Positions 1 through 64,000 of a stretch of DNA of 64,000 nt are shown here, one piece after another; positions within the stretch are counted from its first letter, which is position 1, and every line of letters begins with the position of its first letter. The notes under the pieces are model-generated. The model made no database searches. It worked only from the letters and a program-made list of their open reading frames with translations, and had not been told where the DNA came from. This DNA comes from Olsenella sp. An285 (GTDB taxonomy: Bacteria > Actinomycetota > Coriobacteriia > Coriobacteriales > Atopobiaceae), in NCBI RefSeq assembly GCF_002159625.1, contig NZ_NFIZ01000002.1:124001-188000 (forward strand), read 5' to 3'. The translations under genes and the position numbers were made by a program.

Positions 1-1
1 C

Positions 2-685
2 TTGGACTACACGACGCGCGACAAGGCCCTGTGGATCGCGCTTCTCGCCCTGTGCGTGGCGAACGCGGCGGCCTACGTCCTCTGGGCGCTGCCCGCGATG
101 CCGGAGACGGTGCCCACGCACTGGGGCGTCGACGGCACGGCTGACGGCTGGGACAGCAAGGGCTCCACGATCTTCATGGGCGTCGTCATGCCGTTCCTGA
201 TCCTGGCGCTGCTCTTCGCGGTCCCGCACTTCGACCCGCGCGGCGAGAGCTTCAACCGCTTCAAGGGCATCTATCAGGGATTCTCTGCGGCCTTCACGGT
301 ATTCATGGTCGTCATGGCGTGGATCACGCCGCTGACGGCGCTCGGCGCCCTCCCGACAGCGGGCAGCTCGATCGTCAACGTCGTCGCGTTCGGTTTTCTG
401 GGGCTTCTGCTCGTGGGTCTTGGCGTCGCGATGCCGCACATCGAACCCAACTACACCTTTGGCGTGCGCGTGCCGTGGACGCTCGCGGATCCTGAGAACT
501 GGCGGCGCACGCACCGCTTCGCCGGTCCGGTCTTCGTGGTCATGGGCGTGGCCGCGCTCGCGTCTGCGCTTCTCTCCTCCACGGCGCCCGAGCTCACGCT
601 GGTCGTGCTGCTCGTGGCCCTTCTCGGCGGCACGGCGCTCGTCGCGCTCTACAGCTTCCTGTTTTGGAGGGGTGTCATCCACTAG
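2..685 (+). CDS. SdpI/DUF1648-family membrane protein
   Basis: Integral membrane protein of the SdpI (YhfL-like) family. The N-terminal DUF1648 part carries the typical Pro-x-His-Trp sequence near residues 38-41. The C-terminal SdpI part has the diagnostic NYTFGVRVPWT stretch near residues 150-160, followed by the W-x-x-T-H-R segment. Six hydrophobic segments are visible at about 9-30, 56-75, 93-115, 124-145, 173-193 and 198-222. In Bacillus subtilis SdpI gives immunity to the SdpC toxin and binds the repressor SdpR, but most family members are uncharacterised and no sdpC or sdpR homologue is visible here. The only start in the window is a TTG at its very edge, so the true start may lie upstream. 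The length (227 aa) fits the family, so little if anything is missing. Confidence 0.8.
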   Translation: MDYTTRDKALWIALLALCVANAAAYVLWALPAMPETVPTHWGVDGTADGWDSKGSTIFMGVVMPFLILALLFAVPHFDPRGESFNRFKGIYQGFSAAFTVFMVVMAWITPLTALGALPTAGSSIVNVVAFGFLGLLLVGLGVAMPHIEPNYTFGVRVPWTLADPENWRRTHRFAGPVFVVMGVAALASALLSSTAPELTLVVLLVALLGGTALVALYSFLFWRGVIH

Positions 686-710
686 GACTGTCACTTGGGG
701 ACGCTGCCGC

Positions 711-781
711 ATTCGTCGCGCTCGGACGACCACAACACCGCCGTCGCGGCGGACGAATCTGGTCGTTTGAGCGCGATGAGT
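711..781. repeat. Imperfect inverted repeat between convergent genes
   Basis: Arms of the form TCGCGCTC-n2-ACGACCA and its complement lie at about 715-733 and 758-776, with an inner perfect stem CCGCCG/CGGCGG around 739-753. The distal arm (CTGGTCGTTTGAGCGCGA) is the reverse complement of the proximal arm of an element inside the ECF ATPase gene near 20156-20178, so this is a dispersed family. It lies between two convergent genes and may also terminate transcription. Confidence 0.6.
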
Positions 782-830
782 GAAAAACGTCGCAGCCTCT
801 GGCCCTTCTCGTCCCCGGCAACGGCCCCAA

Positions 831-2327
831 TCACAGCTCGCGCACGCGACCGTCGCGGACCTCCCAGGTGCGAGCGGTGCAGGCATCGAGGAACCGCCGG
901 TCGTGGCTCACCAGCAGGAGCGCGCCGGGATAGGCGGCGAGCGCGCGCTCGAGCGCCTCGGTGGAGTGCAGGTCAAGGTGGTTGGTGGGCTCGTCCATGA
1001 CGATGAGCGCGGGATGGCGCAGGATGCCCTCCGCGAGCATGAGCTTGCGAAGCTCCCCGGGGCTCGTGCGCCCGCCCTCGAGGATGCGGTCCGGGTCCGA
1101 GTTGAGCTGTGCCACGGTTGAGAGCACGCGGCCACGGTCAGCCGGCGTCAGGCTCGTCACGCGCCCCACCACGGCGTCGCGCGCCTCCGCCGGTAGCTCC
1201 TGCGGGATGTCCAGCACCTCCAGGCCCAGCCCCGCGTCCGCCGCCTGGGCGAGAAGAACCCGCAGGTGCGAAAGAAGCGTGGACTTTCCGGCGCCGTTGG
1301 GCCCGACGACGCCAACGTGGTCGGTGTTCCCCACCCAGAGCTCGGGAATCTCGAGCGTGCCCTCCGGGCCGCAGGGGATGGTTGCGGGCGGCACGTGCAG
1401 CACGGTGCGGCGGCGGGCGGGCTCGGCATCCATCCAGAGGTCGCCGTCGTAGCGCTTGGTCACTCGGACGGCCGCCAGGCGCTCCCGCGCGGCGACAAGG
1501 CGCGCGTCCATCTGGGACGAGAGGCGCCCTGCCTGCCCGTCCTTGCCGGTGAACACGGCGAGGTCAATCTTGCCGCGTGCGTCGTGGTCGCGTGGGTCCA
1601 GGTTGCGCTTGCTGCGCCGCGCGTCGGCCCGCGCCGCCTCGTGGGCCCGCTTGTCCTTCTCGGCAGCCAGCCGCGCGAGCTCGCGCTTTGCGTTCTGTCG
1701 CTCGGCTGCCGCGGAGCTGCGCTCGAGCTCTGCCTGGTCGTGCGCGGCGCTGTAGCCTCCCGGGCGCACGACGATGCCCCCGGGCTCGAAGGACGCGCAG
1801 CGCGTGGCGAGAAGGTCCACGAGCTCGCGGTCGTGGCTCACGAGGATCCCGATTCCGCGGAAGCGCGCGAGCGCCGCGCCCAGCTGCTCGCGGGCGTCCG
1901 CGTCCAGATGGTTGGTGGGCTCGTCCGCCACGAGGACGTCCGGTCTGCCCCAGAGGGCCGTCGCCACCTGCAGCTTCTTGCGCTCGCCAAAGGAGAGCTC
2001 GCCCCAGCGCCAGGGCATGTCGTCCTCTATCCGAAAGCTCTCGCGCAGCTCTCGGGCATCGCGACCGTAGTCAAGCGCGAAGTCAGCGAGTCCCTCGGGC
2101 GGCTCGTCCGCGTCCTGTGCGACGTAGGAGCAGACCAGGTTGCGCGTGACCGAGCCCGCGTCCGGCTCGATGAGCCCGCACGCGATCTTGGCCAGCGTGG
2201 TCTTGCCGCAGCCGTTGTCGCCCAGAAGCGCGGTCCAGCCGGCGGGGAAGGTGATGGTGAGGTTGCTGATGACGGCCTCGCGGGCCGCGGGGTAGGCGTA
2301 CGTGACGCCGGAGAGCACAAGCTGCAT
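831..2327 (-). CDS. ABC-F family ATPase (ribosome-associated)
   Basis: Soluble protein of 498 aa with two ABC ATPase domains and no membrane segment, the ABC-F layout. Domain 1: Walker A GDNGCGKTT (37-45), signature LSFGERKK (111-118), Walker B with DEPTNHLD (135-142). A charged coiled linker covers about 195-290. Domain 2: GPNGAGKST (342-350), signature SPGELRK (422-428), DEPTNHLD (445-452). ABC-F proteins act at the ribosomal E/P site, either as housekeeping factors (EttA, Uup) or as antibiotic-resistance factors (Vga, Lsa, Msr). I cannot place this one in a subgroup. The ATG at 2327 is chosen over the ATG at 2333 because its GAAGAG Shine-Dalgarno spacing is better. It is divergent from a Tet(M)-like gene, so two ribosome-protection type factors share one intergenic region. 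Confidence 0.85.
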   Translation of the reverse strand: MQLVLSGVTYAYPAAREAVISNLTITFPAGWTALLGDNGCGKTTLAKIACGLIEPDAGSVTRNLVCSYVAQDADEPPEGLADFALDYGRDARELRESFRIEDDMPWRWGELSFGERKKLQVATALWGRPDVLVADEPTNHLDADAREQLGAALARFRGIGILVSHDRELVDLLATRCASFEPGGIVVRPGGYSAAHDQAELERSSAAAERQNAKRELARLAAEKDKRAHEAARADARRSKRNLDPRDHDARGKIDLAVFTGKDGQAGRLSSQMDARLVAARERLAAVRVTKRYDGDLWMDAEPARRRTVLHVPPATIPCGPEGTLEIPELWVGNTDHVGVVGPNGAGKSTLLSHLRVLLAQAADAGLGLEVLDIPQELPAEARDAVVGRVTSLTPADRGRVLSTVAQLNSDPDRILEGGRTSPGELRKLMLAEGILRHPALIVMDEPTNHLDLHSTEALERALAAYPGALLLVSHDRRFLDACTARTWEVRDGRVREL

Positions 2328-2346
2328 AGACATCTCTTCTCTGGCA

Positions 2347-2377
2347 ACTTGACAAGGGGACAGTCCCTTTGTCACGT
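2347..2377. repeat. GGGGACAGTCCC-core palindrome, copy 1
   Basis: Near-perfect palindrome centred on GGGGACAGTCCC with flanking GACAA/TTGTC. It lies just upstream of the ABC-F start, in its 5' leader. It shares the sequence type of the copy at 45356-45394 (flank GTGACAAAGGGAC). Confidence 0.75.
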
Positions 2378-2498
2378 TATGCTGCCATCGGTGGTTTCTT
2401 GGCCGAGGATGTCTAGCGGATGCGCACGGCTCCGGGTCCTTTCGACGGGGTTACGTCGCCGTTAGTATGCCGTGGCGGCGCATTACCGTCAAGCCTTC

Positions 2499-2570
2499 CA
2501 ATCACCATGTTTCTCCGGACAAAATGGCGTTCTGGTAGCCTAGATTATGTCCGGAAAAACATGGTGATTG
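2499..2570. repeat. Long hairpin upstream of the Tet(M)-like gene
   Basis: Two 27-bp arms (2499-2525 and 2544-2570) are complementary except at two positions and are separated by an 18-nt loop. The arms are AT-richer than their surroundings and contain TCCGGACA. The hairpin ends 33 nt before the GTG start of the Tet(M)-like gene, where known tetracycline-protection genes often carry leader attenuators. It could be an attenuator, an operator or a mobile palindrome. No leader peptide was convincing. Confidence 0.6.
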
Positions 2571-2603
2571 AAGAGAGTGCGAGAAGGACGAGGAGGTTGA
2601 CGC

Positions 2604-4607
2604 GTGAGGCAGGCGGTCGTGGGGTTGCTGGCGCACGTCGACGCGGGCAAGACCACGCTCGCGGAGGCGATGCTCGCCACGGCGGGCGCCATCCGTGCGG
2701 CGGGGCGCGTGGACAGCGGCGACTCGCACCTGGACACCGACGCCATGGAGCGCGAGCGCGGCATCACGATCTTCTCATCCAGCGCGGCGCTCGACTGGGA
2801 CGGCGCCCACCTCATGCTCGTGGACGCGCCCGGCCACGTGGACTTCTCCGCGGAGGCCGAGCGCACGCTGCAGGCGCTCGACTACGCGATCCTTGTGGTG
2901 GGCGCAAACGACGGCGTCCAGGGCCACACCGAGACGCTCTGGGACCTGCTCGAGCGCCATGCGATTCCGACCTTTGTCTTCGTGAACAAGTGCGACCTGG
3001 AGAACGCGGGGCGAGAAGAACTTCTCGCAGAGCTCTCCGCCCGCCTCTCGATGGGCTGCGTCGACGCGGCGGCGCTGCTCGCCGGCGACGCGGAGGCCCT
3101 GGAGGAGGCGGCGGCGAGCGACGAGGCAGCTTTGGAGGAGTACCTGGAGAGCGGGGCGCTCGCGTCCGGTACGCTGCGGCGCCTGATTGCAGAGCGTGCC
3201 GTCTTCCCGTGCTTCTTTGGCGCGGCGCTGCGCGACGACGGCGTGCGGGAGCTGCTCGACGGGCTCTCCGATCTCATTGTCGAGAAGGACTGGCCCACGG
3301 AGTTTTCTGCCCGCGTCTACCGCGTCTCGCGCTCGGCCCGCGGCGAGCGGCTCGCCTGGGTGAAGGTGACGGGCGGTGACCTGCGTGCCAAGATGCAGCT
3401 TGCGGGCAGCGACCGGGGAGCCCCGTGGCAGGAGAAGGTCAACGAGGTGCGTCTCTACCAGGGTGCGAGCTTCGAGACCGTCCCCGAGGTGCCCGCGGGG
3501 CGAATCTGTGCCGTCACGGGCCTCACGCACGTCGTCCCCGGGAGCGCCCTCGGCGCCGAGCCCGCCGGCGAGCGCCCGGTGCTCGCGCCCGTTCTGTCCT
3601 ACCAGGTGATCCCCGAGCCCGGGTCGGACGTCTCCGCGCTCGTGCGGGCGCTGCGCGAGCTCGCGGACGAGGACCCGCTGCTCGGCGTGACCTGGCAGGA
3701 GCAGCTTCAGGAGGCGCACGTCCAGCTCATGGGCGAGGTCCAGCAGGACGTGATTGCGGAGCTGCTGCGGGAGCGCTACGGCATGAGCGTCACCTTTGGC
3801 CCGGGCGGCATCCTCTACAAGGAGACCGTGACCGCGCCCGCCGAGGGCGTGGGGCACTTCGAGCCGCTGCGCCACTACGCCGAGGCGCGCCTCTCGGTGG
3901 AGCCGCTCCCGCGCGGCGCCGGCGTGGAGTTTGGCACGCGCTGCTCCACCGACGACCTCGACCTCAACTGGCAGCGCCTCGTCCTCACCAATGCCATGGA
4001 GCGCGATCACCTGGGGCCCCTCGCGGGCGCGCCGCTCACGGACGTGCGCATCACGCTGCTCGCGGGTCGCGCGCACCCCAAGCACACCGAGGGCGGCGAC
4101 TTCCGCCAGGCCACCTACCGCGCCGTCCGTCAGGCGCTCATGGGTGCCCGCGAGCGCGGGGAGTGCCTGCTCCTTGAGCCGTGGTATCGCTTCCGCCTGA
4201 CGGTACCGGCGGACCGCGTGGGCCGCGCGCTCACGGACCTCACGCGCATGGCCGCCGTCTTTGAGGCCCCCGCTGCGTCCGGCGAGACGGCGCGCATCAC
4301 GGGTGAGGTGCCTGCCTCCGAGGTGGGGGAGTACGCGCTCGAGGTCGCGCGCTACACGGGAGGGCGCGGGCGCATCTCGCTCGAGCTCGCGGGCTACCTG
4401 CCCTGCCACAACGCCGACGAGGTCATCGCCGCCGCGGCCTACGACCCCGAGGCCGATCTTCCCAACACGCCGGACTCCGTGTTCTGCAGCCACGGCGCCG
4501 GCCACACCGTCAAGTGGTACGACGTTCCCGAGCACGCTCACACCGAGGTCGACCCCGCGCGCCTGCGCCCGTACCGTGCCGCGGACGCCGCGTTCTTCTC
4601 GAAATAG
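2604..4607 (+). CDS. Tet(M)-like ribosome-protection GTPase
   Basis: EF-G-like translational GTPase of 667 aa (Tet(M)/Tet(O)/Tet(W) proteins are about 640). G1 AHVDAGKT (10-17), the switch region RGITI (52-56), G3 DAPGH (74-78) and G4 NKCD (128-131) are intact. The C-terminal part keeps the family hallmark around GYLPCHNADEV and ends with a HGAGHTVKWYDVP-type segment. The family removes tetracycline from the ribosomal A site. Chromosomal Coriobacteriia paralogues are often annotated only as translation-factor GTPases, so resistance is not assured. The GTG start at 2604 has AGGAGG at 2591-2596. A long hairpin lies in the leader and an ABC-F gene is divergent. Insertions in the G domain after residue 150 make it slightly longer than classical Tet proteins. 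Confidence 0.85.
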   Translation: MRQAVVGLLAHVDAGKTTLAEAMLATAGAIRAAGRVDSGDSHLDTDAMERERGITIFSSSAALDWDGAHLMLVDAPGHVDFSAEAERTLQALDYAILVVGANDGVQGHTETLWDLLERHAIPTFVFVNKCDLENAGREELLAELSARLSMGCVDAAALLAGDAEALEEAAASDEAALEEYLESGALASGTLRRLIAERAVFPCFFGAALRDDGVRELLDGLSDLIVEKDWPTEFSARVYRVSRSARGERLAWVKVTGGDLRAKMQLAGSDRGAPWQEKVNEVRLYQGASFETVPEVPAGRICAVTGLTHVVPGSALGAEPAGERPVLAPVLSYQVIPEPGSDVSALVRALRELADEDPLLGVTWQEQLQEAHVQLMGEVQQDVIAELLRERYGMSVTFGPGGILYKETVTAPAEGVGHFEPLRHYAEARLSVEPLPRGAGVEFGTRCSTDDLDLNWQRLVLTNAMERDHLGPLAGAPLTDVRITLLAGRAHPKHTEGGDFRQATYRAVRQALMGARERGECLLLEPWYRFRLTVPADRVGRALTDLTRMAAVFEAPAASGETARITGEVPASEVGEYALEVARYTGGRGRISLELAGYLPCHNADEVIAAAAYDPEADLPNTPDSVFCSHGAGHTVKWYDVPEHAHTEVDPARLRPYRAADAAFFSK

Positions 4608-4650
4608 GGCAAAAGGGCCTGCCCCCTCGAATCACGTTTCGTGTCCGCGT

Positions 4651-4805
4651 CCCCTTTGAGGCTATGTACACTGCGCATACCGGGTGTGTACAGTCCGTCT
4701 GAGGTCCTTCTCGCATAACCGCAGGTCGGGGGCATAGGCGAGAAGAGCACGCGGGTCGAGGACCGTACATACCAGGTATGTACACTGAGCATACCCTCAA
4801 AGGGG
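4651..4805. repeat. MITE-like element, copy 1 (about 155 bp)
   Basis: Terminal inverted repeats run from CCCCTTTGAGG-n-TATG at the left to CATACCCTCAAAGGGG at the right. Internal GTATGTACAC-type repeats follow. In the middle are a GTCCTTCTCG (from 4702) and a GCGAGAAGAGC (4738 region) in inverted orientation. It fills most of the gap between two convergent genes. It has the same ends and plan as elements at 5938-6080 and 41564-41707. No ORF is credible inside. Confidence 0.65.
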
Positions 4806-4836
4806 GCGCGAGGAGCAGGGCCGTCGCTCGCCCGTC

Positions 4837-5835
4837 TCACACCAGGTCGTACGGCATCTCGCGCGCGAAGAGGTAGAAGAGCGCGAGCGCGGGCCAGAGA
4901 ATCGGCAGGTAGAGGTACGCCGCCCCCAGGACCGCCAGGCGCAGGGCGTAGAACGCCAGGCGCCGAGCCCCCGTGCGCTCGCGCGTCTCGCAGCTCATGC
5001 GCACGAACGAGCCACCCGGCGTGGAGCCGCCGTGCAGCCAGGGGCGCACGCCCTCCACCCAGACGAACGCGGCGGCGGTGAGCCAGAGCACCCACGGTTC
5101 GTCCGCCCAGCGCTCTCCGCCGGGGACGTTTCGCAGCGCCAGCGCGATGGCAGCGGCGGCCGTCACCGCCACGATCGAGACGAGCGTCGTGTCCAGCCAG
5201 AGCGCCACGCCGCGGCGCACGAAGCCCGGCGAGCGCGTGACCTCTCCCTCCTGGGCAAGGGCGCCGGGAGGCAGGACGCGGCCGAGCGCCGCCGCGCACA
5301 TCCAGCCCAGCGCCGCACCGGAGGTGTTGTAGATGAGGTCATCCACGTCTGCCGTGCGATAGGCGTAGTCGTAGATGCCAAAGAGCCCCGTGCCCTGCGC
5401 GGCCTCGATGCAAAGCGACGCTAGGAGCCCCACGAGGACAGAGCACCAGAATCCCCAGCGCAGCAGCCGACCCGCGATGAAGCCCAACGGCATGAACAGC
5501 ACCACGTTGAACGCTATCTGCGGCAGCGTGCTCACGCCCTCGCGCCGGAAGTCGTCCACGAAGGCAAGGGGGTCCAGCTGCCACGGCACCCCGTAGGTGA
5601 TGCCGAGGCCGGAGCTCCCGCTCGGCAGCGGGTAGAGCGTGAAGCACCCCAGGCCCAGCACGTAGAGCACCGCGAGGTAGGTGGTGAGCGCCGAGCCAAA
5701 CCGCAGCCTGCCGTCGCGGTGGTAGAGCCACGCCAGAATCGGCAGCGTGAGCGCGGCGGACGCCAGCGGCCAGAGCGCCAGCGCCGCGAGGAAGTTCTCG
5801 GTGTACCCGGAGAGGAAACGCCTGATGAGGTTCAT
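4837..5835 (-). CDS. VanZ-RDD fusion membrane protein
   Basis: Predicted polytopic membrane protein of about 332 aa. The N-terminal two thirds look like VanZ: several hydrophobic helices with a conserved stretch around NVVLFMPLGF and the acidic end-of-domain YAYRTADVDDLIYNTSGA. The C-terminal third resembles an RDD domain, starting near VRRGVALWLDTTL, with the Arg and Asp residues that name the family. VanZ is associated with teicoplanin resistance in enterococci but its biochemical role is unclear. RDD domains are thought to act in membrane transport. The ATG at 5835 (MNLIRRFL) is preferred because upstream in-frame codons run back into a repeat element. A GAGAAGAAC motif sits 7 nt upstream of this start, in Shine-Dalgarno position. 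An alternative start is the ATG at 5871. Confidence 0.75.
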   Translation of the reverse strand: MNLIRRFLSGYTENFLAALALWPLASAALTLPILAWLYHRDGRLRFGSALTTYLAVLYVLGLGCFTLYPLPSGSSGLGITYGVPWQLDPLAFVDDFRREGVSTLPQIAFNVVLFMPLGFIAGRLLRWGFWCSVLVGLLASLCIEAAQGTGLFGIYDYAYRTADVDDLIYNTSGAALGWMCAAALGRVLPPGALAQEGEVTRSPGFVRRGVALWLDTTLVSIVAVTAAAAIALALRNVPGGERWADEPWVLWLTAAAFVWVEGVRPWLHGGSTPGGSFVRMSCETRERTGARRLAFYALRLAVLGAAYLYLPILWPALALFYLFAREMPYDLV

Positions 5836-5937
5836 GTTGTCCGTTCTTCTCGTCTCTTCGCGCGGCCTCATTGTCTCCCAGAGGCGTGCTCGCCGCCATC
5901 GAAATGGCTTACGGTTTCGCAAGGGTCGGACTCGTCC

Positions 5938-6080
5938 TGAGGGCATGTGCACCCAGCCTTGGGGTATGTACACCGCGCCTCGAGGTTCTTCTCGCGAAGT
6001 CGCAGGTCAGCGCCACGGCCGAGAAGAACGAGCGGGTCGGGAAGTGCACATACCCTCGAGGGGTGGTGCACATACCCTCA
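5938..6080. repeat. MITE-like element, copy 2 (about 143 bp)
   Basis: Ends TGAGGGCATGTGCAC (5938-5952) and GTGCACATACCCTCA (6066-6080) are complementary with one mismatch. GTTCTTCTCG (5985) and CGAGAAGAAC (6020) form an inverted pair in the middle. It occupies the gap between the divergent VanZ-RDD and MFS genes. Confidence 0.7.
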
Positions 6081-6099
6081 TCACAGCGCCAATGCGGGG

Positions 6100-6128
6100 G
6101 TGACATCTCCAAAATGGCGCGCTATCAT
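6100..6128 (+). promoter_or_regulatory. Promoter of the MFS gene
   Basis: A -35 like GTGACA (6100-6105) and a -10 TATCAT (6123-6128) are separated by 17 nt and followed by the operator at the expected transcription start. Confidence 0.6.
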
Positions 6129-6132
6129 GTAT

Positions 6133-6146
6133 TGGAAACGTTTCCA
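6133..6146. promoter_or_regulatory. LacI/CcpA-type operator
   Basis: Perfect 14-bp palindrome TGGAAACGTTTCCA with the central CG step typical of LacI-family operators. It overlaps the predicted transcription start, so a bound regulator would repress the MFS gene. No LacI-family gene is present in the window. Confidence 0.7.
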
Positions 6147-6188
6147 CTCCAGCAGTGAGCGCCGATAGCAGGAAGGGAGGCCCCGCAC

Positions 6189-7400
6189 ATGACCCTCGTT
6201 CTTCTCGTCGTCATCTACGTGGCATTTGTCGGCCTGGGCATTCCCGACTCGCTCTTTGGCGCGGCGTGGCCCGCCATCTACGCGGACCTTGGCCTCCCGG
6301 TCTCCCTGGGCAGCGTCATCACCATGATCGTGAGCTGCGGGACCATCGTCTCCAGCCTTGCCTCCGCCGCCGTGATCAACCGCTTTGGGACCGGACGCGT
6401 GACGGCGGTCTCCACCACGCTCACCGCGCTCGCCCTCCTGGGCTTTGCACTTGCGCCGAGCCTCGTGTGGCTGTGTCTGCTCGCCATCCCGCTTGGCCTG
6501 GGCGCGGGCTCCATCGACACGGCGCTCAACAACTACGTTGCGCTCCACTACCACGCCACGCACATGAACTTCCTGCACTGTGCGTACGGTGTGGGCGTGA
6601 CCATCAGCCCGTTCATCATGTCCGTCGCGCTCTCCTCCGGCACCTGGCGCGAGGGCTACCTCGGTGCCGCGGCCTGCCAGGCGGCGATCGCCCTTCTCAC
6701 CATTGCCATCCTGCCGCTCTGGGGCAAGGTCGCCCACGTTCACGAGGAACAGGGCGAGAAGGACGTGGAGCCCCGCACGGAGAGCCCGCTCACGCTGGTC
6801 CGCCGGCGCGACGTGCGCCTTGCCTGTCTGATCTTCCTGGCGTCCGTTGCCATCGAGGGCATCTGCAACTCCTGGGGCACGAGCTACCTCGTCAACGCGC
6901 GCGGCATGGGGGCCGGGGACGCTGCGGGCATGATCACGGTCTACTACGTGGGCGTGACGGCCGGGCGCTTTCTCTCCGGCGTGCTCGCCAACCGCCTCTC
7001 GAGCAAGCAGCTCGTGGGGCTGGGGCAGCTGGTCACCCTCACTGCCGTGCTCGTGCTGCTGGCGCCGCTGCCGCTCTCCGCCGCGCCGGTGGGCCTCTTC
7101 CTCGTGGGGTTTGGCAACAGCCCGCTCTACCCCAACATGCTGCATCTCACGCCGCGCCTCTTTGGCCGCGAGCTCTCGCAGTCGGTCATCGGCGTGCAGA
7201 TGGCCGCGTCCTACGTGGGATCGCTCGCGCTCGCGCCGCTCTTTGGCGTGGTGGGGGAGGCCTTCGGGTTCTGGCTCTTCCCCGTGGCGCTGCTCGTGCT
7301 GACCCTCGTGGTGGTTGCCGCCTTCGTCGCGCTCATGGTCCTCAAGGGCTGGGAGCCGCGCCGCGCGGCCGAGCGCCTCGCGCGCAGGAGCAGGGGATAG
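6189..7400 (+). CDS. MFS transporter
   Basis: Major facilitator superfamily permease of 403 aa with about 12 hydrophobic segments and a charged central loop near residues 182-195 that separates the two halves. The N-terminal GIPDSLFGAAWPAI stretch is typical of the FucP/YfkF-like sugar-permease branch. The ATG is preceded by a strong AGGAAGGGAGG. The LacI-type operator overlapping its promoter suggests carbohydrate or nucleoside control, so a sugar-type substrate is plausible but unproven. GTTCTTCTC overlaps codons 4-6. The gene is transcribed alone, with a PH-domain gene about 108 bp downstream. Confidence 0.85.
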   Translation: MTLVLLVVIYVAFVGLGIPDSLFGAAWPAIYADLGLPVSLGSVITMIVSCGTIVSSLASAAVINRFGTGRVTAVSTTLTALALLGFALAPSLVWLCLLAIPLGLGAGSIDTALNNYVALHYHATHMNFLHCAYGVGVTISPFIMSVALSSGTWREGYLGAAACQAAIALLTIAILPLWGKVAHVHEEQGEKDVEPRTESPLTLVRRRDVRLACLIFLASVAIEGICNSWGTSYLVNARGMGAGDAAGMITVYYVGVTAGRFLSGVLANRLSSKQLVGLGQLVTLTAVLVLLAPLPLSAAPVGLFLVGFGNSPLYPNMLHLTPRLFGRELSQSVIGVQMAASYVGSLALAPLFGVVGEAFGFWLFPVALLVLTLVVVAAFVALMVLKGWEPRRAAERLARRSRG

Positions 7401-7507
7401 CCGCGCCGCCCGCCCTCTGCTGCCCCTCGCGGCGCTCCGCCTGCGTGGCGCTGTGCTACCGTTTCCATCAGGCGGGCTGGGCGAGCAGGCGAGAAGGGCG
7501 GTGGGCC

Positions 7508-8011
7508 ATGCGCATCTACAAGGGCAATCCGGAGCTGGTCTTCCGCGGCAGGGTCGCCCCGTGGTACGGCGTCCTCTCCGGCGTGGTCGCCGCTGCGGCG
7601 GCGGTGCTGGCGCTGCAGCCGGGGATGCCGGCCGTCGTGCCGGCCATCGTGCTGGTGGCCGCCGCGATCTTCCTCTGGCCCATCGTGGTCCGCAACCGTG
7701 TGGAGCTCTACGCCAACCGCCTGGAGATCGTCTCTGGCTGGGGCCGCACGATCATCCCCTATGACCACGTGCGCGACGTGCGCCGCTCCGCCGGCGCGCT
7801 CGTACCGGAAGAGTTCACCGGACACGTGGCGGCCGCCTCGACGGACGCGGTCTTCATCGATGCGCCGATGGACGGCGACGCCGTGGTCTCTGTCCTCGGC
7901 AACGACCACCTAGTGACGGAGCTGCGCCGTCGCGCCGGGCTCGACGCGCCGGCGCCCTCGCCCGCGACGTCCGATCCTACGCCGGCTTCCGCGCCACGAC
8001 GGCAAAGGTAA
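7508..8011 (+). CDS. Membrane PH-domain-like protein
   Basis: Small protein of 167 aa with two hydrophobic helices at about 18-37 and 41-62. A beta-rich segment follows (RVELYANRLEIVSGWGRTII), typical of bacterial PH-like (bPH) domains, with an alanine/proline-rich tail. The function is unknown; bPH membrane proteins often sit in envelope-stress or transport loci. Its last 35 bp overlap the 3' end of the convergent methyltransferase gene. Confidence 0.65.
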   Translation: MRIYKGNPELVFRGRVAPWYGVLSGVVAAAAAVLALQPGMPAVVPAIVLVAAAIFLWPIVVRNRVELYANRLEIVSGWGRTIIPYDHVRDVRRSAGALVPEEFTGHVAAASTDAVFIDAPMDGDAVVSVLGNDHLVTELRRRAGLDAPAPSPATSDPTPASAPRRQR

Positions 8012-8816
8012 GCGGGATGCGCGGAGCGCCCGCGGGCATGGTCCAGCCCTCCGGCGTCTCCTCGAGGCAGGGGAGCGACCGCCACTCGGCAAAGGCGCTC
8101 TCGCGGAAGTCCTCGATCGCAAGGCCGGCGGCAAGCAGGCTGCCCAGGATCTCCTGAAAGTCGTGGTTCCAGTTGTGCGCGCTCGTGTGCGCGATGGCGC
8201 CGGCCGATCCGGGCACGTAGCTGCCGTCGTCCTCGTAGTCGTCGCAGAAGCCCGAGAGGTAGTCGGCGTGCACCTCGAGTGACTCGTAGAGCAGGGCGCC
8301 CAGCAGCGGGTGGTCGTCGCGGACGACGAGAAGGCCGCCGGGTCTGAGGAGCCGCGCGATCGAATGCGCCCAGCTCGAGAGCTCCGGTAGCCACTGGAGC
8401 GCACCCGTGCCCGTGACCACGACGTCGAAGGTCCGGTCGATGGCGTCGGCGGCAAGCCGCGCGTCCCCCTCGACGTAGGTGACGCTCGCCCCGGCCCGCC
8501 CCGCGATGACCCGCGCCTGCTCGAGCGAGGCGGGAGAGAAGTCCAGCCCCCAGACCTCGGCCGCGCCCAGGCGCTCCCAGCAGAGCGTGTCCGTCCCGAT
8601 GTGGCACTGAAGGTGCAGGACGGCGCGGTCCGCGAGTCCGTCCGGCCCCAGGTGGGGGCGCAGGACCTCGAAGTCGCGCCGCGCGACGGGCGAGACGTAC
8701 GACCGGTCCGCCACCAGCCGCTCGACCTCGTAGAACGGCGAGGCGGCGTGCACCGCCGCCCGGTCGTCCCAGTTGGCGCGGTTCTCGGCCACGCGCCAGT
8801 CGTTCTTCTCGTCCAT
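7977..8816 (-). CDS. Class I SAM-dependent methyltransferase
   Basis: Soluble protein of 279 aa with a Rossmann methyltransferase fold. Motif I appears as VLHLQCHIGTDT rather than the usual glycine-rich loop, as in a known actinobacterial subgroup. A motif II-like LDFSPASLEQAR, the DARLA step and FDVVVTGTGALQWLP follow. The acceptor substrate cannot be read from sequence. The ATG at 8816 has GGGGAAGAGG upstream. A GAGAAGAAC motif encodes residues 3-5 (Glu-Lys-Asn). The 3' end overlaps the convergent PH-domain gene. It lies 12 bp downstream of the kinase-like gene on the same strand, so the two are probably cotranscribed. Confidence 0.85.
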   Translation of the reverse strand: MDEKNDWRVAENRANWDDRAAVHAASPFYEVERLVADRSYVSPVARRDFEVLRPHLGPDGLADRAVLHLQCHIGTDTLCWERLGAAEVWGLDFSPASLEQARVIAGRAGASVTYVEGDARLAADAIDRTFDVVVTGTGALQWLPELSSWAHSIARLLRPGGLLVVRDDHPLLGALLYESLEVHADYLSGFCDDYEDDGSYVPGSAGAIAHTSAHNWNHDFQEILGSLLAAGLAIEDFRESAFAEWRSLPCLEETPEGWTMPAGAPRIPLTFAVVARKPA

Positions 8817-8828
8817 GCGCCTCTTCCC

Positions 8829-9362
8829 CTAGGTGTCGAGTTGGCTAACGGGGTTGACGAGCTTCCAAAGGAGCCCTCCTGGCACGAGGGCGTGCTCGGC
8901 CTCTTCCCGGGAGCGCAGCTCGACGAGCCGGCATCCCGAGGGGCGAGCGTCAAGAAGCTCGCGGATCCGGGGCAGCTGCTCGTCCGGGAAGCGCCGCACG
9001 TAGCTGACGAACTCGGGATCGAGCTTTGTCTCCTGCCAGGGCAGGTCCTCGCGCGCCTTGCCGATGCGCGCCCGGATTCCCTCGAGGCACGTCTCGAGCG
9101 GCAGGTCAAGAAGAACGACGGCGTCGGCACGCTCGAGGCGCGAGGGAAGCGTCCGGAGGTAGGTCCCGTCAATGATCCAGCGCTCCTGGGACACGAGCTC
9201 CTCGTGCGCGGCATCAAACGCGGCCCTCGTCACGTGGCCGCCGTCGGGAAGGTGCCAGAGCATGTCGAGGTAGTGGAGCGGCAGGCCCGTGAGGTTGCGA
9301 AGGCCGCGCGCGAGCGTCGACTTGCCCGAGCCCGGGCTCCCTATGATGGCGACGCGTCTCAA
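8829..9362 (-). CDS. P-loop kinase, adenylate-kinase/FlaR-like
   Basis: P-loop NTPase of 177 aa. The Walker A GSPGSGKST lies at residues 8-16, followed by the HYLDMLWHLPDG and W-IIDGTY segments typical of the 'topology modulation protein' (FlaR) branch of the adenylate-kinase-like superfamily. These are probably small-molecule kinases of unknown substrate. The TTG at 9362 is chosen because AGGAGG lies four bases upstream and the protein then begins directly at the first beta strand. Upstream in-frame ATGs would add non-homologous sequence across the divergent promoter region. It is divergent from the ketopantoate-reductase-like gene. Confidence 0.75.
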   Translation of the reverse strand: MRRVAIIGSPGSGKSTLARGLRNLTGLPLHYLDMLWHLPDGGHVTRAAFDAAHEELVSQERWIIDGTYLRTLPSRLERADAVVLLDLPLETCLEGIRARIGKAREDLPWQETKLDPEFVSYVRRFPDEQLPRIRELLDARPSGCRLVELRSREEAEHALVPGGLLWKLVNPVSQLDT

Positions 9363-9453
9363 GGTGCCTCCTCTTCCAGTTGCGATGGGGCAGAGAGTAT
9401 ACATTGGCCTCGGGCACGCTACAATGCCGCCAGAGCGGCGAAGGGAGACCATC

Positions 9454-10377
9454 ATGGCAATCGAGCGCGTGGCGATTCTGGGTAGGGGCGCGGTGGGCCT
9501 GCTCTACGGGACCATTGCCGAGAAGAACCTCGGGCCAGGAGCCGTCCAGTACGTGATGGACGACGCGCGCTACGCGCGCCACGCCGGCGAGTCCGTGACC
9601 GTGAACGGCGAGCCGTGCCGCGTGCGCACCGTCCCCGCGAGCGAGGCCGAGCCAGTCGACCTGGTGATCCTTGCCATCAAGGCACCCGGTCTGCCGGTGG
9701 CGCTCGACACCATGGAGCGGCTCGTGGGGCCGCATACGGCCATCGCGTCGCTGGTCAACGGCGTCACGAGCGAGGAGCGCGTGGCGGAGCGCTTTGGCTG
9801 GGGGCGCACCGTGCTCTCCGTGGCGCAGGGCATGGACGCCGTCTTCATCGGGTCGGGCATGACCTACAGCCATCCCGGCGAGATTCGCTTTGGCGCGGCG
9901 CCGGGGACGGCCCCGGGCGTGGTCGAGGACGTGGCCGACCTCTACGCCCGCGCGGGCATCCCGCACGTGGTGGAGGCCGACATCCGCCACCGCATGTGGA
10001 CGAAGCTCATGCTCAACGTGGGCATCAACCAGGTCTGCATGGTCTTTGGCGGAACCTACGGCACCGCCTCCGAGCCGGGGAGCGAGCAGAACCGCTGCTT
10101 CGTGGCCGCCATGCGCGAGGCCCTTGCCGTGGCGCGCGCCGAGGGCGTGGACGTGACCGAGGCGGACCTCGCTCAGATGGCCGCGCTCATCGCCTCGCTC
10201 GACCCTGATGGCATGCCCTCGATGGCGCAGGACCGCATCAATGAGAAGCCCACCGAGGTCGAGGAGTTCTCCGGCACCGTGATTCGGCTCGCTCAGAGGC
10301 ACGGCCTGCTCGTGCCCACCAACCGCTGGCTCTACGAGCGCATCCGCGAGCTCGAGGCCGGCTTCGGAAATGTGTGA
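9454..10377 (+). CDS. 2-dehydropantoate 2-reductase family protein
   Basis: NAD(P)-dependent reductase of the PanE/ApbA family, 307 aa. An N-terminal Rossmann fold has the nucleotide-binding GRGAVG at residues 10-15 and the conserved LAIKAPG. The C-terminal helical domain has the family K-LMLNVGINQV segment and the E-F-S-G stretch near residue 270. PanE makes pantoate for coenzyme A, but many paralogues have other substrates and there are no pantothenate genes next to it. The ATG at 9454 follows AGGGAGA. The TGA stop lies inside the palindrome at 10373-10401. Confidence 0.8.
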   Translation: MAIERVAILGRGAVGLLYGTIAEKNLGPGAVQYVMDDARYARHAGESVTVNGEPCRVRTVPASEAEPVDLVILAIKAPGLPVALDTMERLVGPHTAIASLVNGVTSEERVAERFGWGRTVLSVAQGMDAVFIGSGMTYSHPGEIRFGAAPGTAPGVVEDVADLYARAGIPHVVEADIRHRMWTKLMLNVGINQVCMVFGGTYGTASEPGSEQNRCFVAAMREALAVARAEGVDVTEADLAQMAALIASLDPDGMPSMAQDRINEKPTEVEEFSGTVIRLAQRHGLLVPTNRWLYERIRELEAGFGNV

Positions 10378-10401
10378 ATTGGGGACAGTCCCCAATTCAC
10401 A
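10373..10401. repeat. GGGGAC palindrome, copy 2
   Basis: Perfect 29-bp palindrome: arms TGTGAATTGGGGAC and complement around a single central A. It contains the TGA stop codon of the upstream gene. Confidence 0.85.
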
Positions 10402-10425
10402 GAAACGTTTGATATCAATCATTTG

Positions 10426-10454
10426 TGTTAATTGGGGACTGTCCCCAATTTACA
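10426..10454. repeat. GGGGAC palindrome, copy 3
   Basis: 29-bp palindrome with arms TGTTAATTGGGGAC and GTCCCCAATTTACA, one mismatch. It lies 24 nt from copy 2 and 3 nt beyond the stop of the convergent antiporter gene. The pair may serve as a bidirectional terminator. Confidence 0.8.
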
Positions 10455-10457
10455 GAA

Positions 10458-11414
10458 TCATCGCAGGACGGACGTGGCGATGTAGGCCGCGTAGAGCACC
10501 ACGAAGACCACGCCGTTGGCACGGCTCATCTCGTGGCGACGTCCGATGAAGGCAAACCCCACGAGCACGAGCGAGAAGATCGCGAGCAGTGCCAGGTCCA
10601 CGTTGTACGCGGTGTCGTAGGGAATTCTGGCGAAGAGTGCCGGCCCACCCATGACGAGCAGCAGGTTGGAGATGTTGGAGCCCACCACGTTGCCCACGGC
10701 GATGTCCGAGTTGCCGCGAAAGGCGGCGACCACGCTCGTCACGAGCTCGGGAAGGCACGTGCCCAGCGCCACCACGGTGATGCCGATGATGCGCTCGGAG
10801 ATGCCCATCGCGGAGGCTATGGCGGTCGCGTTGTCCACCACGAGGTCCGCGCCAAACTTGAGCATGGCGATGCCCACGGCAACCATCACGAGGCTGCGGA
10901 AGAAGACGGGCTGGGGCTCAACGTCCTCGCTCGCCGCCCCCTCGTCCTTCTCGCCCGCGCCCTCGGCGAGGCCCACTCTCACGGTCCGCGCCACGAAGGC
11001 GGCGAAGGCAACGAGGAGGACCACGCCCTCGAGCATCGTTACCTGACCTCCCGTGTTGGCGAGGAGCGCGAGCAGCCCGCATGCCGCCACGCTCACGGGA
11101 ATCTCGAAGCGCTGGGTGCTGCGCGAGAGCGTCACCGGTGCGATTACGGCAGAGAGGCCCAGGATGAGCAGCAGGTTGGCAAGACAGCTGCCCACCACGT
11201 TGCCAAAGGCCATGTCCGCGTGGCCGCCCACGGCGGAGGTCACGCTCACGACGAGCTCGGGGAGCGACGTGCCTACGGCCACGATGGTGAGACCCGCCAC
11301 GCGGTCCGGGACGCCGAGGCGCCGCGCGATGCTGCACGCGCCGTCAACGAGGAAGTTGGCGCCAAAGACGAGAAGGGCGAATCCGATTGCGATGACGAGG
11401 AGGCTGAGGAGCAC
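10458..11414 (-). CDS. Calcium/sodium antiporter, CaCA family
   Basis: Membrane antiporter of about 318 aa with the two alpha-repeats of the Ca2+:cation antiporter superfamily: VGTSLPELVVS...GNVVGSCLAN in the first half and LGTCLPELVTS...GNVVGSNISN in the second, each carrying the conserved Glu. About ten hydrophobic segments are seen, with a charged cytoplasmic loop in the middle (GEKDEGAASEDVEP). YrbG-like members exchange Na+ or H+ for Ca2+. The GTG at 11414 has AAAGGA five bases upstream. The longer frame to 11534 would run into a hairpin element and lacks a ribosome site. Confidence 0.9.
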   Translation of the reverse strand: MLLSLLVIAIGFALLVFGANFLVDGACSIARRLGVPDRVAGLTIVAVGTSLPELVVSVTSAVGGHADMAFGNVVGSCLANLLLILGLSAVIAPVTLSRSTQRFEIPVSVAACGLLALLANTGGQVTMLEGVVLLVAFAAFVARTVRVGLAEGAGEKDEGAASEDVEPQPVFFRSLVMVAVGIAMLKFGADLVVDNATAIASAMGISERIIGITVVALGTCLPELVTSVVAAFRGNSDIAVGNVVGSNISNLLLVMGGPALFARIPYDTAYNVDLALLAIFSLVLVGFAFIGRRHEMSRANGVVFVVLYAAYIATSVLR

Positions 11415-11517
11415 GTCGGTCCTTTCTGGGCTGGGGCTGATGCCACATTCAGTATTCCATGGGCCGATATCGCTCCATTCCGGGTCGCGGACCGACTCCC
11501 AAGCGAATTCATAAATC

Positions 11518-11587
11518 GGCCGACCATACAACACCCGGCGCTTGGGGCAAGAATCGCGATGGAGAGGGCGGTGTTGTATGGTCGGCC
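11518..11587. repeat. Perfect hairpin with 18-bp arms
   Basis: Arms GGCCGACCATACAACACC (11518-11535) and its exact complement (11570-11587) flank a 34-nt loop. It lies between the surface-protein stop and the antiporter start, both on the minus strand. There is no U-run, so it is not a classical terminator. GACCA and AACACC also appear in the 711-781 element. Confidence 0.75.
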
Positions 11588-11607
11588 TTGGTACAGAACG
11601 CCGGAGG

Positions 11608-14600
11608 CTACGGTCGGCGCCTCGAGACGAAGACCGCGTATGCCACGAGGGCGATGCCCACGCCCGTCATGGCGAGAAGGACGCCGGTGACGAGGGAGTC
11701 GTCCCCGGCATTGGGGAGCGCGGGGCTTTCCGTCGCTGCGTCCTGTGCGCTGCCGGTGGGTTTGTTGTCTGTGACGCCTGAGCCACCAGATTCGTCGGCG
11801 GGCTCGTCGCCCGGTGCCTGGTCCTGACCGGGGCTGGGCTCGGGATCAGGCGTTTGGTCCGGTGCTGGGTCGGGATTGGGTGTGGGCTCCGGTTCCGGTT
11901 CTGGGTCAGGGGCGGGCTCGGGATCCGGCGGGGGCTCGGGATCCGGATTCGGATCGGGGTCGGGCTCGGGATCGGGCGTGGGCTCGGGATCCGGATTCGG
12001 ATCGGGATCCGGCGTGGGGTCGGGATCCGGCGTGGGGTCGGGATCCGGCGTGGGCTCCGGATTCGGGTCGGGATCTGGCGTGGGGTCGGGGTCCGGACTC
12101 GGGTCCACCACGGGCGGCTCCTCGGTTCCCGCCGGCAGCACGAGCACGCCGTTGTTGCCCAGGCGCGAGGCGAGCCGCACGCCACCGCCCTCCACGTCCG
12201 TCACGCCCAGGCGCTCCACGTAGGGCGCGCTGCCCGTGGCGTTGGGGTCCTTCTCGAGCGTTCCCAGCTCAACGGGCCGCACGTAGCGAGGCGTCCCCGC
12301 GAGCGCCACGCACTGGCCGTCGCGCACAACGAAGCGCGCGCCTATCTGGTCTGCATCGAGCGCCACGACGTAGGGCTCCCAGCTCTGCTCCACGCTCGCC
12401 GGCGCCGTCGCGTCCGCGGAGGGGAGGCTCGCCGAGTAGACGATCCGCTGGAAGTAGTACGTGCCGCCGGGCTCGGGCAGGCTCGTCAGAGGCTCGTAGC
12501 CGCTCGCGCCGCGCACGTAGAGCGGGGTGTCTCGCGAGAAGGCGTAGTAGGAGTTGGTCTGCGCCGCCCAGGCACTCGCCACGGCCCCCGCCGCGGCGCC
12601 GTCCCCGGAGCCCGAGAACGCGCTCGCATAGAGGAGCCTCCTCCCGTCCGCACCGGCACTCACCGGGGCGCCCGTTGCCGCGGAGAGCTCCTCGTCGCTC
12701 ACCAGCTCGCCCGCGTCCATGCGCTCGAGCAGCGCCTCGACGTCCGGGGTGGGGGAGACCTCGTAGGCAAACCTGAGCGGGCTCACGTCCTCCCCGCCGT
12801 CGAGCGCCATCGTGGCCGAGCCGTCGGCCGCCACAGAGACGTCCACCCGCCGCGCGGGCACCGCCTCCACGGGGACGGAGAGCAGGAGCGTCTGCCGCCC
12901 GGAGGAGAGGTCCGTCTCGACCATCACCACAAAGTCGTAGAGCGTGACGTCGCCGCCCGTGTACTGGTTGGGCAGGTTGCCGATGTAGAAGTACGTCTCG
13001 CACGCCGCGGTGGCGCCCGCTGCCTGCGCCGCCTCGATTTTGGCTCGTACGTCCTCTGGCGCACGCTCCCGCCAGTCGCCGTCCGCCGCGGCATCGACCT
13101 CTGCCTGCGTGGCAAAGGCGTACGGGCGTCCGTCGATCGGCACCATCTCGTGCTCGGGGTTCACGTACCAGCTCGCGTGGTTTGAGAACGTCGCGTCGTC
13201 CGTGTAGGAGAATTGCCCGTCCCGGAGGGCGTCGTAGAAGAGGTCGTAGGCGGCATAGCCCAGGTCGTAGCGTGAGTTCATGGCCTCGACCAGATAGTCG
13301 AACTCGTGCGTGGCCTCGATGTCCCCCGGGTCTTCCAGGCTTATCTTCACGGCCTGTGCCGCGAGGGCCCCGTCCAGCAGCCGATTCCCATAGACGATGC
13401 CGCTCACGCGCGACACCTCCATGCCTGCGCCCACCGGGTCGGACACCGTGACGCGGCTGCCGCCCGGCCGCTCGTCCCCCGGCCCGCCCGAGGCGGGCGC
13501 GGTGTAGACGATGCCCAGGGAGCGGTCCACCACGGTTCCAAAGGCCCACGAGAGCGCGGAGGCGCTGTGGGCGGAGAGGTAGTCGTCCACGACGCTGAGC
13601 TGCGCGGGGTCGCCGGCGTCGAGCAGCCCGGCGGCGGTGGGGAAGGTCACGTCCTCGGGTACGATCCCGTAGCTGCCGGAGCCGTAGAGCGCAAGCGTCA
13701 CGTCCTTCTCGCCCCGCGCCGAGGCGTCCTCGAAGGCCCGCGCGGCCGCGGCCAGGTTGTCGCTCAGGTTGACCCCCGAGGTCACGAGCGGATGGTGTGC
13801 CTGCTCGTGCGCGGTCTCCAGTAGGTAGGCCGCGGCGTCGCTCGTGTCCAGACCGGTTGAGAAGAACGTGAGCTCGCGGTCCGCTCCCCAGGCGGCGTCC
13901 ACGCGAGAGACGACGTCGCGCATGGTGAGCATGGTGGCCAGCATCGCGTCCGTGCCGTAGCCGTTCTCGCGGCTCCCGGGCAGGGGGCCCAAGAAGCCGT
14001 CTGCGGACCCCGTGTAGGCGGGCGGGTCAGAGAAGGCCACGTTTGCCATGGACGGGATCGAGCGGCCCATCACGCAGAGCACGGGCAGGCGTCCCTCGGA
14101 GCCGGCGTCGCCTGCGGCCGCCTCGAGCTCGTCCCCGGCCACGCTTACGGCCCGCTGCAGGTAGGAGCCACTGCCAAGCGCCGCGGCGGCCGTGCTCGAG
14201 CCGTCCGCGGCGGTGGCGACGACCTCGAGCGAGCTCCCGGTGAAGCTGACGAAGCGCCCCTCGGCGTCCGGCTCGTACGCGGCGAGCGGCATCATGGTGA
14301 CCACCTGGGAGTCGTAGCCTATGACGCCCACGCGCGTGGTCGCGCCGTCGCCGTCGTTCTCCGCCATGAGGCGCGCGATGGCGGAGTTGAGGGCGTCGGC
14401 GAGGTAGGCCCCCTGGGGTCTGCCCCCGTAGGTCATGTCCGTGAGCAGGCGGTTGGTGCTCACCACAAAGACCACGTCGTGGGCGGGCCCGCCCTCCTGG
14501 CGCACGGACGCGGCGGATGAGAGGGCGGAGAGGCCCACGAAGAACCCGTGGTCGGGCACGTCGAGCTTCACGGGGAGTCCGGCCGCGCGCGCCTCGTCGG

Positions 14601-14817
14601 CGGTGGCGTAGACGGACTTGTCCGCCCAGATGCGCCCGGCCTGAGCGGTCGAGTAGCTGCCGGATTCCGACCCAAAGAGCTCCTCCCAACTGCCCGAGGT
14701 GTCCGGGTCCACCAGCTTCCCGACCTCCCCCGCGCTCGCCGCGAGCGGGGAGAGGGCGAGCAGCACGGCAAGAAAGACGGCGAGAAGGACGGACGGGCGT
14801 GACGGCTGGCGGCGCAT
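11608..14817 (-). CDS. Cell-wall-anchored vWA-like surface protein
   Basis: Secreted surface protein of 1069 aa. A signal peptide occupies residues 1-29 (RRQPSRPS followed by a long hydrophobic run ending AASA). A von Willebrand A-like region begins around AHDVVFVVSTNRL, but the metal-binding DxSxS is replaced by VSTNR, so the MIDAS looks degenerate. A very low-complexity Pro-Asp/Glu region of about 100 residues (about 900-1005) forms a wall-spanning stalk. The C-terminus has LPNAG at 1034-1038, a hydrophobic helix and RRRP, a sortase-type sorting signal. The architecture resembles pilin/adhesin subunits. No sortase gene is in the window. The ATG at 14817 is used because the signal peptide starts there. 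The stalk is made of near-identical PDPDP repeats and could vary in length between strains. Confidence 0.8.
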   Translation of the reverse strand: MRRQPSRPSVLLAVFLAVLLALSPLAASAGEVGKLVDPDTSGSWEELFGSESGSYSTAQAGRIWADKSVYATADEARAAGLPVKLDVPDHGFFVGLSALSSAASVRQEGGPAHDVVFVVSTNRLLTDMTYGGRPQGAYLADALNSAIARLMAENDGDGATTRVGVIGYDSQVVTMMPLAAYEPDAEGRFVSFTGSSLEVVATAADGSSTAAAALGSGSYLQRAVSVAGDELEAAAGDAGSEGRLPVLCVMGRSIPSMANVAFSDPPAYTGSADGFLGPLPGSRENGYGTDAMLATMLTMRDVVSRVDAAWGADRELTFFSTGLDTSDAAAYLLETAHEQAHHPLVTSGVNLSDNLAAAARAFEDASARGEKDVTLALYGSGSYGIVPEDVTFPTAAGLLDAGDPAQLSVVDDYLSAHSASALSWAFGTVVDRSLGIVYTAPASGGPGDERPGGSRVTVSDPVGAGMEVSRVSGIVYGNRLLDGALAAQAVKISLEDPGDIEATHEFDYLVEAMNSRYDLGYAAYDLFYDALRDGQFSYTDDATFSNHASWYVNPEHEMVPIDGRPYAFATQAEVDAAADGDWRERAPEDVRAKIEAAQAAGATAACETYFYIGNLPNQYTGGDVTLYDFVVMVETDLSSGRQTLLLSVPVEAVPARRVDVSVAADGSATMALDGGEDVSPLRFAYEVSPTPDVEALLERMDAGELVSDEELSAATGAPVSAGADGRRLLYASAFSGSGDGAAAGAVASAWAAQTNSYYAFSRDTPLYVRGASGYEPLTSLPEPGGTYYFQRIVYSASLPSADATAPASVEQSWEPYVVALDADQIGARFVVRDGQCVALAGTPRYVRPVELGTLEKDPNATGSAPYVERLGVTDVEGGGVRLASRLGNNGVLVLPAGTEEPPVVDPSPDPDPTPDPDPNPEPTPDPDPTPDPDPTPDPDPNPDPEPTPDPEPDPDPNPDPEPPPDPEPAPDPEPEPEPTPNPDPAPDQTPDPEPSPGQDQAPGDEPADESGGSGVTDNKPTGSAQDAATESPALPNAGDDSLVTGVLLAMTGVGIALVAYAVFVSRRRP

Positions 14818-14972
14818 GATGGCCTCGATTCCGGGACGGGGGCATGGGGACAAATGCCACTGATGTACCCGCACATCTCTCCTCCATGCGGCGCGCACGA
14901 TAACCGCGCATCGCTGGCTGGCGGCTGAACGCGCGTCCTTCTCGCCCGCCTGCCTGCCGGCGCCCCTTCCGT

Positions 14973-14997
14973 TGTTACACCCTGGAGGGTGAAATAA
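14973..14997. promoter_or_regulatory. Dyad upstream of the flavin oxidoreductase
   Basis: CACCC-TGGA-GGGTG (14978-14991) with outer GTTA/TAAC halves. Together with the dyad at 15035-15062 it lies in the 322-bp divergent gap, which suggests a shared regulator, perhaps MerR- or TetR-like. No regulator gene is adjacent. Confidence 0.5.
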
Positions 14998-15034
14998 CGC
15001 AATCAAAAGTCCGGAATCTGCGTCTCAGGCCTCC

Positions 15035-15062
15035 GTTCTTACACTCTCCGGGGTGTAAGAAC
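15035..15062. promoter_or_regulatory. Perfect 10-bp-arm dyad
   Basis: GTTCTTACAC (15035-15044) and GTGTAAGAAC (15053-15062) form a perfect dyad around 8 nt. The inner sequence repeats the TTACACYC/GGGTG pattern of the upstream dyad 62 bp away. It lies 78 bp before the oxidoreductase start, a typical operator position. Confidence 0.55.
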
Positions 15063-15139
15063 CGCCCGCCTGTCGGGGGCACGGGGAGCGCGCGCTCGTC
15101 GGCGTATAGTTGACGCAACAACCAAGGAGAGGAGACGAC

Positions 15140-17089
15140 ATGATGTCCGAGAAGTACCCGCTGCTGTTCTCGCCCCTTAAGGTCGGTACCCAGGAGGTGC
15201 GCAACCGCGTCTTCATGCCGCCCGTCTCCACCAACCTGGCCGACCACGGCTACGTGACGGACGCGCTCATCGACCACTACGCGTCGCGCGCCAGGGGCGG
15301 CGTGGGCCTCATCGTCACCGAGGTCGTTACCGTGGAGCCCACCTACGTCTACCTGCCCGGAGACATGTGCGTGGCAGACGACTCCTATGTGGAGGGGTGG
15401 ACGCGTCTTGCCTCCGCGGTCCACGAGCACGGTGCCAAGATCCTGCCGCAGCTCTTCCACCCGGCGTACATGGCGTTCCCGATTCCCGGCACGCCGCAGC
15501 TCATCGCCCCGTCCAACGTGGGGCCCTACTATGCGCGCGAGGCGCCGCGCCCGGTCACGCGCGAGGAGCTGGCCGTGCTCGTCCGGCAGTTCGGCGACGC
15601 CGCCGAGCGCATGAAGCGCGCCGGCACGGACGGCGTCGAGATTCACGCGGCGCATGCGCACGGCCTTTTGGGCGGCTTCCTGAGCCCCCTCTACAACAAG
15701 CGCACGGACGAGTACGGCGGGGACATCGACGCCCGCCTGCGCCTCACGCTTGAGGTGGTCCGCGAGGTGCGCGAGCGCTGCGGCGAGGACTTCATCATCG
15801 ACGTGCGCATCTCCGGCGCTGAGTACTCCGACGGCGGCCTCACCATCACGGACATGTGCCACGTGGCGCGCGAGCTCGAGCGCGCGGGCGTGGACCTGCT
15901 GCACGTCTCCGGTGGCACCACGATCAAGCGCGGAAGCGCCATTCCCGCGGCTGGCACGCGCCAGGGCAGCCACGCGGACGTGGCGCGTCAGATTAAGCGC
16001 TGCGTGAGCATCCCGGTGGCAACGGTCGGCCGCATCAACGAGGCCTGGATCGCCGAGGAGCTGCTGGAGGAGGGCGTGGCGGACGCCTGCATGATGGGTC
16101 GCGCCAACCTCTGCGACGCCGAGTTCTGCAACAAGGCCGCGGCGGGCGCCACGGACGACATCCGCCCGTGCATCGGGTGCCTTCGCTGCCTCACGGGCAT
16201 CATGTTCGGCAAGCCCATCGCCTGCACGGTGAACCCGGACGTGGAGCACGACGACGGCGCGGTGGAGCCGGCTGCCGAGAAGCGCGACGTGCTGGTCGTC
16301 GGCGCGGGTCCGGCCGGCATGGAGGCCGCCTTCGTGGCGGCGCGCCGCGGGCATCACGTGGTCCTCGTGGACGCGGACGACGAGCCGGGCGGCACCATGC
16401 GCGTCGCCGCGGTGCCCATAGCCAAGCAGGACCTCACGCGTGTGATCAAGTTCCAGGCGCGTCGCCTCGCCGCCGCGGGGGTGGACGTGCGCCTGGGCGT
16501 GCGCCTGACCGCCGCGGACGTGACGCGAGACTTCCCGGGCTATGACGTGGTTCTGGCCACGGGCGCCGAGCCGATCGTCCCCGCGTGGGCGGCCGGCTTC
16601 AAGCAGGCGGTGACGGCCGACGACATCCTCGCCGGTCGCGCCTTCCCCGGCAAGAAGATCGTGGTCGTGGGCGGCGGCTCGGTGGGCTGCGAGGTGGCCG
16701 ACTACCTTGCGCCGCTGGTGAACGACCTCGCTAAGGGCAACCGCGACATCACGCTCGTGGAGATGAGCTCCACGCTCGCCCCGACCGAGGGTGCCGCGGG
16801 TCGCGCCGCGCTCATCACCCGCATGCTCGGCAAGGGCGTGCGCGTGCTCACGGACACCACGGTCACCGACGTCACCGAGGACACGATCGTGTGCGAGAAG
16901 AACGGCGAGCGCGTCGGGCTTGCCGGCGCCGACACCATGATCTTGGCGCTCGGGTACCGCCCGGACGGCTCGCTCGCCGAGGAGCTTGCGGCCGCCGGCG
17001 CGAGCGTCCACGTGATCGGCGACGCCGAGAAGCCCGGCAACATCAAGGACGCGATGGCCGCCGCCTACGCCCTCGCGCGCGAGCTGTAA
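15140..17089 (+). CDS. FMN/FAD/4Fe-4S ene-reductase, old yellow enzyme family
   Basis: NADH:flavin oxidoreductase of 649 aa, like 2,4-dienoyl-CoA reductase or the bile-acid enzymes BaiCD/BaiH. Residues 1-340 form the FMN TIM barrel with HAAHAHGLLGGFLSP and the NKRTDEYGG signature. The iron-sulfur cluster ligands are Cys344, Cys347, Cys350 and Cys362. The C-terminal half is the FAD/NAD domain, with VVGAGPAGMEAA near 385 and VVGGGSVGCEVA near 513. It reduces activated C=C bonds of an unknown substrate. The ATG at 15140 has AAGGAGAGGAG just upstream. Two dyads precede it, so it is probably inducible. Ten bases after its stop lies a GGGGAC palindrome. Confidence 0.88.
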   Translation: MMSEKYPLLFSPLKVGTQEVRNRVFMPPVSTNLADHGYVTDALIDHYASRARGGVGLIVTEVVTVEPTYVYLPGDMCVADDSYVEGWTRLASAVHEHGAKILPQLFHPAYMAFPIPGTPQLIAPSNVGPYYAREAPRPVTREELAVLVRQFGDAAERMKRAGTDGVEIHAAHAHGLLGGFLSPLYNKRTDEYGGDIDARLRLTLEVVREVRERCGEDFIIDVRISGAEYSDGGLTITDMCHVARELERAGVDLLHVSGGTTIKRGSAIPAAGTRQGSHADVARQIKRCVSIPVATVGRINEAWIAEELLEEGVADACMMGRANLCDAEFCNKAAAGATDDIRPCIGCLRCLTGIMFGKPIACTVNPDVEHDDGAVEPAAEKRDVLVVGAGPAGMEAAFVAARRGHHVVLVDADDEPGGTMRVAAVPIAKQDLTRVIKFQARRLAAAGVDVRLGVRLTAADVTRDFPGYDVVLATGAEPIVPAWAAGFKQAVTADDILAGRAFPGKKIVVVGGGSVGCEVADYLAPLVNDLAKGNRDITLVEMSSTLAPTEGAAGRAALITRMLGKGVRVLTDTTVTDVTEDTIVCEKNGERVGLAGADTMILALGYRPDGSLAEELAAAGASVHVIGDAEKPGNIKDAMAAAYALAREL

Positions 17090-17098
17090 CCACCGGGT

Positions 17099-17129
17099 CT
17101 GTGAATTGGGGACAGTCCCCAATTAACAG
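17099..17129. repeat. GGGGAC palindrome, copy 4
   Basis: 31-bp palindrome, arms CTGTGAATTGGGGAC and complement with one mismatch around a central A. It sits between the oxidoreductase stop and the SGNH hydrolase ribosome site. Confidence 0.85.
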
Positions 17130-17155
17130 ACCGCACCCTTCGGAGGGAGAAGGAC

Positions 17156-17806
17156 GTGCGCGAGAGCATGGCCTACAACCCGCACTTCTTTCAGCTTCGA
17201 CGTCCGCAGCTGGAGCGCATGCTCGACATCGTGCGCGCCACCGAGTCGGCGGAGCCGGGCGGCGTGGTCTTCTACGGCGACTCGCTCACGCAGCTCTTTC
17301 CCGTGGGGCGGCTCTTCCCGGAGTTGCCGGGCGTCCAGAACTGCGGCGTGGCGGGCGCGGTCTCCGAGGAGCTGCTCTGGCTCGCGGACGAGGCCGTCAT
17401 CAAGCGTCGCCCGCGCCTGGTCGTGCTCATGGTTGGCACCAACGACCTTGGCAACACCGTCATGGCGAGTCCTCGTGACGTGGCCTGCAATGTGCGCGAC
17501 CTCGTGGACCTCATCCTGGGCAACCTACCTAGGGCGCGCGTGCTGCTGTGGAGCCCCCTGCCGTGCGTGGAGGAGCTCGACGGCTACCGCGTCAAGCCGT
17601 GCGCGCGCAGCAACGACCTGTTGCGCATGATCTTGCCCCAGGAGCGCGAGCTCATTCGCGACGACCGCGTGAGCTTCCTGGACGTCTTCGATGCGTTTCT
17701 CGACGAGAGCGGTCGCGCGCGCGCCGAGCTCTATGCCGACGGCCTGCACCTGAACGAGGAGGGCTTCCGCCGCCTGGCCAACCTCATGCGTCCCGCGCTT
17801 CTGTGA
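17156..17806 (+). CDS. SGNH/GDSL hydrolase
   Basis: Soluble esterase-like protein of 216 aa of the SGNH superfamily. The nucleophile block reads YGDSLTQL (about 41-48), the glycine block CGVAGAVSEEL, the Asn block VGTNDLG and the C-terminal Asp-His block DGLHLNEEGF. There is no signal peptide, so it is probably cytosolic. Its substrate is unknown; relatives remove acyl or acetyl groups from carbohydrates or lipids. The GTG at 17156 lies just after GGAGGGAGAAGGAC, so a GAGAAGGAC variant of the dispersed motif abuts the start. An ATG at 17168 is the alternative. The stop codon lies inside palindrome copy 5. Confidence 0.85.
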   Translation: MRESMAYNPHFFQLRRPQLERMLDIVRATESAEPGGVVFYGDSLTQLFPVGRLFPELPGVQNCGVAGAVSEELLWLADEAVIKRRPRLVVLMVGTNDLGNTVMASPRDVACNVRDLVDLILGNLPRARVLLWSPLPCVEELDGYRVKPCARSNDLLRMILPQERELIRDDRVSFLDVFDAFLDESGRARAELYADGLHLNEEGFRRLANLMRPALL

Positions 17807-17831
17807 ATTGGGGACTGTCCCCAATTCACAG
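17801..17831. repeat. GGGGAC palindrome, copy 5
   Basis: Perfect 31-bp palindrome, arms CTGTGAATTGGGGAC and complement around a central T. The TGA stop of the SGNH hydrolase is embedded in it. Confidence 0.9.
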
Positions 17832-18014
17832 ACTGCTACACTGGGGTCTCCATTTGAATAGAGGGCACGGTTCGAGCAGCTGCTACGTCATGTTGAAAAC
17901 GGCTCCGGTTTGACTCCGGATCAGCACACGGCTGTGTCTTGGGACGGCGACCGCGCGGTCGTCCGCCCTGCCTTGCCCTCCCGACGCCCGGATTCCGGGA
18001 GAGAGCGAGGCACC

Positions 18015-18482
18015 ATGACCAAGCGCAACCCTATCGAGAAGAACCTGCTCACGAGGCTCGCCGCGGGCGTCGCGGCGTTCGCGCTGGCGCTGACCGTCGC
18101 GGCCTGCGGCGGCACGCCGGCAGCGACCGGCGAGGGCGCGTCTGCCGATGCCGGCCAGGAGCAGCAGGCCACGGTTGCCGTGAGCGTGACCATCGACGCC
18201 ACGGCGGGCGAGGGCGAGTCCTCCACCGTGGACGTCGACGTCCCGGAGGGCTCCACGGTCTACGACGCGCTGGTCGCGACCGGCGCCGACGTCAACGCGA
18301 GCGACTCCGACTACGGCATGTACGTGGCTGGCATCAACGGCCTCGCCGGTGGCGACTTCGGCGACATGAGCGGCTGGATGTTCGAGGTCAACGGAAAGAT
18401 GGCCGAGGTCGGCTGCTCCCAGCTCGAGGTCGCTGACGGCGACGCCATCACCTGGACCTACGTGACCGAGTTCACCGAGTAG
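18015..18482 (+). CDS. DUF4430 lipoprotein, probable ECF-transporter partner
   Basis: Exported lipoprotein of 155 aa with an N-terminal signal ending in the lipobox TVAAC (Cys31), a short Gly/Glu-rich linker and a DUF4430 domain (about 55-155, GSTVYDALVATGADVN ... DMSGWMFEVNGK). DUF4430 resembles the C-terminal domain of intrinsic factor and transcobalamin. The next genes encode ECF-transporter T and A components and later an S component, so a role in presenting a cobalamin-like ligand is a reasonable inference. GAGAAGAAC encodes residues 8-10. The ATG at 18015 follows GAGAGCGAGG. No cobalamin riboswitch could be recognised in the 208-bp leader. Confidence 0.8.
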   Translation: MTKRNPIEKNLLTRLAAGVAAFALALTVAACGGTPAATGEGASADAGQEQQATVAVSVTIDATAGEGESSTVDVDVPEGSTVYDALVATGADVNASDSDYGMYVAGINGLAGGDFGDMSGWMFEVNGKMAEVGCSQLEVADGDAITWTYVTEFTE

Positions 18483-18505
18483 CCCGGGGAAGAGGCGAGA
18501 AGAAC

Positions 18506-19405
18506 GTGGCCTCCGGGCGCCCCACAGCGTTCGACGCGCTCCATGCGGTCGTCCCCGCGACGCTCCTCGCGGGGACGACCCTGCTCTCGATGCTGGCGGT
18601 CCAGCCCGTCCATGTGACGCTCTCGCTCGTGGGCGCGCTCTCGTTCTCGCTACTCGTGCGCGGTGCGCGCGCGACGGTGCGGGGGCTCGCCTGGCAGCTC
18701 CCGCTGCTCGCGCTCGTGTGCGTGCTCAACCCGTTCTTCTCGGCCTCGGGCTCCACGCTGCTCCTCAAGGTGGGTCCTCGCAGCGTCTATGCGGAGAGCC
18801 TCGCGTACGGCGCGACGATGGGCGCGCTCATGGTGGCCGTGGTCCTGTGGTTCGAGGGCGCCGCGACCGTCCTCACGCAGGACCGCCTGCTCGCCCTCTC
18901 GCCCAGGCGCGCGAGGTCGCTCCCGGTGGTCGTCTCCATGGCGTCGCAGCTCGTGCCGCAGATGCTCGGACGGGCGCGGACCGTTCGCACGACGCTCGGG
19001 GCGTGCACGGCGGCGGGGGAGCGCGGGGGCCTGCGCGACCAGCTCGTCCGCACCTCAACGATGCTGCTTGCCTGGTCGCTCGAGGACTCCGTCGAGCGCG
19101 CGGACGCCATGAGGGCCCGCGGCTGGGAGTCCGGCATGCCTCGCACCTCCTACCGGCCCGAGCGCTTTCGCGGCCGGGACGCCGCAGCGCTGGCGGGGGT
19201 CGTGGCGCTGCTCGCCCTCTGTGCCGCGTGCGCGTGGCTGACCTGTGCGAGCTGGCGGTTCTACCCCACGATGTCCGGCTCGGGCCCCTGGTTGGCCTAC
19301 CTCCCGTGGGGCGTCCTCGTGGCGCTGCCCAGTCTTGCGTCGGCGGTTGACAGATTCCCCGGGTCAAACTGTCAACCGGACGGGGGCGGCCATGAGCGCG
19401 CTTGA
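18506..19405 (+). CDS. ecfT: ECF transporter transmembrane component
   Basis: EcfT subunit of an energy-coupling-factor vitamin transporter, 299 aa with about five to six membrane helices. The coupling motif Ala-Arg-Gly (204-206) within ADAMRARGWESG contacts the ATPase subunits. The start is a GTG immediately preceded by GCGAGAAGAAC, so the dispersed motif occupies the ribosome-binding position; no better Shine-Dalgarno is visible. It starts 23 bp after the lipoprotein gene and overlaps the ATPase gene by 14 bp, so all three are one operon. Confidence 0.88.
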   Translation: MASGRPTAFDALHAVVPATLLAGTTLLSMLAVQPVHVTLSLVGALSFSLLVRGARATVRGLAWQLPLLALVCVLNPFFSASGSTLLLKVGPRSVYAESLAYGATMGALMVAVVLWFEGAATVLTQDRLLALSPRRARSLPVVVSMASQLVPQMLGRARTVRTTLGACTAAGERGGLRDQLVRTSTMLLAWSLEDSVERADAMRARGWESGMPRTSYRPERFRGRDAAALAGVVALLALCAACAWLTCASWRFYPTMSGSGPWLAYLPWGVLVALPSLASAVDRFPGSNCQPDGGGHERA

Positions 19406-20945
19406 GTTCGACCGCGTGTCCTTTACGTACGCCGGGGCGTCCTCGCCCGTTCTTCTCGACGCGTCCCTCGAGGTTCCCGAGGGGGCGTTCGTCCTGCTCG
19501 TGGGCGCCACGGGGTCGGGCAAGTCCACGCTCCTGCGCCTTGCGAAGCCCGAGATTGCCCCCGCTGGAACGCTCGACGGGGTCGTCCGCGCCCTTGGGGA
19601 GTCCGTCCGCTCGCTCGACCCGCTTGCCTCAGCGCGAGCGGTGGGATACGTCTTCCAGGACCCCGACGCCCAGGTGGTATGCGACACGGTCTGGCACGAG
19701 ATGGCCTTTGGGCTCGAGAACCTCGGCGTCCCGGAGCGGGAGATGCGTCGCCGCGTGGCGGAGTGCTGCAACTTCCTGGGCATTGAGCCGTGGTTCCGCA
19801 TGCGCACGGCGGATCTCTCCGGCGGCCAGCGGCAGGTGCTCGCGCTTGCCTCGGCGCTCGTGATGCGCCCGCGGATCCTCCTGCTGGACGAGCCCACGAG
19901 CATGCTCGACCCGCTTGCCGAGAAGCGCTTCCTCAGCCTGCTCTTTCGTGCCAACCGCGAGCTCGGCGTCACCGTGGTGGTGGCCACGCACGCGCCGGAG
20001 ACGATGCTCGACTACGCGACGTGCGCGCTTGCGCTCGAGGGCGGTGCGGTGCGCGAGGTCCCGCTGGCCGAGCTGGCCGTCGAGGCGGAGGCCCCCTTGC
20101 GCGTGCCGGATCGAGGTCGGGCACGCGATGTTGCGCGACGTCCGCCTTCCGTGCGTTCATCGCGCTCAAACGACCAACAAAGCCCCGTTTTTCTCAGAAA
20201 AGTGGTCGAAAAAGCGCGGTCAATGACTGAGGACGCGGGCCCTGCCCGCGTGCCGGCGCCCGACGCATCGCTCGCACACCCCAAAGCCGAGAAGAACGTG
20301 CTGGTCGCGGATGACGTCTGGTACCGCTACGGCAGGGATGGCAGCTGGGTGCTGCGCCAGCTTGACCTCTCGGTGGGGGAGGGCGAGGTCCGGGCGATCG
20401 TGGGGTCCAACGGCTGCGGCAAGTCGACGCTGCTCTCCGTGCTCGCGGGCGCGCTGTGGCCGGCGCGGGGCCGCGTGACGAATGCGCTTCGCGAGAGCCA
20501 GGCGCTTCTGCCGCAGACGCCTAGGGCGCTGCTCTCTCGGGAGACCGTGGCCGACGAGCTCATGGATTGGTCGCGAGCGGGGGGCTACGGGCGCGCGGAG
20601 GCTGACCTTGCCCTGGGGCGGATGGGCCTCGCCGACGCCGCGGGGCGTCACCCGTACGACCTCTCGGGAGGCCAGCAGCAGCTGCTCGCGCTTGAGAAGC
20701 TGCTGCTCGTGCGTCCGCGGCTGCTCCTCTTGGACGAGCCCACCAAGGGGCTCGACCGCGCGGCGCGCGAGCGGATGGCCCGGCGCCTGGTCTCCGCGCG
20801 CAGCGAGGGGACGACGATCCTTGTTGCCACGCATGACATGGGGTTCGTCCGCGCGGCGGCGGACAGCGTCTCGCTCATGTTCGACGGCGGCATGGCCGTC
20901 ACCGAACCTACCGACGAGTACTTCGCCAGCTCGTGGCTCTGGTGA
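19392..20945 (+). CDS. Fused double-ATPase ECF component (EcfA1-EcfA2)
   Basis: Two ABC ATPase domains in one chain of 517 aa; in many bacteria these are separate EcfA1 and EcfA2 proteins. Domain 1 has GATGSGKST (38-46), LSGGQ (142-146) and LLLDEPTSMLD. Domain 2 has GSNGCGKST (338-346), LSGGQ (424-428) and LLLLDEPTKGLD. The linker (about 235-300) contains the translated product of a palindromic element at 20156-20225 (residues about 255-278), which keeps the frame open. The ATG overlaps the end of ecfT, and the TGA stop lies in the 77-bp palindrome that follows. It powers uptake by the T and S components. Confidence 0.9.
   Translation: MSALEFDRVSFTYAGASSPVLLDASLEVPEGAFVLLVGATGSGKSTLLRLAKPEIAPAGTLDGVVRALGESVRSLDPLASARAVGYVFQDPDAQVVCDTVWHEMAFGLENLGVPEREMRRRVAECCNFLGIEPWFRMRTADLSGGQRQVLALASALVMRPRILLLDEPTSMLDPLAEKRFLSLLFRANRELGVTVVVATHAPETMLDYATCALALEGGAVREVPLAELAVEAEAPLRVPDRGRARDVARRPPSVRSSRSNDQQSPVFLRKVVEKARSMTEDAGPARVPAPDASLAHPKAEKNVLVADDVWYRYGRDGSWVLRQLDLSVGEGEVRAIVGSNGCGKSTLLSVLAGALWPARGRVTNALRESQALLPQTPRALLSRETVADELMDWSRAGGYGRAEADLALGRMGLADAAGRHPYDLSGGQQQLLALEKLLLVRPRLLLLDEPTKGLDRAARERMARRLVSARSEGTTILVATHDMGFVRAAADSVSLMFDGGMAVTEPTDEYFASSWLW
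20156..20225. repeat. Palindromic element inside the EcfA linker
   Basis: Arms TTCATCGCGCTCAAACGACC (20156-20175) and a degenerate complement ending at 20225 flank an AT-richer loop. It is translated in frame as part of the interdomain linker. One arm matches, in reverse complement, the intergenic element at 711-781. Confidence 0.65.
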
Positions 20946-21018
20946 CCCAAAGGGGGACAGGACCAAATTGGGACACAGTCCGCGTGTCCCAATTTGGTCC
21001 TGTCCCCCTTTGGGTCAC
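20942..21018. repeat. 77-bp perfect hairpin, copy 6 of the GGGGAC family
   Basis: 35-bp perfect arms (20942-20976 and 20984-21018) flank a 7-nt loop and contain GGGGGACAGGACC. It includes the stop codon of the EcfA gene and ends 10 bp before the stop of the convergent gene, so it can terminate both transcripts. Confidence 0.9.
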
Positions 21019-21027
21019 CGCTCTCCG

Positions 21028-21468
21028 TTAGAACAGCAGGAACGGCTCCTGGGACACGAGGTCGTCGTCATCGAGGTCGTCGAGCTCCTCGAAGTCGATG
21101 TCCTCGGCGTGGTCGTGCTCGTCCTCCTCCTCGTCGCCCCAGGAGTAGGCGTTGGCAAAGTCGCTGTCCTCGTCCACGACGGGAAGCGCGCTCGTGATGC
21201 TGCAGAGGCCGTCCATCGCGGGCACGATCTTCTGCCACTGGCAGATGACCGGCTCCTCGGGAACGCCCTCGAGCTCGCAGAGGGAGTCGAGGAAGATCTC
21301 GTGCGCTCCGTCCAGGAGGTCGGAGTTCTTGCGAATCTGCTGGAAGTGGTCGGCGAACTTCTGCATCGCCTCGTCCGCGTCCTCCGCCTCGACGATGCAG
21401 GGCATGAGGCAGTAGTTGTCCTTGCTGTCCGAGTCGTCGTTGTAGCTGAAGTTGCCGATGTACAGCAT
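21028..21468 (-). CDS. Acidic hypothetical protein
   Basis: Unrecognised protein of 146 aa, strongly acidic, especially the last 45 residues (DEEEDEHDHAEDIDFEELDD). The first 100 residues look folded (MLYIGNFSYND, then a helix with CIVEAEDADEAMQKFADHF and LFLDSLCEL-like sequence). GAGGAGGACACC precedes the ATG, a good ribosome site. It lies on the opposite strand between the ATPase and S-component genes of the ECF locus and is divergent from the S gene with only 45 bp between. There is no signal peptide or membrane segment. Confidence 0.65.
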   Translation of the reverse strand: MLYIGNFSYNDDSDSKDNYCLMPCIVEAEDADEAMQKFADHFQQIRKNSDLLDGAHEIFLDSLCELEGVPEEPVICQWQKIVPAMDGLCSITSALPVVDEDSDFANAYSWGDEEEDEHDHAEDIDFEELDDLDDDDLVSQEPFLLF

Positions 21469-21513
21469 GGTGTCCTCCTCGCGCTTCGCCGGCGGTATGG
21501 CAAACTGGTACCC

Positions 21514-22224
21514 ATGATTGGAGAGAAGCAAACACGCCGGCCGCTCGCCCGCGTTTTGGCGGCCGCCGAGCCGCTCGCGCTTGCGGCGGTTCCAGCGGCG
21601 ATGGTATGCCTCGCGCTGGCGGGGGTGCGCGCCACGGCGGGCGTCTCGCTCGTGGTGGCGCTGCTTGCCGTAGCCCTCCTCCTTGCGGGCTTCGAGCGCT
21701 CTCGACCGGCGCTGCGCCAGCTCATGCCCACCGCCGTCCTCGCCGCACTGGCGGCGGCCGGCCGCGTGCTCTTTGCGCCGCTGCCCGACGTCAAGCCGGT
21801 CTCGGCCATTGCCATCGTGGCGGGCGCCGCGCTCGGACGGAGGAGCGGCTTTGTGGTGGGCGCGCTCGCGGCGCTGCTCTCCAACCTCTTCTTCGGGCAG
21901 GGGCCCTGGACGCCCTGGCAGATGTACGCGTGGGGCCTCGTTGGCTACGTCGCCGGCGTGCTGGGGGAGAAGAACCTGCTCTCCCGCGCCCCCGTCCTCT
22001 ACGGCTGGGGCCTTTTCTCCGGGATCGTCTACGGCCTCATCCTCAACGGCTACCACGTGCTCGGCTACGTGCAGCCCCTCACCTGGCCGGCGGTGCTCGC
22101 GGCCTGCGCGGCGAGCCTGCCGCTCGACGTGACGCACGGCTTGGCGACGGTCGCGTTCCTGGCTGCGATCTGGCTGCCGTGGGGCCGCGCCATCCGTCGC
22201 GTGGTGGCCAAGTACGACCTGTGA
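21514..22224 (+). CDS. ECF transporter S component, cobalamin-type candidate
   Basis: Small membrane protein of 236 aa with six hydrophobic segments and the pattern of vitamin-binding S components, including GAALGRRSGFVVGALAALLSN, then GQGPWTPWQMYAWGLVGYVAG. S components bind the vitamin and dock onto EcfT-EcfA. Similarity in pattern to CbrT-like proteins and the DUF4430 lipoprotein upstream both point to cobalamin or a related corrinoid, but this is inference. The ATG at 21514 has a weak ribosome site. It is separated from the rest of the operon by an antisense gene, so it must have its own promoter or read-through. Confidence 0.75.
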   Translation: MIGEKQTRRPLARVLAAAEPLALAAVPAAMVCLALAGVRATAGVSLVVALLAVALLLAGFERSRPALRQLMPTAVLAALAAAGRVLFAPLPDVKPVSAIAIVAGAALGRRSGFVVGALAALLSNLFFGQGPWTPWQMYAWGLVGYVAGVLGEKNLLSRAPVLYGWGLFSGIVYGLILNGYHVLGYVQPLTWPAVLAACAASLPLDVTHGLATVAFLAAIWLPWGRAIRRVVAKYDL

Positions 22225-22255
22225 GGGCCGCGTGGCGCGACCTTTCCCCGAGCGC

Positions 22256-22392
22256 TCGGACGAACTCTGACTTTTCTGCACACTGCGCGGCGACCCAACA
22301 TGGGAGCGTCGCGTTTGAGCTGGTAGACGAGTCGCTCGTTCTTCTCGTCCGGACGATGGGGTGCACAGTGTACAGAAATTCGGGAGTTCGTG
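22256..22392. repeat. Inverted-repeat element upstream of yebC
   Basis: Imperfect arms containing GAACTC, TTTCTG and ACACTG (about 22258-22285) are repeated in complement at about 22362-22392. A GTTCTTCTC lies in the middle (22338), and a second one follows the element at 22418. Size and layout resemble the MITE-like elements, but the ends differ. The rest of the 317-bp gap holds the yebC promoter. Confidence 0.45.
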
Positions 22393-22434
22393 GCCCCTGC
22401 CCCGGCGCCGGCCCCGCGTTCTTCTCGCCCGCCC

Positions 22435-22463
22435 TTTACAACGTGGCGGCACTTGGCTATCGT
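22435..22463 (+). promoter_or_regulatory. Probable yebC promoter
   Basis: TTTACA (22435-22440) and TATCGT (22458-22463) are separated by exactly 17 nt, about 78 bp before the yebC start. Confidence 0.5.
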
Positions 22464-22541
22464 AGGCATGTTTCATGCCGTGAGTCGAGGGCTCCCGAGC
22501 GGCACGCAGAGCGCCGCGAGCGGGGCAAGAAGGAGATGTAC

Positions 22542-23339
22542 ATGTCCGGACACTCTAAGTGGGCAACCACCAAGCACAAGAAGGCCGCCATCGACGCCAA
22601 GCGCTCGTCGCTCTTCTCCAAGCTCTCCCGCAACATCACCGTTGCGGCCAAGCTCGGCGGCGACCCCAACCCGGACAACAACGCCACCCTCGCGGCCGCC
22701 GTTGCCCGCGCCCGCATGGTCTCCATGCCCAACGCCAAGATCAAGGCCGCCATTGACAAGGCCTTTGGCTCCGGCGCCGACGCCGCCAACTACGCTGAGA
22801 TCACCTACGAGGGCTACGGTCCCGCCGGCGTGGCCGTCTACGTTGACTGCCTGACCGACAACAAGAACCGCACCGCCGCCGACGTGCGCTCCGCCTTCTC
22901 CCACTCCGGCGGCTCGCTCGGCACCTCCGGCTCCGTCGCGTTCCAGTTCGAGCGCAAGGGTTCCATCGCCGTCGAGAAGATCATCAAGTCCGAGGACAAG
23001 AAGATCGCCGACAAGGAGAACGCCGTCGACGAGGACGAGTTCATGATGGCCGTGGCCGAGGCCGGCGGCGAGGACTACGAGGACGCCGGCGACGAGTGGA
23101 TCGTCTGGACCGCCTACGACAAGATGCAGGACGTCCAGAAGTCCCTTGAGGAGCAGGGCATCGAGGTCAAGGGCTCCGAGCTCACCATGGTCCCCACCAC
23201 CCCGACGCAGGTCTCCGTGGCCGACGCCAAGAAGGTCCAGCGCCTCGTCGACCGTCTCGACGAGCTGGAGGACGTCCAGAACGTCTACCACACCATGGAC
23301 ATGACCGACGAGATCGTGGCCGCTCTCGACGAGGAGTAG
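22542..23339 (+). CDS. yebC: YebC/PmpR-family protein
   Basis: Member of the YebC family, 265 aa, starting with the family signature SGHSKWATTKHKKAAIDAKR and containing YEGYGPAGVAVYVDCLTDNKNRT and the C-terminal MVPTTPTQV region. It was long regarded as a transcriptional regulator. Recent work on the family links YebC proteins to translation through proline stretches, so the cellular role may be on the ribosome. The ATG at 22542 has GAAGGAG six bases upstream and is preferred over the ATG at 22536. It forms a single-gene unit ending in a strong hairpin. Confidence 0.92.
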   Translation: MSGHSKWATTKHKKAAIDAKRSSLFSKLSRNITVAAKLGGDPNPDNNATLAAAVARARMVSMPNAKIKAAIDKAFGSGADAANYAEITYEGYGPAGVAVYVDCLTDNKNRTAADVRSAFSHSGGSLGTSGSVAFQFERKGSIAVEKIIKSEDKKIADKENAVDEDEFMMAVAEAGGEDYEDAGDEWIVWTAYDKMQDVQKSLEEQGIEVKGSELTMVPTTPTQVSVADAKKVQRLVDRLDELEDVQNVYHTMDMTDEIVAALDEE

Positions 23340-23367
23340 GCAGCGCTCGTCTCATACGCACCTGAAG

Positions 23368-23440
23368 GGCCCGCCCGCCCTTCTCGCCGGCTCAGCCGAG
23401 CTTCGCTCGGAAATCGCCGGCCGAGAAGGGCGGGCGGGCC
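23368..23440. terminator. Large GC-rich hairpin downstream of yebC
   Basis: Perfect 19-bp arms (23368-23386 and 23422-23440) made of GGCCCGCCCGCCC plus the TTCTCG/CGAGAA motif. A smaller stem CCGAG-CTTCG-CTCGG lies inside the loop. There is no clear U-run. It lies between convergent genes, so it is probably a bidirectional terminator. Its design (GC arms with a GCTTCGCTCGG loop) recalls the palindromes found in tatA and pcrA. Confidence 0.65.
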
Positions 23441-23498
23441 GTGTCGTAGGAGCCGAAAGGTCGCCGACCGGAAAATGGGGCCGCGGCGCTGCCTGTCC

Positions 23499-23759
23499 CT
23501 ACTCCACGGTGCCGTAGACCCCGGCCCAGCCGTGGCCCACGAGGATGGAGTTGAGCTGGTCGCAGAGGCGCGCGCGGGTGAAGCTCCCGGAGGGGAGCAG
23601 GTCCACCACCTCGGCGAGGTCGTCGCAGAGGTCGTACGCCTCGGCGCGCACGAGAACGTCGATCTTGCTCACGGTGGCGCGGCTCGAGACCCCCGGCGCA
23701 AAGAGGGCGTCCACCAGGCGCTGCAGCTCACCGTAGTCATCTGAGCGAAACTCGAACAC
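23499..23759 (-). CDS. Small conserved-looking hypothetical protein
   Basis: 86-aa protein beginning at a GTG with GGGAGGG just upstream. The sequence has an even mix of charged and hydrophobic residues (ELQRLVDALFAPGV ... AEAYDLCDDLAEVVDLL ... LCDQLNSILVGHGWAGVYGTVE) consistent with a folded alpha/beta or helical domain. No family is recognised. It is divergent from the aminotransferase gene and convergent with yebC. Confidence 0.6.
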   Translation of the reverse strand: MFEFRSDDYGELQRLVDALFAPGVSSRATVSKIDVLVRAEAYDLCDDLAEVVDLLPSGSFTRARLCDQLNSILVGHGWAGVYGTVE

Positions 23760-23881
23760 GGTCCCTCCCTGTAAGCGCTTCTTTTCGTCTGGAACATGGT
23801 AGCAGCCGCCGTGCGGTTTGCATCTATACTAGGCGGGACCAAAGAACGCTGCCGTGAGGTGGGAGACCCAGAGGAGGACCC

Positions 23882-25171
23882 ATGACTTCCGCGTTTCAGA
23901 AGATGACCGACGCCGAGCTCGACGCCGCCCTCGCAGACCTCGAGCGCCAGGCAGACGAGCTGCGCGCCCTTGACCTCAAGCTCGACATGGCCCGCGGAAA
24001 GCCGAGCCCCGAGCAGACCGCGCTCTCCAGGCCCATGCTCGACCTCCTGACCTCCCAGAGCGACCTTACGGACAACGGCGCGGACGCGGACAACTACGGC
24101 GCGCCCGAAGGCCTGCCCTCGGCTCGCGCCCTCGCGGCCGAGCTCCTCGGCGTGGACCCGGCCAACGTCTCCGTTATGGGGTCCTCCAGCCTCAACCTCA
24201 TGTACGACTGCGTGGAGAACGGTTACGTTCACGGCATCGGCGGGGAGAAGCCCTGGTGCCAGCAGGGGACCGTCAAGTTTCTCTGCCCCGCGCCCGGCTA
24301 CGACCGCCACTTCACCGTGACGGAGAGCTTTGGCATCCAGAACGTGCCCGTGCCCATGCGTGAGGACGGCCCGGACATGGACGTGGTCCGCGAGTACGTC
24401 GAGAAGGACGCCACGGTCAAGGGCATCTGGTGCGTGCCGCGCTACGCCAACCCCACCGGCGTGACCTACTCCGACGACGTGGTGCGCGCCTTTGCGGCCC
24501 TCAGGCCCGCGGCCCCCGACTTCCGCATCTTCTGGGACAACGCCTACGCCGTGCACACCTTCCGAGGCGAGGGTGACCCCCTCATGAACATCTTCGACGC
24601 GCTGGCAGAGCAGGGGGGCGAGAAGAACCTCGTCTACGAGTTCGCGTCCACGGCCAAGGTGACCTTCCCCAGCTCCGGCATGGCCTGGGTCACGGCGTCC
24701 CCCGCGGACATGGCGGAGCTTCGCCGGTCCTTCTCGGCCATGCGCGTCTCTCCGGAGAAGATCTCCCAGCTCGCGCACGTGCGCTTCCTGAAGGACGCCG
24801 CCGGCGTGCGCGCCCACATGGAGAAGCACGCGGAGATTGTTGCCCCGCGCTTCGCTCTGGTGCAGCAGAAGCTCTCCGAGGGGCTGGGCGGGCTCGACGT
24901 GGCCACCTGGACCGATCCCAACGGCGGCTACTTCGTGAGCTTCGAGGGGCCGGAGGGCTCGGCCAAGGCCATCGTGGCCCTCACGGCGGAGCTCGGCGTC
25001 AAGCTCACCGGCGCCGGCGCCCCCTGGCCGTACGGCAAGGACCCGCGCGACACCAACATCCGCATCGCCCCCACGTACCCGAGTCTCGAGGAGCTCGGCC
25101 AGGCGCTCGACGTCTTCGTGGTAGCGGTGAAGCTCGTTGCCGCGCGTCTCGCAAAGGCCGAGCGCGCCTAG
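23882..25171 (+). CDS. PLP-dependent aminotransferase (Aminotran_MocR type)
   Basis: Fold-type I aminotransferase of 429 aa with the sequence features of the actinobacterial aspartate-aminotransferase group (PF12897). These are an N-terminal LDMARGKPSPEQ, the DNYGAPEGLPSARALAAELLG segment, CVPRYANPTG for cofactor and substrate contacts, FRIFWDNAYAVHTF with the ring-stacking Asp-Asn, and EFASTAKVTFPSSG containing the likely Schiff-base lysine. It probably interconverts aspartate or another amino acid with its oxo-acid. The ATG at 23882 follows GAGGAGG. It is monocistronic, ended by a palindrome and preceded by a TATACT -10-like box. Confidence 0.88.
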   Translation: MTSAFQKMTDAELDAALADLERQADELRALDLKLDMARGKPSPEQTALSRPMLDLLTSQSDLTDNGADADNYGAPEGLPSARALAAELLGVDPANVSVMGSSSLNLMYDCVENGYVHGIGGEKPWCQQGTVKFLCPAPGYDRHFTVTESFGIQNVPVPMREDGPDMDVVREYVEKDATVKGIWCVPRYANPTGVTYSDDVVRAFAALRPAAPDFRIFWDNAYAVHTFRGEGDPLMNIFDALAEQGGEKNLVYEFASTAKVTFPSSGMAWVTASPADMAELRRSFSAMRVSPEKISQLAHVRFLKDAAGVRAHMEKHAEIVAPRFALVQQKLSEGLGGLDVATWTDPNGGYFVSFEGPEGSAKAIVALTAELGVKLTGAGAPWPYGKDPRDTNIRIAPTYPSLEELGQALDVFVVAVKLVAARLAKAERA

Positions 25172-25187
25172 CCTGACAAGGGGGCAG

Positions 25188-25253
25188 GGCGCGTGACGTG
25201 ACAGGGGGACAGGGTGCTTTGCCACGCCCTGTCCCCCTGTCACGTCACGCGCC
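25188..25253. repeat. GGGGGACAGG hairpin, copy 7
   Basis: Perfect 27-bp arms (25188-25214, 25227-25253) around a 12-nt loop, with GTGACAGGGGGACAGGG. It begins 17 bp after the aminotransferase stop. An extra half-copy (TGACAAGGGGGCAGGG) lies at 25173-25189. Confidence 0.9.
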
Positions 25254-25392
25254 CGTCATCCGGCTTTGGCAAAGTTCTGTTATTATCGGCGCGCATGTGT
25301 CGCCTCGTGACGGGGCGGCGCGACGTGGCATATTCTTATGGTTTGCGGTCAAACGCACGTACGTAACGCACTACCTGAAAGGTGTCTTCGGC

Positions 25393-26196
25393 ATGGCGAG
25401 CAACGCGAAGAAGGACAGGAAGCAGTCCAGCAAGAAGGGCGACGAGGCCGCCAAGAAGCGCAAGCCCGGCGAGCTCTCGCGCTTCCAGAAGATCGTCATC
25501 GTGGCGTTCATCGTGATCTTCGCCCTCTCCACGCTCGCGGGCGCCCTGGCGTCCGTGATGCAGACCCAGACCGCCGAGGACGCCTCGGAGGAGTCGCAGG
25601 AGACCACCGTCGAGACCGTCGATGGCAACTACGAGGGCATCGTCCAGGACCTCGAGTCCAAGGTGGCGGAGAACCCCGAGGACAAGGCGTCTCTGCTGAG
25701 CCTCGGCCGCTACTGCTTCTCGTGGGGCGCCAACGTGAGCTCGCTCGCCACCACCGACGAGGAGACCTCGCACGCCAACGAGCTCTTTGACAAGGCCATC
25801 GGCTACTACGACCAGTACCTCGAGCTCGAGGACTCGCCTGCGGCCCGCGTCGACCGCGCGCTCTGCCAGTACTACAAGGGAGATGCCGAGGCCGCGGCCA
25901 CGGAGCTCACCGAGGTCACCACGAACTCGCCCGACTACGCGCCGGCCTGGGCCAACCTGGGCATGCTCTACGAGACCCAGGGCCTCACCGACGAGGCGCG
26001 CGCTGCCTACGAGAAGGCGGCCGAGCTCGACCCGAGCGACGAGTACGGCGCCTACAGCTACGCCCAGCAGCGCATCTCCGCGCTGGACGAGGCGGCGGAG
26101 AGCGCCGAGGAGGACTCCGCCGACGACGCGGGGGAGACCGACGACGCCGCCCAGACCGACGCCGGCTCCGACGACTCGACCACCGAGAACAACTAG
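25393..26196 (+). CDS. Membrane-anchored TPR protein
   Basis: 267-aa protein with a lysine-rich cytoplasmic N-terminus (1-35) and one transmembrane helix (about 38-58, IVIVAFIVIFALSTLAGALA). The extracytoplasmic part carries tetratricopeptide repeats: LSLGRYCFSWG, then ALCQYYKGDAEAAATEL and WANLGMLYETQGLTDEARAAYEKAAELDP. The tail is very acidic and Ser/Thr-rich. TPRs mediate protein contacts. It heads the run TPR-STAS-TatA-TatC-TopA. The ATG at 25393 (MASNAKK) is chosen because the upstream frame crosses a palindrome and lacks membrane-protein character. Confidence 0.75.
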   Translation: MASNAKKDRKQSSKKGDEAAKKRKPGELSRFQKIVIVAFIVIFALSTLAGALASVMQTQTAEDASEESQETTVETVDGNYEGIVQDLESKVAENPEDKASLLSLGRYCFSWGANVSSLATTDEETSHANELFDKAIGYYDQYLELEDSPAARVDRALCQYYKGDAEAAATELTEVTTNSPDYAPAWANLGMLYETQGLTDEARAAYEKAAELDPSDEYGAYSYAQQRISALDEAAESAEEDSADDAGETDDAAQTDAGSDDSTTENN

Positions 26197-26216
26197 CTCA
26201 GTCCAGAGGAGGACCA

Positions 26217-26546
26217 ATGAGCCTTTCCATCACCGTCAGCAACGACGCCGCAGCGGACGGCGACGCCAGGAGCGTCGTCCTCGTGAGCGGCGAGGTGGAC
26301 GTATCCAACGCGGACGAGCTGCGCGCCGCGCTCGACGGCTGCCTCGAGGGCGGGGCCACGAGCCTCGTCGCCGACATCTCCGAGGTCCCCTACATCGACT
26401 CGACGGGCATCGGGGTCCTCGTGGGCGTCGCCCACCGCGCCGCCGAGAAGGGCGCGCGCTTCGAGGTCGCCCGCCCGCAGAGAAACGTCGCCCGCGTGCT
26501 CGGGCTCCTTGGGGTCGGCGCCGACCTCAACATCCGCGAGGCCTAG
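26217..26546 (+). CDS. STAS-domain anti-sigma factor antagonist
   Basis: 109-aa stand-alone STAS protein like SpoIIAA/RsbV. The core EVDVSNADELRAALDG and VADISEVPYIDSTGIGVLVGV are intact, with Ser in the DSTG position phosphorylated by partner kinases in this family. Such proteins release a sigma factor from its anti-sigma kinase when unphosphorylated. No RsbW-like kinase or cognate sigma gene is next to it, so its partner must be elsewhere. It starts 20 bp after the TPR gene and ends 37 bp before tatA. Confidence 0.85.
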   Translation: MSLSITVSNDAAADGDARSVVLVSGEVDVSNADELRAALDGCLEGGATSLVADISEVPYIDSTGIGVLVGVAHRAAEKGARFEVARPQRNVARVLGLLGVGADLNIREA

Positions 26547-26583
26547 TTCGGGCCGCCAGAGAACCAGGAGAAGGGATTCGCAG

Positions 26584-27285
26584 GTGCTAGGAATCGGAGA
26601 GGGCGAGCTCGTACTCATCGTGCTGTTCGCGTTCATGATCTTTGGGCCCGACAAGCTCCCCGGCATGGGCAGGACGCTCGGCCGGGCGCTCCGCCAGTTC
26701 AGGAACGCTCAGGAGGGCTTCACCGAGGTCGTGCAGACCAACATCGTGGACCCCGCCGCCGAGGTGATCAGCGACAACCCCAAGAAGCCCAACCGCAACC
26801 GCGCGGCTGAGCTCGAGGAGGACGCCGACCTCGACCTCCCCGAGGGCGAGGATGCCCCCAGGCCCAAGAGGACCGAGACCTTCGCCGAGCGCAAGAAGCG
26901 CCTCGCCGCCGAGAAGGCCGCCCGCGAGGCCGAGGCCAAGCAGGCCGCGGCCGCCGCGGGGGACGCCGAGAAGAGCCTCGACGCCGCCGACTCCGACGCC
27001 GACCTCGACGCGGACACCGATGCGGATGCCGCCATCGCCAAGGGCGCCGCAGCGAAGCCGCAGCCCGCCGGCGCAAAGGCCTCCAAGCCCGCCGGCAAGC
27101 CCTCCGCGGCCGACCTCTACTCGATGAAGCGCCCCTCCCGCCCGGCGAGCGCCGCCGGAAGCTCCGATGCTTCCCTCGACGCGAGTCACGAAGTGAGCGA
27201 GGAGCAAAGCGACGAGCGCCGAGCGGCCGAGGGAAGCATCGGAGCTTCCGACGGTGCCCCCGCGACCGACGAGAAGGAGGCGTAA
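26584..27285 (+). CDS. tatA: Twin-arginine translocase subunit TatA/TatB family
   Basis: 233-aa Tat component with the typical N-terminal helix and hinge (MLGIGEGELVLIVLFAFMIF then GPDKLPGMGRTLGRALRQFR) and a long acidic, Ala/Lys-rich cytoplasmic tail. The short N-terminus with Glu at positions 6 and 8 leaves TatA versus TatB open; the tail length is closer to TatB. It works with TatC, encoded 3 bp downstream, to export folded twin-arginine proteins. The GTG at 26584 is the start because the membrane helix begins there and AAGGGA lies seven bases upstream. A palindromic element of exactly 93 bp (27157-27249) is translated as residues 192-222. Confidence 0.88.
   Translation: MLGIGEGELVLIVLFAFMIFGPDKLPGMGRTLGRALRQFRNAQEGFTEVVQTNIVDPAAEVISDNPKKPNRNRAAELEEDADLDLPEGEDAPRPKRTETFAERKKRLAAEKAAREAEAKQAAAAAGDAEKSLDAADSDADLDADTDADAAIAKGAAAKPQPAGAKASKPAGKPSAADLYSMKRPSRPASAAGSSDASLDASHEVSEEQSDERRAAEGSIGASDGAPATDEKEA
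27157..27249. repeat. Palindromic element within tatA
   Basis: Perfect 22-bp arms, GGAAGCTCCGATGCTTCCCT plus CG (27157-27178) and the exact complement (27228-27249), enclose a 49-nt loop rich in GAGCGA-type repeats. Total length is 93 bp, a multiple of three, so the tatA frame is kept. Confidence 0.85.
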
Positions 27286-27288
27286 CCC

Positions 27289-28077
27289 ATGCCGATCGGA
27301 CCCGCACGCATGCCCATCATGGATCACCTCGGCGAGCTGCGCCGCCGCGTCACCATCATCGTGGTCTCCGTGATCGTCTGCGCCCTCATCGTCTACTTCG
27401 CCACGCCCGCGCTCATCGAGCTCATGATCGGCCAGATCGAGGCCGCCATGCGCGGCGCCACGCTCGTGGTCACCACGGTGCTCGGCGGCTTCACCATACG
27501 ATTCAAGGTCGCCCTGTTCTTCTCGGTGATCATATGCAGCCCGATCATCATCTGGGAGGTCCTCGCGTTCTTCCTGCCGGCGCTCAAGCCCAACGAGCGC
27601 AAGTGGGTCGTCCCCACGGTGGCGGCGATGGTGTTCCTCTTCTTCCTGGGCATGCTCTTCTGCTTCTTCGTGGTGCAGTCCGCCGCCTTTGGCTGGCTGC
27701 TCGACCAGTCCTTCGAGATCGGCACCATCATGCCGAGCGCCGAGGACTACCTCGACATCTACATGCTGCTGGAGATCGGCTTTGGCCTCGCGTTCCAGCT
27801 GCCGCTCGTGATCTTCTACCTCTCGATCCTCCACCTGGTGCCGTACCGCACCTTCCGTCAGCAGTGGCGCATCGTCTACGTGGCCTTCATGGTGCTCTCC
27901 GCCGTGGTCACGCCCGACGCCTCGCCCGTTACGATGGTTCTCATGTTCGCCGTCCTCATCGCCCTCTACGAGGTCGCCCTGGCCATCTCGCGCTACGTCA
28001 TCATCGCGCGCGACGGCAAGGAGGCGCTCAAGTGGGGCCGCGAGGACTACGAGCAGCGCGAATTCGACAAGCTCTAG
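27289..28077 (+). CDS. tatC: Twin-arginine translocase subunit TatC
   Basis: 262-aa polytopic protein with six membrane helices and the TatC hallmarks MDHLGELRRR near residues 7-16, the F-x-K-V-A-L region and FGLAFQLPLVIFYL. TatC binds the twin-arginine signal and recruits TatA. The ATG at 27289 has GGAGG upstream. It starts 3 bp after tatA and is followed by topA after 12 bp, so all are cotranscribed. Confidence 0.95.
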   Translation: MPIGPARMPIMDHLGELRRRVTIIVVSVIVCALIVYFATPALIELMIGQIEAAMRGATLVVTTVLGGFTIRFKVALFFSVIICSPIIIWEVLAFFLPALKPNERKWVVPTVAAMVFLFFLGMLFCFFVVQSAAFGWLLDQSFEIGTIMPSAEDYLDIYMLLEIGFGLAFQLPLVIFYLSILHLVPYRTFRQQWRIVYVAFMVLSAVVTPDASPVTMVLMFAVLIALYEVALAISRYVIIARDGKEALKWGREDYEQREFDKL

Positions 28078-28089
28078 GCAGGTGATGGC

Positions 28090-30615
28090 GTGAGGCTCAT
28101 CGTCACCGAGAAGAACGACGCCGCGCAGCAGATCGCGCGGCTCCTCTCCGAGTCCGGCAAGCCCCAGGCGGACAAGGTCTACAACACGCCGGTCTACCGC
28201 TTCCGCATGGGAGGGGAGGACTGCGTGACCATCGGCCTGCGCGGCCACATCCTCAAGGTGGACTTCCCCGTGCAGCTGACCTTTGACCCGGAGAGCGGCT
28301 GGCAGGGCCTCACGGCGGACGGGGAGCTCCTCCCCGCGGACGTGCCCGACGGGCTCGAGCGCCCGCCCTACAAGTCCCGACGCAAGCCCTACCTCTCCAA
28401 CGGCATCGACCTCAAGGGCTGGAAGATCGCGAGCCTGCCGTACCTGGTGTGGGCCCCCATCGAGAAGCTCCCCGCCGAGAAGGAGATCATCCGCGCGCTC
28501 AAGAACCTCGCCAAGAAGGCAGACTCCGTGGTCATAGGCACGGACTTCGACCGCGAGGGCGAGCTCATAGGCTCGGACGCCCTGCGCCAGATCCGCGAGG
28601 TCGCGCCGGACGTCCCCGTGGCGCGCGCCCGCTACTCCGCCTTCACCAAGGCAGAGATCGACCACGCCTTCGCCAACCTCGTGGAGCTGGACCAGGACCT
28701 CGCCGACGCCGGCGAGTCCCGCCAGTACATCGACCTCATCTGGGGCGCCGTCCTCACGCGCTACCTCACCGCCGCGCGCTGGAGCGGCCTGGGCAACGTG
28801 CGCTCCGCCGGCCGCGTGCAGACGCCCACGCTCGCCCTGGTGGTCGAGCGCGAGCGCGAGCGCCTTGCCTTCAGGCCCGAGGACTACTGGGTCATCCAGG
28901 GCCAGGGCGAGAAGGACGGCGAGGACTTCCGCATGACGCACGCCACGGCGCGCTTCTGGGAGAAGGACGCCGCGGACGCCGCGCTCTCTCACGTGAAGGA
29001 CGCAACGGAGGGCCGCGTCACGGCGGTGGAGCGCAAGAGCCGCACGCAGCGCCCGCCCGCGCCGTTCAACACCACCTCGCTCCAGGCGGCCGCCGCCGCG
29101 GAGGGCATCTCTCCCGCGCGCACCATGCGCCTTGCCGAGAGCCTCTACATGGACGGCCTCATCTCGTACCCGCGCGTGGACAACACCGTCTATCCCAGCT
29201 CGCTCGACCTGCGCGACTGCGTGCGCACCCTCGCCAAGGTCCCGCAGTACGCCGGCACCTGCCAGGCGCTCCTCTCGCAGGGCAAGCTCACGGCCACCCG
29301 CGGCAAGCAGGAGACCACGGACCACCCGCCCATCTACCCCACTGCGGCGGCCAACCCGGACTCGCTGCAGCCGGCGGCGTGGAAGCTCTACAACCTCATC
29401 GCACGGCGCTTCCTGGCCACGCTCATGGGGCCCGCCACGATCGAGGGCACCAAGGTCACGATCGACGTGGAGGGCGAGCCCTTCACCGTCTCTGGCAGCG
29501 TGCTCGCGAACCCGGGCTTCCGAGCGATCTACCCCTACGGCCTCAAGAAGGACGACCAGCTCCCGGCGCTTGCCGAGGGCGACGTCGTTGGGGTCTGGGA
29601 CATGGAGCTCCTGGCCAAGCAGACCGAGCCGCCCGCGCGCTACAGCCAGGGCAAGCTCATCCAGGAGATGGAGAAGCGGGGCCTCGGCACCAAGTCCACG
29701 CGCGCGAGCATCATCGACACGCTCTACGAGCGCAAGTACTTCAAGAACGACCCGATCGAGCCGAGCCAGCTGGGCATGGCCATCATCGACGCGCTGCATA
29801 CGTACGCCCCGCGCATCACCTCGGCCGACATGACGGCCGAGCTCGAGGACGACATGACGCGCGTGGCGGACGGCGCCGAGACGCAGGAGCAGGTCGTGAA
29901 CCACTCCCGCGCCCTTCTCGCCGGCCTCATGGACGCGCTCGTGGAGCACACGGACGACCTCTCCGAGCAGATCGCGGACGCCGTCACCGCGGACGCCAAG
30001 ATTGGCACGTGCCCCAAGTGCGGCAAGGACCTCGTGGTGAAGACCTCCGCCAAGACCCGCGGCAGCTTCGCCGGCTGCATGGGCTGGCCGGAGTGCGACG
30101 TCACCTACCCGCTGCCCCAGGGCAAGATCTCCGCGCTCGAGGGCGAGGGCGCGGTGTGCCCGGAGTGCGGCGCGCCCCGCGTGAAGGTGCAGCCGTTCCG
30201 CAGCCGCGCGTACGAGACCTGCATCAACCCGGCCTGCCCAACCAACCGCGAGCCGGACGTGGACGTGGGTGCCTGCCCCGCGTGCGCGGAGGCCGGACGC
30301 GAGGGGCGCCTGGTGGCGCACAAGTCCGAGAAGAGCGGCAAGCGCTTCATCCGCTGCACCAACTACGACGACTGCGGCACGAGCTACCCGCTGCCCGCCC
30401 GCGGCGCCCTGGAGGCCACCGGCGAGACGTGCCCGGACTGCGGCGCGCCGCTCGTGGTGGTGACCACCGCCCGCGGCCCCTGGAAGCTCTGTCCCAACAT
30501 GAGCTGCCCCGGGCGCGAGAAGAAGGAGGCCGCGCGGTCCTCGCGAGGGCGCGGACGCGCCGGCGGCTCGAAGAAGCCCACGTCAAAGAGGGCTTCTACC
30601 CGCAAGAAGTCCTAG
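28090..30615 (+). CDS. topA: Type IA DNA topoisomerase I, archaeal-like form
   Basis: 841-aa topoisomerase. The TOPRIM domain lies at the N-terminus (GTDFDREGELIGSD gives the acidic metal ligands), the catalytic Tyr360 in SYPRVDN, and the conserved SAGRVQTPTLALVVERE. These sequences match archaeal topoisomerase I and topoisomerase III more than E. coli TopA. The C-terminus carries four C4 zinc ribbons from residue 641 (CPKCG, CPECG, CPACA, CPDCG starts) and a basic tail. It relaxes negative supercoils. The GTG at 28090 follows GGTGAT. GAGAAGAAC encodes residues 7-9. Confidence 0.9.
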   Translation: MRLIVTEKNDAAQQIARLLSESGKPQADKVYNTPVYRFRMGGEDCVTIGLRGHILKVDFPVQLTFDPESGWQGLTADGELLPADVPDGLERPPYKSRRKPYLSNGIDLKGWKIASLPYLVWAPIEKLPAEKEIIRALKNLAKKADSVVIGTDFDREGELIGSDALRQIREVAPDVPVARARYSAFTKAEIDHAFANLVELDQDLADAGESRQYIDLIWGAVLTRYLTAARWSGLGNVRSAGRVQTPTLALVVERERERLAFRPEDYWVIQGQGEKDGEDFRMTHATARFWEKDAADAALSHVKDATEGRVTAVERKSRTQRPPAPFNTTSLQAAAAAEGISPARTMRLAESLYMDGLISYPRVDNTVYPSSLDLRDCVRTLAKVPQYAGTCQALLSQGKLTATRGKQETTDHPPIYPTAAANPDSLQPAAWKLYNLIARRFLATLMGPATIEGTKVTIDVEGEPFTVSGSVLANPGFRAIYPYGLKKDDQLPALAEGDVVGVWDMELLAKQTEPPARYSQGKLIQEMEKRGLGTKSTRASIIDTLYERKYFKNDPIEPSQLGMAIIDALHTYAPRITSADMTAELEDDMTRVADGAETQEQVVNHSRALLAGLMDALVEHTDDLSEQIADAVTADAKIGTCPKCGKDLVVKTSAKTRGSFAGCMGWPECDVTYPLPQGKISALEGEGAVCPECGAPRVKVQPFRSRAYETCINPACPTNREPDVDVGACPACAEAGREGRLVAHKSEKSGKRFIRCTNYDDCGTSYPLPARGALEATGETCPDCGAPLVVVTTARGPWKLCPNMSCPGREKKEAARSSRGRGRAGGSKKPTSKRASTRKKS

Positions 30616-30689
30616 TCCCCGGCATCTGGGCGGTTCGCCGTATCATGGCATAAGGAACTGTCCCCCGTATCCATGTTGGGAGCCGTCCG

Positions 30690-32528
30690 ATGCTGGACCT
30701 CAAGCGCGTTCTTGCGAGCAAGCCCAGAAAGCCGGAGCACGTTGAGCTCGCGACGCTCTGGACCCCGTGGGGCGAGAAGATCGCGGCGGGTCAGGGGGAC
30801 CTCCCTCCCGCCTCGCACCCGCGCCCCCAGCTCGAGCGCGACGCCTGGACCTCGCTCGACGGCTGGTGGGAGTGCGCGTTCGTGCACGCTGAGGACGCCG
30901 GTGACACTTGGCGCCTGGCAACGCCCCCGGCGGACGGCTGGCTGCCCATACGCGTGCCCTTCTCGCCCGAGGCGCCGCTCTCCGGCGTGGGCCGGCAGCT
31001 CCAGCCGAGCGAGCTGCTCTGGTATCGCAGGACCTTCGAGGCCCCCGAGCTCTCCGCGAGCGAGCGCCTCGTGCTGCACTTCGAGGCCGTGGACTGGGCG
31101 AGCGCGGTCTACGTGAACGGCGTCCCCGTATGCGAGCACGTGGGCGGCTACCTGCCCTTCTCGGCTGACGTCACCGACGCGCTGCGTCCGGGGGCAAACC
31201 ACCTCGCGCTCTGCGTCTTCGACCCCAGCGACGCGGGCACCCAGCTGCGCGGCAAGCAGCGCCTGGAGCGCGGCGGCATCTGGTACACGGCCCAGAGCGG
31301 CATCTGGCAGGACGTGTGGTACGAGGTCGTGCCCGCGGTCCGCGTGACGTCGCTCGAGGTGGACGCGCGCATCCGCGGGGGCGAGGGGGAGCTCGTGCTC
31401 GGGGCCCGCGTCACGGGCGGGGGCACGCTCATCGCGAGGCTGCTCGACGGGGGCCGGGAGGTGGCGCGCGCCTCCGTGCGCACCGCCGGGGGCCGCGAGC
31501 TTCGCCTGAGGCTCGACGTTGCCGAGCCTCACCTCTGGCGCCCGATCGACCCGCACCTCTACGACATCGAGCTCGCCTTTGGCACCGACCTCGTGCGCAG
31601 CTACTGCGGCTTTCGCAGCGTGGAGGTTCGGCCCGACGGCGCCGGCGTCCGGCGCGTCCACCTCAACGGCAAGGCCCTCTTTCTGCGCGGGGTGCTCGAC
31701 CAGGGGTACTGGCCGGACGGCCTCATGACCGCCCCCTCCGAGGCGGCCTTCGTCCGCGACATCCTCGCCGCGCGCGAGATGGCCTTCAACCTGCTGCGCA
31801 TGCACCTGAAGGTCGAGTCGCGCCGCTTCTACGCGCTCTGCGACCGCCTGGGCATCCTCGTGTGGCAGGACATGGTCTCGGGCGGCGGCGCCTACGACCC
31901 CTGGCACACGAGCTACCTGCCCACGCTCCTGCGCGCGAGCTGGGGCCTGGTGTCCGACGAGGGCCCGAGCTCCGCGCGCCGGCTCTCCGCGGACGACCCG
32001 CGCTACCGCCGCGAGTGGCGCGAGGCCTGCGAGGGGACGATCCGGCTGCTCCGGGGCCACCCCTGCGTGGTTGGCTGGACGCTCTTCAACGAGGGTTGGG
32101 GCCAGTTCGACGCCCGAGGGGCCTGCGAGGACGTGCGCGCGCTCGACCCCACGCGGCTCGTCACCGCGTCGAGCGGGTGGTACGACCGACTCTGCGGGGA
32201 CGTCCAAAGCGTCCACAACTACTTCCGCCCGCTCGCGGTCTGGCGGGATCCCGCCCGCGAGCCCCGTGCGTTCGTGATATCGGAGTTCGGCGGCGTGAGC
32301 TGGTCGGTTCCCGGTCACGTGAGCCTCGAGACGTCCTACGGCTACGAGGCGGCGGGAGACGGACCGGAGTTCGCGCGCGAGGCGCGCGGGCTTCTGGACC
32401 GGGCGCTCGCGCTGCGTGAGAGAGGGCTGGCCGGGTACGTGTACACGCAGCTCAGCGATGTCGAGGAGGAGACCAACGGCCTCCTCACCTATGATCGGCG
32501 GGTCAACAAGCTGGCCGCCGAGGAGTAA
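30690..32528 (+). CDS. Glycoside hydrolase family 2 enzyme
   Basis: 612-aa cytoplasmic glycosidase. An N-terminal jelly-roll sugar-binding domain (about 40-200, WYRRTFEAPEL ... VYVNGVPVCEHVGGYLPF) is followed by an immunoglobulin-like domain and a TIM barrel. The likely acid/base is Glu468 in LFNEGWGQ and the nucleophile is Glu532 in VISEFGG. Members are beta-galactosidases, beta-glucuronidases or beta-mannosidases; the specificity cannot be read. There is no signal peptide, so the sugar must be imported first. It is preceded by a 74-bp gap after topA and starts at an ATG with GGAG-like sequence upstream. Confidence 0.85.
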   Translation: MLDLKRVLASKPRKPEHVELATLWTPWGEKIAAGQGDLPPASHPRPQLERDAWTSLDGWWECAFVHAEDAGDTWRLATPPADGWLPIRVPFSPEAPLSGVGRQLQPSELLWYRRTFEAPELSASERLVLHFEAVDWASAVYVNGVPVCEHVGGYLPFSADVTDALRPGANHLALCVFDPSDAGTQLRGKQRLERGGIWYTAQSGIWQDVWYEVVPAVRVTSLEVDARIRGGEGELVLGARVTGGGTLIARLLDGGREVARASVRTAGGRELRLRLDVAEPHLWRPIDPHLYDIELAFGTDLVRSYCGFRSVEVRPDGAGVRRVHLNGKALFLRGVLDQGYWPDGLMTAPSEAAFVRDILAAREMAFNLLRMHLKVESRRFYALCDRLGILVWQDMVSGGGAYDPWHTSYLPTLLRASWGLVSDEGPSSARRLSADDPRYRREWREACEGTIRLLRGHPCVVGWTLFNEGWGQFDARGACEDVRALDPTRLVTASSGWYDRLCGDVQSVHNYFRPLAVWRDPAREPRAFVISEFGGVSWSVPGHVSLETSYGYEAAGDGPEFAREARGLLDRALALRERGLAGYVYTQLSDVEEETNGLLTYDRRVNKLAAEE

Positions 32529-32662
32529 GGTGGACGACGTCATGTCTCGCGTCCGCCACTGAGGGCACGATTTCGTCCCCAGCCTCATTTGTAGGGTGTT
32601 TCACGGGCGCCCCCAAGAGTAGGAAAAGATTAGAAATCTGATGAACTGCAGGTAGATTGACC

Positions 32663-32716
32663 GCTCAGTTTGTTGGGTATCTCGAAGGCCGCTCTCAAAA
32701 CACCCAACAAATGAGC
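32663..32716. repeat. Hairpin in the gap before tmk
   Basis: GCTCAGTTTGTTGGGT (32663-32678) and ACCCAACAAATGAGC (32702-32716) are complementary apart from one bulged base, with a 23-nt loop. It is AT-richer than its surroundings. It may end the GH2 transcript or be another mobile palindrome. The rest of the 337-bp gap (32529-32865) shows nothing else convincing except a GCTACCAT -10-like box at 32825. Confidence 0.55.
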
Positions 32717-32865
32717 AGCGTGCTCGAATGTGGGGTCGCGGCCTCCGTTCGCCCACGCCGAGGGGGCAAACGGGCGCAGCCGCATGGTTTTCCTGCGAGA
32801 CGCGACGTCGGCGGGCCCCCGCGCGCTACCATGAAGAGTCTGGTAGTAGACCCGGAGGGAGGCTC

Positions 32866-33501
32866 ATGGGCGCGCGCGGTGTGTTCATCACGCTCGAGGG
32901 GGCGGACGGCTGCGGAAAGTCCACGCAGGCGGCGCTGCTCGAGACGAGGCTCGCTGCGCTCGGCCGCGAGGTCGTGCGTCTGCGCGAGCCCGGTGGCACC
33001 GCCATCTCCGAGAAGGTCCGCGCCCTGCTCCTGGACCCCGCCAACGAGGAGATGTCCCCGGAGTGCGAGCTGCTGCTCTACGAGGCCAGCCGCGCCCAGC
33101 TCACGCGTCAGGTGATCGAGCCCGCGCTCGCTCGCGGGGCCGTGGTGCTGTGCGACCGCTACTACGACTCCACCTACGCCTACCAGGCGGGCGGACGAGG
33201 CCTGGACGAGACGCTCGTCCGTCAGTCCAACGTCCTGGGAAGCTGCGGCCGCGTCCCGGACCGCACCCTCGTGCTCGACCTCGACCCGGCGACCGCCTTC
33301 GCGCGCGCCACGTCGGGCGGGGCGGATCGCATGGAGGCGGAGGGCCTCGCGTTTCAGGAGCGCGTTCGCGCCGCGTACCTTCGCCTTGCCAACGAGGAGC
33401 CCACGCGTGTGCGCGTCGTGGACGCCTCGGGTGCGGAGGGCGAGGTCACGGCTCGGCTGCTGGGCTCCCTGGAGGACCTGGTCCCCGGGGCGGAGAGGTG
33501 A
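32866..33501 (+). CDS. tmk: Thymidylate kinase
   Basis: 211-aa dTMP kinase with P-loop EGADGCGKST near residues 11-20, the dTMP-binding REPGGT, the DRY-type CDRYYDST and a LID region with ATSGGADRM. It converts dTMP to dTDP for DNA synthesis. The ATG at 32866 follows GGAGGGAGG. Overlapping reading and 5-bp spacing with holB, then holB-ricT overlap, define a three-gene operon common in Gram-positive bacteria. Confidence 0.93.
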   Translation: MGARGVFITLEGADGCGKSTQAALLETRLAALGREVVRLREPGGTAISEKVRALLLDPANEEMSPECELLLYEASRAQLTRQVIEPALARGAVVLCDRYYDSTYAYQAGGRGLDETLVRQSNVLGSCGRVPDRTLVLDLDPATAFARATSGGADRMEAEGLAFQERVRAAYLRLANEEPTRVRVVDASGAEGEVTARLLGSLEDLVPGAER

Positions 33502-33506
33502 GCGCC

Positions 33507-34652
33507 GTGACCCGACGCACCGCCCTGCCCGCCGCCCTGGACGCCCTGTCCGACCAGCCGCGCGTCCGCGACTTTCTGGCATCCGCCCTCGCGGAGGGAC
33601 GCCTCTCCCACGCCTACCTCTTCGTGGGCGTGCCGGGGTCCGGCAAGCACGAGGCAGCTGAGGCGCTGGCCAAGTGCGTGGTGTGCCCGTCCGGCGGGGA
33701 CGCCACCTGCGACGAGTGCCGCCGCGTGGCGCACCGCACGCACCCGGACGTACACTGGCTCGAGCCTGGGAGCGCCACGGGCTACCTCGCCGCCCAGATC
33801 CGCGACCTCATCGCCGACGTCAGTCTCGCGCCCGTGCGGGCCAAGACCAAGGTCTACGTGCTCCAGCGCTGCGAGCTGCTTCGCGGAACGGCGGCAAACG
33901 CCCTGCTCAAGACTCTCGAGGAGCCGCCCGAGAACGTGATGTTCGTCCTCTGCGGCCGCAGCGTCGCCGCCATGCTCCCCACCATCGTCTCACGCTGCCA
34001 GCAGGTCCCCTTCCGCGTGGTCTCACCCGCGTCCGGCCTCGAGTCCGTCATGCGCTCCTGCGCGGCGAGCCGCGCGGAGGCCCAGGTGGCGCTCGCGGTG
34101 GCGGGCACCCCCGCGCGTGCCGCGGACTACCTGCGCTCCACCGCCCGACAGCAGGTCAGGCGCCTCGTGGTGGACACGCTGGACTCGCTCGCCCGCGACG
34201 ACTCGTGGGACGTCCTCCTTGCCGCGCGCGAGATCGTGGCGGCGGTGGCCGTGCCCCTCGCGGACGTCAGGCAGGCGCAGGAGGACGCGCTGCGCGAGAG
34301 CCAGGACTTCCTCACCTCCGCCGCGCTCAAGCAGGTGGAGGACGCCAACAAGCGCGAGCTCACCGCCCGTGAGCGTTCGGGTATGATGGAAGCCCTGGCT
34401 GCCGTCGACTCGCTCCTGCGCGACGTGCTCCTGCGCTGCGAGGACGTCTCGTCGGAGCTCGTGAACGAGGACGCGGCGGCAACCGTCGACCGCATCGCCG
34501 CGGCGTCGGACACCGCCGGCGTGCTGCGCGCCCTCGAGGCGAGCGCGCGCGCCGCGGACGACCTCGCGCACAACGTATCGCCCCAGCTGACCCTCGAGGT
34601 CATGCTGCTTTCCATCAAGGAGGCGCTCACATGCCCACCGTCATCCCGGTGA
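33507..34652 (+). CDS. holB: DNA polymerase III delta-prime subunit
   Basis: 381-aa clamp-loader subunit of the AAA+ fold. AYLFVGVPGSGKHEAAEALAK is the P-loop region, a zinc module CVVCPSGGDATCDECRR follows, and NALLKTLEEPPENVMFVL and SRCQ represent the sensor and arginine-finger regions typical of DnaX/HolB. It works with the DNA polymerase III holoenzyme. The GTG at 33507 is five bases after the tmk stop. The last 22 bp overlap ricT. Confidence 0.9.
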   Translation: MTRRTALPAALDALSDQPRVRDFLASALAEGRLSHAYLFVGVPGSGKHEAAEALAKCVVCPSGGDATCDECRRVAHRTHPDVHWLEPGSATGYLAAQIRDLIADVSLAPVRAKTKVYVLQRCELLRGTAANALLKTLEEPPENVMFVLCGRSVAAMLPTIVSRCQQVPFRVVSPASGLESVMRSCAASRAEAQVALAVAGTPARAADYLRSTARQQVRRLVVDTLDSLARDDSWDVLLAAREIVAAVAVPLADVRQAQEDALRESQDFLTSAALKQVEDANKRELTARERSGMMEALAAVDSLLRDVLLRCEDVSSELVNEDAAATVDRIAAASDTAGVLRALEASARAADDLAHNVSPQLTLEVMLLSIKEALTCPPSSR

Positions 34653-36145
34653 AGTTCACCTACGCCGCGCGCGATCTCTGGTTCGACCCGGCGGGCACCG
34701 GGGCCCAGGAGGGGGACCACGTCATCTGCCGCACGGAGCGCGGCCAGGAGATAGGCCTCGTCACAGAGGACGCCCGCGAGGTCTCCCCCGAGGAGCTCGA
34801 GCAGACCATCGGCCACGCCACCCTGCGCGACGTGGTGCGCATCGCCACGGACGAGGACCTCGACCGCGCCGACGAGCTCGCCCGTCGCGGCGAGGAGTCC
34901 ATGCCCGCCTTCCGCCGTCACGTCGAGGCGTCCGGCCTGGACATGAAGCCCGTGGGCGTGGAGTACCTCTTCGACGGCGAGAAGGCCGTCTGCTACTTCG
35001 CCGCCGAGGAGCGCGTCGACTTCCGCCAGCTCGTGCGCGACCTCTCGCGCGAGTTCCACGTGCGCATAGACATGCGCCAGATCGGCGTGCGCGAGGAGGC
35101 CGCCATCGTGGGCGGCTACGGGCACTGCGGCCAGGAGCTCTGCTGCCGCCGCTTTGCCATGAGCTTCGACCCGGTGTCCATCCGCATGGCCAAGGAGCAG
35201 GACCTGCCCCTCAACTCAACCAAGATCTCCGGCGCGTGCGGCCGCCTCATGTGCTGCCTGCGCTACGAGTTCGAGGCCTACCGCGACTTCAAGAGCCGCG
35301 CGCCCAAGCGCAACGCCGTCATAGACACGCCGCTCGGCAAGGCCAAGATCATCGAGTACGACACCCCCAAGGAGCGCCTCACCCTGCGCCTGGAGAGCGG
35401 CAAGCAGCTGCGCGTCGCGCTCGCGGACATGACCGCGTCCGAGGCGGCGCACAAGAAGTCCGAGGAGCTTGGCTGCCCCTGCCGTCCGGACACCGTGACG
35501 CGCGAGGTCCTGGACAGGCTGGACTCCCCGGACGTCCAGATGGCCCTGGCCGAGCTCGACCGCAAGAACGGCGTCGTCCCCGAGCCGGCGCCCGATGCCT
35601 CTGACATCTTCGTGGAGACCAAGCGCAAGCGCCGCCGAGCGTCCTCCGGCGCCCCCGCTCCCGAGAAGGGCGAGCGCCCCGCGGCCACCGCGTCTACCGA
35701 GGAGACGGGGACGCGCCGTCGCCGCAAGCGCCGTCCCGGTGATGGTGGCGCTCCCGCGCAGCCCGCCCCCGAGGCCCAGCCCGCGGTCACGCGTCGCCGT
35801 CGCCACCACCAGGCGGCCGACGCCGCGGCGACCGACGGCGGACAGGCCGCGCAGGCCCCTCAGCAGCCCGTCAAGCGCACCCGCCGGCCCGGCGACAAGG
35901 GCGGCCAGGCCGCGCAGGGCAGCGCGCCCCGCGGCATGCAGCCCTCGCGCAGGAAGCGCACGTCCCAGCAGGGCGGCGCCCAGGGCGAGAAGGGCCAGCA
36001 GCGCCGAGCCCCGCAGCACATGGCGGGCGGCCAGCAGGGCTCCGAGCCCGGAGCGCCCAAGCCGCGCCGCAGGCGCCGTCGCGGCGGCCGCGGAAAGGGC
36101 GGCACCGGCTCCGAGGGTGGTTCGGGCGGCGGCCTCGCCGAGTAG
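34631..36145 (+). CDS. ricT: RicT (YaaT)-like PSP1-domain protein with basic tail
   Basis: 504-aa protein. Residues 1-275 are the PSP1/YaaT domain with the cysteine pairs GHCGQELCCRRF and GACGRLMCCLRY that hold iron-sulfur clusters in the Bacillus Ric complex, where RicT (with RicA and RicF) stimulates RNase Y-dependent mRNA cleavage and was first linked to sporulation phosphorelay. Residues 310-504 form a long Arg/Lys/Gln-rich low-complexity tail, probably nucleic-acid binding and absent in Bacillus YaaT (about 275 aa). It overlaps holB, and a hairpin terminator follows. Confidence 0.88.
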   Translation: MPTVIPVKFTYAARDLWFDPAGTGAQEGDHVICRTERGQEIGLVTEDAREVSPEELEQTIGHATLRDVVRIATDEDLDRADELARRGEESMPAFRRHVEASGLDMKPVGVEYLFDGEKAVCYFAAEERVDFRQLVRDLSREFHVRIDMRQIGVREEAAIVGGYGHCGQELCCRRFAMSFDPVSIRMAKEQDLPLNSTKISGACGRLMCCLRYEFEAYRDFKSRAPKRNAVIDTPLGKAKIIEYDTPKERLTLRLESGKQLRVALADMTASEAAHKKSEELGCPCRPDTVTREVLDRLDSPDVQMALAELDRKNGVVPEPAPDASDIFVETKRKRRRASSGAPAPEKGERPAATASTEETGTRRRRKRRPGDGGAPAQPAPEAQPAVTRRRRHHQAADAAATDGGQAAQAPQQPVKRTRRPGDKGGQAAQGSAPRGMQPSRRKRTSQQGGAQGEKGQQRRAPQHMAGGQQGSEPGAPKPRRRRRRGGRGKGGTGSEGGSGGGLAE

Positions 36146-36154
36146 CCCCGGCTC

Positions 36155-36420
36155 TGCGACGAACGGCCGGCCCCAACGTGCCCGCACTTCTCGGCGCTCC
36201 GCCGCACCCCTGGGCACCCGCCGTCAAGTGCGGTTCGGGTCGCACTCTTTGCCCGCACTTCTCGCCATCTGCCGAGATGCTCCTCGCACCTGACGCATCA
36301 GAGGCGCATAATTGACCGCACTCCTTGGCCGCACTCATGAGTGCGGCCTTTCTCTTGGGGATTGCCCAGAAGTGCGGGATCGAGAAGTGCGAGATCGAGA
36401 AGCGCGGAATCCAGGGGCCC
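36155..36420. repeat. GTGCGG/CCGCAC-rich repeat region
   Basis: The 372-bp gap between ricT and the PcsB-like gene holds many CCGCAC and GTGCGG copies, several followed by TTCTCG. Three tandem imperfect 15-bp repeats with consensus GAGAAGTGCGRGATC lie at about 36368-36412. It lacks the fixed 48-nt geometry seen near 58-62 kb. Confidence 0.45.
36327..36356 (+). terminator. Terminator of the tmk-holB-ricT operon
   Basis: Perfect palindromic stem GGCCGCACTC/GAGTGCGGCC (36327-36348) is followed by TTTCTCTT, a moderate U-tract on the plus strand. Confidence 0.65.
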
Positions 36421-36450
36421 AGGACCGAGAAGCCCGGAGACGACGACGCG

Positions 36451-36490
36451 AAAAAAGCGGGACGGGCGCCGATGGGCGCCCGTCCCGCGT
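36451..36490 (-). terminator. Rho-independent terminator of the PcsB-like gene
   Basis: On the minus strand GCGGGACGGGCGCC, a 4-nt loop and the complement are followed by six U residues (AAAAAA at 36451-36456 on the plus strand). It is placed 28 bp after the stop codon. Confidence 0.85.
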
Positions 36491-36517
36491 CAGTTCGCTC
36501 TGGCGTGGAGTCCGCCG

Positions 36518-37678
36518 CTAGATCATCTCCATGTTGGCCAGCACGCTCGAGTACCAGTGGTCCGCGTTGGGCGGGCAGTACTTCTGGGCGCAGGCGTAGG
36601 TGAGCTGGCCACCGTAGCCGATCGCGAGGCCCTCGACATGGGCCCAGATGGCCTCCTCCCAGCTGCCCCAGCTCGAGCTGCCCCAGCCCCAGGCGTTGTG
36701 GGGGCGGAAGCACACGCGGCCCGTGGAGCTCTCCACGGTGGAGATGGCGGGGGAGAAGCGCGGGTCAACGCCAAACTCCCAGGCGGCCTCGGCGAACGTG
36801 GCGCCCTGGCCCGCGAGGGGGGAGCCGGCGAGGTAGGCGTCGATGCGGGCGCTCCACTCTGAGACGAAGGCCTGCTTGTCGCTCGACCAGTCGACGTTTC
36901 CGGCGTCGGGGCTCTCGGGGACCTCGACCGGCGCTTCGGAGCCGGACTCGGTGGTGAAGGTGGGGTTCTCGACCGTGGTCTCGGTCTGGGACCCCTCCGT
37001 CTCGGCAGCCTTCTGCTCGGCCTCGGCGGCGGCCTTCTGGGCCTCCTCGAGGGCGCGCTGGGCGGCCTCGAGCGCCGCGCGGCGCTGGGCCTCCTCGGCC
37101 GCGGCCTGCGCCGCGATCTTGGCCTCGAGCTCACCGCGCGCCTCCTCGGCCTCGGCGAGGGCGTCCTCGGCGCGCTGCTCCTCCTCCTCGGCCTCCTGCT
37201 GCTGGGCGTCGAGGGCGATGCGCGCCTGCGTGAGCTCGTTCTCCATGGCAACGAGCTCGTTCAGGGCGTCGGTGTTCTTGGCCTGGATGACGTCGAGGTA
37301 CTGAATCGTGGAGAGAAGGTCGTAGAAGTCGTCGGCGCCAAGCAGGAGCTCAACGAGCCCTCCGGAGCCCTGCTGCATCTTGTAGAGCGTGCGCACGGAG
37401 TTCTCCGCGAGCTCGCGCTGCTCGGGCAGCTTGCCTTCGATCTCGTCTATGCGCTCCTGGTTCTCGTCAATCTGCCCTTGAAGCTCCTCGACGCGCTTCG
37501 TGGCCTCCTCGTAGTCCTGGTTGCCCTGCTGGATCTGCTGCTGGACCGCCTGGAGCTCCTCTGCGGGATCTGCGACGGCGGCGTGCGGGCTGGCGAGAAG
37601 AGCGGCTACGGTGACGGCAAAACCGCACGTCACGGCCTTGACGGCACGGCCTAGGCGGGGTGTAGTCTCGGACCTCAA
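36518..37678 (-). CDS. Secreted coiled-coil cell-wall protein, PcsB/CwlO-like N-terminus
   Basis: 386-aa exported protein: a signal peptide ending around AAVADPAEE, a long coiled coil (about 30-235) with the EELQAVQQQIQQGNQDYEEA and ALYKMQ-like hinge seen in PcsB/CwlO proteins, a Thr/Glu/Pro linker, and a C-terminal domain of about 130 residues resembling a lysozyme/glucosaminidase-like fold (WEFGVDPRFSPAISTVESSTGRVCFRPHNAWGWG). PcsB-type coiled coils dock to FtsEX to control peptidoglycan splitting; that link is inferred. The TTG at 37678 is chosen because GGAGG lies nine bases upstream and the signal peptide then has normal length. An ATG 78 bp upstream lies within AT-rich promoter-like DNA. 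Confidence 0.75.
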   Translation of the reverse strand: MRSETTPRLGRAVKAVTCGFAVTVAALLASPHAAVADPAEELQAVQQQIQQGNQDYEEATKRVEELQGQIDENQERIDEIEGKLPEQRELAENSVRTLYKMQQGSGGLVELLLGADDFYDLLSTIQYLDVIQAKNTDALNELVAMENELTQARIALDAQQQEAEEEEQRAEDALAEAEEARGELEAKIAAQAAAEEAQRRAALEAAQRALEEAQKAAAEAEQKAAETEGSQTETTVENPTFTTESGSEAPVEVPESPDAGNVDWSSDKQAFVSEWSARIDAYLAGSPLAGQGATFAEAAWEFGVDPRFSPAISTVESSTGRVCFRPHNAWGWGSSSWGSWEEAIWAHVEGLAIGYGGQLTYACAQKYCPPNADHWYSSVLANMEMI

Positions 37679-37863
37679 GAGCGTTGACCTCCACGAACGG
37701 CGGGACCTGGAACGGCCCGCTCCGACAAACAATCTTTTTGATTTTATTCCGCACACCAGGGATACACCGCTTCTACATGACTCTAGACCGCAGGTTGAGG
37801 GTAATGGGGTTACGCGCGGGGCCTCACCTCTTGTCAGGGCGTCGGGGTGCAGGCCGCCGAGGC

Positions 37864-37902
37864 AACAAAATGGCCCCGCGGCCCGTCCATGGGCCGCGGG
37901 GC
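37864..37902 (-). terminator. Terminator of the universal stress protein gene
   Basis: GCCCCGCGGCCC stem, 6-nt loop and complement (37873-37902), followed on the minus strand by CATTTTGTTG. It lies about 70 bp after the stop. The rest of the 292-bp gap holds only an AT-rich, promoter-like stretch at about 37725-37760. Confidence 0.8.
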
Positions 37903-37970
37903 AGGGAGGTCGGGCGGCGCGCCTGGGGGATGACGCGCCGTCGCGTTGCGCCGGGAGGCGCCGACCAAAG

Positions 37971-38435
37971 CTACTTGATGATGAGGGTGTCGCAGTCCGT
38001 GTTGCGCGTGAGGAACGTGGAGATGGAGCCCAGGATCGCGTACTTGATGGAGGAGAGGCCGCGCGCGCCGCAGATCACGAGGTCTGGCTGGATGACGTCG
38101 AGCATCTCGTCCTTGAGGGTCTCGCGGATGCGGCCGGCGCGGACGATGACCTCGACCTTCTTGATGTCGGGATTGGCCTCGGCCACCTTGACCTTGGCGT
38201 CGATGGAGTCGCGGAAGGTCTTCTCGAGGGACGGGATGATGTCCACCGGGAAGGTGCCCGCCGCCTCGAGCGCCGTGGAGTCGATGACGTAGCCGATGTA
38301 GAGCTCCGCGTTGTCGTTTGCGGCCATGACGATGGCGCGGTCGAGGACCTTGTCCTGCTGGTCGGAGCCGTCCAGGGAGACGAAGATCTTGTCGTAGCCG
38401 AGGTCTTGATAGGTTTGCGTGGCGGTGTCGGCCAT
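37971..38435 (-). CDS. Universal stress protein (UspA family)
   Basis: 154-aa single-domain Usp with the ATP-binding motif GARGLSSIKYAILGS (pattern G-2x-G-9x-G-S) and the N-terminal KIFVSLDGSDQQDK. Such proteins bind ATP or AMP and accumulate under starvation or oxidative stress. The ATG at 38435 follows GAAGGGAGCC. It is divergent from uppP. Confidence 0.92.
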   Translation of the reverse strand: MADTATQTYQDLGYDKIFVSLDGSDQQDKVLDRAIVMAANDNAELYIGYVIDSTALEAAGTFPVDIIPSLEKTFRDSIDAKVKVAEANPDIKKVEVIVRAGRIRETLKDEMLDVIQPDLVICGARGLSSIKYAILGSISTFLTRNTDCDTLIIK

Positions 38436-38618
38436 GATGGCTCCCTTCGTGATCCGCGGGCGGTTCCTGCGGGTTGGGTTACTTATGCCCCCGAGGTCTG
38501 CGGGCGGGCCGTTCTTCTCGCCCAGCGGCGTAGTTTTTCGGTGGCGGTCGGCGGGCGGGTCCGGCTTTGCCGCGGGCAAGCGACAATATAGGGCGGCTAC
38601 ACTCGCAAGGGAGGGACC

Positions 38619-39542
38619 GTGAATCTCATAGAACTCGCCAAGGCGGCCGTCTTTGGCCTCGTGGAGGGCGTGACCGAATGGCTGCCCATCTCCTCGACCG
38701 GCCACATGCTGCTGCTCAACCAGTTTCTGACGCTGGACGTCTCCGAGGACTTCTGGAACATGTTCCTGGTGGTCATCCAGCTTGGCGCCATCCTGGCCGT
38801 CTGCGTGGTCTTCTTTGGCAAGCTCAACCCGTTCTCGCCCAGGAAGGGCAAGGCGGGCCGCCGCGCCACGTGGTCACTCTGGGCAAAGACGATCGTCGCC
38901 TGCGTGCCGGCCGCTGCGGTGGGCATCCCCATCGACGACTGGATGGAGGAGCACCTGGGCAGCCCCTTCGTCATCGCCGCGGCGCTCATCGTCTACGGTA
39001 TCGCGTTCATCGTGATCGAGACGGTGCGCGAGCGCCGGGCGGCCGCCCTTCCCGAGCCCTCCCGCGGAAGGCACTTTGCCGCGGGCGCCGAGCCCGAGCG
39101 CCCCTCGAGCACGGAGCTCGCCGACGCGGAGGCGCGCATCCAGACGGTCGACGACATCGACTGGAAGACGGCGCTGGGCATCGGCCTCTTCCAGGTGCTC
39201 TCCATCGTCCCGGGAACCTCGCGCTCCGGCTCCACCATCATCGGCGGCCTCATCCTGGGCTGCTCGCGCACGGTGGTGGCCGAGTTCACGTTCTTCCTCG
39301 CCATCCCGGTCATGTTTGGCGCGAGCGCGCTGCGCCTGGTGAAGTTCTTCCTCGCGGGCAACGCCCTCAGCTCGCCCGAGGCGGCCATCCTGGGCGTGGG
39401 CTGCGGCGTGGCGTTCGTCGTGTCCGTGGCCGTCATCCGCTTCCTCATGGGCTTCGTGCGCAAGCACGACTTCAAGCCCTTCGGCTGGTACAGGATCGTT
39501 CTTGGCGCGGCCGTGATCGCATGGTTCGCGCTCATGGGATAG
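38619..39542 (+). CDS. uppP: Undecaprenyl-diphosphatase
   Basis: 307-aa integral membrane phosphatase (BacA family) with the catalytic signatures [14 protein letters not shown] (16-29) and [10 protein letters not shown]. It recycles undecaprenyl pyrophosphate for peptidoglycan and wall polymer synthesis and contributes to bacitracin resistance. A hydrophilic insertion at about 145-180 ([16 protein letters not shown]...) is longer than usual. The GTG at 38619 follows GGGAGGG. A GCTACACT -10-like box ends 16 bases upstream of the start. It is the first gene of uppP-dacA-phosphatase. Confidence 0.93.
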
Positions 39543-39558
39543 GAGGGCAGGACCGCCC

Positions 39559-41073
39559 ATGGAGAAGAACCACGTGACGTCATCCGCCCGCCGCCTCCCC
39601 GCCCTGGCGCTCGCGCTGGCCCTGATGACCGGCGTGGTCTGCGGCGCCGTCCCGCGCGCGGCTCTTGCCGTGGAGGGGGAGGCCGCCGCCGCGACGGAGA
39701 CGACGCCCGACGCCGAGGCCGCCGCGCCCGCCGAGGGCGCCGCCGCGGAGGCCGGGGCCACCTGGTCCGCCGACGCCCCGCCCGAGGTCTCTGCCCCCGT
39801 GGCCCTTCTCGTGGACCGCACCACCGGCACCGTTCTCTACGAGCGCGAGGCGGACGCCCTGCGCACCCCCGCCTCGCTCACCAAGGTCATGACGGCCCTC
39901 GTGACGCTCGAGCGCGCCAACCTGGACGACGTCGTGACCGTGGAGCAGGCGGACCTCGACAACCTCACGCCCGAGAGCTCCGTCGCGGGCCTCAAGGCGG
40001 GGGAGACCCTCACCGTGCGCGACCTTCTCGCCTGCCTGCTCATCCCGTCCGGCAACGATGCCGCGTACGTGCTCGCCCGCCACGTGGGCGGCGACTGGCA
40101 GACGTTCGTGGGCATGATGAACGAGCGCGCGACCTCCCTGGGCTGCGCCTCCACGAGCTTCGCGGACCCGTGCGGCCTCTCCTCGGACATCGTGACCACG
40201 GCGCGCGACCTCGTGACCATCTTCGAGGCGGCGCTCGAGCACCCCGAGTTCCTCGAGATCGCCGGCAGCGCCACGTGGGACCTCCCCGCCACCGAGAAGA
40301 ACCCCGCCCGCACGCTGGAGACCACGGACGCCCTCATCGTCTCCGACAGTCCCGTCTACATGGGCGAGACCGTCATCGCCAGCAAGACCGGCTTCACCAA
40401 CGATGCCGGCAAGTGCCTGCTGGCCGCCGCCGAGCGCGACGGCATGAGCCTCGTGGGCATCGTCATGGGCGCCTCCGACGAGACGGACGAGGACGGCATC
40501 ACCCCCAACTTCTACGACCTGCGCGACCTCTTTGAGTGGGGCTTCGGCGCGTGGGTGACGGGCAACGTGGTCTCCGCGGGCGACGTCCTCGCCTCGCGCG
40601 AGGTCACGCTCTCCAAGGACGGCGACGCCGTCGACGCGGTGGCCACGGGCTCGATCTTTGCCACCGTGCCGCGTGGGACCACCGTGGCGGACCTCACCGT
40701 CGCGGTGCCGTGGGAGGGCACCGAGCCGCTCCAGGCCCCCGTCAAGGAGGACACCAACCTCGGCAGGGTCTCTGTCTCCCTGGACGGTCGCACCCTCGGG
40801 ACCGTGGGCGTGAGGACCGCCAGCGAGATGGAGCTCTCCATCCCCGACTTCGCCATCTGGTGGGTGACGTCCGACCCGGTGCACATGGGCATCGTGGCGG
40901 GTGGCGTGGCCGTGCTCTTCGTGCTCGTGGGCACCATCGCCGCCCTGGCCTCCCGCACCCGCAGGAAGGACCGAGACGCCGCCCAGGTGACCATCGAGCC
41001 GGGCGTGCCCGGGCACGTGCCGAGCCATGCCGCCGGCGGCGCGGAGCCCAAGCACGGCAAGCATGCCAAGTAG
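39559..41073 (+). CDS. dacA: D-alanyl-D-alanine carboxypeptidase (class A LMW PBP)
   Basis: 504-aa serine peptidase of the S11 family. Signal peptide at about 1-37, an Ala/Glu/Pro-rich linker, then the penicillin-binding motifs Ser106-L-T-Lys109, Ser164-Gly-Asn166 and Lys276-Thr-Gly278. A beta-rich PBP5_C-like domain follows, then a C-terminal transmembrane helix (about 437-460) and a charged tail. It trims the terminal D-Ala from peptidoglycan stem peptides. GAGAAGAAC encodes residues 2-4. It lies 16 bp after uppP and 12 bp before the phosphatase. Confidence 0.92.
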   Translation: MEKNHVTSSARRLPALALALALMTGVVCGAVPRAALAVEGEAAAATETTPDAEAAAPAEGAAAEAGATWSADAPPEVSAPVALLVDRTTGTVLYEREADALRTPASLTKVMTALVTLERANLDDVVTVEQADLDNLTPESSVAGLKAGETLTVRDLLACLLIPSGNDAAYVLARHVGGDWQTFVGMMNERATSLGCASTSFADPCGLSSDIVTTARDLVTIFEAALEHPEFLEIAGSATWDLPATEKNPARTLETTDALIVSDSPVYMGETVIASKTGFTNDAGKCLLAAAERDGMSLVGIVMGASDETDEDGITPNFYDLRDLFEWGFGAWVTGNVVSAGDVLASREVTLSKDGDAVDAVATGSIFATVPRGTTVADLTVAVPWEGTEPLQAPVKEDTNLGRVSVSLDGRTLGTVGVRTASEMELSIPDFAIWWVTSDPVHMGIVAGGVAVLFVLVGTIAALASRTRRKDRDAAQVTIEPGVPGHVPSHAAGGAEPKHGKHAK

Positions 41074-41085
41074 CCGGGAGGCCGC

Positions 41086-41532
41086 ATGACCCGCATCCTC
41101 TTTATCTGCCACGGCAACATCTGCCGCTCCACGATGGCGCAGTTCGTCATGGAGGAGCTCGTGCGCCGTGCCGGCCGCGAGGGGGAGTTCCGGATCGACT
41201 CCGCCGCCACGAGCACCGAGGAGCTCGGCAACCCGCCGCACCACGGTACCGTGCGCAAGCTGCGGGAGGAGGGCTTTCCCGTGGGGAGCCACCGCGCCCG
41301 TCGCCTGAGCGCGGCAGAGTACGGGGACTGGGACCACATCGTCTACATGGACGCCGAGAACGCCTGGGGGATCTCGCGCATCCTCAGGGGAGACCCTGAC
41401 GGCAAGGTGAGCCGCCTTCTGGACTGGACCTCGCGTCCCGGCGACGTCGCCGACCCCTGGTACACCGGGGACTTCGACGCCACCTACCGCGACGTCCTCG
41501 CCGGCTGCCAGGCCCTCCTGGCGGCCCTGTAG
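41086..41532 (+). CDS. Low-molecular-weight protein-tyrosine phosphatase
   Basis: 148-aa phosphatase with the P-loop CHGNICRS (Cys-x5-Arg) near residues 9-16 and the general-acid loop VADPWYTG. Such enzymes dephosphorylate tyrosine kinases that control capsule or wall polymer export; its place after uppP and dacA fits an envelope role. The ATG at 41086 follows GGGAGGC. Confidence 0.92.
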   Translation: MTRILFICHGNICRSTMAQFVMEELVRRAGREGEFRIDSAATSTEELGNPPHHGTVRKLREEGFPVGSHRARRLSAAEYGDWDHIVYMDAENAWGISRILRGDPDGKVSRLLDWTSRPGDVADPWYTGDFDATYRDVLAGCQALLAAL

Positions 41533-41563
41533 GGGCGGCCTTTCGGGCGCCGTTCCGCCGTCG

Positions 41564-41707
41564 TGAGGGTATGCGCACTCGCCCTTGAGGGTATGTACAG
41601 TTCCCGGCCTCGCCGTTCTTCTCGCCTAGGCCCTTGAGCTGCCAATTTGCGAGAGGGGCTTCGGAGGCGAGTGTACATACCCGGTATGCGCGGTGCGCAT
41701 ACCCTCA
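41564..41707. repeat. MITE-like element, copy 3 (144 bp)
   Basis: Perfect 15-bp terminal inverted repeats TGAGGGTATGCGCAC (41564-41578) and complement (41693-41707). Inner GAGGGTATGTACAG and TGTACATACC repeats and a GTTCTTCTC (41615) follow. It lies between two co-directional genes. Confidence 0.75.
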
Positions 41708-41771
41708 GAGGGCGGGTCGGCGTCGACGACGCGAGATCAGTTTAGGCGGAGGCTACGAAGGAGGAGGCCCG

Positions 41772-42827
41772 ATGGGAGAGAGAAGCGGCGAGAAGAACGG
41801 GCTGCTCGACTGGCTGCGCTCGCTGCGCCTTCCCGCGGCGGCGCGCGGCCTGGCGGCAGCGGCGCTGGCGCCCAAGATCCTGCCGGCGGTGCTGGGCCCC
41901 CAGCGCGACCTCGGCGACGACCCGCTCGGGCCCTACCTGGGCGGCGGCGGGGACGCCCGCGTGCGCGACATGTCCCCCGGACTCACCCCGCACGAGGGGG
42001 AGATCATCGAGTGGGACCGCGCCGAGGAGGCCAGCCGCACCTGGCGCTGGCTCCAGGGGCTCGGCGTGCGCTTCGAGGACGTCTGGACCGCCTCCGACGA
42101 CGGCACGCGCCTCGCGGGACACGCGCTCGCGTGCTGCCCCGGGTCTGCCCGCTGGCTCGTCTTTGTCCACGGCTACCACGACAACTGGCGCGCGGGCCTC
42201 GCCTACGCGCGGCGCCTCGCCCAGGCCGGCTTCAACCTGCTCCTCGTTGACCTGCGCGCGCATGGCGCGAGCGGCGGGGACTGGGTGGGCTGCGGCTGGC
42301 TCGACCGCCGCGACCTCGTGGCCTGGGCGCGCTGGGTGGTGGCCCGCGAGGGTGAGGGCGCGAGCGTCGCCCTCATGGGCATCTCCATGGGCGCCGCCTC
42401 CTGCCTCATGGCCACGGCCGAGCAGGACCTCCCGCAGCAGGTCCGCGCCTGCGTGGCGGACTCCGGCTATACGGACTTCTGGCTCGCCGCGGAGAACGTG
42501 GTGGAGACGGGCTCGCTCGGCACGCCGCCCGTGCCCGCGCACCCGCTGCTTGACGTGGCTCGCCGCCGCCTCATGCGCGCTCCCGGCGGCTTTGACCTCA
42601 GGCTCGCGCGCCCCGTCGACGCCCTCGCGCACGCGCGGGTCCCCGTTCTTCTGCTCCAGGGGGAGGGCGACTGCGTGGTGCCTCCCCACATGGCTCGAGA
42701 GCTCGCCGCCGCCGGCACGGGCCACGAGTTGCACGCCTTTTCCGGCGCTGGGCACTGCTGCTCCGTCTTTGCGGACCCGGGCCGCTACTGGGGAGCGGTG
42801 CTGGGCTTCCTGGGGTGCCGGGCGTAG
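41772..42827 (+). CDS. Alpha/beta hydrolase
   Basis: 351-aa hydrolase. After a hydrophobic N-terminal segment (about 15-40) comes the fold: oxyanion region VFVHGYHDN, VDLRAHGAS, nucleophile elbow GISMGAAS, likely Asp in LLQGEGDCVVPP and His in SGAGHCCS. It resembles the BAAT/AES-type membrane-associated hydrolases (YqkD-like) of Firmicutes. The substrate is unknown. The ATG at 41772 has AGGAGG upstream and GAGAAGAAC encodes residues 7-9. Confidence 0.85.
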   Translation: MGERSGEKNGLLDWLRSLRLPAAARGLAAAALAPKILPAVLGPQRDLGDDPLGPYLGGGGDARVRDMSPGLTPHEGEIIEWDRAEEASRTWRWLQGLGVRFEDVWTASDDGTRLAGHALACCPGSARWLVFVHGYHDNWRAGLAYARRLAQAGFNLLLVDLRAHGASGGDWVGCGWLDRRDLVAWARWVVAREGEGASVALMGISMGAASCLMATAEQDLPQQVRACVADSGYTDFWLAAENVVETGSLGTPPVPAHPLLDVARRRLMRAPGGFDLRLARPVDALAHARVPVLLLQGEGDCVVPPHMARELAAAGTGHELHAFSGAGHCCSVFADPGRYWGAVLGFLGCRA

Positions 42828-42880
42828 GGCTCCCTGCCGCGGGGCCGCCCGGGAGGCGCCGCAACCGGAGGTTCTTCCTG

Positions 42881-44026
42881 CTAGCGCATGAGGAGCAGGG
42901 CGAGCAGCACGAGCGCGCCGAGGAAGGCCGCGTTGGCCGCGGTGAAGCGCAGGAGGTAGCCTCCCGCGGCGCCCGGGCGCTCGGACACGATCTGCTTGTA
43001 TGAGATGAGGCTCGCCATCGAGGCGATGAGCGTGCCCAGCCCGCCGATGTTGGTGCCCACGATGAGGGCGTCCCACGCCGAGGAGAACCCGGAGAGCAGC
43101 AGCGCCGCGGGCACGTTGGAGACCACCTGACTCGCCGCGACGGAGACGGCGAGCTCGTTGCCGCTCACGAGCGACGAGAGCAGCCCGTCCACCGCGCCGA
43201 TCCTCCCGACGTTGCCCACGAAGACGAAGAACGCCACGAAGGTGAGGAGAAGGCCAAAGTCGACCTCGGCGAGCGCGCGCCGGTCGAAGGCAAGGGCCAC
43301 CGCCACGGTTGCCGCCACGAGCGCCGGCACCGGCACCACGTGGGCCACCGCGGCCAGCGCGAGGGCAAAGAGCGCCGCCCAGGGCGCGACGGAGCGCTTG
43401 CGCACGGCGGGCGCCTCGGGCAGGGTCGGGCGCTCGCCCGTCATGGGAAGTCCGTCATGGAGCGCTCCGTAGGCGAGGACGGATGCCACGAGCAGCGTGG
43501 CGGAGAGCAGCGCGTAGGGGAGCATCAGGGCCACGAACTCACCGAACCCCATGCCGGAGGCGGAGTAGAGGTAGAGGTTCTGGGGGTTGCCGATGGGCGT
43601 GAGCATGCTGCCCAGGTTGGCGGCGATGGTCATCATGACCACCGTGAAGACCGAGGACCGCTCGAGCCCCAGCATGCGCAGGACGAGCAGGGCAAACGGC
43701 ACGAAGGCGATGAGCGCCACGTCGTTGGTGACGAGCATGCTCGCCGCGAAGGGCAGAAGCACGAGCCCCAGGATCGCTGAGGTGCCGGAGCGCAGGCGCG
43801 AGATGAGGGCCTCTCCCGCCGCGCGGAAGACGCCGGCGCGCGAGAGCGCGGCCATGATGGTCATGAGCGAGAAGAGCAGGCCCAGCGTCCGCAGGTCGAC
43901 GTAGTCGGCGTACCCGGCGTCCGGCGGGACGAGCGCGCACGAGGCCACGGCCAGCACGGTGGCGATGGTGAGGACGGGGTCGGTTCTTACGAGCTCGCGG
44001 GCGCGGGCGGCTAGTGCCTGTGACAT
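42881..44026 (-). CDS. SLC13/ArsB-type anion permease
   Basis: 381-aa membrane protein with about ten to eleven helices of the ion-transporter superfamily (CitMHS/ArsB/SLC13). Conserved stretches include PFAASMLVTNDVALIAFVPF, AANLGSMLTPIGNPQN, and the mirrored VVSNVPAALLLSGF and GTNIGGLGTLIASMA. It could move citrate, a dicarboxylate, sulfate or arsenite. The ATG at 44026 has AGAGGA upstream. It is divergent from the mannose PTS operon across a 328-bp, dyad-rich gap. Confidence 0.85.
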   Translation of the reverse strand: MSQALAARARELVRTDPVLTIATVLAVASCALVPPDAGYADYVDLRTLGLLFSLMTIMAALSRAGVFRAAGEALISRLRSGTSAILGLVLLPFAASMLVTNDVALIAFVPFALLVLRMLGLERSSVFTVVMMTIAANLGSMLTPIGNPQNLYLYSASGMGFGEFVALMLPYALLSATLLVASVLAYGALHDGLPMTGERPTLPEAPAVRKRSVAPWAALFALALAAVAHVVPVPALVAATVAVALAFDRRALAEVDFGLLLTFVAFFVFVGNVGRIGAVDGLLSSLVSGNELAVSVAASQVVSNVPAALLLSGFSSAWDALIVGTNIGGLGTLIASMASLISYKQIVSERPGAAGGYLLRFTAANAAFLGALVLLALLLMR

Positions 44027-44201
44027 GGGAATCCTCTCGTTTTGGGCCGTCACAGTGTAGCGAATTCCCACGACCTCGAGACCGGCGCCCGCCGCGTTCG
44101 AGGAACGCGCACAATGCGCCGTTCTTCTCGTCCGTTCTTCTTGGCGTCCGTGGCGTCGCAAGAGGGGCGGCGGGGCGCCTAGATAGTTACTTGCGTGAAA
44201 T

Positions 44202-44217
44202 AGTTGCTACCGTTAAC
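44202..44217 (+). promoter_or_regulatory. 16-bp sequence shared with the MarR gene leader
   Basis: AGTTGCTACCGTTAAC here and AGTTGCTACCATTAAC at 50307-50322 differ at one base. The copies lie upstream of the PTS operon and of the marR-brnQ pair, suggesting a common operator or promoter element. Confidence 0.5.
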
Positions 44218-44225
44218 CGACGGAA

Positions 44226-44275
44226 AGTTGCCGCTGGCAACTATTTTAGTTGTCAGTTAATAGTTAACGATGACA
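44226..44275. promoter_or_regulatory. Tandem dyads upstream of the PTS operon
   Basis: AGTTGCC-GCT-GGCAACT (44226-44242) and GTTAA-TAG-TTAAC (44256-44268, with outer TGTCA/TGACA) sit 80-130 bp before the IIA start in an AT-rich island. Likely regulator sites of the operon. Confidence 0.55.
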
Positions 44276-44354
44276 ATCAATATCAGCAACGGAGGGCGCG
44301 GGTGGCGCCCGAGAAAGACCGAGGTCACGAGGTCAAGACGGAGAGGAGAACCAC

Positions 44355-44786
44355 ATGAGGTATCTGCTTCTGGTGAGCCACGGGACGTTTGCCCCCGGCC
44401 TGCACAGTGTGCTGGACATGCTGGCCGGCAAGCGCGACGACATCCTGAGCTGCAGCCTGCGCGACGGCGAGGGCGCGGACGAGTACGTGAGCGAGCTCGA
44501 GGCCACCATCGCCCCCATCACGGCGGAGGACGAGGTCATCCTGCTCGGCGACATCATCGGCGGCTCGCCCCTCACCAACGCGCTCAACACGCTCTCCGCC
44601 CGCGGTCTTCTGCCCAGGACCCGCGCCTTCGGCGGCATGAACCTACCGATGGCGCTCACCGCCGCCTTTGACCTCCAGGCCGAGGACGAGAACGCCCTCT
44701 GCGAGTCGATGGTCTCCGAGGGCCGCGCCGCCCTCGCCCAGATGGAGCTCGACCTGGGCACGGACGACGAGGACGAGGACCTCTAG
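44355..44786 (+). CDS. Mannose-family PTS EIIA
   Basis: 143-aa phosphotransferase component of the EIIA-Man fold with the phosphorylated His9 in LLVSHGTFA and the ILLGDIIGGSPLTNAL strand-turn. It accepts phosphate from HPr and gives it to EIIB. It is the first gene of IIA-IIB-IIC-IID. The ATG at 44355 follows GGAGAGGAG. The tail is very acidic. Confidence 0.93.
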   Translation: MRYLLLVSHGTFAPGLHSVLDMLAGKRDDILSCSLRDGEGADEYVSELEATIAPITAEDEVILLGDIIGGSPLTNALNTLSARGLLPRTRAFGGMNLPMALTAAFDLQAEDENALCESMVSEGRAALAQMELDLGTDDEDEDL

Positions 44787-44857
44787 GGCACGTGCGACAC
44801 GCGTCAGGAACGGCGGGAGCGCCCCGCCGCAAGGATAGAAAGAGTAGGGAGAAGAAC

Positions 44858-45355
44858 ATGGCAGTTTCGTTTGTCCGCATCGACGACCGCATGATCCACG
44901 GCCAGACCGTCACTCGCTGGGCTCTCGAGTACCCGTGCGACGGCATCATCGCCGTCAACGACGCCGCGGCGTCCAACCCCGTCCTCAAGAGCGCCTACAA
45001 GAGCGCCGCGCCGGACAAGAAGACCTTCGTGTGGACCATGGAGCACTTCAAGGAGAAGGCCCAGACCGTCCGCGACTCCAAGACCCGCTACTTCCTCATC
45101 ACCAAGAACCCGGTGGACATGGCCGAGATCCTCGTGAACTTTGGCTTCGTGCCGGACGACGTCAAGACGGTCATCGTGGGTCCCTGCAACGACCGCCCCG
45201 GCACCGTTAAGATTGGCAACAACCAGTCCATCACCCAGGAGGAGGCCGAGGCTCTCGAGGCCATCTCCAAGAAGGGCTACACCGTGGACTTCCGCCTGAT
45301 CCCCGACAAGGAGACCGGCACCTGGGACAAGTTCCGCGGTCAGTTCGGCTTCTAA
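44858..45355 (+). CDS. Mannose-family PTS EIIB
   Basis: 165-aa EIIB-Man protein with the phosphorylated His in IDDRMIHGQTVTRW (about residue 14) and the conserved TKNPVDMAEILVNFG region. It passes phosphate to the incoming sugar. GAGAAGAAC lies directly before the ATG, where a ribosome site would be (GGGAGAAGAACATG). Its TAA stop is followed at once by a 39-bp palindrome. Confidence 0.93.
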   Translation: MAVSFVRIDDRMIHGQTVTRWALEYPCDGIIAVNDAAASNPVLKSAYKSAAPDKKTFVWTMEHFKEKAQTVRDSKTRYFLITKNPVDMAEILVNFGFVPDDVKTVIVGPCNDRPGTVKIGNNQSITQEEAEALEAISKKGYTVDFRLIPDKETGTWDKFRGQFGF

Positions 45356-45394
45356 CATAACGTGACAAAGGGACAGTCCCTTTGTCACGTTATG
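45356..45394. repeat. GGGAC palindrome, copy 8, within the PTS operon
   Basis: Perfect 39-bp palindrome: arms CATAACGTGACAAAGGGAC and complement around a central A, starting at the base after the IIB stop codon. It may act as a processing or stability hairpin between IIB and IIC. Confidence 0.9.
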
Positions 45395-45489
45395 CGAGCT
45401 CGTTGCTTTCGCGGCGGCAACCCGGGAGGCCGCCGCTCCGGCAAGCAATCCGTCCCCACGGGGACACCACTCTAGGAAAGGTGGTACGT

Positions 45490-46347
45490 ATGGTAATCAA
45501 CGTGTTCCAGGCGGCGCTGCTTGGACTGTTCGCCTGCCTGGCGTCGATGCCGGGCCTCGGCGGCACGTCCATCGGCAACTACACGCTCGGACGCCCGCTC
45601 GTCGCCGGCCTGATCGTCGGCCTCATCCTGGGCGACATGGCCCTCGGCATCATCGTGGGCATGGCCATCCAGGTCGTCTACATCGCGCTCGTCACCCCCG
45701 GCGGCACCGTCTCCGCCGACGTCCGCGCCGCGTGCTACATCGGCATCCCCCTGGCCATGATGGCCGTCAAGGCCCAGGGCCTCGACCCCAACAGCGCCGA
45801 CGCCGCGGCCCTCGCCACGACCCTCGGCGCCACCTGCGGCACCCTCGGCGCCATCCTCTTCTACGGCACCGCCACCATCAACCTCGCCTGGCAGGGCATG
45901 GGCTGGAAGTGGCTCGAGAAGGGTGACACCCACAAGCTCTACCTCGTGGACATGGTCCTTCCCTGGATCTCCCACATCGTCTGCTCCTTCATCCCCACGT
46001 TCGTGATCGTCTACTTTGGCCAGGACATGGTCACGTTCATCATGAACAGCCTGCCGATGGACGGCCTGCCCATGAAGACGCTGTTCGCGCTCGGCTCGCT
46101 TCTGCCCTGCGTCGGTATCGCCATCCTGCTCAAGCAGGTCATCGCCAAGCCCACCGACTTCCTGACCTTCTTCTTCGGCTTCACGCTCGCCGCGGTCATG
46201 GGCTGCAACCTCATCGCCTGCTCCGCCATCGCGTGCTTCTTCGCGCTCATCAACTTCCAGATCTCCACGCTCAAGAACCGTCCCGTGGTCGCCGCCGCCT
46301 CCGGTGAGCTCACCTCGGCCGACGACGAGGAAGAGGAGGACATCTAA
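45490..46347 (+). CDS. Mannose-family PTS EIIC
   Basis: 285-aa membrane permease of the EIIC-Man/Sor family with about eight helices and the conserved PGGTVSADVRAACYIGIPLAMM segment. It forms the sugar channel with EIID. The ATG at 45490 follows AAAGGTGG. Its stop overlaps the IID start (TAATG). Confidence 0.92.
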   Translation: MVINVFQAALLGLFACLASMPGLGGTSIGNYTLGRPLVAGLIVGLILGDMALGIIVGMAIQVVYIALVTPGGTVSADVRAACYIGIPLAMMAVKAQGLDPNSADAAALATTLGATCGTLGAILFYGTATINLAWQGMGWKWLEKGDTHKLYLVDMVLPWISHIVCSFIPTFVIVYFGQDMVTFIMNSLPMDGLPMKTLFALGSLLPCVGIAILLKQVIAKPTDFLTFFFGFTLAAVMGCNLIACSAIACFFALINFQISTLKNRPVVAAASGELTSADDEEEEDI

Positions 46348-47195
46348 TGGCTGACACCACCGCCAAGGGAGGCAGGAAGGTCTCCAAGAAGGCCCTCGCC
46401 AAGTCCTTCCACAACTGGTACTACGGCAACCTCACCTGCTTCTCGCAGGAGCACATGCAGACCTTCGGCTACCTGGTCTCGATGCTCCCCATCGTCGAGG
46501 ACCTCTACGACAAGAAGGAGGACCAGCAGAAGGCCCTCACCACCTACTCCGCGTTCTTCAACACCGAGCCCCAGATCGGCTCCATGATCGTGGGCGTCAC
46601 GGTTGGCCTCGAGGAGGCCCGTGCCAACGGCGAGGCCATCGACGACGAGACCATCAACGGCATCCGCGCCGGCCTCATGGGCCCGCTCGCCGGCATCGGC
46701 GACTCCCTCATCGTGGGCACGCTCATCCCCATCCTCCTGGGCATCGCCATGGGCCTCTCCGAGGGCGGCAGCCCGCTCGGCGCCATCTTCTACATCGTGG
46801 TGTGGAACCTGCTCGCCTACTTTGGCATGCGCCTGGCGTACTACCGCGGCTACGACCTCGGCGGCGCCGCGGTCGAGGCGCTCGTGGGCCCCAACGCCAC
46901 CGCGCTTCGCGACGCCATCGTGATGGTGGGCACCATGGTCATCGGCGCCGTGGCCGCCACCTGGGTCTCCATCTCCACGTCGCTCCAGCTCCCCGGCGGC
47001 GGCACGCTCCAGGGCACGCTCGACGGCATCTACCCCAAGCTCCTGCCCCTGGGCTTCACCATCCTCTGCTGGTGGCTCATGACCAAGAAGAAGGTCAGCC
47101 CCATCGTCACGATGCTGATCCTGCTGGTCATCGCCTTCGTCGGCGCAGCCGTGGGCTTCTTCGGAGCCGCCACGATCGCCGCGCCCACCGCGTAG
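46347..47195 (+). CDS. Mannose-family PTS EIID
   Basis: 282-aa EIID-Man subunit with FHNWYYGNLTCFSQEHMQTFGYLVSMLP and the conserved AGIGDSLIVGTLIPILLGIAMGL. It pairs with EIIC. Translation is coupled by the one-base overlap with IIC. Downstream of it lies mannose-6-phosphate isomerase, which supports mannose as substrate. Confidence 0.93.
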   Translation: MADTTAKGGRKVSKKALAKSFHNWYYGNLTCFSQEHMQTFGYLVSMLPIVEDLYDKKEDQQKALTTYSAFFNTEPQIGSMIVGVTVGLEEARANGEAIDDETINGIRAGLMGPLAGIGDSLIVGTLIPILLGIAMGLSEGGSPLGAIFYIVVWNLLAYFGMRLAYYRGYDLGGAAVEALVGPNATALRDAIVMVGTMVIGAVAATWVSISTSLQLPGGGTLQGTLDGIYPKLLPLGFTILCWWLMTKKKVSPIVTMLILLVIAFVGAAVGFFGAATIAAPTA

Positions 47196-47292
47196 CCTCA
47201 CCGTACCGCTGATTCACGCATACCTCCTTCTCGCCCGGGCCGCAACTCCCCTTGCACGGCCCGGGCGTCCCGCTAGAGAGAGGAGCGCCCGC

Positions 47293-47634
47293 ATGGCACT
47301 CGACACCTCCAACTGGACTCGCGAGGACCTCGTCCGCGAGGCCAAGCTCCAGACCGACGCCATCCAGCGCCTCAACGTCTGGCTGCGCCTGGGCTACTCG
47401 CTCGTGGCCGCCGGCTTCATCGTGGGCTACTGGGGCTTCTACGGCGGGGGAGGGACGGGCTTCGGCGTGCTGGGCGTCGCCGTGCTGGTGCTCGGAGCCG
47501 CCCTTGCCGTGGTGCTCAAGGTGGGCACCACAAACGCCAAGAGAAACGTCCGCGCGATCCTCGACGCCGCGGGGGTGGACCTGGACGCGCGGGGCAAGAA
47601 GGGCGAGCGTGCCGAGAAGAACGGGCGGGGGTGA
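47293..47634 (+). CDS. Small membrane protein of unknown function
   Basis: 113-aa protein with two hydrophobic helices (about 35-52 and 57-76) and a charged C-terminus ending in AEKNGRG, where the Glu-Lys-Asn is encoded by GAGAAGAAC. The N-terminal ALDTSNWTREDLVREAKLQTDAIQRL looks like an amphipathic helix. No family is recognised. It lies between the PTS genes and the isomerase with 9 bp to the latter, so it is probably part of the operon. Confidence 0.65.
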   Translation: MALDTSNWTREDLVREAKLQTDAIQRLNVWLRLGYSLVAAGFIVGYWGFYGGGGTGFGVLGVAVLVLGAALAVVLKVGTTNAKRNVRAILDAAGVDLDARGKKGERAEKNGRG

Positions 47635-47643
47635 CGCCTCCCC

Positions 47644-49398
47644 ATGGGCTCGTACGATCGCTTCCCCACCGTTCCCGTTCCTGGGCACGAGGCTCTTCTT
47701 GGCTATAGCGCCCTGCTGGCAGCGCTGGCCCGCCGCGTGGACGAGCTCCGTGCGGCGGGCCCGTCGCGCGTCGTTCTCACGTGCGAGTGCTATCCGGGCG
47801 TGCGGGAGGACGAGCTGCTGGGTGCCCTGCGCGAGCTGAGACCGGACGTTCTTCTCGCCACGCGGGAGCTCTTTCCCGCGCCCGCGGAGCTCACGCGCCG
47901 CATGGCGCCCTTCCTCACGGACGACCGCGTCTTCGGGCGGATGTGCTTCGGCGAGCTCGAGGACTTCATGGACGCCGACGCTCTTGCCGCCGCTCGCGAG
48001 CAGGTGGCGCGTGCCGAGGGGCTCGTGGTGGTCTGCGGCTTTGGCGCGACGCTCGTTCACCCGGGCGACGCGCTCGTCTACGCGGACGTGACGCGCTGGG
48101 AGATCCAGCTGCGCTACCGTGCCGGCATGCCCAACTACGGCTGCGACAACACGAGTGATGACGTCCTGCGCAAGGTCAAGCGCGGCTACTTCGTGGAGTG
48201 GCGCCTGGCGGACCGCGTGAAGGCCCGCGTGCTGCCCCGGGCGGACCTCGTGGTGGACACCGTGGAGGCGGGTGCGCCCCGCGCCGTCACGGGGGAGGCG
48301 CTCCAGGACGCGTTGGACGTTGCTGCGAGCCGCCCCTTCCGCACGGTTCCGTACTTCGACCCCGGCGTGTGGGGCGGCCAGTGGATGCGCGAGCGCTTTG
48401 ACCTGCCCGGCGGCACGCCCAACTACGCCTGGTCCTTCGACGGCGTGCCCGAGGAGAACGCGCTCGCCCTGGCCTTTGGCAACGCCGTGGTGCGCGTGCC
48501 GGCGACAGACCTCGTGCTCCTGCGTCCGCGGCCGCTCCTGGGCGAGGGCGTCTACGCGCGCTACGGGGCGGAGTTCCCCATCCGCTTTGACCTCCTGGAC
48601 ACCATGGGCGGGCAGAACCTCTCGCTGCAGGTGCACCCCACCACGGACTACATCCGGCGCGCATTTGGCATGGCCTACACGCAGGACGAGAGCTACTACA
48701 TCCTGGACGCGGGAGAGGACGCGTGCGTCTACCTGGGGCTTCGCGAGGGCGTGGACACCAGTGAGATGATGGGCGCCCTGGAGGAGGCCAATGCGGGAGG
48801 CGCCCCCTTCGATGCCGAGCGCTACGTGAACCGCATCTCCGCCCGCCGCCACGACCACTTTCTCATTCCCGCGGGGACGGTCCACTGCTCCGGTGCCAAC
48901 ACGATGGTCCTGGAGATCAGCGCCACTCCCTACATCTTCACGTTCAAGCTCTGGGACTGGGGGCGCACGGGCCTGGACGGTCGGCCGCGCCCGGTGCACC
49001 TGACACACGGCCGCGAGGTCATCCGGTGGGACCGCACCACGGGGTGGGTCGAGAAGAACCTCGTGGACCAGGCGGCGGACGTCGACGAGCCCTGCGGTGC
49101 GGCGCGGGTGGAGCGCACCGGGCTCCACGCGCTGGAGCCGCTGGAGACCAGGCGCTACACGGTGGGGCCCGGCGGGCGCGCCCTTCTCGACACAGCGGGC
49201 ACCGTCAACGTGTTCAACCTGGTGGAGGGCGAGGAGGTTCTCGTGGAGAGCCCCGAGGGCGCCTTCGAGCCGATGAGGGTGCACTACGCGGAGACGTTCG
49301 TGGTCCCGGCGGCGACGGGCGCCTTCGCGATAAGAAACGACGGACGATCGACTGCGATGCTGATGCGCGCGCACGTGCGCGGTACGGAGGAGAGATGA
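47644..49398 (+). CDS. manA: Class I mannose-6-phosphate isomerase with N-terminal domain
   Basis: 584-aa protein. The C-terminal two thirds (about 235-584) are a cupin isomerase with the zinc-ligand segments NLSLQVHPTTDY and HDHFLIPAGTVHCSGANTMVLEIS. It interconverts mannose-6-phosphate and fructose-6-phosphate, feeding sugar from the PTS into glycolysis. The N-terminal 230 residues form an extra alpha/beta domain (VVLTCECYPGVREDELLGAL ... FGATLVHPGDALVYADVTRWEIQLRYR) that looks like a nucleoside-kinase-like fold without a P-loop. Longer class I isomerases of this type occur in Gram-positives. Its role is unclear. The stop overlaps the next start. Confidence 0.85.
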   Translation: MGSYDRFPTVPVPGHEALLGYSALLAALARRVDELRAAGPSRVVLTCECYPGVREDELLGALRELRPDVLLATRELFPAPAELTRRMAPFLTDDRVFGRMCFGELEDFMDADALAAAREQVARAEGLVVVCGFGATLVHPGDALVYADVTRWEIQLRYRAGMPNYGCDNTSDDVLRKVKRGYFVEWRLADRVKARVLPRADLVVDTVEAGAPRAVTGEALQDALDVAASRPFRTVPYFDPGVWGGQWMRERFDLPGGTPNYAWSFDGVPEENALALAFGNAVVRVPATDLVLLRPRPLLGEGVYARYGAEFPIRFDLLDTMGGQNLSLQVHPTTDYIRRAFGMAYTQDESYYILDAGEDACVYLGLREGVDTSEMMGALEEANAGGAPFDAERYVNRISARRHDHFLIPAGTVHCSGANTMVLEISATPYIFTFKLWDWGRTGLDGRPRPVHLTHGREVIRWDRTTGWVEKNLVDQAADVDEPCGAARVERTGLHALEPLETRRYTVGPGGRALLDTAGTVNVFNLVEGEEVLVESPEGAFEPMRVHYAETFVVPAATGAFAIRNDGRSTAMLMRAHVRGTEER

Positions 49399-50240
49399 TG
49401 GCTGACGCGCTTTGCGGGGCGCCGGATGACGGAGCCCTGCCCTCGGTGGTGTTCTCGGACGTTGACGGGACCGTCCTCAACGCGGCGCATCGGGTGAGCC
49501 CGCGGACCGCCGCGGCGGCGCGCGAGCTCGCTGCGCGCGGCGTGCCGCTCGTGCTGGTCTCCGCCCGCATGCCGGAGGCGCTGGAGGAGATACGGCGTGA
49601 GCTGGGGTGCTCCGGTCCCACGGTGTGCTACAGCGGGGCCTACGTCATCGATGCCGCCGGCGAGGAGCTTCTGAGCAGGCCCATAGCGCTCGGGTGCGCG
49701 CTCGAGGTCCGTGACCACGTTGCCTGCGAGTTTCCCGAGCTCTGCTGCATGGCGTATGGCTACCACACATGGGTGACGACGGACCGCCGTGACCCGCGCG
49801 TGGCGCGCGAGGAGCGGATCGTGGGCGTGGAGTCCGTCGAGGGGGCGCTCGAGGAGCACTTCTCGGAGCGCGGGCTCCACAAGTTCCTGCTCGTGGGCGA
49901 GCCCGATGCCATCGAGCGCGCGGAGCGCGAGGTGGGTCGCGCCTTCCCAGGGCTCTCCGTGGTGCGCTCCTCGCCCATCCTCTGCGAGGTCATGGACGGT
50001 CGCGTGAGCAAGACGGAGGGCATAGGCGTCGTGTGCGAGCGCCTGGGGACGTCTCTGGAGGACGCCGTGGCGTTTGGCGACGGCCGCAACGACATCGACA
50101 TGCTGCGCGCCGTCCCGCGGAGCTGGGCGATGGCGAACGCGCCGGCGGAGGTGCGCGCGGCGGCGGCGTACGTGACCGCGCTCGACAACGATCACGACGG
50201 CCTGGCCGAGACGGTGCTCGCGCTCCTGGGCGTCGCCTGA
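49395..50240 (+). CDS. HAD-IIB (Cof-type) phosphatase
   Basis: 281-aa phosphatase with FSDVDGTVL (catalytic Asp pair), Ser in LVSARM, the conserved Lys in SKTEGIGVVCERLG and the closing GDGRNDIDML. Cof-type enzymes act on sugar phosphates and related metabolites. It overlaps the isomerase gene by 4 bp (ATGA), so it is coexpressed and may prevent sugar-phosphate stress. The ATG at 49395 or 49398 both fit the GGAGGAG site. Confidence 0.88.
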   Translation: MMADALCGAPDDGALPSVVFSDVDGTVLNAAHRVSPRTAAAARELAARGVPLVLVSARMPEALEEIRRELGCSGPTVCYSGAYVIDAAGEELLSRPIALGCALEVRDHVACEFPELCCMAYGYHTWVTTDRRDPRVAREERIVGVESVEGALEEHFSERGLHKFLLVGEPDAIERAEREVGRAFPGLSVVRSSPILCEVMDGRVSKTEGIGVVCERLGTSLEDAVAFGDGRNDIDMLRAVPRSWAMANAPAEVRAAAAYVTALDNDHDGLAETVLALLGVA

Positions 50241-50306
50241 TCTTGCGCGCCGGGCGTTCTTCTCGTTACTTCTTGGGGGGTGTCATCTCATGCAAACTCT
50301 GGAGAA

Positions 50307-50322
50307 AGTTGCTACCATTAAC
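50307..50322 (+). promoter_or_regulatory. 16-bp sequence shared with the PTS leader
   Basis: AGTTGCTACCATTAAC, flanked by AAGTT and AACTT that extend it into a partial dyad. It lies 64 bp before the MarR start, where autoregulation would be expected. Confidence 0.5.
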
Positions 50323-50385
50323 GAACTTCAGTTTGATGGGACGGCGGGCTCGGGGTGCTCGCTGGAAGGGACGAGTAGCGCGAGG

Positions 50386-50835
50386 ATGGACTACGAGGAC
50401 GCAGCCAAGAAGCTCATCATGTACTCCCGTGGTGTTGCCAAGGGCTCCGTCGGCACTGCGTACGGCATGTCGATGGGGGAGGACCCGGTGCTCGAGTACC
50501 TGTCTCGCCAGGAGAGCGGGATGAACCCCTCCGAGCTGGCCGACGCGCTGGGCTACACGCGCCCGCGCATGACGCGCATCCTGGACTCGCTGGAGAACAA
50601 GGGCTTCGTCGTGCGCGAGCCGGACGCCAACGACCGGCGCCGCGTGATCGTTCGCTGCACCGAGGCAGGCAGGGAGCACGCCCACGACCACAGCTCCGGC
50701 GGCGTGTCCAACCTCGCCAAGACGCTGAGCGGCATGGGCGAGCACGACGTCCGCGAGCTTCTGCGCGCGCTCGAGACCGCGTACAGCATCACCTACAACA
50801 AGGACAACATCCTGGGCGGTCGTGACCAGAAGTGA
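50386..50835 (+). CDS. MarR-family transcriptional regulator
   Basis: 149-aa winged-helix regulator: helices around YLSRQESGMNPSELADALGYTRPRMTRILDSLENKGFV, wing PDANDRRRVIVRCTEAGR. MarR proteins usually repress their own and adjacent genes. The ATG at 50386 is preferred to one at 50290, because the upstream extension would translate a likely operator. It overlaps brnQ by 4 bp (GTGA), so it probably controls branched-chain amino acid uptake. The shared 16-bp sequence suggests it may also reach the PTS operon. Confidence 0.85.
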   Translation: MDYEDAAKKLIMYSRGVAKGSVGTAYGMSMGEDPVLEYLSRQESGMNPSELADALGYTRPRMTRILDSLENKGFVVREPDANDRRRVIVRCTEAGREHAHDHSSGGVSNLAKTLSGMGEHDVRELLRALETAYSITYNKDNILGGRDQK

Positions 50836-52172
50836 CGGGGAGCCCTGAGCAGGAGAGTTTCGACCGGGCGGGCGGTGTTCGCCTTTCGCCGCGGCAGAGC
50901 CTGCTCGTGGGCGCCACGCTCTTCTCGATGTTCTTTGGCGCGGGCAACCTCATTCTGCCGCCGCTCCTGGGCGCCCGGGCGGGCGAGCTCGCGGTGCCGG
51001 CGCTCGTGGGCTTTCTCGTGTCCGCCATCGGCCTGCCGGTGCTGGGAATCGTCTCCGTGGCTCTTGCGGGGGACCTCCCGCGCCTCGCGGGACGCGTGGG
51101 CGCCCGCTTTGCGCTGGCGTTCACGGTGCTCGTCTACCTCTCCATAGGCCCCTGCCTCGCGATTCCCCGCACGGCGTCCACCTCCTTCGAGATGCTGGCG
51201 CCGCTTTTGCCCGAGGGGGTGCCGCTGGGCGCGGCCTCGGTCGTCTTCTCCGTGGCGTTCTTCGCCGTGGCGCTGGGGCTCGCCATGCGGCCCAACCGGC
51301 TCACGCAGGTGCTCGGGCGCGTGTGCGCGCCGGCGCTGATTGCGCTCATCGTCGTGGTGGTGGGGTCCTCGCTCGTGGCTCCGCTCGGCGGCGCGCAGCC
51401 TGCCATGGCTCCCTACGACGCGGAGCCCCTCGTGAACGGGTTTCTGGACGGCTACCAGACCATGGACCTCCTCGCCGCGCTCAACTTTGGCATCGTCATC
51501 GCGCTCAACATCCGCGACATGGGCGTGGGGCGCCCCGGTGCCGTGGCCCTCGAGATCTCGCGCGCGGGCGTGGTTGCCGGCGTCCTCATGCTGCTCATCT
51601 ACTGCGGCCTTGGCTACGTGGGCGTGGTCACGCTCGCCGCGGCCCCGGGGGCGGAGAACGGGGCGCAGCTCCTCACCGCCGCCGCGACCGGCCACTTTGG
51701 CGTGGCGGGAGCGGCCATCGTGGCCGCCATCTTCTTCATCGCCTGCCTCAACGTGTGCACGGGGCTCATCAGCTGCTGCGCCACCTACTTCTCGGAGACC
51801 TTCCCACGCCTGGGCTACTGCGCGTGGGCCGTCGCCTTTGCCGTATTTGCGTGCGCGGTCTCCAACCTGGGACTCACCGCGATCCTCGCGTTCTCCGTGC
51901 CGCTGCTCTCCGCGCTCTACCCCGTGGCCATCGTGCTGGTGGCGATGGGGCTCCTGCACCGCGCGTGCGACCGCGTGCCCAGCGTGTGGCGCTGGGTCGT
52001 CGCGGTGACGGCCGTGGTGGGCGTGGCTACGGCGGCGCGCGACGCGCTGGCGCCGGGCGCGTGGCTGCCAATCGACGTGCTGCCCCTTGCGGACCTGGGC
52101 CTAGCCTGGGTCGTTCCGGCGGTGCTGGCAGCGGTGGCTGCGGCTGCGTGGGACGTGGCGCGGACTCGCTGA
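50832..52172 (+). CDS. brnQ: Branched-chain amino acid:cation symporter
   Basis: 446-aa membrane carrier of the LIVCS family with about 12 helices and the typical N-terminal TLFSMFFGAGNLILPPLLG and GPCLAIPRTASTSFEM. It takes up leucine, isoleucine and valine with Na+ or H+. The GTG overlaps the marR stop. A 496-bp gap follows before pcrA. Confidence 0.92.
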   Translation: MTGSPEQESFDRAGGVRLSPRQSLLVGATLFSMFFGAGNLILPPLLGARAGELAVPALVGFLVSAIGLPVLGIVSVALAGDLPRLAGRVGARFALAFTVLVYLSIGPCLAIPRTASTSFEMLAPLLPEGVPLGAASVVFSVAFFAVALGLAMRPNRLTQVLGRVCAPALIALIVVVVGSSLVAPLGGAQPAMAPYDAEPLVNGFLDGYQTMDLLAALNFGIVIALNIRDMGVGRPGAVALEISRAGVVAGVLMLLIYCGLGYVGVVTLAAAPGAENGAQLLTAAATGHFGVAGAAIVAAIFFIACLNVCTGLISCCATYFSETFPRLGYCAWAVAFAVFACAVSNLGLTAILAFSVPLLSALYPVAIVLVAMGLLHRACDRVPSVWRWVVAVTAVVGVATAARDALAPGAWLPIDVLPLADLGLAWVVPAVLAAVAAAAWDVARTR

Positions 52173-52301
52173 GTGTCAGCAGCGTTCGTGGCGTTGCCAG
52201 GAGAGCCTGCGATGAGGCGCTTGGAACTCCGGCTTGCTTCCGGATCAGTGCCAGCCACGATTTGCTGCACATAACGCGTTCGGGTCGGTAAGTGCGCTCT
52301 T

Positions 52302-52500
52302 CGCCTGCAAAATCGGCCTTCGGGTCAGTGGAAAAGCGGTCAAATCCGTCGACTTCGGTAATATCGATTAAAATAATGATGTGCTCAACTGGGGATTCCT
52401 GTTTTGGGCGCCCGAGATTACGAGAAAACCACTGACCCGAAGGCGACTTTTGCAGCCGAGCGCTTTGTTTGCTGACCCGAAGGGCGATTTTGCAGGCGAT
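52302..52500. repeat. CTGCAAAATCG / CTTCGGGTCAG repeats
   Basis: Three copies of about 30 bp with consensus CGCCTGCAAAATCGSCCTTC followed by GGGTCAG lie at 52302-52328 (forward), 52432-52456 and 52471-52500 (both reverse). The first two copies and their flanks form an imperfect inverted repeat around an AT-rich centre (52345-52385). The flanking part of the gap before pcrA holds a stem TCCGG-n7-CCGGA (52233 region) and a GTTACACT -10-like box at 52625. Confidence 0.6.
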
Positions 52501-52669
52501 GCGGGGACGCGGGCGGGTTACGACTGCTGCCACGCGATTGCCGTATGCGGTGGGGGCCTCGAGCCCATCTTCGTGCTGCCGCGTGTGGGTTTCTCCATAT
52601 CCGACAATCTTGTCCGGTCGTGCCGTTACACTCGTAGGGCAAGAAAAACGGCGAGAGGAACCACGCAGC

Positions 52670-55156
52670 ATGGCGATTGAGCAGACGTCACTGTTTACCC
52701 AGAACCAGGCCCCGACCATAGACCTCGACGGGCTCAACCCCGCCCAGCGCGAGGCTGTTGAGTGCACGCGCGGCCCGCTGCTCGTGCTCGCCGGCGCGGG
52801 CTCGGGCAAGACGCGCGTGCTCACGGTGCGCATCGCCCACATGATCGCGGACGAGGGCGTTCGCCCCTGGCAGGTTCTGGCCATCACGTTCACCAACAAG
52901 GCCGCGGCCGAGATGCGCGAGCGCCTGGACGCGCTGCTCCCGGGCGGCACGCGCGGCATGTGGGTCTGCACCTTCCATGCCATGTGCGTGCGCATGCTGC
53001 GTGAGGACCCCGAGCTCGTGGGCTACCGCCCCAACTTCACCATCTACGATGACGATGACTCAAAGCGCCTGGTCAAGTCCATCATGGCGGACCTCGACAT
53101 AGACCAGAAGCAGTTCCCGATGAACTCGATTCGCGCCAAGATCTCCTCGGCCAAGAACGCGCTCGTGGGCCCTGACGAGATGGCGAGCTCCTCCAACCCG
53201 GCCGACCGCGCGGCCGCGCGCGTCTACCGCGAGCTCGACGCCCGCCTCGCGCGCGCCAACGCGATGGACTTCGACGATCTCCTGGTCAAGACCTTCGAGC
53301 TGCTCTCCCGCCGTCCCGAGGTGCTCGCGCGCTACCAGGACCGCTTCCGCCAGATCAGCGTGGACGAGTACCAGGACACCAACCACGTCCAGTACGCGAT
53401 CACCAACCTCCTTGCCGCCCGTCACCGCAACCTCATGGTCGTGGGTGACGACGACCAGTCCATCTACAGCTGGCGCGGCGCGGACATCCAGAACATCCTC
53501 GACTTCGAGAAGGACTACCCGGACGCCCACGTGGTGCGCCTCGAGCAGAACTACCGCTCCACGGGGCACATCCTGGCGGCGGCCAACGCCGTGGTGGCCA
53601 ACAACTCGCGCCGCAAGCCCAAGCGCCTGTTCACGGACTCCGGCGACGGCGAGAAGATCCGCGTGTTCCAGGCCTCCGACGAGCGCGACGAGGGCCGCTG
53701 GATAGGCTCGGAGATCGAGAAGCTCCACGACGGCGGCACGAGCTACGACGACATGGCCGTCTTCTACCGCACCAACGCGCAGTCGCGCATCCTCGAGGAC
53801 ATGTTCCTGCGCGCAGGCGTGCCCTACAAGATCGTGGGCGGTACGCGCTTCTTCGACCGCGCCGAGGTGCGCGACGTCATGGCCTACCTCAAGGTCGTGG
53901 TGAACCCGGACGACGACGTGGCGGCCCTGCGCGTGGTCAACACGCCGCGCCGTGGCATCGGCACCACCTCCATCAACAAGATTCGCTCGCTCGCCGCGGA
54001 CGAGGGGATTTCGTTCTTCGCCGCCTGCGAGATGGCCATTGCGGAGGAGGGCCTTCTGGGCGCGAAGGTGCGCTCGGCCCTCGCGGAGTTCACGGGCGCC
54101 ATCGAGGCGGGCCGCCACTTCACGGGCGAGCTCGCGGACGTGGTGGAGGCCATCGTGGAGCGCTCGGGTCTCATCAGAGCGCTCGAGGCAGAGCACAGCG
54201 TGGAGGCGGACGGCCGCATCGAGAACATCAGGGAGTTCCTGGGCGTCGCCGCCGAGTTCGACGAGACGCACGACGCCGTGGAGACCCTCGAGAGCCTGGA
54301 GCAGCTCCGTGCCGCGGGCGCGATCGAGCCCGACGGCTCCGGGGAGACATCCCCGACGGGCTCCGCGCTCGCTTCGCTCGCTCGCCAAGGCGAGTCGCCC
54401 TCTGGGGACGTCTCCCCGGAGCCTGCCCCGTCTAGGCCCCCGGTCGCCTCGGAGAAGCTTCCCGCGCTCATGGAGTGGCTGGCCCTGCGCTCCGACCTCG
54501 ACTCCCTCGCCGGGCAGACGCACGCCATCACGATGATGACCATACACTCGGCCAAGGGTCTCGAGTTCCCGGTGGTCTTCGTGGCCGGCATGGAGGAGGG
54601 CATCTTCCCGCACACCTCCTACGAGGGGGACCCTGCCGCGGTGGAGGAGGAGCGCCGCCTGGCCTACGTGGCCATCACGCGCGCCCGCAAGAAGCTCTAC
54701 CTCACGCACGCGGCAACGCGGCGCACGTACGGGTCGGTGCAGGCCAACCCGCCGAGCCGCTTCCTGAACGAGATCCCCTCCACGGACGTGGAGCGCGTGG
54801 GCGTGGGCTCCTCCGGCTTCTCCGGCGTGGGCTGGGAGAAGCGCGGGGACCGTCACGGCACCTTCGGCAGCGGCCGCGGATCTGCGGTCTACGGCGGCAA
54901 CGTCTTCGGCTCGCGCACGCGCTCCACGGGCGGAGCGCCCCGCGCGTCGGAGTTCAAGCCCTCGCGCGCGACCGCGCCCGCGCGCCCCGCGCCCGCCGCG
55001 TCCTTCTCGCCCGGCGACTCCGTCTCCCACAAGACCTTCGGCCCCGGCAAGGTGCTCGCCGTCACGGGGGACACCATCGAGGTCAAGTTCACGCGCACGG
55101 GCAAGACCAAGAAGCTCCTCAAGGGCTTTGCCCCGCTGGTCAAGATCGAGGGGTAG
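52670..55156 (+). CDS. pcrA: ATP-dependent DNA helicase, UvrD/PcrA type
   Basis: 828-aa superfamily 1A helicase: Walker A GAGSGKT (about 43-49), TFTNKAAAEM, DEYQDTN for motif II, GDDDQSIYSWRGAD for motif III, motif IV-V around TMMTIHSAKGLEFPVVFV and VAITRARKKLYL for motif VI. The C-terminal tail ends in a KVLAVTGDTIEVKF domain that in PcrA contacts RNA polymerase. It unwinds DNA in repair and removes RecA. Residues about 556-585 are encoded by a palindromic element. The ATG at 52670 follows GAGAGGAACC. Confidence 0.93.
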   Translation: MAIEQTSLFTQNQAPTIDLDGLNPAQREAVECTRGPLLVLAGAGSGKTRVLTVRIAHMIADEGVRPWQVLAITFTNKAAAEMRERLDALLPGGTRGMWVCTFHAMCVRMLREDPELVGYRPNFTIYDDDDSKRLVKSIMADLDIDQKQFPMNSIRAKISSAKNALVGPDEMASSSNPADRAAARVYRELDARLARANAMDFDDLLVKTFELLSRRPEVLARYQDRFRQISVDEYQDTNHVQYAITNLLAARHRNLMVVGDDDQSIYSWRGADIQNILDFEKDYPDAHVVRLEQNYRSTGHILAAANAVVANNSRRKPKRLFTDSGDGEKIRVFQASDERDEGRWIGSEIEKLHDGGTSYDDMAVFYRTNAQSRILEDMFLRAGVPYKIVGGTRFFDRAEVRDVMAYLKVVVNPDDDVAALRVVNTPRRGIGTTSINKIRSLAADEGISFFAACEMAIAEEGLLGAKVRSALAEFTGAIEAGRHFTGELADVVEAIVERSGLIRALEAEHSVEADGRIENIREFLGVAAEFDETHDAVETLESLEQLRAAGAIEPDGSGETSPTGSALASLARQGESPSGDVSPEPAPSRPPVASEKLPALMEWLALRSDLDSLAGQTHAITMMTIHSAKGLEFPVVFVAGMEEGIFPHTSYEGDPAAVEEERRLAYVAITRARKKLYLTHAATRRTYGSVQANPPSRFLNEIPSTDVERVGVGSSGFSGVGWEKRGDRHGTFGSGRGSAVYGGNVFGSRTRSTGGAPRASEFKPSRATAPARPAPAASFSPGDSVSHKTFGPGKVLAVTGDTIEVKFTRTGKTKKLLKGFAPLVKIEG
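54335..54423. repeat. Palindromic element within pcrA
   Basis: Arms GGCTCCGGGGAGACATCCCC (54335-54354) and GGGGACGTCTCCCCGGAGCC (54404-54423) pair over 20 bp with one mismatch. The 49-nt loop contains CGCTCGCTTCGCTCGCTCG. It is translated as Gly/Ser/Glu-rich sequence in a variable loop just before the TMMTIHSAKG motif. Confidence 0.85.
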
Positions 55157-55171
55157 GCTGGTTGCAGAGAT

Positions 55172-55226
55172 TTATGCGTTCGCATAAGTTTCAGGGGAGA
55201 GACCGTTGATTTATGCGTACGCATAA
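55172..55226. promoter_or_regulatory. Twin TTATGCG dyads upstream of mscS
   Basis: TTATGCGTTCGCATAA (55172-55187) and TTATGCGTACGCATAA (55211-55226) are near-identical palindromes with centres 39 bp apart, the second 29 bp before the mscS start. They look like a paired operator. The first also lies 15 bp after the pcrA stop. Confidence 0.6.
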
Positions 55227-55255
55227 AACAGGTTCGATGTCGTGGGGAGGCGAGG

Positions 55256-56020
55256 ATGGAGCATCTTCTGGGCATAGACGCGGGCGGCTGGCTCGACAAG
55301 TGCGTGACGCTGGCTGTTGCGGTGGTCGTTGCGGTGCTGATCGAGCGGGTGGTCCTGCGGCTCATGCACAAGCTGCTCGACGCCTCGAACCTCCCGAGCG
55401 CCTCGCTCTTCATCAACATCGCCCGCGCCATCATCTGGGTGCTGGCGCTGATGAGCGTCATGCGCCCGGTCTTTGGCGTGGACCCCGCGGGCTTCGTCGC
55501 CGCCCTCGGCGTGGTCTCCATCGCCGTCTCCCTGGGCATGCAGGACACGATCTCCAACATCATCGGCGGCATCAGCCTCATGCTGAGCAAGGCCGTCCAG
55601 CCCGGGGACTACATCTCGGTGGGTGACGTCACGGGCGAGGTCACGGACGTCACCTGGCGCAGCACCACCGTTCTCATGCGCGGCGGCGCCCAGGAGGTCA
55701 TCCCCAACTCGGTGCTCTCCAAGACCGCCCTCACGCGCATCACGCCCTGGACCGCGGGCTACTGCGGCGTGGCAATCGCCGTGGTGCCGGGCGCGGACCT
55801 CACCGCCGTGGCGGACGAGTGCTGCCGCGTGGCGGCGCGCGAGCTCGCCGACCTGCTCGACCCCGCCTTCGAGACCGACGTCATCTTCACCGCGTTCACC
55901 GCCTACGGCACGCAGGGGGAGGTCCGCCTGCACGTCAAGTCCGACGTGGTCTTCTCCTCCGCGCAGGACCGCCTGGCGCGCGCCCTCTCCGGCATGCCCT
56001 GGCTCGCGAGCTGCGTGTAG
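55256..56020 (+). CDS. Small-conductance mechanosensitive channel
   Basis: 254-aa MscS family protein with three N-terminal helices. The pore-lining segment AALGVVSIAVSLGMQDTISNIIGGISLM is followed by the MscS beta domain (PGDYISVGDVTGEVTDVTWRSTTVLMRGGAQEVIPNS). It releases solutes during hypo-osmotic shock. The ATG at 55256 follows GGGGAGGCGAGG. Confidence 0.9.
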   Translation: MEHLLGIDAGGWLDKCVTLAVAVVVAVLIERVVLRLMHKLLDASNLPSASLFINIARAIIWVLALMSVMRPVFGVDPAGFVAALGVVSIAVSLGMQDTISNIIGGISLMLSKAVQPGDYISVGDVTGEVTDVTWRSTTVLMRGGAQEVIPNSVLSKTALTRITPWTAGYCGVAIAVVPGADLTAVADECCRVAARELADLLDPAFETDVIFTAFTAYGTQGEVRLHVKSDVVFSSAQDRLARALSGMPWLASCV

Positions 56021-56056
56021 GGCGCGGGGCCAGGGCGCCGGGCGAGAAGAGCCTCG

Positions 56057-57259
56057 CTACGCCTCCGTCACGTCCTCGATCTGGAAGATCGGCGTGGAGA
56101 GGCGCAGGTCTGCCGCGATCTCCTCCTCCGTGGGGGTGGGGAAGTCGTGCCAAGGGAGCTCCTCCTCAAGGCACTGGGAGAAGTCGTCGTCCAGGGCGAG
56201 CAGCGCGTCGAAGCGCTCGGAGAGCACCTCCTCGTAGCCGTCCACCAGCGTGATTCGATAGCGGCGCGTCTGCGCGTCCCTGTTTGCGAACGCGGCCGTG
56301 GCCTCGAGTCGGGCCTCGCCGAGCGCGTCCGCTGCGCAGGTGAAGCTGTTCACGTAGAGCGTGCGCTGCCACTCCTCGAAGGACTCCCGCGTCGCGGCGT
56401 GCGCGCGGAAGCTCTCGAGGTAGGCCTCGCGCGCGGCCTGGATCTGGGGCTGCAGCGCTTCGTACTCCGCATACGCCTCCTCGGTGAGGCGCTGCACGCG
56501 CTCGAGGTGCTCCTCGTCCGTCTCTCCCTCCCGCCAGGCATACTCGCCCGTGTTGCTCCACGGACGTGACTCCAGGTCCAGCCAGGCGCGGAGCAGCTGG
56601 AGGGTCTCGTCACTTGCCCAGAAGGCATCGCGGTTGTTGACCGTGAGGTAGGGCACGTTGCCGTTGACATCGAGACAGGGCGCGTCGCCCGATGCCGCCG
56701 GGTCGATGGTCACTGTCTCGGGGGCATCTCCCGGAGGCATCTCGTCGCCATAGTCTCCTGGCGCCTCCGTGTAGATCTCAACGACGGGATACTCGGTCGC
56801 CGGATTGTGGACTGAGGGGCGATCGATCGTCGCCACGGGACTGTCCGTCACCCGGTACGTCACCGACTCCACTCTGCTGCCGGTGACGCTGAGGTTGAGG
56901 GAGAGGCGGATGTAAGGCCCGTACGTGCCGTCGCAGGGCATGAGTCCCTCGGGCCCCGCGCTCACTGCCACGGCATTGCCCTCCTCCGCGGCCTGGGCGA
57001 TGACGAGTCCAAAGGCGCCCTTGTCACCAGGGCCCAGGAGGACGGGCAGACCCAGGGCGAGCCCCGCCGCGACGGCGCATCCCGCCGCCCCCACGAGCAC
57101 GGCCCGGCGCGTGACGGGTGCGCGCGCGACCGTCGTCTCCCGCTCGTGGCGCCGCAGCTCGTGCACGCGCTCGATCACGGCGTCGTCGAGCTCCTTGCCG
57201 GGCCGGACTCCCTCGTAGAGATGGCGCAGGTTCTTCTCCACAGGGCTCTTCTCGCTCAT
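56057..57259 (-). CDS. Membrane partner of the ECF sigma factor (candidate anti-sigma)
   Basis: 400-aa protein with a short cytoplasmic N-terminus (1-50), one transmembrane helix (51-76) and a large extracytoplasmic region. Its ATG overlaps the sigma-factor stop (ATGA), the usual arrangement for an anti-sigma factor, but no zinc-binding HxxxCxxC motif is present and the extracytoplasmic domain is not one I recognise. Asp/Glu-rich helical sequence fills the C-terminal half. The helix begins TRRAVLVGAAG, a twin-arginine-like motif. GAGAAGAAC encodes residues 8-10. Anti-sigma function is inferred only from coupling and topology. Confidence 0.65.
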   Translation of the reverse strand: MSEKSPVEKNLRHLYEGVRPGKELDDAVIERVHELRRHERETTVARAPVTRRAVLVGAAGCAVAAGLALGLPVLLGPGDKGAFGLVIAQAAEEGNAVAVSAGPEGLMPCDGTYGPYIRLSLNLSVTGSRVESVTYRVTDSPVATIDRPSVHNPATEYPVVEIYTEAPGDYGDEMPPGDAPETVTIDPAASGDAPCLDVNGNVPYLTVNNRDAFWASDETLQLLRAWLDLESRPWSNTGEYAWREGETDEEHLERVQRLTEEAYAEYEALQPQIQAAREAYLESFRAHAATRESFEEWQRTLYVNSFTCAADALGEARLEATAAFANRDAQTRRYRITLVDGYEEVLSERFDALLALDDDFSQCLEEELPWHDFPTPTEEEIAADLRLSTPIFQIEDVTEA

Positions 57260-57762
57260 GACATGCCTCCCAGATAGACTCGCAGCTTGTTCGTGGCGCG
57301 CGAGAGTCGCGTGCGCACGGCGGACTCGGAGATGCCGCACGCTGCGGCGATGGCGTCGACGGGCAGCTGCTCCACATAGCGCAGGTGCACGACGGTGCGG
57401 TAGCGCTCGGGCAGGCGCTGGACGGCCGACCAGAGCTCGGCGGGGTCCCGGGCGCCCTCGTCCTTCTCGCCCTGCGCCACCTCGATGCCCAGCGCGTCGA
57501 AGGACTGCGCGTGCCGGCGCCACCACGAGCGCGCGAGGTCCCGACAGCGGTTGACCGTGGCGCGCAGCAGCCACGCGCGCAGGTGGTCGGCGTCGGCGAA
57601 CTCTGTGTCGCTGCAGGCCAGCGCCACGAAGACGTCCTGGTAGACGTCCTCGGCGTCGGCGCGCGATCCGGTCTGCGCGAGTGCCAGGCGCAGCACGCTG
57701 GCGCCGTGGTCGCGCATCGTCCGCCGCAGGAACGCGTCGTCTCTCACCACCCGCTGGGGCAT
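57256..57762 (-). CDS. ECF RNA polymerase sigma factor
   Basis: 168-aa sigma-70 factor of the extracytoplasmic-function group. Region 2 covers about 10-75 (EDVYQDVFVALACSD, LRAWLLRATVNRCRDLAR) and region 4 about 110-160 (LPERYRTVVHLRYVEQLPVDAIAAACGISESAVRTRLSRATNKLR). The ATG at 57762 has AGAAGGAG upstream. It is divergent from luxS over 139 bp. Confidence 0.93.
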   Translation of the reverse strand: MPQRVVRDDAFLRRTMRDHGASVLRLALAQTGSRADAEDVYQDVFVALACSDTEFADADHLRAWLLRATVNRCRDLARSWWRRHAQSFDALGIEVAQGEKDEGARDPAELWSAVQRLPERYRTVVHLRYVEQLPVDAIAAACGISESAVRTRLSRATNKLRVYLGGMS

Positions 57763-57901
57763 CGTGTCTCCTTCTCTCGGGGCCTCTGTCTATAACACGA
57801 GGCTGCGTCCCGTCTGTCCCAAAATAGTCGGGGCGCCCGACTCGCTACACTTGGGTGAATGAAGAACCGCCGAGAAGAACCTCTGCTCGTGAAGGAGCCC
57901 C

Positions 57902-58390
57902 ATGGAGAAGATCGCCAGCTTCACCGTCAACCACCTTGCGCTCGAGCCGGGCGTCTACGTGTCCCGCGTGGACGCCGACCCGGCGACGGGCGCCGTGGTC
58001 ACCACCTTTGACCTGCGCCTCACCGCGCCTAACCGCGAGCCCGTGATGGACACCGCGGCCGTCCACGCCATCGAGCACCTGGGCGCCACCTACCTGCGCA
58101 ACAGCCCGGAGTGGCGAGACCGCGTGGTCTACTTTGGCCCGATGGGCTGCCGCACGGGCTTCTACCTCATCCTCTTTGGGTCACACACCTCCGCCGAGGT
58201 GGCACCGCTCGTGCGCGAGACCTTCGAGTTCGTGCGCGACTTCGAGGGCGAGATTCCCGGCGCGCGCCCGGAGGAGTGCGGCAACTGGCACGACGCCGAC
58301 CTCGTGCAGGCCAAGTGGTGGGCCCGCCGCTACCTGGAGGGCACGCTCGAGCACATCGACGAGGCGCATCTCGTCTATCCTCAGGACTGA
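57902..58390 (+). CDS. luxS: S-ribosylhomocysteine lyase
   Basis: 162-aa LuxS with the metal ligands His55, His59 (HAIEH) and Cys126 (EECGNWHD) and the catalytic Cys83 (GPMGCRTGFY). It splits S-ribosylhomocysteine into homocysteine and the AI-2 precursor DPD. The ATG at 57902 follows AAGGAG. A GCTACACT -10-like box lies at 57844 and GAGAAGAAC in the leader at 57872. The partner Pfs is next, completing the activated methyl cycle. Confidence 0.95.
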   Translation: MEKIASFTVNHLALEPGVYVSRVDADPATGAVVTTFDLRLTAPNREPVMDTAAVHAIEHLGATYLRNSPEWRDRVVYFGPMGCRTGFYLILFGSHTSAEVAPLVRETFEFVRDFEGEIPGARPEECGNWHDADLVQAKWWARRYLEGTLEHIDEAHLVYPQD

Positions 58391-58414
58391 GATTTTGTGA
58401 CCGACGTGCGACAT

Positions 58415-58585
58415 GTGCGGCAGTACGACGTTTTTCCTGCCGATAGTGTCGCGTACTCGCACCTTTCCTGTTGGTGTGCGGAGAAGCGACACTTTCAGCG
58501 CGGAAAACGTCGGATAATTGCACCTTTTTTGGCTGAGGTGCGGCAGTCGGACGCTTTTGATACACAAGATGTCGCGCCCGCGCAC
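58415..58585. repeat. Array of three 48-nt dyad units (units 1-3)
   Basis: Units at 58415-58462, 58476-58523 and 58538-58585 are each exactly 48 nt, separated by 13 and 14 nt. Each begins GTGCGG and ends in GCAC, with a second paired block near positions 12-16 and 33-37 (CGACG/CGTCG type) and a free central 16 nt. It lies between luxS and pfs, ending 40 bp before pfs. Confidence 0.75.
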
Positions 58586-58625
58586 CTGAGCGAGAGCGCG
58601 ACAGCTTCGAAGTGAGGAGGCAGGC

Positions 58626-59327
58626 ATGAAGATCGGAATCATCGGCGCCATGGACGTCGAGGTCGAGCACCTCAAGAACGAGCTCGCGGACGCTCGCGCG
58701 GAGCGCGTGGCCGGGCAGGACTACTGCTCGGGGCGCCTGGGCGAGAAGGACGTGGTTGTTGTCAAGTGCGGCGTGGGCAAGGTCAACGCCGGCATCTGCG
58801 CCCAGGTGCTGGCCGACCATTTTGGCTGCACGCACCTCATCAACACCGGCATCGCGGGCTCGCTCGACCCGGAGCGGCTGGACATCGGCGACCTCGTGGT
58901 GGCCACGGACTGCGTCCAGCACGACTTCACGGTGGAGGAGCTCGGCTACACGCCGGGCCTCATTCCCGGTCGGGAGCGCGTGGAGTTCGTTGCGGACGCG
59001 ACCCTGCGCGAGGCGGCGCTCGCCGCCGCGGCGGAGGTGGCGCCCGAGGTGAGTGCGCTGCCCGGGCGCGTGGCGTCGGGCGACCAGTTCGTCTGCCTCG
59101 AGTCCACGCGCACGCGCATCGTGGGGCAGTTCGGCGCCCTGTGCTGCGAGATGGAGGGGGCGGCCATTGCCCAGGCGGCCGAGGCCAACGGCGTGCCCTT
59201 CGTCGTGGTGCGCGCCATATCGGACAAGCCCGGAACCGAGGGCCAGGCCATGGACTACGCCACCTTCGAGCGCGCCTCCGCCGAGCGCTGCGCGAAGATC
59301 GTCGAGCGCATGGTGGCCGCGCTGTAG
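58626..59327 (+). CDS. mtnN: 5'-methylthioadenosine/S-adenosylhomocysteine nucleosidase
   Basis: 233-aa nucleosidase (Pfs) with IIGAMDVEVEHLK at the start, NTGIAGSL, and the catalytic EMEGAAIAQAA and RAISD segments. It removes adenine from SAH and MTA, giving the LuxS substrate. The ATG at 58626 follows GAGGAGG. The dyad array before it could modulate its expression relative to luxS. Confidence 0.95.
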   Translation: MKIGIIGAMDVEVEHLKNELADARAERVAGQDYCSGRLGEKDVVVVKCGVGKVNAGICAQVLADHFGCTHLINTGIAGSLDPERLDIGDLVVATDCVQHDFTVEELGYTPGLIPGRERVEFVADATLREAALAAAAEVAPEVSALPGRVASGDQFVCLESTRTRIVGQFGALCCEMEGAAIAQAAEANGVPFVVVRAISDKPGTEGQAMDYATFERASAERCAKIVERMVAAL

Positions 59328-59342
59328 GTGCGACAGCTCTAG

Positions 59343-59451
59343 GTGCGGCAGCTCGACGGAATGGCGCCGCGGAACGTCGCTTTCCCGCACCTCGTCGCGT
59401 GAGGTGCGAAAGCTCGACGGATTCGCGGCCAGAACCGTCGCGCCGCCGCAC
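59343..59451. repeat. Dyad-unit dimer (units 4-5), 109-bp direct repeat A
   Basis: Two 48-nt units (59343-59390, 59404-59451) with a 13-nt spacer. Both block pairs are perfect. The whole 109 bp recurs at 61651-61759 in the same orientation with only two differences. Confidence 0.85.
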
Positions 59452-59513
59452 CCCAGTCGCAGGGGTGCGGTGGCGCGACGTTCTTCTTGCTAAGCATCTG
59501 CTGGGGAACGCCC

Positions 59514-60050
59514 CTACGGGAGCTCCCCAAGCGTCTGCTCTGCCAGCGTGAGCGCCGATTGGGCCCGCACCAACCGCTCCTCGTCCCAGTCGACGTTCTC
59601 CCAGGGGTCCCTCTCGTCGAGCTCGATCCAGGTTCCGCTGCGGTACCGCTCCTCGGCAGGTGCCTGGTCGAGTCCGTTGGTCAGGTACGCGCTGCGTGTC
59701 CAGGAATCTCCATCCTCGCCGGCGCTGTCGGCGACAAGAACCCACCAGGTCTCGTTTTCCTCCTGGAGCACCTCGACGGTGACGCCGCGCTCGAACAGGC
59801 CAAAGAGCCTCAGTTTCTCGAGCTGTGCGTCATCGAGCGGAACGCAGGTCATCGACGACATGACCTCCTCGTCGGGCTCGACGGTCTTGTCCTTTGGCTC
59901 GGAGTCTTCGACTCGATCGGTAACCTCGGCAGGCGTCTCCTCCTGAGTGGTCTCAGGTGCCGGCGCCGGTGCGTTGGCGGTGCATCCAGCAAGAAAGAGG
60001 CCCGTCACGATTGCACCAAGAATGGCGAGCTTGTGCCGTGCGTTTACCAT
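59514..60050 (-). CDS. Hypothetical lipoprotein
   Basis: 178-aa protein with signal peptide and lipobox LFLAGC (Cys about 23), a Pro/Glu/Thr-rich linker to residue 60 and an acidic domain of about 115 residues (CVPLDDAQLEKLRLFGLFERGVTVEVLQEENETWWVL), possibly SH3-like. No family is recognised. It lies downstream of the PASTA regulator on the same strand with a 95-bp dyad-containing gap, and both are bracketed by direct repeats. It may be a sensory or wall-contact partner of that regulator. Confidence 0.7.
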   Translation of the reverse strand: MVNARHKLAILGAIVTGLFLAGCTANAPAPAPETTQEETPAEVTDRVEDSEPKDKTVEPDEEVMSSMTCVPLDDAQLEKLRLFGLFERGVTVEVLQEENETWWVLVADSAGEDGDSWTRSAYLTNGLDQAPAEERYRSGTWIELDERDPWENVDWDEERLVRAQSALTLAEQTLGELP

Positions 60051-60071
60051 GACGCCTCACGCTCCCGATAG

Positions 60072-60112
60072 TTCAGGATTACTGAACAGATTACCTTAGA
60101 TAGTATATCTAA
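60072..60112. promoter_or_regulatory. Dyads in the lipoprotein promoter region
   Basis: TTCAG-n5-CTGAA (60072-60086) and TTAGATA-GTA-TATCTAA (60096-60112) are perfect dyads in an AT-rich stretch upstream of the lipoprotein start and downstream of the regulator stop. Confidence 0.55.
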
Positions 60113-60145
60113 CCATTCTTCGTTTGATTCCTCCTAACGTCGTTC

Positions 60146-61507
60146 TTATCCAAACGTTGCTCCGACAAGCGGTTCGGAGTACTCCACCCGGACGAGGGTC
60201 CCCACTTCCACCATCTCGCCCACAGGAACCGAGCACGAGACGACGAGCGGCCTGCTCCACCCGGTTTCCTCTGATGTCTTGTAGCCAATGACGTTTTCGG
60301 AGGGGGCCAGACCAACGTTAAGCAAGGTCGCAGACGCCTCGACGGGACCCATGCCCAAAATATTCGGCATCTCTACAGTGTTCGTGGCGGTGAGTCTCAC
60401 CTCCTCATCAGGGGTGACCCATGCTCCGGGGGGCGGGGAGAGCTCCTTGACGATACGCGAGCTCCCAGTGGAGTCGTCCTCGTAGGATATCGAGACGTGC
60501 TTGATTCCCAGCTCCCTTAGGGCCTGCGTGATCTCAGCGATGGTTTGGCGATGTGTCACGTACTGTGGAATCTGGATCACGTCTGCCACTGTTATGCGCG
60601 CAGCAGCCACCCAGTGGCCCGAGGAATACTCCTCGTGCGTTACGCCTCCGGCATCCATCGCGCTGGCCACCGTACCGACGGGCAGTTCAAGAGCCTCTTG
60701 GGAGATGACGGTTCCGGGTGGCGAATCCTCGTCGGAGGCCGATGCTATCTGCGGGAGAAAGCCGGATTCGGCAAGTGTCCCCCAGGCGTCGTGAACGTTC
60801 ATTCCAACGACTCGCGGCATATCGCCGTATGGGGTGGAGACGGTATCGTTCGCTCGCACCTCAGCATCTCCAGGCGCGAAATGGGCGACACCGAGAGCTA
60901 TGACCGCAAACGATGCCACAATAGCCCCGCCGAGCAGGAATCCTCTGCGGCTCAGCTGCCTTTGTCTCGTTGCGGGCGGCTGCCTCTCGTTGGCGTCTTT
61001 CTCGACGGCGCCCTTCTTTGTGGCACTGATCCCAGGCTCATTGAGGGGGACCCCCTCCGAGACCGTCTGGTCGAGGAGTTCTACGAGCTCGTGATGCGAG
61101 TGCACCCCCAGCATTCGGTATCCGTTGGCGCGGGCGGCGCGAACGGTCCCGGGGGCGACGTGAAGCTCCTCGGCGATCTGCGCTGTCGAGAGCCCGGAGG
61201 CCACGAGCGCGAGGACATCCGCCTGCGTCCTGTTCAGCCCATGGTTGCGCAGCGCCTCGCCCCATTCAGGCCCATCGTCGTTCTTCTCGGCGTAGCGCTG
61301 GACAAGCTCGCGACCGCTGGTGGCACCGAGCTTCTGATAGGCGTTTCTGCGGAGGCTCCCGACGGTCGACGCGCCGACTCCCATCTCCGTTGCCGCCTCC
61401 GCGGCGGTCATTCCGGCAAGCGTCGAGCGGACGGCGTCCGTCTCGCGCGTGGTGAGGCCGTGCTCGAGAAAGTCCCTCTCCGCCCGCTCTGATGCCCTGG
61501 GTATCAT
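60146..61507 (-). CDS. Membrane-anchored double LuxR-type HTH regulator with PASTA repeats
   Basis: 453-aa protein of unusual plan. Two LuxR/GerE-like helix-turn-helix domains occupy about 16-73 (LTTRETDAV ... MGVGASTVGSLRRNAYQKLG) and 88-146 (LNRTQADVLALVASGLSTAQIAEELHVAPGTVRAARANGY). A linker precedes one transmembrane helix (189-209) introduced by the twin-arginine-like SRRGFLLGG. Outside are three PASTA-like repeats, about 229-284, 312-376 and 379-445 (for example MPRVVGMNVHDAWGTLAESG). PASTA domains in PknB kinases and PBP2x bind peptidoglycan fragments or beta-lactams, so this looks like a one-component wall sensor that binds DNA from the membrane. The ATG at 61507 has AGGAGG upstream. 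Confidence 0.78.
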   Translation of the reverse strand: MIPRASERAERDFLEHGLTTRETDAVRSTLAGMTAAEAATEMGVGASTVGSLRRNAYQKLGATSGRELVQRYAEKNDDGPEWGEALRNHGLNRTQADVLALVASGLSTAQIAEELHVAPGTVRAARANGYRMLGVHSHHELVELLDQTVSEGVPLNEPGISATKKGAVEKDANERQPPATRQRQLSRRGFLLGGAIVASFAVIALGVAHFAPGDAEVRANDTVSTPYGDMPRVVGMNVHDAWGTLAESGFLPQIASASDEDSPPGTVISQEALELPVGTVASAMDAGGVTHEEYSSGHWVAAARITVADVIQIPQYVTHRQTIAEITQALRELGIKHVSISYEDDSTGSSRIVKELSPPPGAWVTPDEEVRLTATNTVEMPNILGMGPVEASATLLNVGLAPSENVIGYKTSEETGWSRPLVVSCSVPVGEMVEVGTLVRVEYSEPLVGATFG

Positions 61508-61650
61508 GGCCGCACCTCCTGCTCAAGAGTCTACGGCGCCCGGCTGCGGGACATCGTGGCAAAGCGGTATGCACCCGGTTTGCCACGCCGCTCGGGTTGG
61601 CGCTCGTCGGCGAGCGGTGGGGGAGACGAGGCCTGGGCGGGACAGAGAGT

Positions 61651-61759
61651 GTGCGGCAGCTCGACGGAATGGCGCCGCGGAACGTCGCTTTCCCGCACCT
61701 CGTCGCGTGAGGTGCGAAAGTTCGACAGATTCGCGGCCAGAACCGTCGCGCCGCCGCAC
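61651..61759. repeat. Dyad-unit dimer (units 6-7), 109-bp direct repeat B
   Basis: Units at 61651-61698 and 61712-61759, two bases different from repeat A at 59343-59451. It lies 144 bp upstream of the PASTA regulator start. Confidence 0.85.
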
Positions 61760-61770
61760 GCGTAAGTGGG

Positions 61771-61895
61771 GATTCCGGAAATCCCGACCTGCGCGTGGCA
61801 AACGTTGAACTATCGGACGCGTAGCTCCGGATTTGTCGCCAAAAGACGAGAAATCCCGAGCTACGCGCTCTTCTCGCCACGCGCAACTCGGGATT
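61771..61895. repeat. Nested hairpin element
   Basis: Inner 16-bp arms GCGTAGCTCCGGATTT (61819-61834) and AAATCCCGAGCTACGC (61851-61866) with one mismatch lie inside outer arms CGCGTGGC (61792-61799) / GCCACGCG (61876-61883) and ATCCCGA/TCGGGAT. This and repeat B fill the 466-bp gap between the regulator and degV; the rest shows nothing I recognise. Confidence 0.65.
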
Positions 61896-61973
61896 CGGAA
61901 AAAACGGACAAGCGCGTTCTGCCCGCGCCGCCGGATCGCCGCCGGACCGCCCCGGACCCGCCCCCAAGCGCCG

Positions 61974-62828
61974 CTAGATCCCCTGCACGCCCATGCCCAC
62001 GAGCGTGGGGCCCGTGTGAACCAGCAGGTCGGCGGAGAGGCCGGTCGTCAGGACCTCCACCGCGTTGCCCACGCGCTCGCGCAGGCGCGGCACGAGCTCC
62101 TCGCGTAGCGCCGGGTCGTACGTGCACACCGCCAGGCGCACCTGCGGCCAGCGCGCCGCCTGCTCGGCCACGAGCGAGATCTGCGTGTCCAGCGCGCGCT
62201 GCCACCCGCGCGCCTTCTTTTCGATGACGTACTTGCCCTCGGGGCTGCAGGTGAGGACGGGCTTGATGTTGAGGACGGAGCCCACGCGGTAGACGGCCTC
62301 GCTGATGCGGCCGCCCTTGCGCAGGAAGTCCAGCTTCTGGACAGAGAAGAACACGCGCACCCGCTCGCTCACCGCGGTGAGCACGCTGCCCAGGCGCTCG
62401 AGCGGCATGCCCGCCTCGATCTGGCGCACGGCCTCCATCACCACGAAGCCGGCCGCGATGCCGATGCTCTTGGTGTCCACCATGACCACGGGGAAGTTCT
62501 CCATCTGGCGCGCCACCATGCCGATGGTCTCAAAGGTGGCGGAGAGCCCTGAGGAGATGGTCACCACCACGGCGCCGGTGTAGCCGTCGCGGCGCGCCTG
62601 CTCCAGCGTGTCGCGGATCTTCATGGGGGAGGGGAGCGACGTGGAGGGGATCTCCTCGGCAAAGCGCTCGACGACCTCCTCGGCCGTGATGTCCACGCCG
62701 TTCTCGTACGTCGAGCCGTCCGAGTAGTTGATGCGCAGCGGAATCACGCGCACGTCGTACTCGGCGGCAAAGGCCGCTGGCGTGTCGGTCCCGGAGTCGG
62801 TGATGACGGCGATGCGCTGCTCGTTCAT
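61974..62828 (-). CDS. DegV family fatty-acid-binding protein
   Basis: 284-aa DegV/FakB-like protein: IAVITDSGTDTP at the start, STSLPSPMKI, TISSGLSATFETI and VVMVDTKSIGIAAG, which line the fatty-acid pocket, and SVQKLDFLRKGGRIS. FakB proteins present fatty acids to the FakA kinase for phospholipid synthesis; no fakA is in the window. The ATG at 62828 has GAGGGGGA upstream. It is divergent from the DUF1836 gene. Confidence 0.92.
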   Translation of the reverse strand: MNEQRIAVITDSGTDTPAAFAAEYDVRVIPLRINYSDGSTYENGVDITAEEVVERFAEEIPSTSLPSPMKIRDTLEQARRDGYTGAVVVTISSGLSATFETIGMVARQMENFPVVMVDTKSIGIAAGFVVMEAVRQIEAGMPLERLGSVLTAVSERVRVFFSVQKLDFLRKGGRISEAVYRVGSVLNIKPVLTCSPEGKYVIEKKARGWQRALDTQISLVAEQAARWPQVRLAVCTYDPALREELVPRLRERVGNAVEVLTTGLSADLLVHTGPTLVGMGVQGI

Positions 62829-62952
62829 GAGTCCCCCTCGTGACGTGACGCTGGGCGCCCCGGTCAGTATCATGGTGGGATGACTATAGCCCTTTCACAT
62901 GGTTTTGAATACTAGGTAATCCGTTTCTGGAGATACTACGGAGGTGGGCGGC

Positions 62953-63612
62953 GTGGCCGAGAAGAACAGGGCGCTGGCGCCCGTGCGCGTCACGGACGGC
63001 CAGCGTCGCGAGCTCGCCGAGCGCATGCGCTCGGTGCACCTCTCGCGCATCCGCGAGATGCCCCGCATAGAGCTCTACCTGGACCAGCTCCTCACGCTGG
63101 TCTCGCAGGAGCTCGAGTTCATGGAGGTCCCCGGCGAGACCCTCGTCACGGGGTCGATGGTGAACAACTACGTCAAGCAGGGCGTGATTCCGGCGCCGCA
63201 CAAGAAGCGCTACACCCGCCGGCACGTCGCGGCCCTGCTCTTCGTGTGCGCGCTCAAGCGCGTCTTCTCCATCGCGCAGGTCACCACGCTCGCCGCCATG
63301 ATCTGGACCTCGGAGCTCGACCTCGAGTCCCTCTACGACCGCTCCTGCGAGGCGTTGGAGCGCGCCCTGGCCGCGCGCTTCTCGTACGCGGCGGGGGAGG
63401 GGGACGGCAAGGCCTCCCAGGATGACGACGCCCAGGGCGGGGACGCCGAGAAGGACCTCGCCCCGGCACCCGTTCCCGTGCTCGAGCTCCTCGACCGCTC
63501 GGGCGACCCGGCCGCCCCCGAGCTCGCGCGCGTGCTCCAGGCCGCGATCGACGCGCTCGCCGCGAAGGTTGCCGTGGAGCAGACGCTGCTCCTGGGCGAG
63601 AGGGGGATGTGA
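62953..63612 (+). CDS. DUF1836 protein
   Basis: 219-aa protein with the DUF1836 core at about 40-145 (LTLVSQELEFMEVPGETLVTGSMVNNYVKQGVIPAPHKKRYTRRHVAALLFVCALKRVFSI), which looks like a MerR-type helix-turn-helix, then an acidic linker. Probably DNA-binding; the role is unknown. The GTG at 62953 fits the GGAGG site better than one nine bases upstream. GAGAAGAAC encodes residues 3-5. It is followed after two bases by nhaA. Confidence 0.8.
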   Translation: MAEKNRALAPVRVTDGQRRELAERMRSVHLSRIREMPRIELYLDQLLTLVSQELEFMEVPGETLVTGSMVNNYVKQGVIPAPHKKRYTRRHVAALLFVCALKRVFSIAQVTTLAAMIWTSELDLESLYDRSCEALERALAARFSYAAGEGDGKASQDDDAQGGDAEKDLAPAPVPVLELLDRSGDPAAPELARVLQAAIDALAAKVAVEQTLLLGERGM

Positions 63613-63614
63613 GC

Positions 63615-64000
63615 ATGTCGCGCCCCGGGGCCATCTTCGAGGAGCCCGCGGTCGTCCGGCGCCTGGAGCGCAGGACCGCGCTCTCTGCCGTGACGGGCAA
63701 CGGCACCGTTGCCGCGGCGGTGATGGTGGCGGCTGCCGTCCTCGCCCTCATCGTTGCCAACACGCCGCTCTACGAGGGCATCGAGTACCTGCTCGAGCTG
63801 CCGCTCGTGGTGGGCGTGGGCCGCCTCACGGTCTCGCTCACCGTGGAGCAGTTCGTGAACGACTTCCTCATGGCGGTCTTCTTCCTGCTCGTGGGCATCG
63901 AGCTCAAGTACGAGACCACGGTGGGCCAGCTGCGGCGCCCCCGCCAGGCCATGCTCCCCATGCTTGCGGCCGTGGGCGGCGTCTGCGTGCCCGCCCTCAT
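63615..64000 (+). CDS. nhaA: Na+/H+ antiporter NhaA, 5' part
   Basis: The reading frame is open from the ATG at 63615 to the window edge (128 complete codons). After a charged N-terminus and a first helix comes the diagnostic NhaA stretch FVNDFLMAVFFLLVGIELKYET, then RRPRQAMLPMLAAVGGVCVPA. NhaA expels Na+ in exchange for protons and controls internal pH. The C-terminal two thirds, including the ion-binding Asp pair, lie outside the window. Confidence 0.9.
   Translation, partial: MSRPGAIFEEPAVVRRLERRTALSAVTGNGTVAAAVMVAAAVLALIVANTPLYEGIEYLLELPLVVGVGRLTVSLTVEQFVNDFLMAVFFLLVGIELKYETTVGQLRRPRQAMLPMLAAVGGVCVPAL

Follow-up and report, generated by a model that had tools for sequence, protein, structure and literature searches.

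Arrays of a rigid 48-nt dyad unit behind genes in Olsenella: a REP/REPIN-like family of putative binding sites

To our knowledge, the short palindromic repeats described in bacteria are either linked to RAYT genes or orphans. The BIMEs of E. coli are mosaic arrays of alternating inverted elements that lie behind genes, are bound by gyrase and IHF, and have linkers of variable length. In the sections of Bertels and Rainey (2011; PMC3116915) used here, REPINs are REP doublets that form hairpins; their REP cores are palindromic, compensatory changes are common and RAYTs lie nearby. The CGTC-tagged REPs in the main text of Di Nocera et al. (2013; PMC3733652) carry an unpaired CGTC tag, an 8-9 bp stem that mostly starts with A-T, a 4-5 nt loop and, mostly, a CCA-like tail; Olsenella, Atopobium and Actinobacteria are not mentioned in that main text. 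Olsenella was also absent among the matches listed in our literature search, and a search on uptake sequences in Actinobacteria found nothing.

The window analyzed here is a stretch of 64,000 nt from Olsenella sp. An285. An earlier note on it had described seven 48-nt units in groups of three, two and two, 13-14 nt apart. All seven were found, each exactly 48 nt long, with linkers of 13, 14, 13 and 13 nt inside the three arrays. A search with GTGCG-N7-GAC-N18-GTC-N7-CGCAC, allowing up to three mismatches, gave ten matches in the window, seven of which were the units; 100 shuffled sequences gave a mean of 2.06 and a maximum of 6. The features of the locus are as follows.

57902-58390, plus strand: luxS (PF02664; gene calls and profile), stop codon 24 nt before array 1
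58415-58462, plus strand: unit 1 (array 1, luxS/pfs gap), exact pattern match, pairs checked
58463-58475, no strand: linker 1-2, 13 nt (sequence)
58476-58523, plus strand: unit 2, pattern match with a single box mismatch (TGCAC at the right end), pairs checked
58524-58537, no strand: linker 2-3, 14 nt; 13 nt in the orthologous linker of G018 (sequence and ortholog comparison)
58538-58585, plus strand: unit 3, pattern match, pairs checked
58626-59327, plus strand: pfs, PNP_UDP_1 family (PF01048; gene calls and profile), stop codon 15 nt before array 2
59328-59339, plus strand: left-arm remnant GTGCGACAGCTC, immediately 3' of the pfs stop codon (by eye)
59343-59390, plus strand: unit 4 (array 2, convergent gap between pfs and a lipoprotein-like gene), pattern match, pairs checked
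59391-59403, no strand: linker 4-5, 13 nt, CTCGTCGCGTGAG (sequence)
59404-59451, plus strand: unit 5, pattern match, pairs checked
59465-59480, plus strand: half unit GTGCGGTGGCGCGACG, mirror of the right arm of unit 5 (inverted-repeat search)
60146-61507, minus strand: regulator with PASTA and LuxR-type HTH domains (PF03793, PF00196; profile), in the segment between arrays 2 and 3
61651-61698, minus strand: unit 6 (array 3), same sequence as unit 4, neighboring genes on the minus strand (sequence comparison and gene calls)
61699-61711, no strand: linker 6-7, 13 nt, same sequence as the array 2 linker (sequence comparison)
61712-61759, minus strand: unit 7, two differences relative to unit 5, pattern match, pairs checked

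Positions 1-5 pair with 44-48 in all seven units, as had been claimed, when one G-T in unit 2 is counted. The second claimed stem, 12-16 with 33-37, held in part: it was complete in units 1, 4, 5 and 6 (with one G-T in unit 1) but interrupted by A-C at 16/33 in units 2 and 7, and in unit 3 pair 12/37 is G-G and pair 16/33 is G-T. Units 4 and 5 and units 6 and 7 are not independent, because they represent a single 109-nt two-unit array present in two places with two differences; the likeness stops at the outer unit edges. The half unit forms an inverted repeat with unit 5 (arms 59436-59454 and 59462-59480, 95% complementary). The segment between arrays 2 and 3 that encodes the PASTA regulator was considered as a mobile cassette; for it, no full-length relative of high identity was found in the genus, the best others being partial stretches at 68% or less. 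The inverted-repeat background of GC-rich DNA is strong (66 pairs in 6 kb), and further palindromic repeat families lie close by.

For the earlier note, a lack of further units, or units of varying length, would have told against a fixed geometry. The genome of the strain was found to contain 43 exact units against 0 for the reversed control, three of them (C2:55, C15:17684 and C18:8) being an identical unit at contig ends that may be one place counted three times. When the inner lengths were freed (left arm 5-9 bases, centre 8-28, right arm held at its length), all 43 matches were still 48 nt. The period of the units in arrays was nearly constant at 61 nt, measured on chains extended at steps of 58-64 nt only. 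Agreement between loci in G000 was 0.27-0.39 at centre positions 21-28 and 0.93-1.00 at positions 1-4, 13-15, 34-36 and 45-48. Since the units were gathered by the box pattern, with a limit of 1 to 4 mismatches in 16 depending on the script and units above it left out, box constancy is partly due to this selection, a bias eased only by the interior units (n=34), of which 23 had no and 11 had one mismatch over the 16 box positions, none having more and all standing at the 61-nt step. Compared with the units of other arrays, a unit had its best match mostly at 32-42 of 48 positions in G000 and 33-43 of 48 in G018; near-identical copies were few, the contig-end repeats among them. Near-invariant boxes beside a randomized centre argue for selection on the boxes rather than for recent copying.

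The box centres lie at 3.5, 14, 35 and 45.5, giving by arithmetic spacings of 10.5, 21 and 10.5 bp; the helical repeat of DNA is 10.5 bp per turn. We favor, at a probability of roughly 45%, the reading that the units are bipartite, two-fold symmetric recognition sites in double-stranded DNA for a putative protein, arranged in arrays at the 3' ends of genes. In each half an outer word, here GTGCGG, would lie one helical turn from an inner GAC core, and the two halves would stand two turns apart, placing all four boxes on the same face of the helix. Each unit would be bound by a DNA-binding protein, dimeric or tetrameric and putatively a nucleoid, boundary or domesticated-transposase type factor, and tandem units might be bound cooperatively through the fixed 61-nt step. 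Arrays could then mark or insulate the ends of transcription units in a BIME-like manner, gaining or losing whole 61-nt units with occasional copying to new loci.

Base pairing between the arms was tested with duplicate units removed. Within units, positions 6-12 showed no excess over permuted arms in four of five genomes (p 0.13, 0.68, 0.12 and 0.43), no compensatory signal being seen in G000, G008, G009 and G006; in G018 it was weak (p 0.008). In four further genomes, pairing at positions 7-11 fell short of permuted arms, whether inside units (p 0.97) or over linkers (p 0.99); pairing at the outer six positions was at the chance level inside units (p 0.43) and lower than chance over linkers (p 0.997). 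Pairing of arms on either side of a linker, in place of pairing inside a unit, was considered and rejected: the arms covaried in G000 (p 0.011) and G018 (p 0.0002), but such covariation was absent in G008, G009 and G006, and the four further genomes contradicted it. Phased boxes together with the lack of arm covariation in four of five genomes fit sequence-specific recognition better than a selected hairpin. The earlier view of a recognized structure rather than a random palindrome is well supported by the rigid length in the genome of the strain, the 61-nt step, the box constancy beside a randomized centre and a geometry shared by six outer words; the base pairing that it implied is weakly supported, given the pairing results above.

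The family is confined to one genus within the order searched. The two-unit pattern without an outer word gave 3-43 matches in 17 of 31 genomes of the genus and at most one in the other 14, which indicates that the array system is dispensable; elsewhere in the order, 364 genomes gave 0-3 matches each, level with the control. In a scan of named genomes at least 117 stretches matched; among the 80 matches listed, 11 came from Olsenella, Atopobium, Atopobiaceae or Thermophilibacter, and the six that contained two units at a spacing of 61 or 122 nt all fell within these 11. The remaining 69 of the 80 were single and look like chance matches.

Across genomes the core GAC-N18-GTC and the geometry were constant and the outer word changed. 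The outer words found were GTGCR, TAGGMRC, GYACYG, GGGCR, GGGAC and CGGGG, as a rule alike in both halves of a unit. With the six words, 164/183, 16/16, 22/51, 10/13, 26/28 and 10/22 matches had the 12-18-12 geometry and the remainder scattered. More than one such dialect was found side by side in each of G019, G013 and G029, so that protein binding would need several proteins or one tolerant protein. The base-exact rigidity is thus combined with a core and geometry that are kept while the outer word switches between species, even at identical loci. Such switching on a constant core provides a natural series for finding the binder, as proteins can be correlated with dialects over 17 sequenced genomes. 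A wider possibility, which we regard as improbable, is a genus-wide chromosomal recognition code in which one putative DNA-binding family with a constant GAC core and exchangeable outer specificity would serve shared gene ends in switched dialects, several per cell. If true, this would represent a transcription-boundary or chromosome-organizing class of arrays distinct from BIMEs, in which sites and their proteins co-evolve fast.

The arrays sit behind genes. By orientation of the neighboring genes, 28 of 77 arrays stood between convergent and 32 between co-directional genes, 4 were called divergent, 3 were unknown and 10 overlapped a predicted gene; the gene calls came from a codon-score script and at least one orientation was wrong (luxS-pfs of G006, called divergent). 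Gene-overlapping arrays (10/77; 3/50 in the dialect count) and arrays with an unknown neighbor were left out of orientation tests. Arrays were present around luxS, pfs and the PASTA regulator as the earlier note had it, but luxS and pfs did not prove to be special neighbors, since the flanking proteins, mostly unannotated, varied between loci by eye. No transposase was recognized by eye among them. Orthologous loci were repeatedly occupied across genomes. The luxS-pfs gap of 29 genomes contained units in 10 (of differing dialects), was empty at 11-21 nt in 17 and was 66 or 93 nt long and unit-free in 2. The tree requires at least six changes for this filling and emptying, four of them forced by starred branches, and the occupancy label was barely clustered (43-56 of 500 shuffles were as low). 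A site filled or emptied at least 4-6 times resembles mobility.

The units could accordingly be REPIN-like mobile palindromes, short and non-autonomous, that a non-RAYT or since-lost transposase spreads in trans, with the boxes as transposase contacts and gene ends as merely tolerated insertion sites. This alternative, which we consider somewhat unlikely, would account for the 109-nt array whose two copies, 2.3 kb from each other, have exact outer edges, for the patchy luxS-pfs gap, for the small number of arrays in divergent-gene gaps, as in the portrayal of REPs by Di Nocera et al. (PMC3733652), and for fixed distances, like the 71 and 110 bp given for REPINs by Bertels and Rainey (PMC3116915). 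However, the copies are old, with few near-identical ones, and boxes intact beside a randomized centre are unexpected of dead copies. At 18 of 19 RAYT loci the fetched stretch contained no unit with at most one box mismatch, the unit at the remaining one being 2.8 kb away, and no RAYT (PF01797) was detected by profile or protein search in G019, which has 24 two-unit matches. A RAYT as direct driver was rejected on these grounds. No target-site duplication, as would be expected of a MITE of a DDE transposon, was recognized by eye either at luxS-pfs or at a second locus, and the empty relatives are diverged there. The exact two-unit GTGCG pattern did not occur in IMG/VR, and carriage by viruses was rejected on that basis. 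The family can be used to ask whether REP-like arrays are selected host sites or selfish sequences.

In the GTGCGG dialect, unit polarity followed transcription in all 16 informative arrays between co-directional genes (10/10 on rightward and 6/6 on leftward pairs), and in the co-directional arrays of this dialect (n=32) pairs 5/44 and 6/43 deviated as G-U in 16 and as A-C in none. Such polarity is explained by a role in RNA or one coupled to transcription no less well than by a protein on DNA. The elements would in that case be transcribed as tandem hairpins in 3' UTRs or between cistrons, such as luxS and pfs, protecting or processing mRNA, perhaps with an RNA-binding protein attached. The outer stem of the co-directional arrays paired above permuted arms when G-U was scored as a pair (p 0.0056), and so did positions 6-12 (p 0.025); this outer-stem pairing and the covariation across linkers in G000 and G018 are not needed by a pure double-strand model. 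Ten single units were folded, and three, from G008, G009 and G018, folded well (z -3.6, -5.8 and -8.3), whereas seven folded poorly to moderately, the window units giving z -0.1 to -1.6 in six cases and -2.2 in one. We nevertheless judge an RNA element unlikely. In the four further genomes the arms pair at or below chance, as described above, a loop of random sequence would have no need of exact length, and Rfam 15 gave no match at gathering score over the whole window. The G-T pairs show, in the GTGCGG dialect, the unit polarity relative to transcription (16/16), but at positions 1-6 G-T outnumbered A-C by 31 v 3 in that dialect and by 28 v 21 in other dialects (p 0.28). That excess thus failed replication in the four further genomes, and their excesses at 7-11 (64 v 30) and 17-20 (47 v 27) were matched by slid, non-pairing registers (e.g. 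66 v 21), so G-T was rejected as strong RNA evidence and only the polarity in GTGCGG dialects is retained. That the units are palindromes left by decay or chance, neither functional nor recognized, is highly improbable, for despite the inverted-repeat background, the other palindromic families nearby and a reversed control of 80 vs 177 when three mismatches are allowed, this reading is already contradicted by the exact count of 43 v 0, the single length, the intact interior boxes and the genus limits.

Putative protein-binding sites remain our preferred reading, and we read the family as new, RAYT-independent, REP/REPIN-like arrays of such sites. Like the REPINs of the sections of PMC3116915 used here, the units consist of two inverted conserved words at a set distance around a less conserved middle of set length, are intergenic and stand partly in tandem arrays, with distances of 71 and 110 bp there versus 48 and 61 nt here; a linked RAYT gene (PF01797) was not found. 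They differ from REPINs as portrayed there: single arms are non-palindromic, arm covariation was not seen in the majority of the genomes tested, the units usually stand in 61-nt arrays, and a RAYT is either lacking or not linked to them. With the CGTC-tagged REPs of the main text of PMC3733652 they share CGTC/GACG at arm ends, mirror dimers, often of unequal partners, a position downstream of genes and the lack of a dedicated or linked transposase. The tag-stem-loop-tail order of that text was not found: no such stem-loop is seen by eye in one arm, CGTC is located within the dyad, and the outer word varies with the dialect. BIMEs, too, are arrays of inverted elements behind genes, but their linkers are variable, in contrast to the near-constant 61-nt step of the units described here.

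All seven 48-nt units that the earlier note had placed in the window, in arrays of three, two and two (array 1 in the luxS-pfs gap, array 2 after pfs, then array 3), were confirmed in the sequence at its coordinates. Its description of the base pairs was mostly correct in a pair-by-pair check, apart from some deviations at 12/37 and 16/33. A search of the window with the box pattern (outer word GTGCG/CGCAC, inner core GAC/GTC) and up to three mismatches gave 10 matches, seven of which were the units, and shuffled sequences gave a mean of 2.06. Arrays 2 and 3 were one 109-nt array in two copies with two differences, and their likeness ended at the outer unit edges. The reading of the units as a recognised structure depended on further 48-nt units elsewhere, and the 2.41-Mb own genome contained 43 exact units, including three occurrences of one identical unit at contig ends, and none of the reversed pattern. 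At three mismatches there were 177 matches vs 80 for the reversed pattern, so only exact or near-exact units were considered safe. The fixed length also held in a whole-genome test of the own genome: with 5-9 nt allowed in the left arm and 8-28 nt in the centre, all 43 units were still 48 nt and none was added. Arrays comprised 1 to 5 units, and the step within them was 61 nt in 36/40 cases in the own genome (G000) and in 32/34, 16/18, 15/15, 6/6 and 5/5 cases in the genus members G018, G008, G009, G006 and G019, respectively.

When units of different loci in G000 were compared, agreement was 0.93-1.00 at positions 1-4, 13-15, 34-36 and 45-48 and 0.27-0.39 at the centre positions 21-28. Since the search pattern itself selects for the boxes, we also analyzed 34 interior positions, each enclosed by a pair of intact units at a distance of 122 (+-3) nt, with any content accepted. 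There were no box mismatches in 23 of them, one in 11 and more than one in none. The best match of a unit in another array was mostly 32-42/48 in G000 and 33-43/48 in G018, indicating that most copies are old. Old copies with conserved boxes are the expected outcome of selection on recognition boxes, not of a recent copying burst.

The GTGCG pattern was present in 12 of 60 genomes searched, the own genome included, and all 12 belonged to the same genus. A second pattern that ignored the outer word (two GAC-N18-GTC cores at a 61-nt step) was searched in 395 genomes of the order. It gave 3 to 43 matches in 17 of the 31 genus members, 0 or 1 in the remaining 14, and 0 to 3 in the 364 genomes outside the genus, like the reversed control (0 to 4). 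In the non-genus genome G066, with three matches, the matches listed were a different tandem repeat. Among the matches listed for named genomes, pairs of units at a distance of 61 or 122 nt occurred in Olsenella sp. An293 and Atopobiaceae MAGs. What recurred was the inner core together with the 12-18-12 lengths; the outer word varied between species and even inside one genome. These lengths were found in 164/183 (GTGCR), 16/16 (TAGGMRC), 26/28 (GYACYG), 10/13 (GGGAC), 22/51 (GGGCR) and 10/22 (CGGGG) matches, the remainder having scattered lengths; the loci were picked by core spacing, so that in new dialects the arm lengths alone are an independent test.

The box centres lie at 3.5, 14, 35 and 45.5, and their spacings of 10.5, 21 and 10.5 bp correspond to one, two and one helical turns, which places all boxes on one face of the double helix. 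We read the units as DNA sites, at a probability of roughly 0.45. A putative protein would bind them, perhaps cooperatively, and might affect transcription.

Of 77 array neighbourhoods, 28 were convergent, 32 co-directional and four called divergent (one a known orientation miscall); three had an unknown neighbour and 10 lay over a predicted gene. Flanks of 8/12 G008 array loci aligned with array loci of other species, and at seven of these, where both arrays were compared, the sequence differed and mostly the dialect too. The luxS-pfs gap carried units in 10 of 29 genomes, measured 11-21 nt in 17, and was 66 and 93 nt without units in two. On a tree of 29 rows (one uncounted, G012 left out), this occupancy required at least six changes, four of them forced by starred branches. 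A further locus, next to a gene judged pyrF-like by eye, had a GTGCG-type unit in 5/30 genomes; in G016, G006 and G018 it could be recognised as the same unit, and G018 had three. A comparison of G006 with G018 showed that array size can differ by one whole unit. The luxS-pfs array of G018 (locus L244) was almost identical to window 58391-58625. By luxS-pfs, G018 grouped with G016, whose gap is empty, and with G009 and G006, which carry another array. The array likeness despite this grouping suggests an exchange between species. Window 59328-61921 contains the PASTA/LuxR regulator and a lipoprotein-like gene, flanked by the two direct 109-nt array copies. G018 and G006 lack this segment between pfs and degV; it was possibly gained via recombination between arrays.

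Purely REPIN-like mobility would attribute the arrays to their own spread, and IS200-like transposases (RAYT, PF01797) were present in 28/31 genus genomes. The fetched stretch was without any unit of up to one box mismatch at 18 of 19 inspected RAYT loci, and at the other a unit lay 2.8 kb away. Among five RAYT loci scanned for inverted repeats, four from G000 and one from G018, other repeats were found at four and none at one. No PF01797 transposase was detected in G019 by profile or protein search, despite 24 two-unit matches, and the exact two-unit GTGCG pattern was not found in IMG/VR. We consider this explanation rather unlikely. Genus RAYT genes (L205, L207, L208, L216, L252) have their own inverted repeats, for example of the GGGGACAGTCCC and ATTGGGGAC/GTCCCCAAT types, and in G006 (L252) a RAYT-type repeat adjoins a unit, units 1-2 of the G018 array being absent from this place. 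In the own genome, two of its five RAYT genes appear broken, one by an in-frame stop and one in pieces:

G000:C32:70112, broken-looking RAYT gene
G000:C1:213333-214062, broken-looking RAYT gene

Pairing between arms was evaluated against arms permuted within each genome. Within units, pairing at positions 6-12 was above chance in G018 (p 0.008), with no excess in G000, G008, G009 and G006. Across the 13-nt linker it exceeded chance in two genomes, G000 (p 0.011) and G018 (p 0.0002), with no excess in G008, G009 and G006. With G-U counted, the outer six positions paired within units above chance in co-directional arrays (p 0.0056). A replication set of 111 units and 63 neighbouring pairs came from four further genomes. 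There, pairing at positions 7-11 and 16-20 fell below chance both within units and across linkers; the outer six positions paired at chance level within units (p 0.43) and less than that across linkers. In co-directional arrays of the GTGCGG dialects, deviations at 5/44 and 6/43 fell in the transcriptionally second arm in 10/10 informative forward and 6/6 reverse arrays, some of these 16 being mutually orthologous and thus fewer independent cases; informative convergent arrays split 3, 4 and 1 mixed. This polarity was initially read as RNA wobble pairing, a reading that the other dialects did not bear out: there G-T (28) vs A-C (21) showed no excess at positions 1-6. G-T exceeded A-C at 7-11 and 17-20, and slid registers gave similar excesses. 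The data thus establish polarity and not necessarily pairing. An RNA element, to which the polarity and the scattered pairing signals would belong, appears improbable. A putative protein that binds double-stranded DNA is favoured over a hairpin by the helical phasing and fixed length of the units, their randomised centre and the low level of covariation.

Other repeats were also observed in the window:

57869-57880, + strand, example of GNCGAGAAGAAC (24 in window)
61280-61291, - strand, example of GNCGAGAAGAAC
61778-61897, inverted repeats of another family, AATCCCGACCTGCGCGTGGC / GCCACGCGCAACTCGGGATT and a nested pair, immediately after array 3

GNCGAGAAGAAC was strongly over-represented (24 places vs 0.04 expected), and GGCGAGAAGAAC had 258 copies on both strands of the own genome vs 2 for the reversed control. 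The 32 window copies of CGAGAAGAAC comprised 9 in the 11% called non-coding, and 8 antisense and 15 sense within genes. The CTTCTCG core of the over-represented motif occurred inside some unit centres (9/55 in G000, 13/53 in G018, 0/30 in G008). The motif may be DNA-uptake-sequence-like or may partly reflect codon use (Glu-Lys-Asn). Several proteins beside arrays, in several genomes and the window, have EKN near the start (MSEKN, MADEKN, MTREKN, MDEKN, MEKN), hence GAGAAGAAC at gene starts. Elements resembling the 61778-61897 repeat by eye come after pfs in the genomes G017, G022 and G002.

The DNA-site reading and mobility are compatible, as sites used by the host can still spread. By analogy, the position of the arrays and their turnover are REP/BIME-like. 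Unequal partners are also usual in REP dimers, for which protection from hairpin-cutting enzymes has been proposed (PMC3733652).
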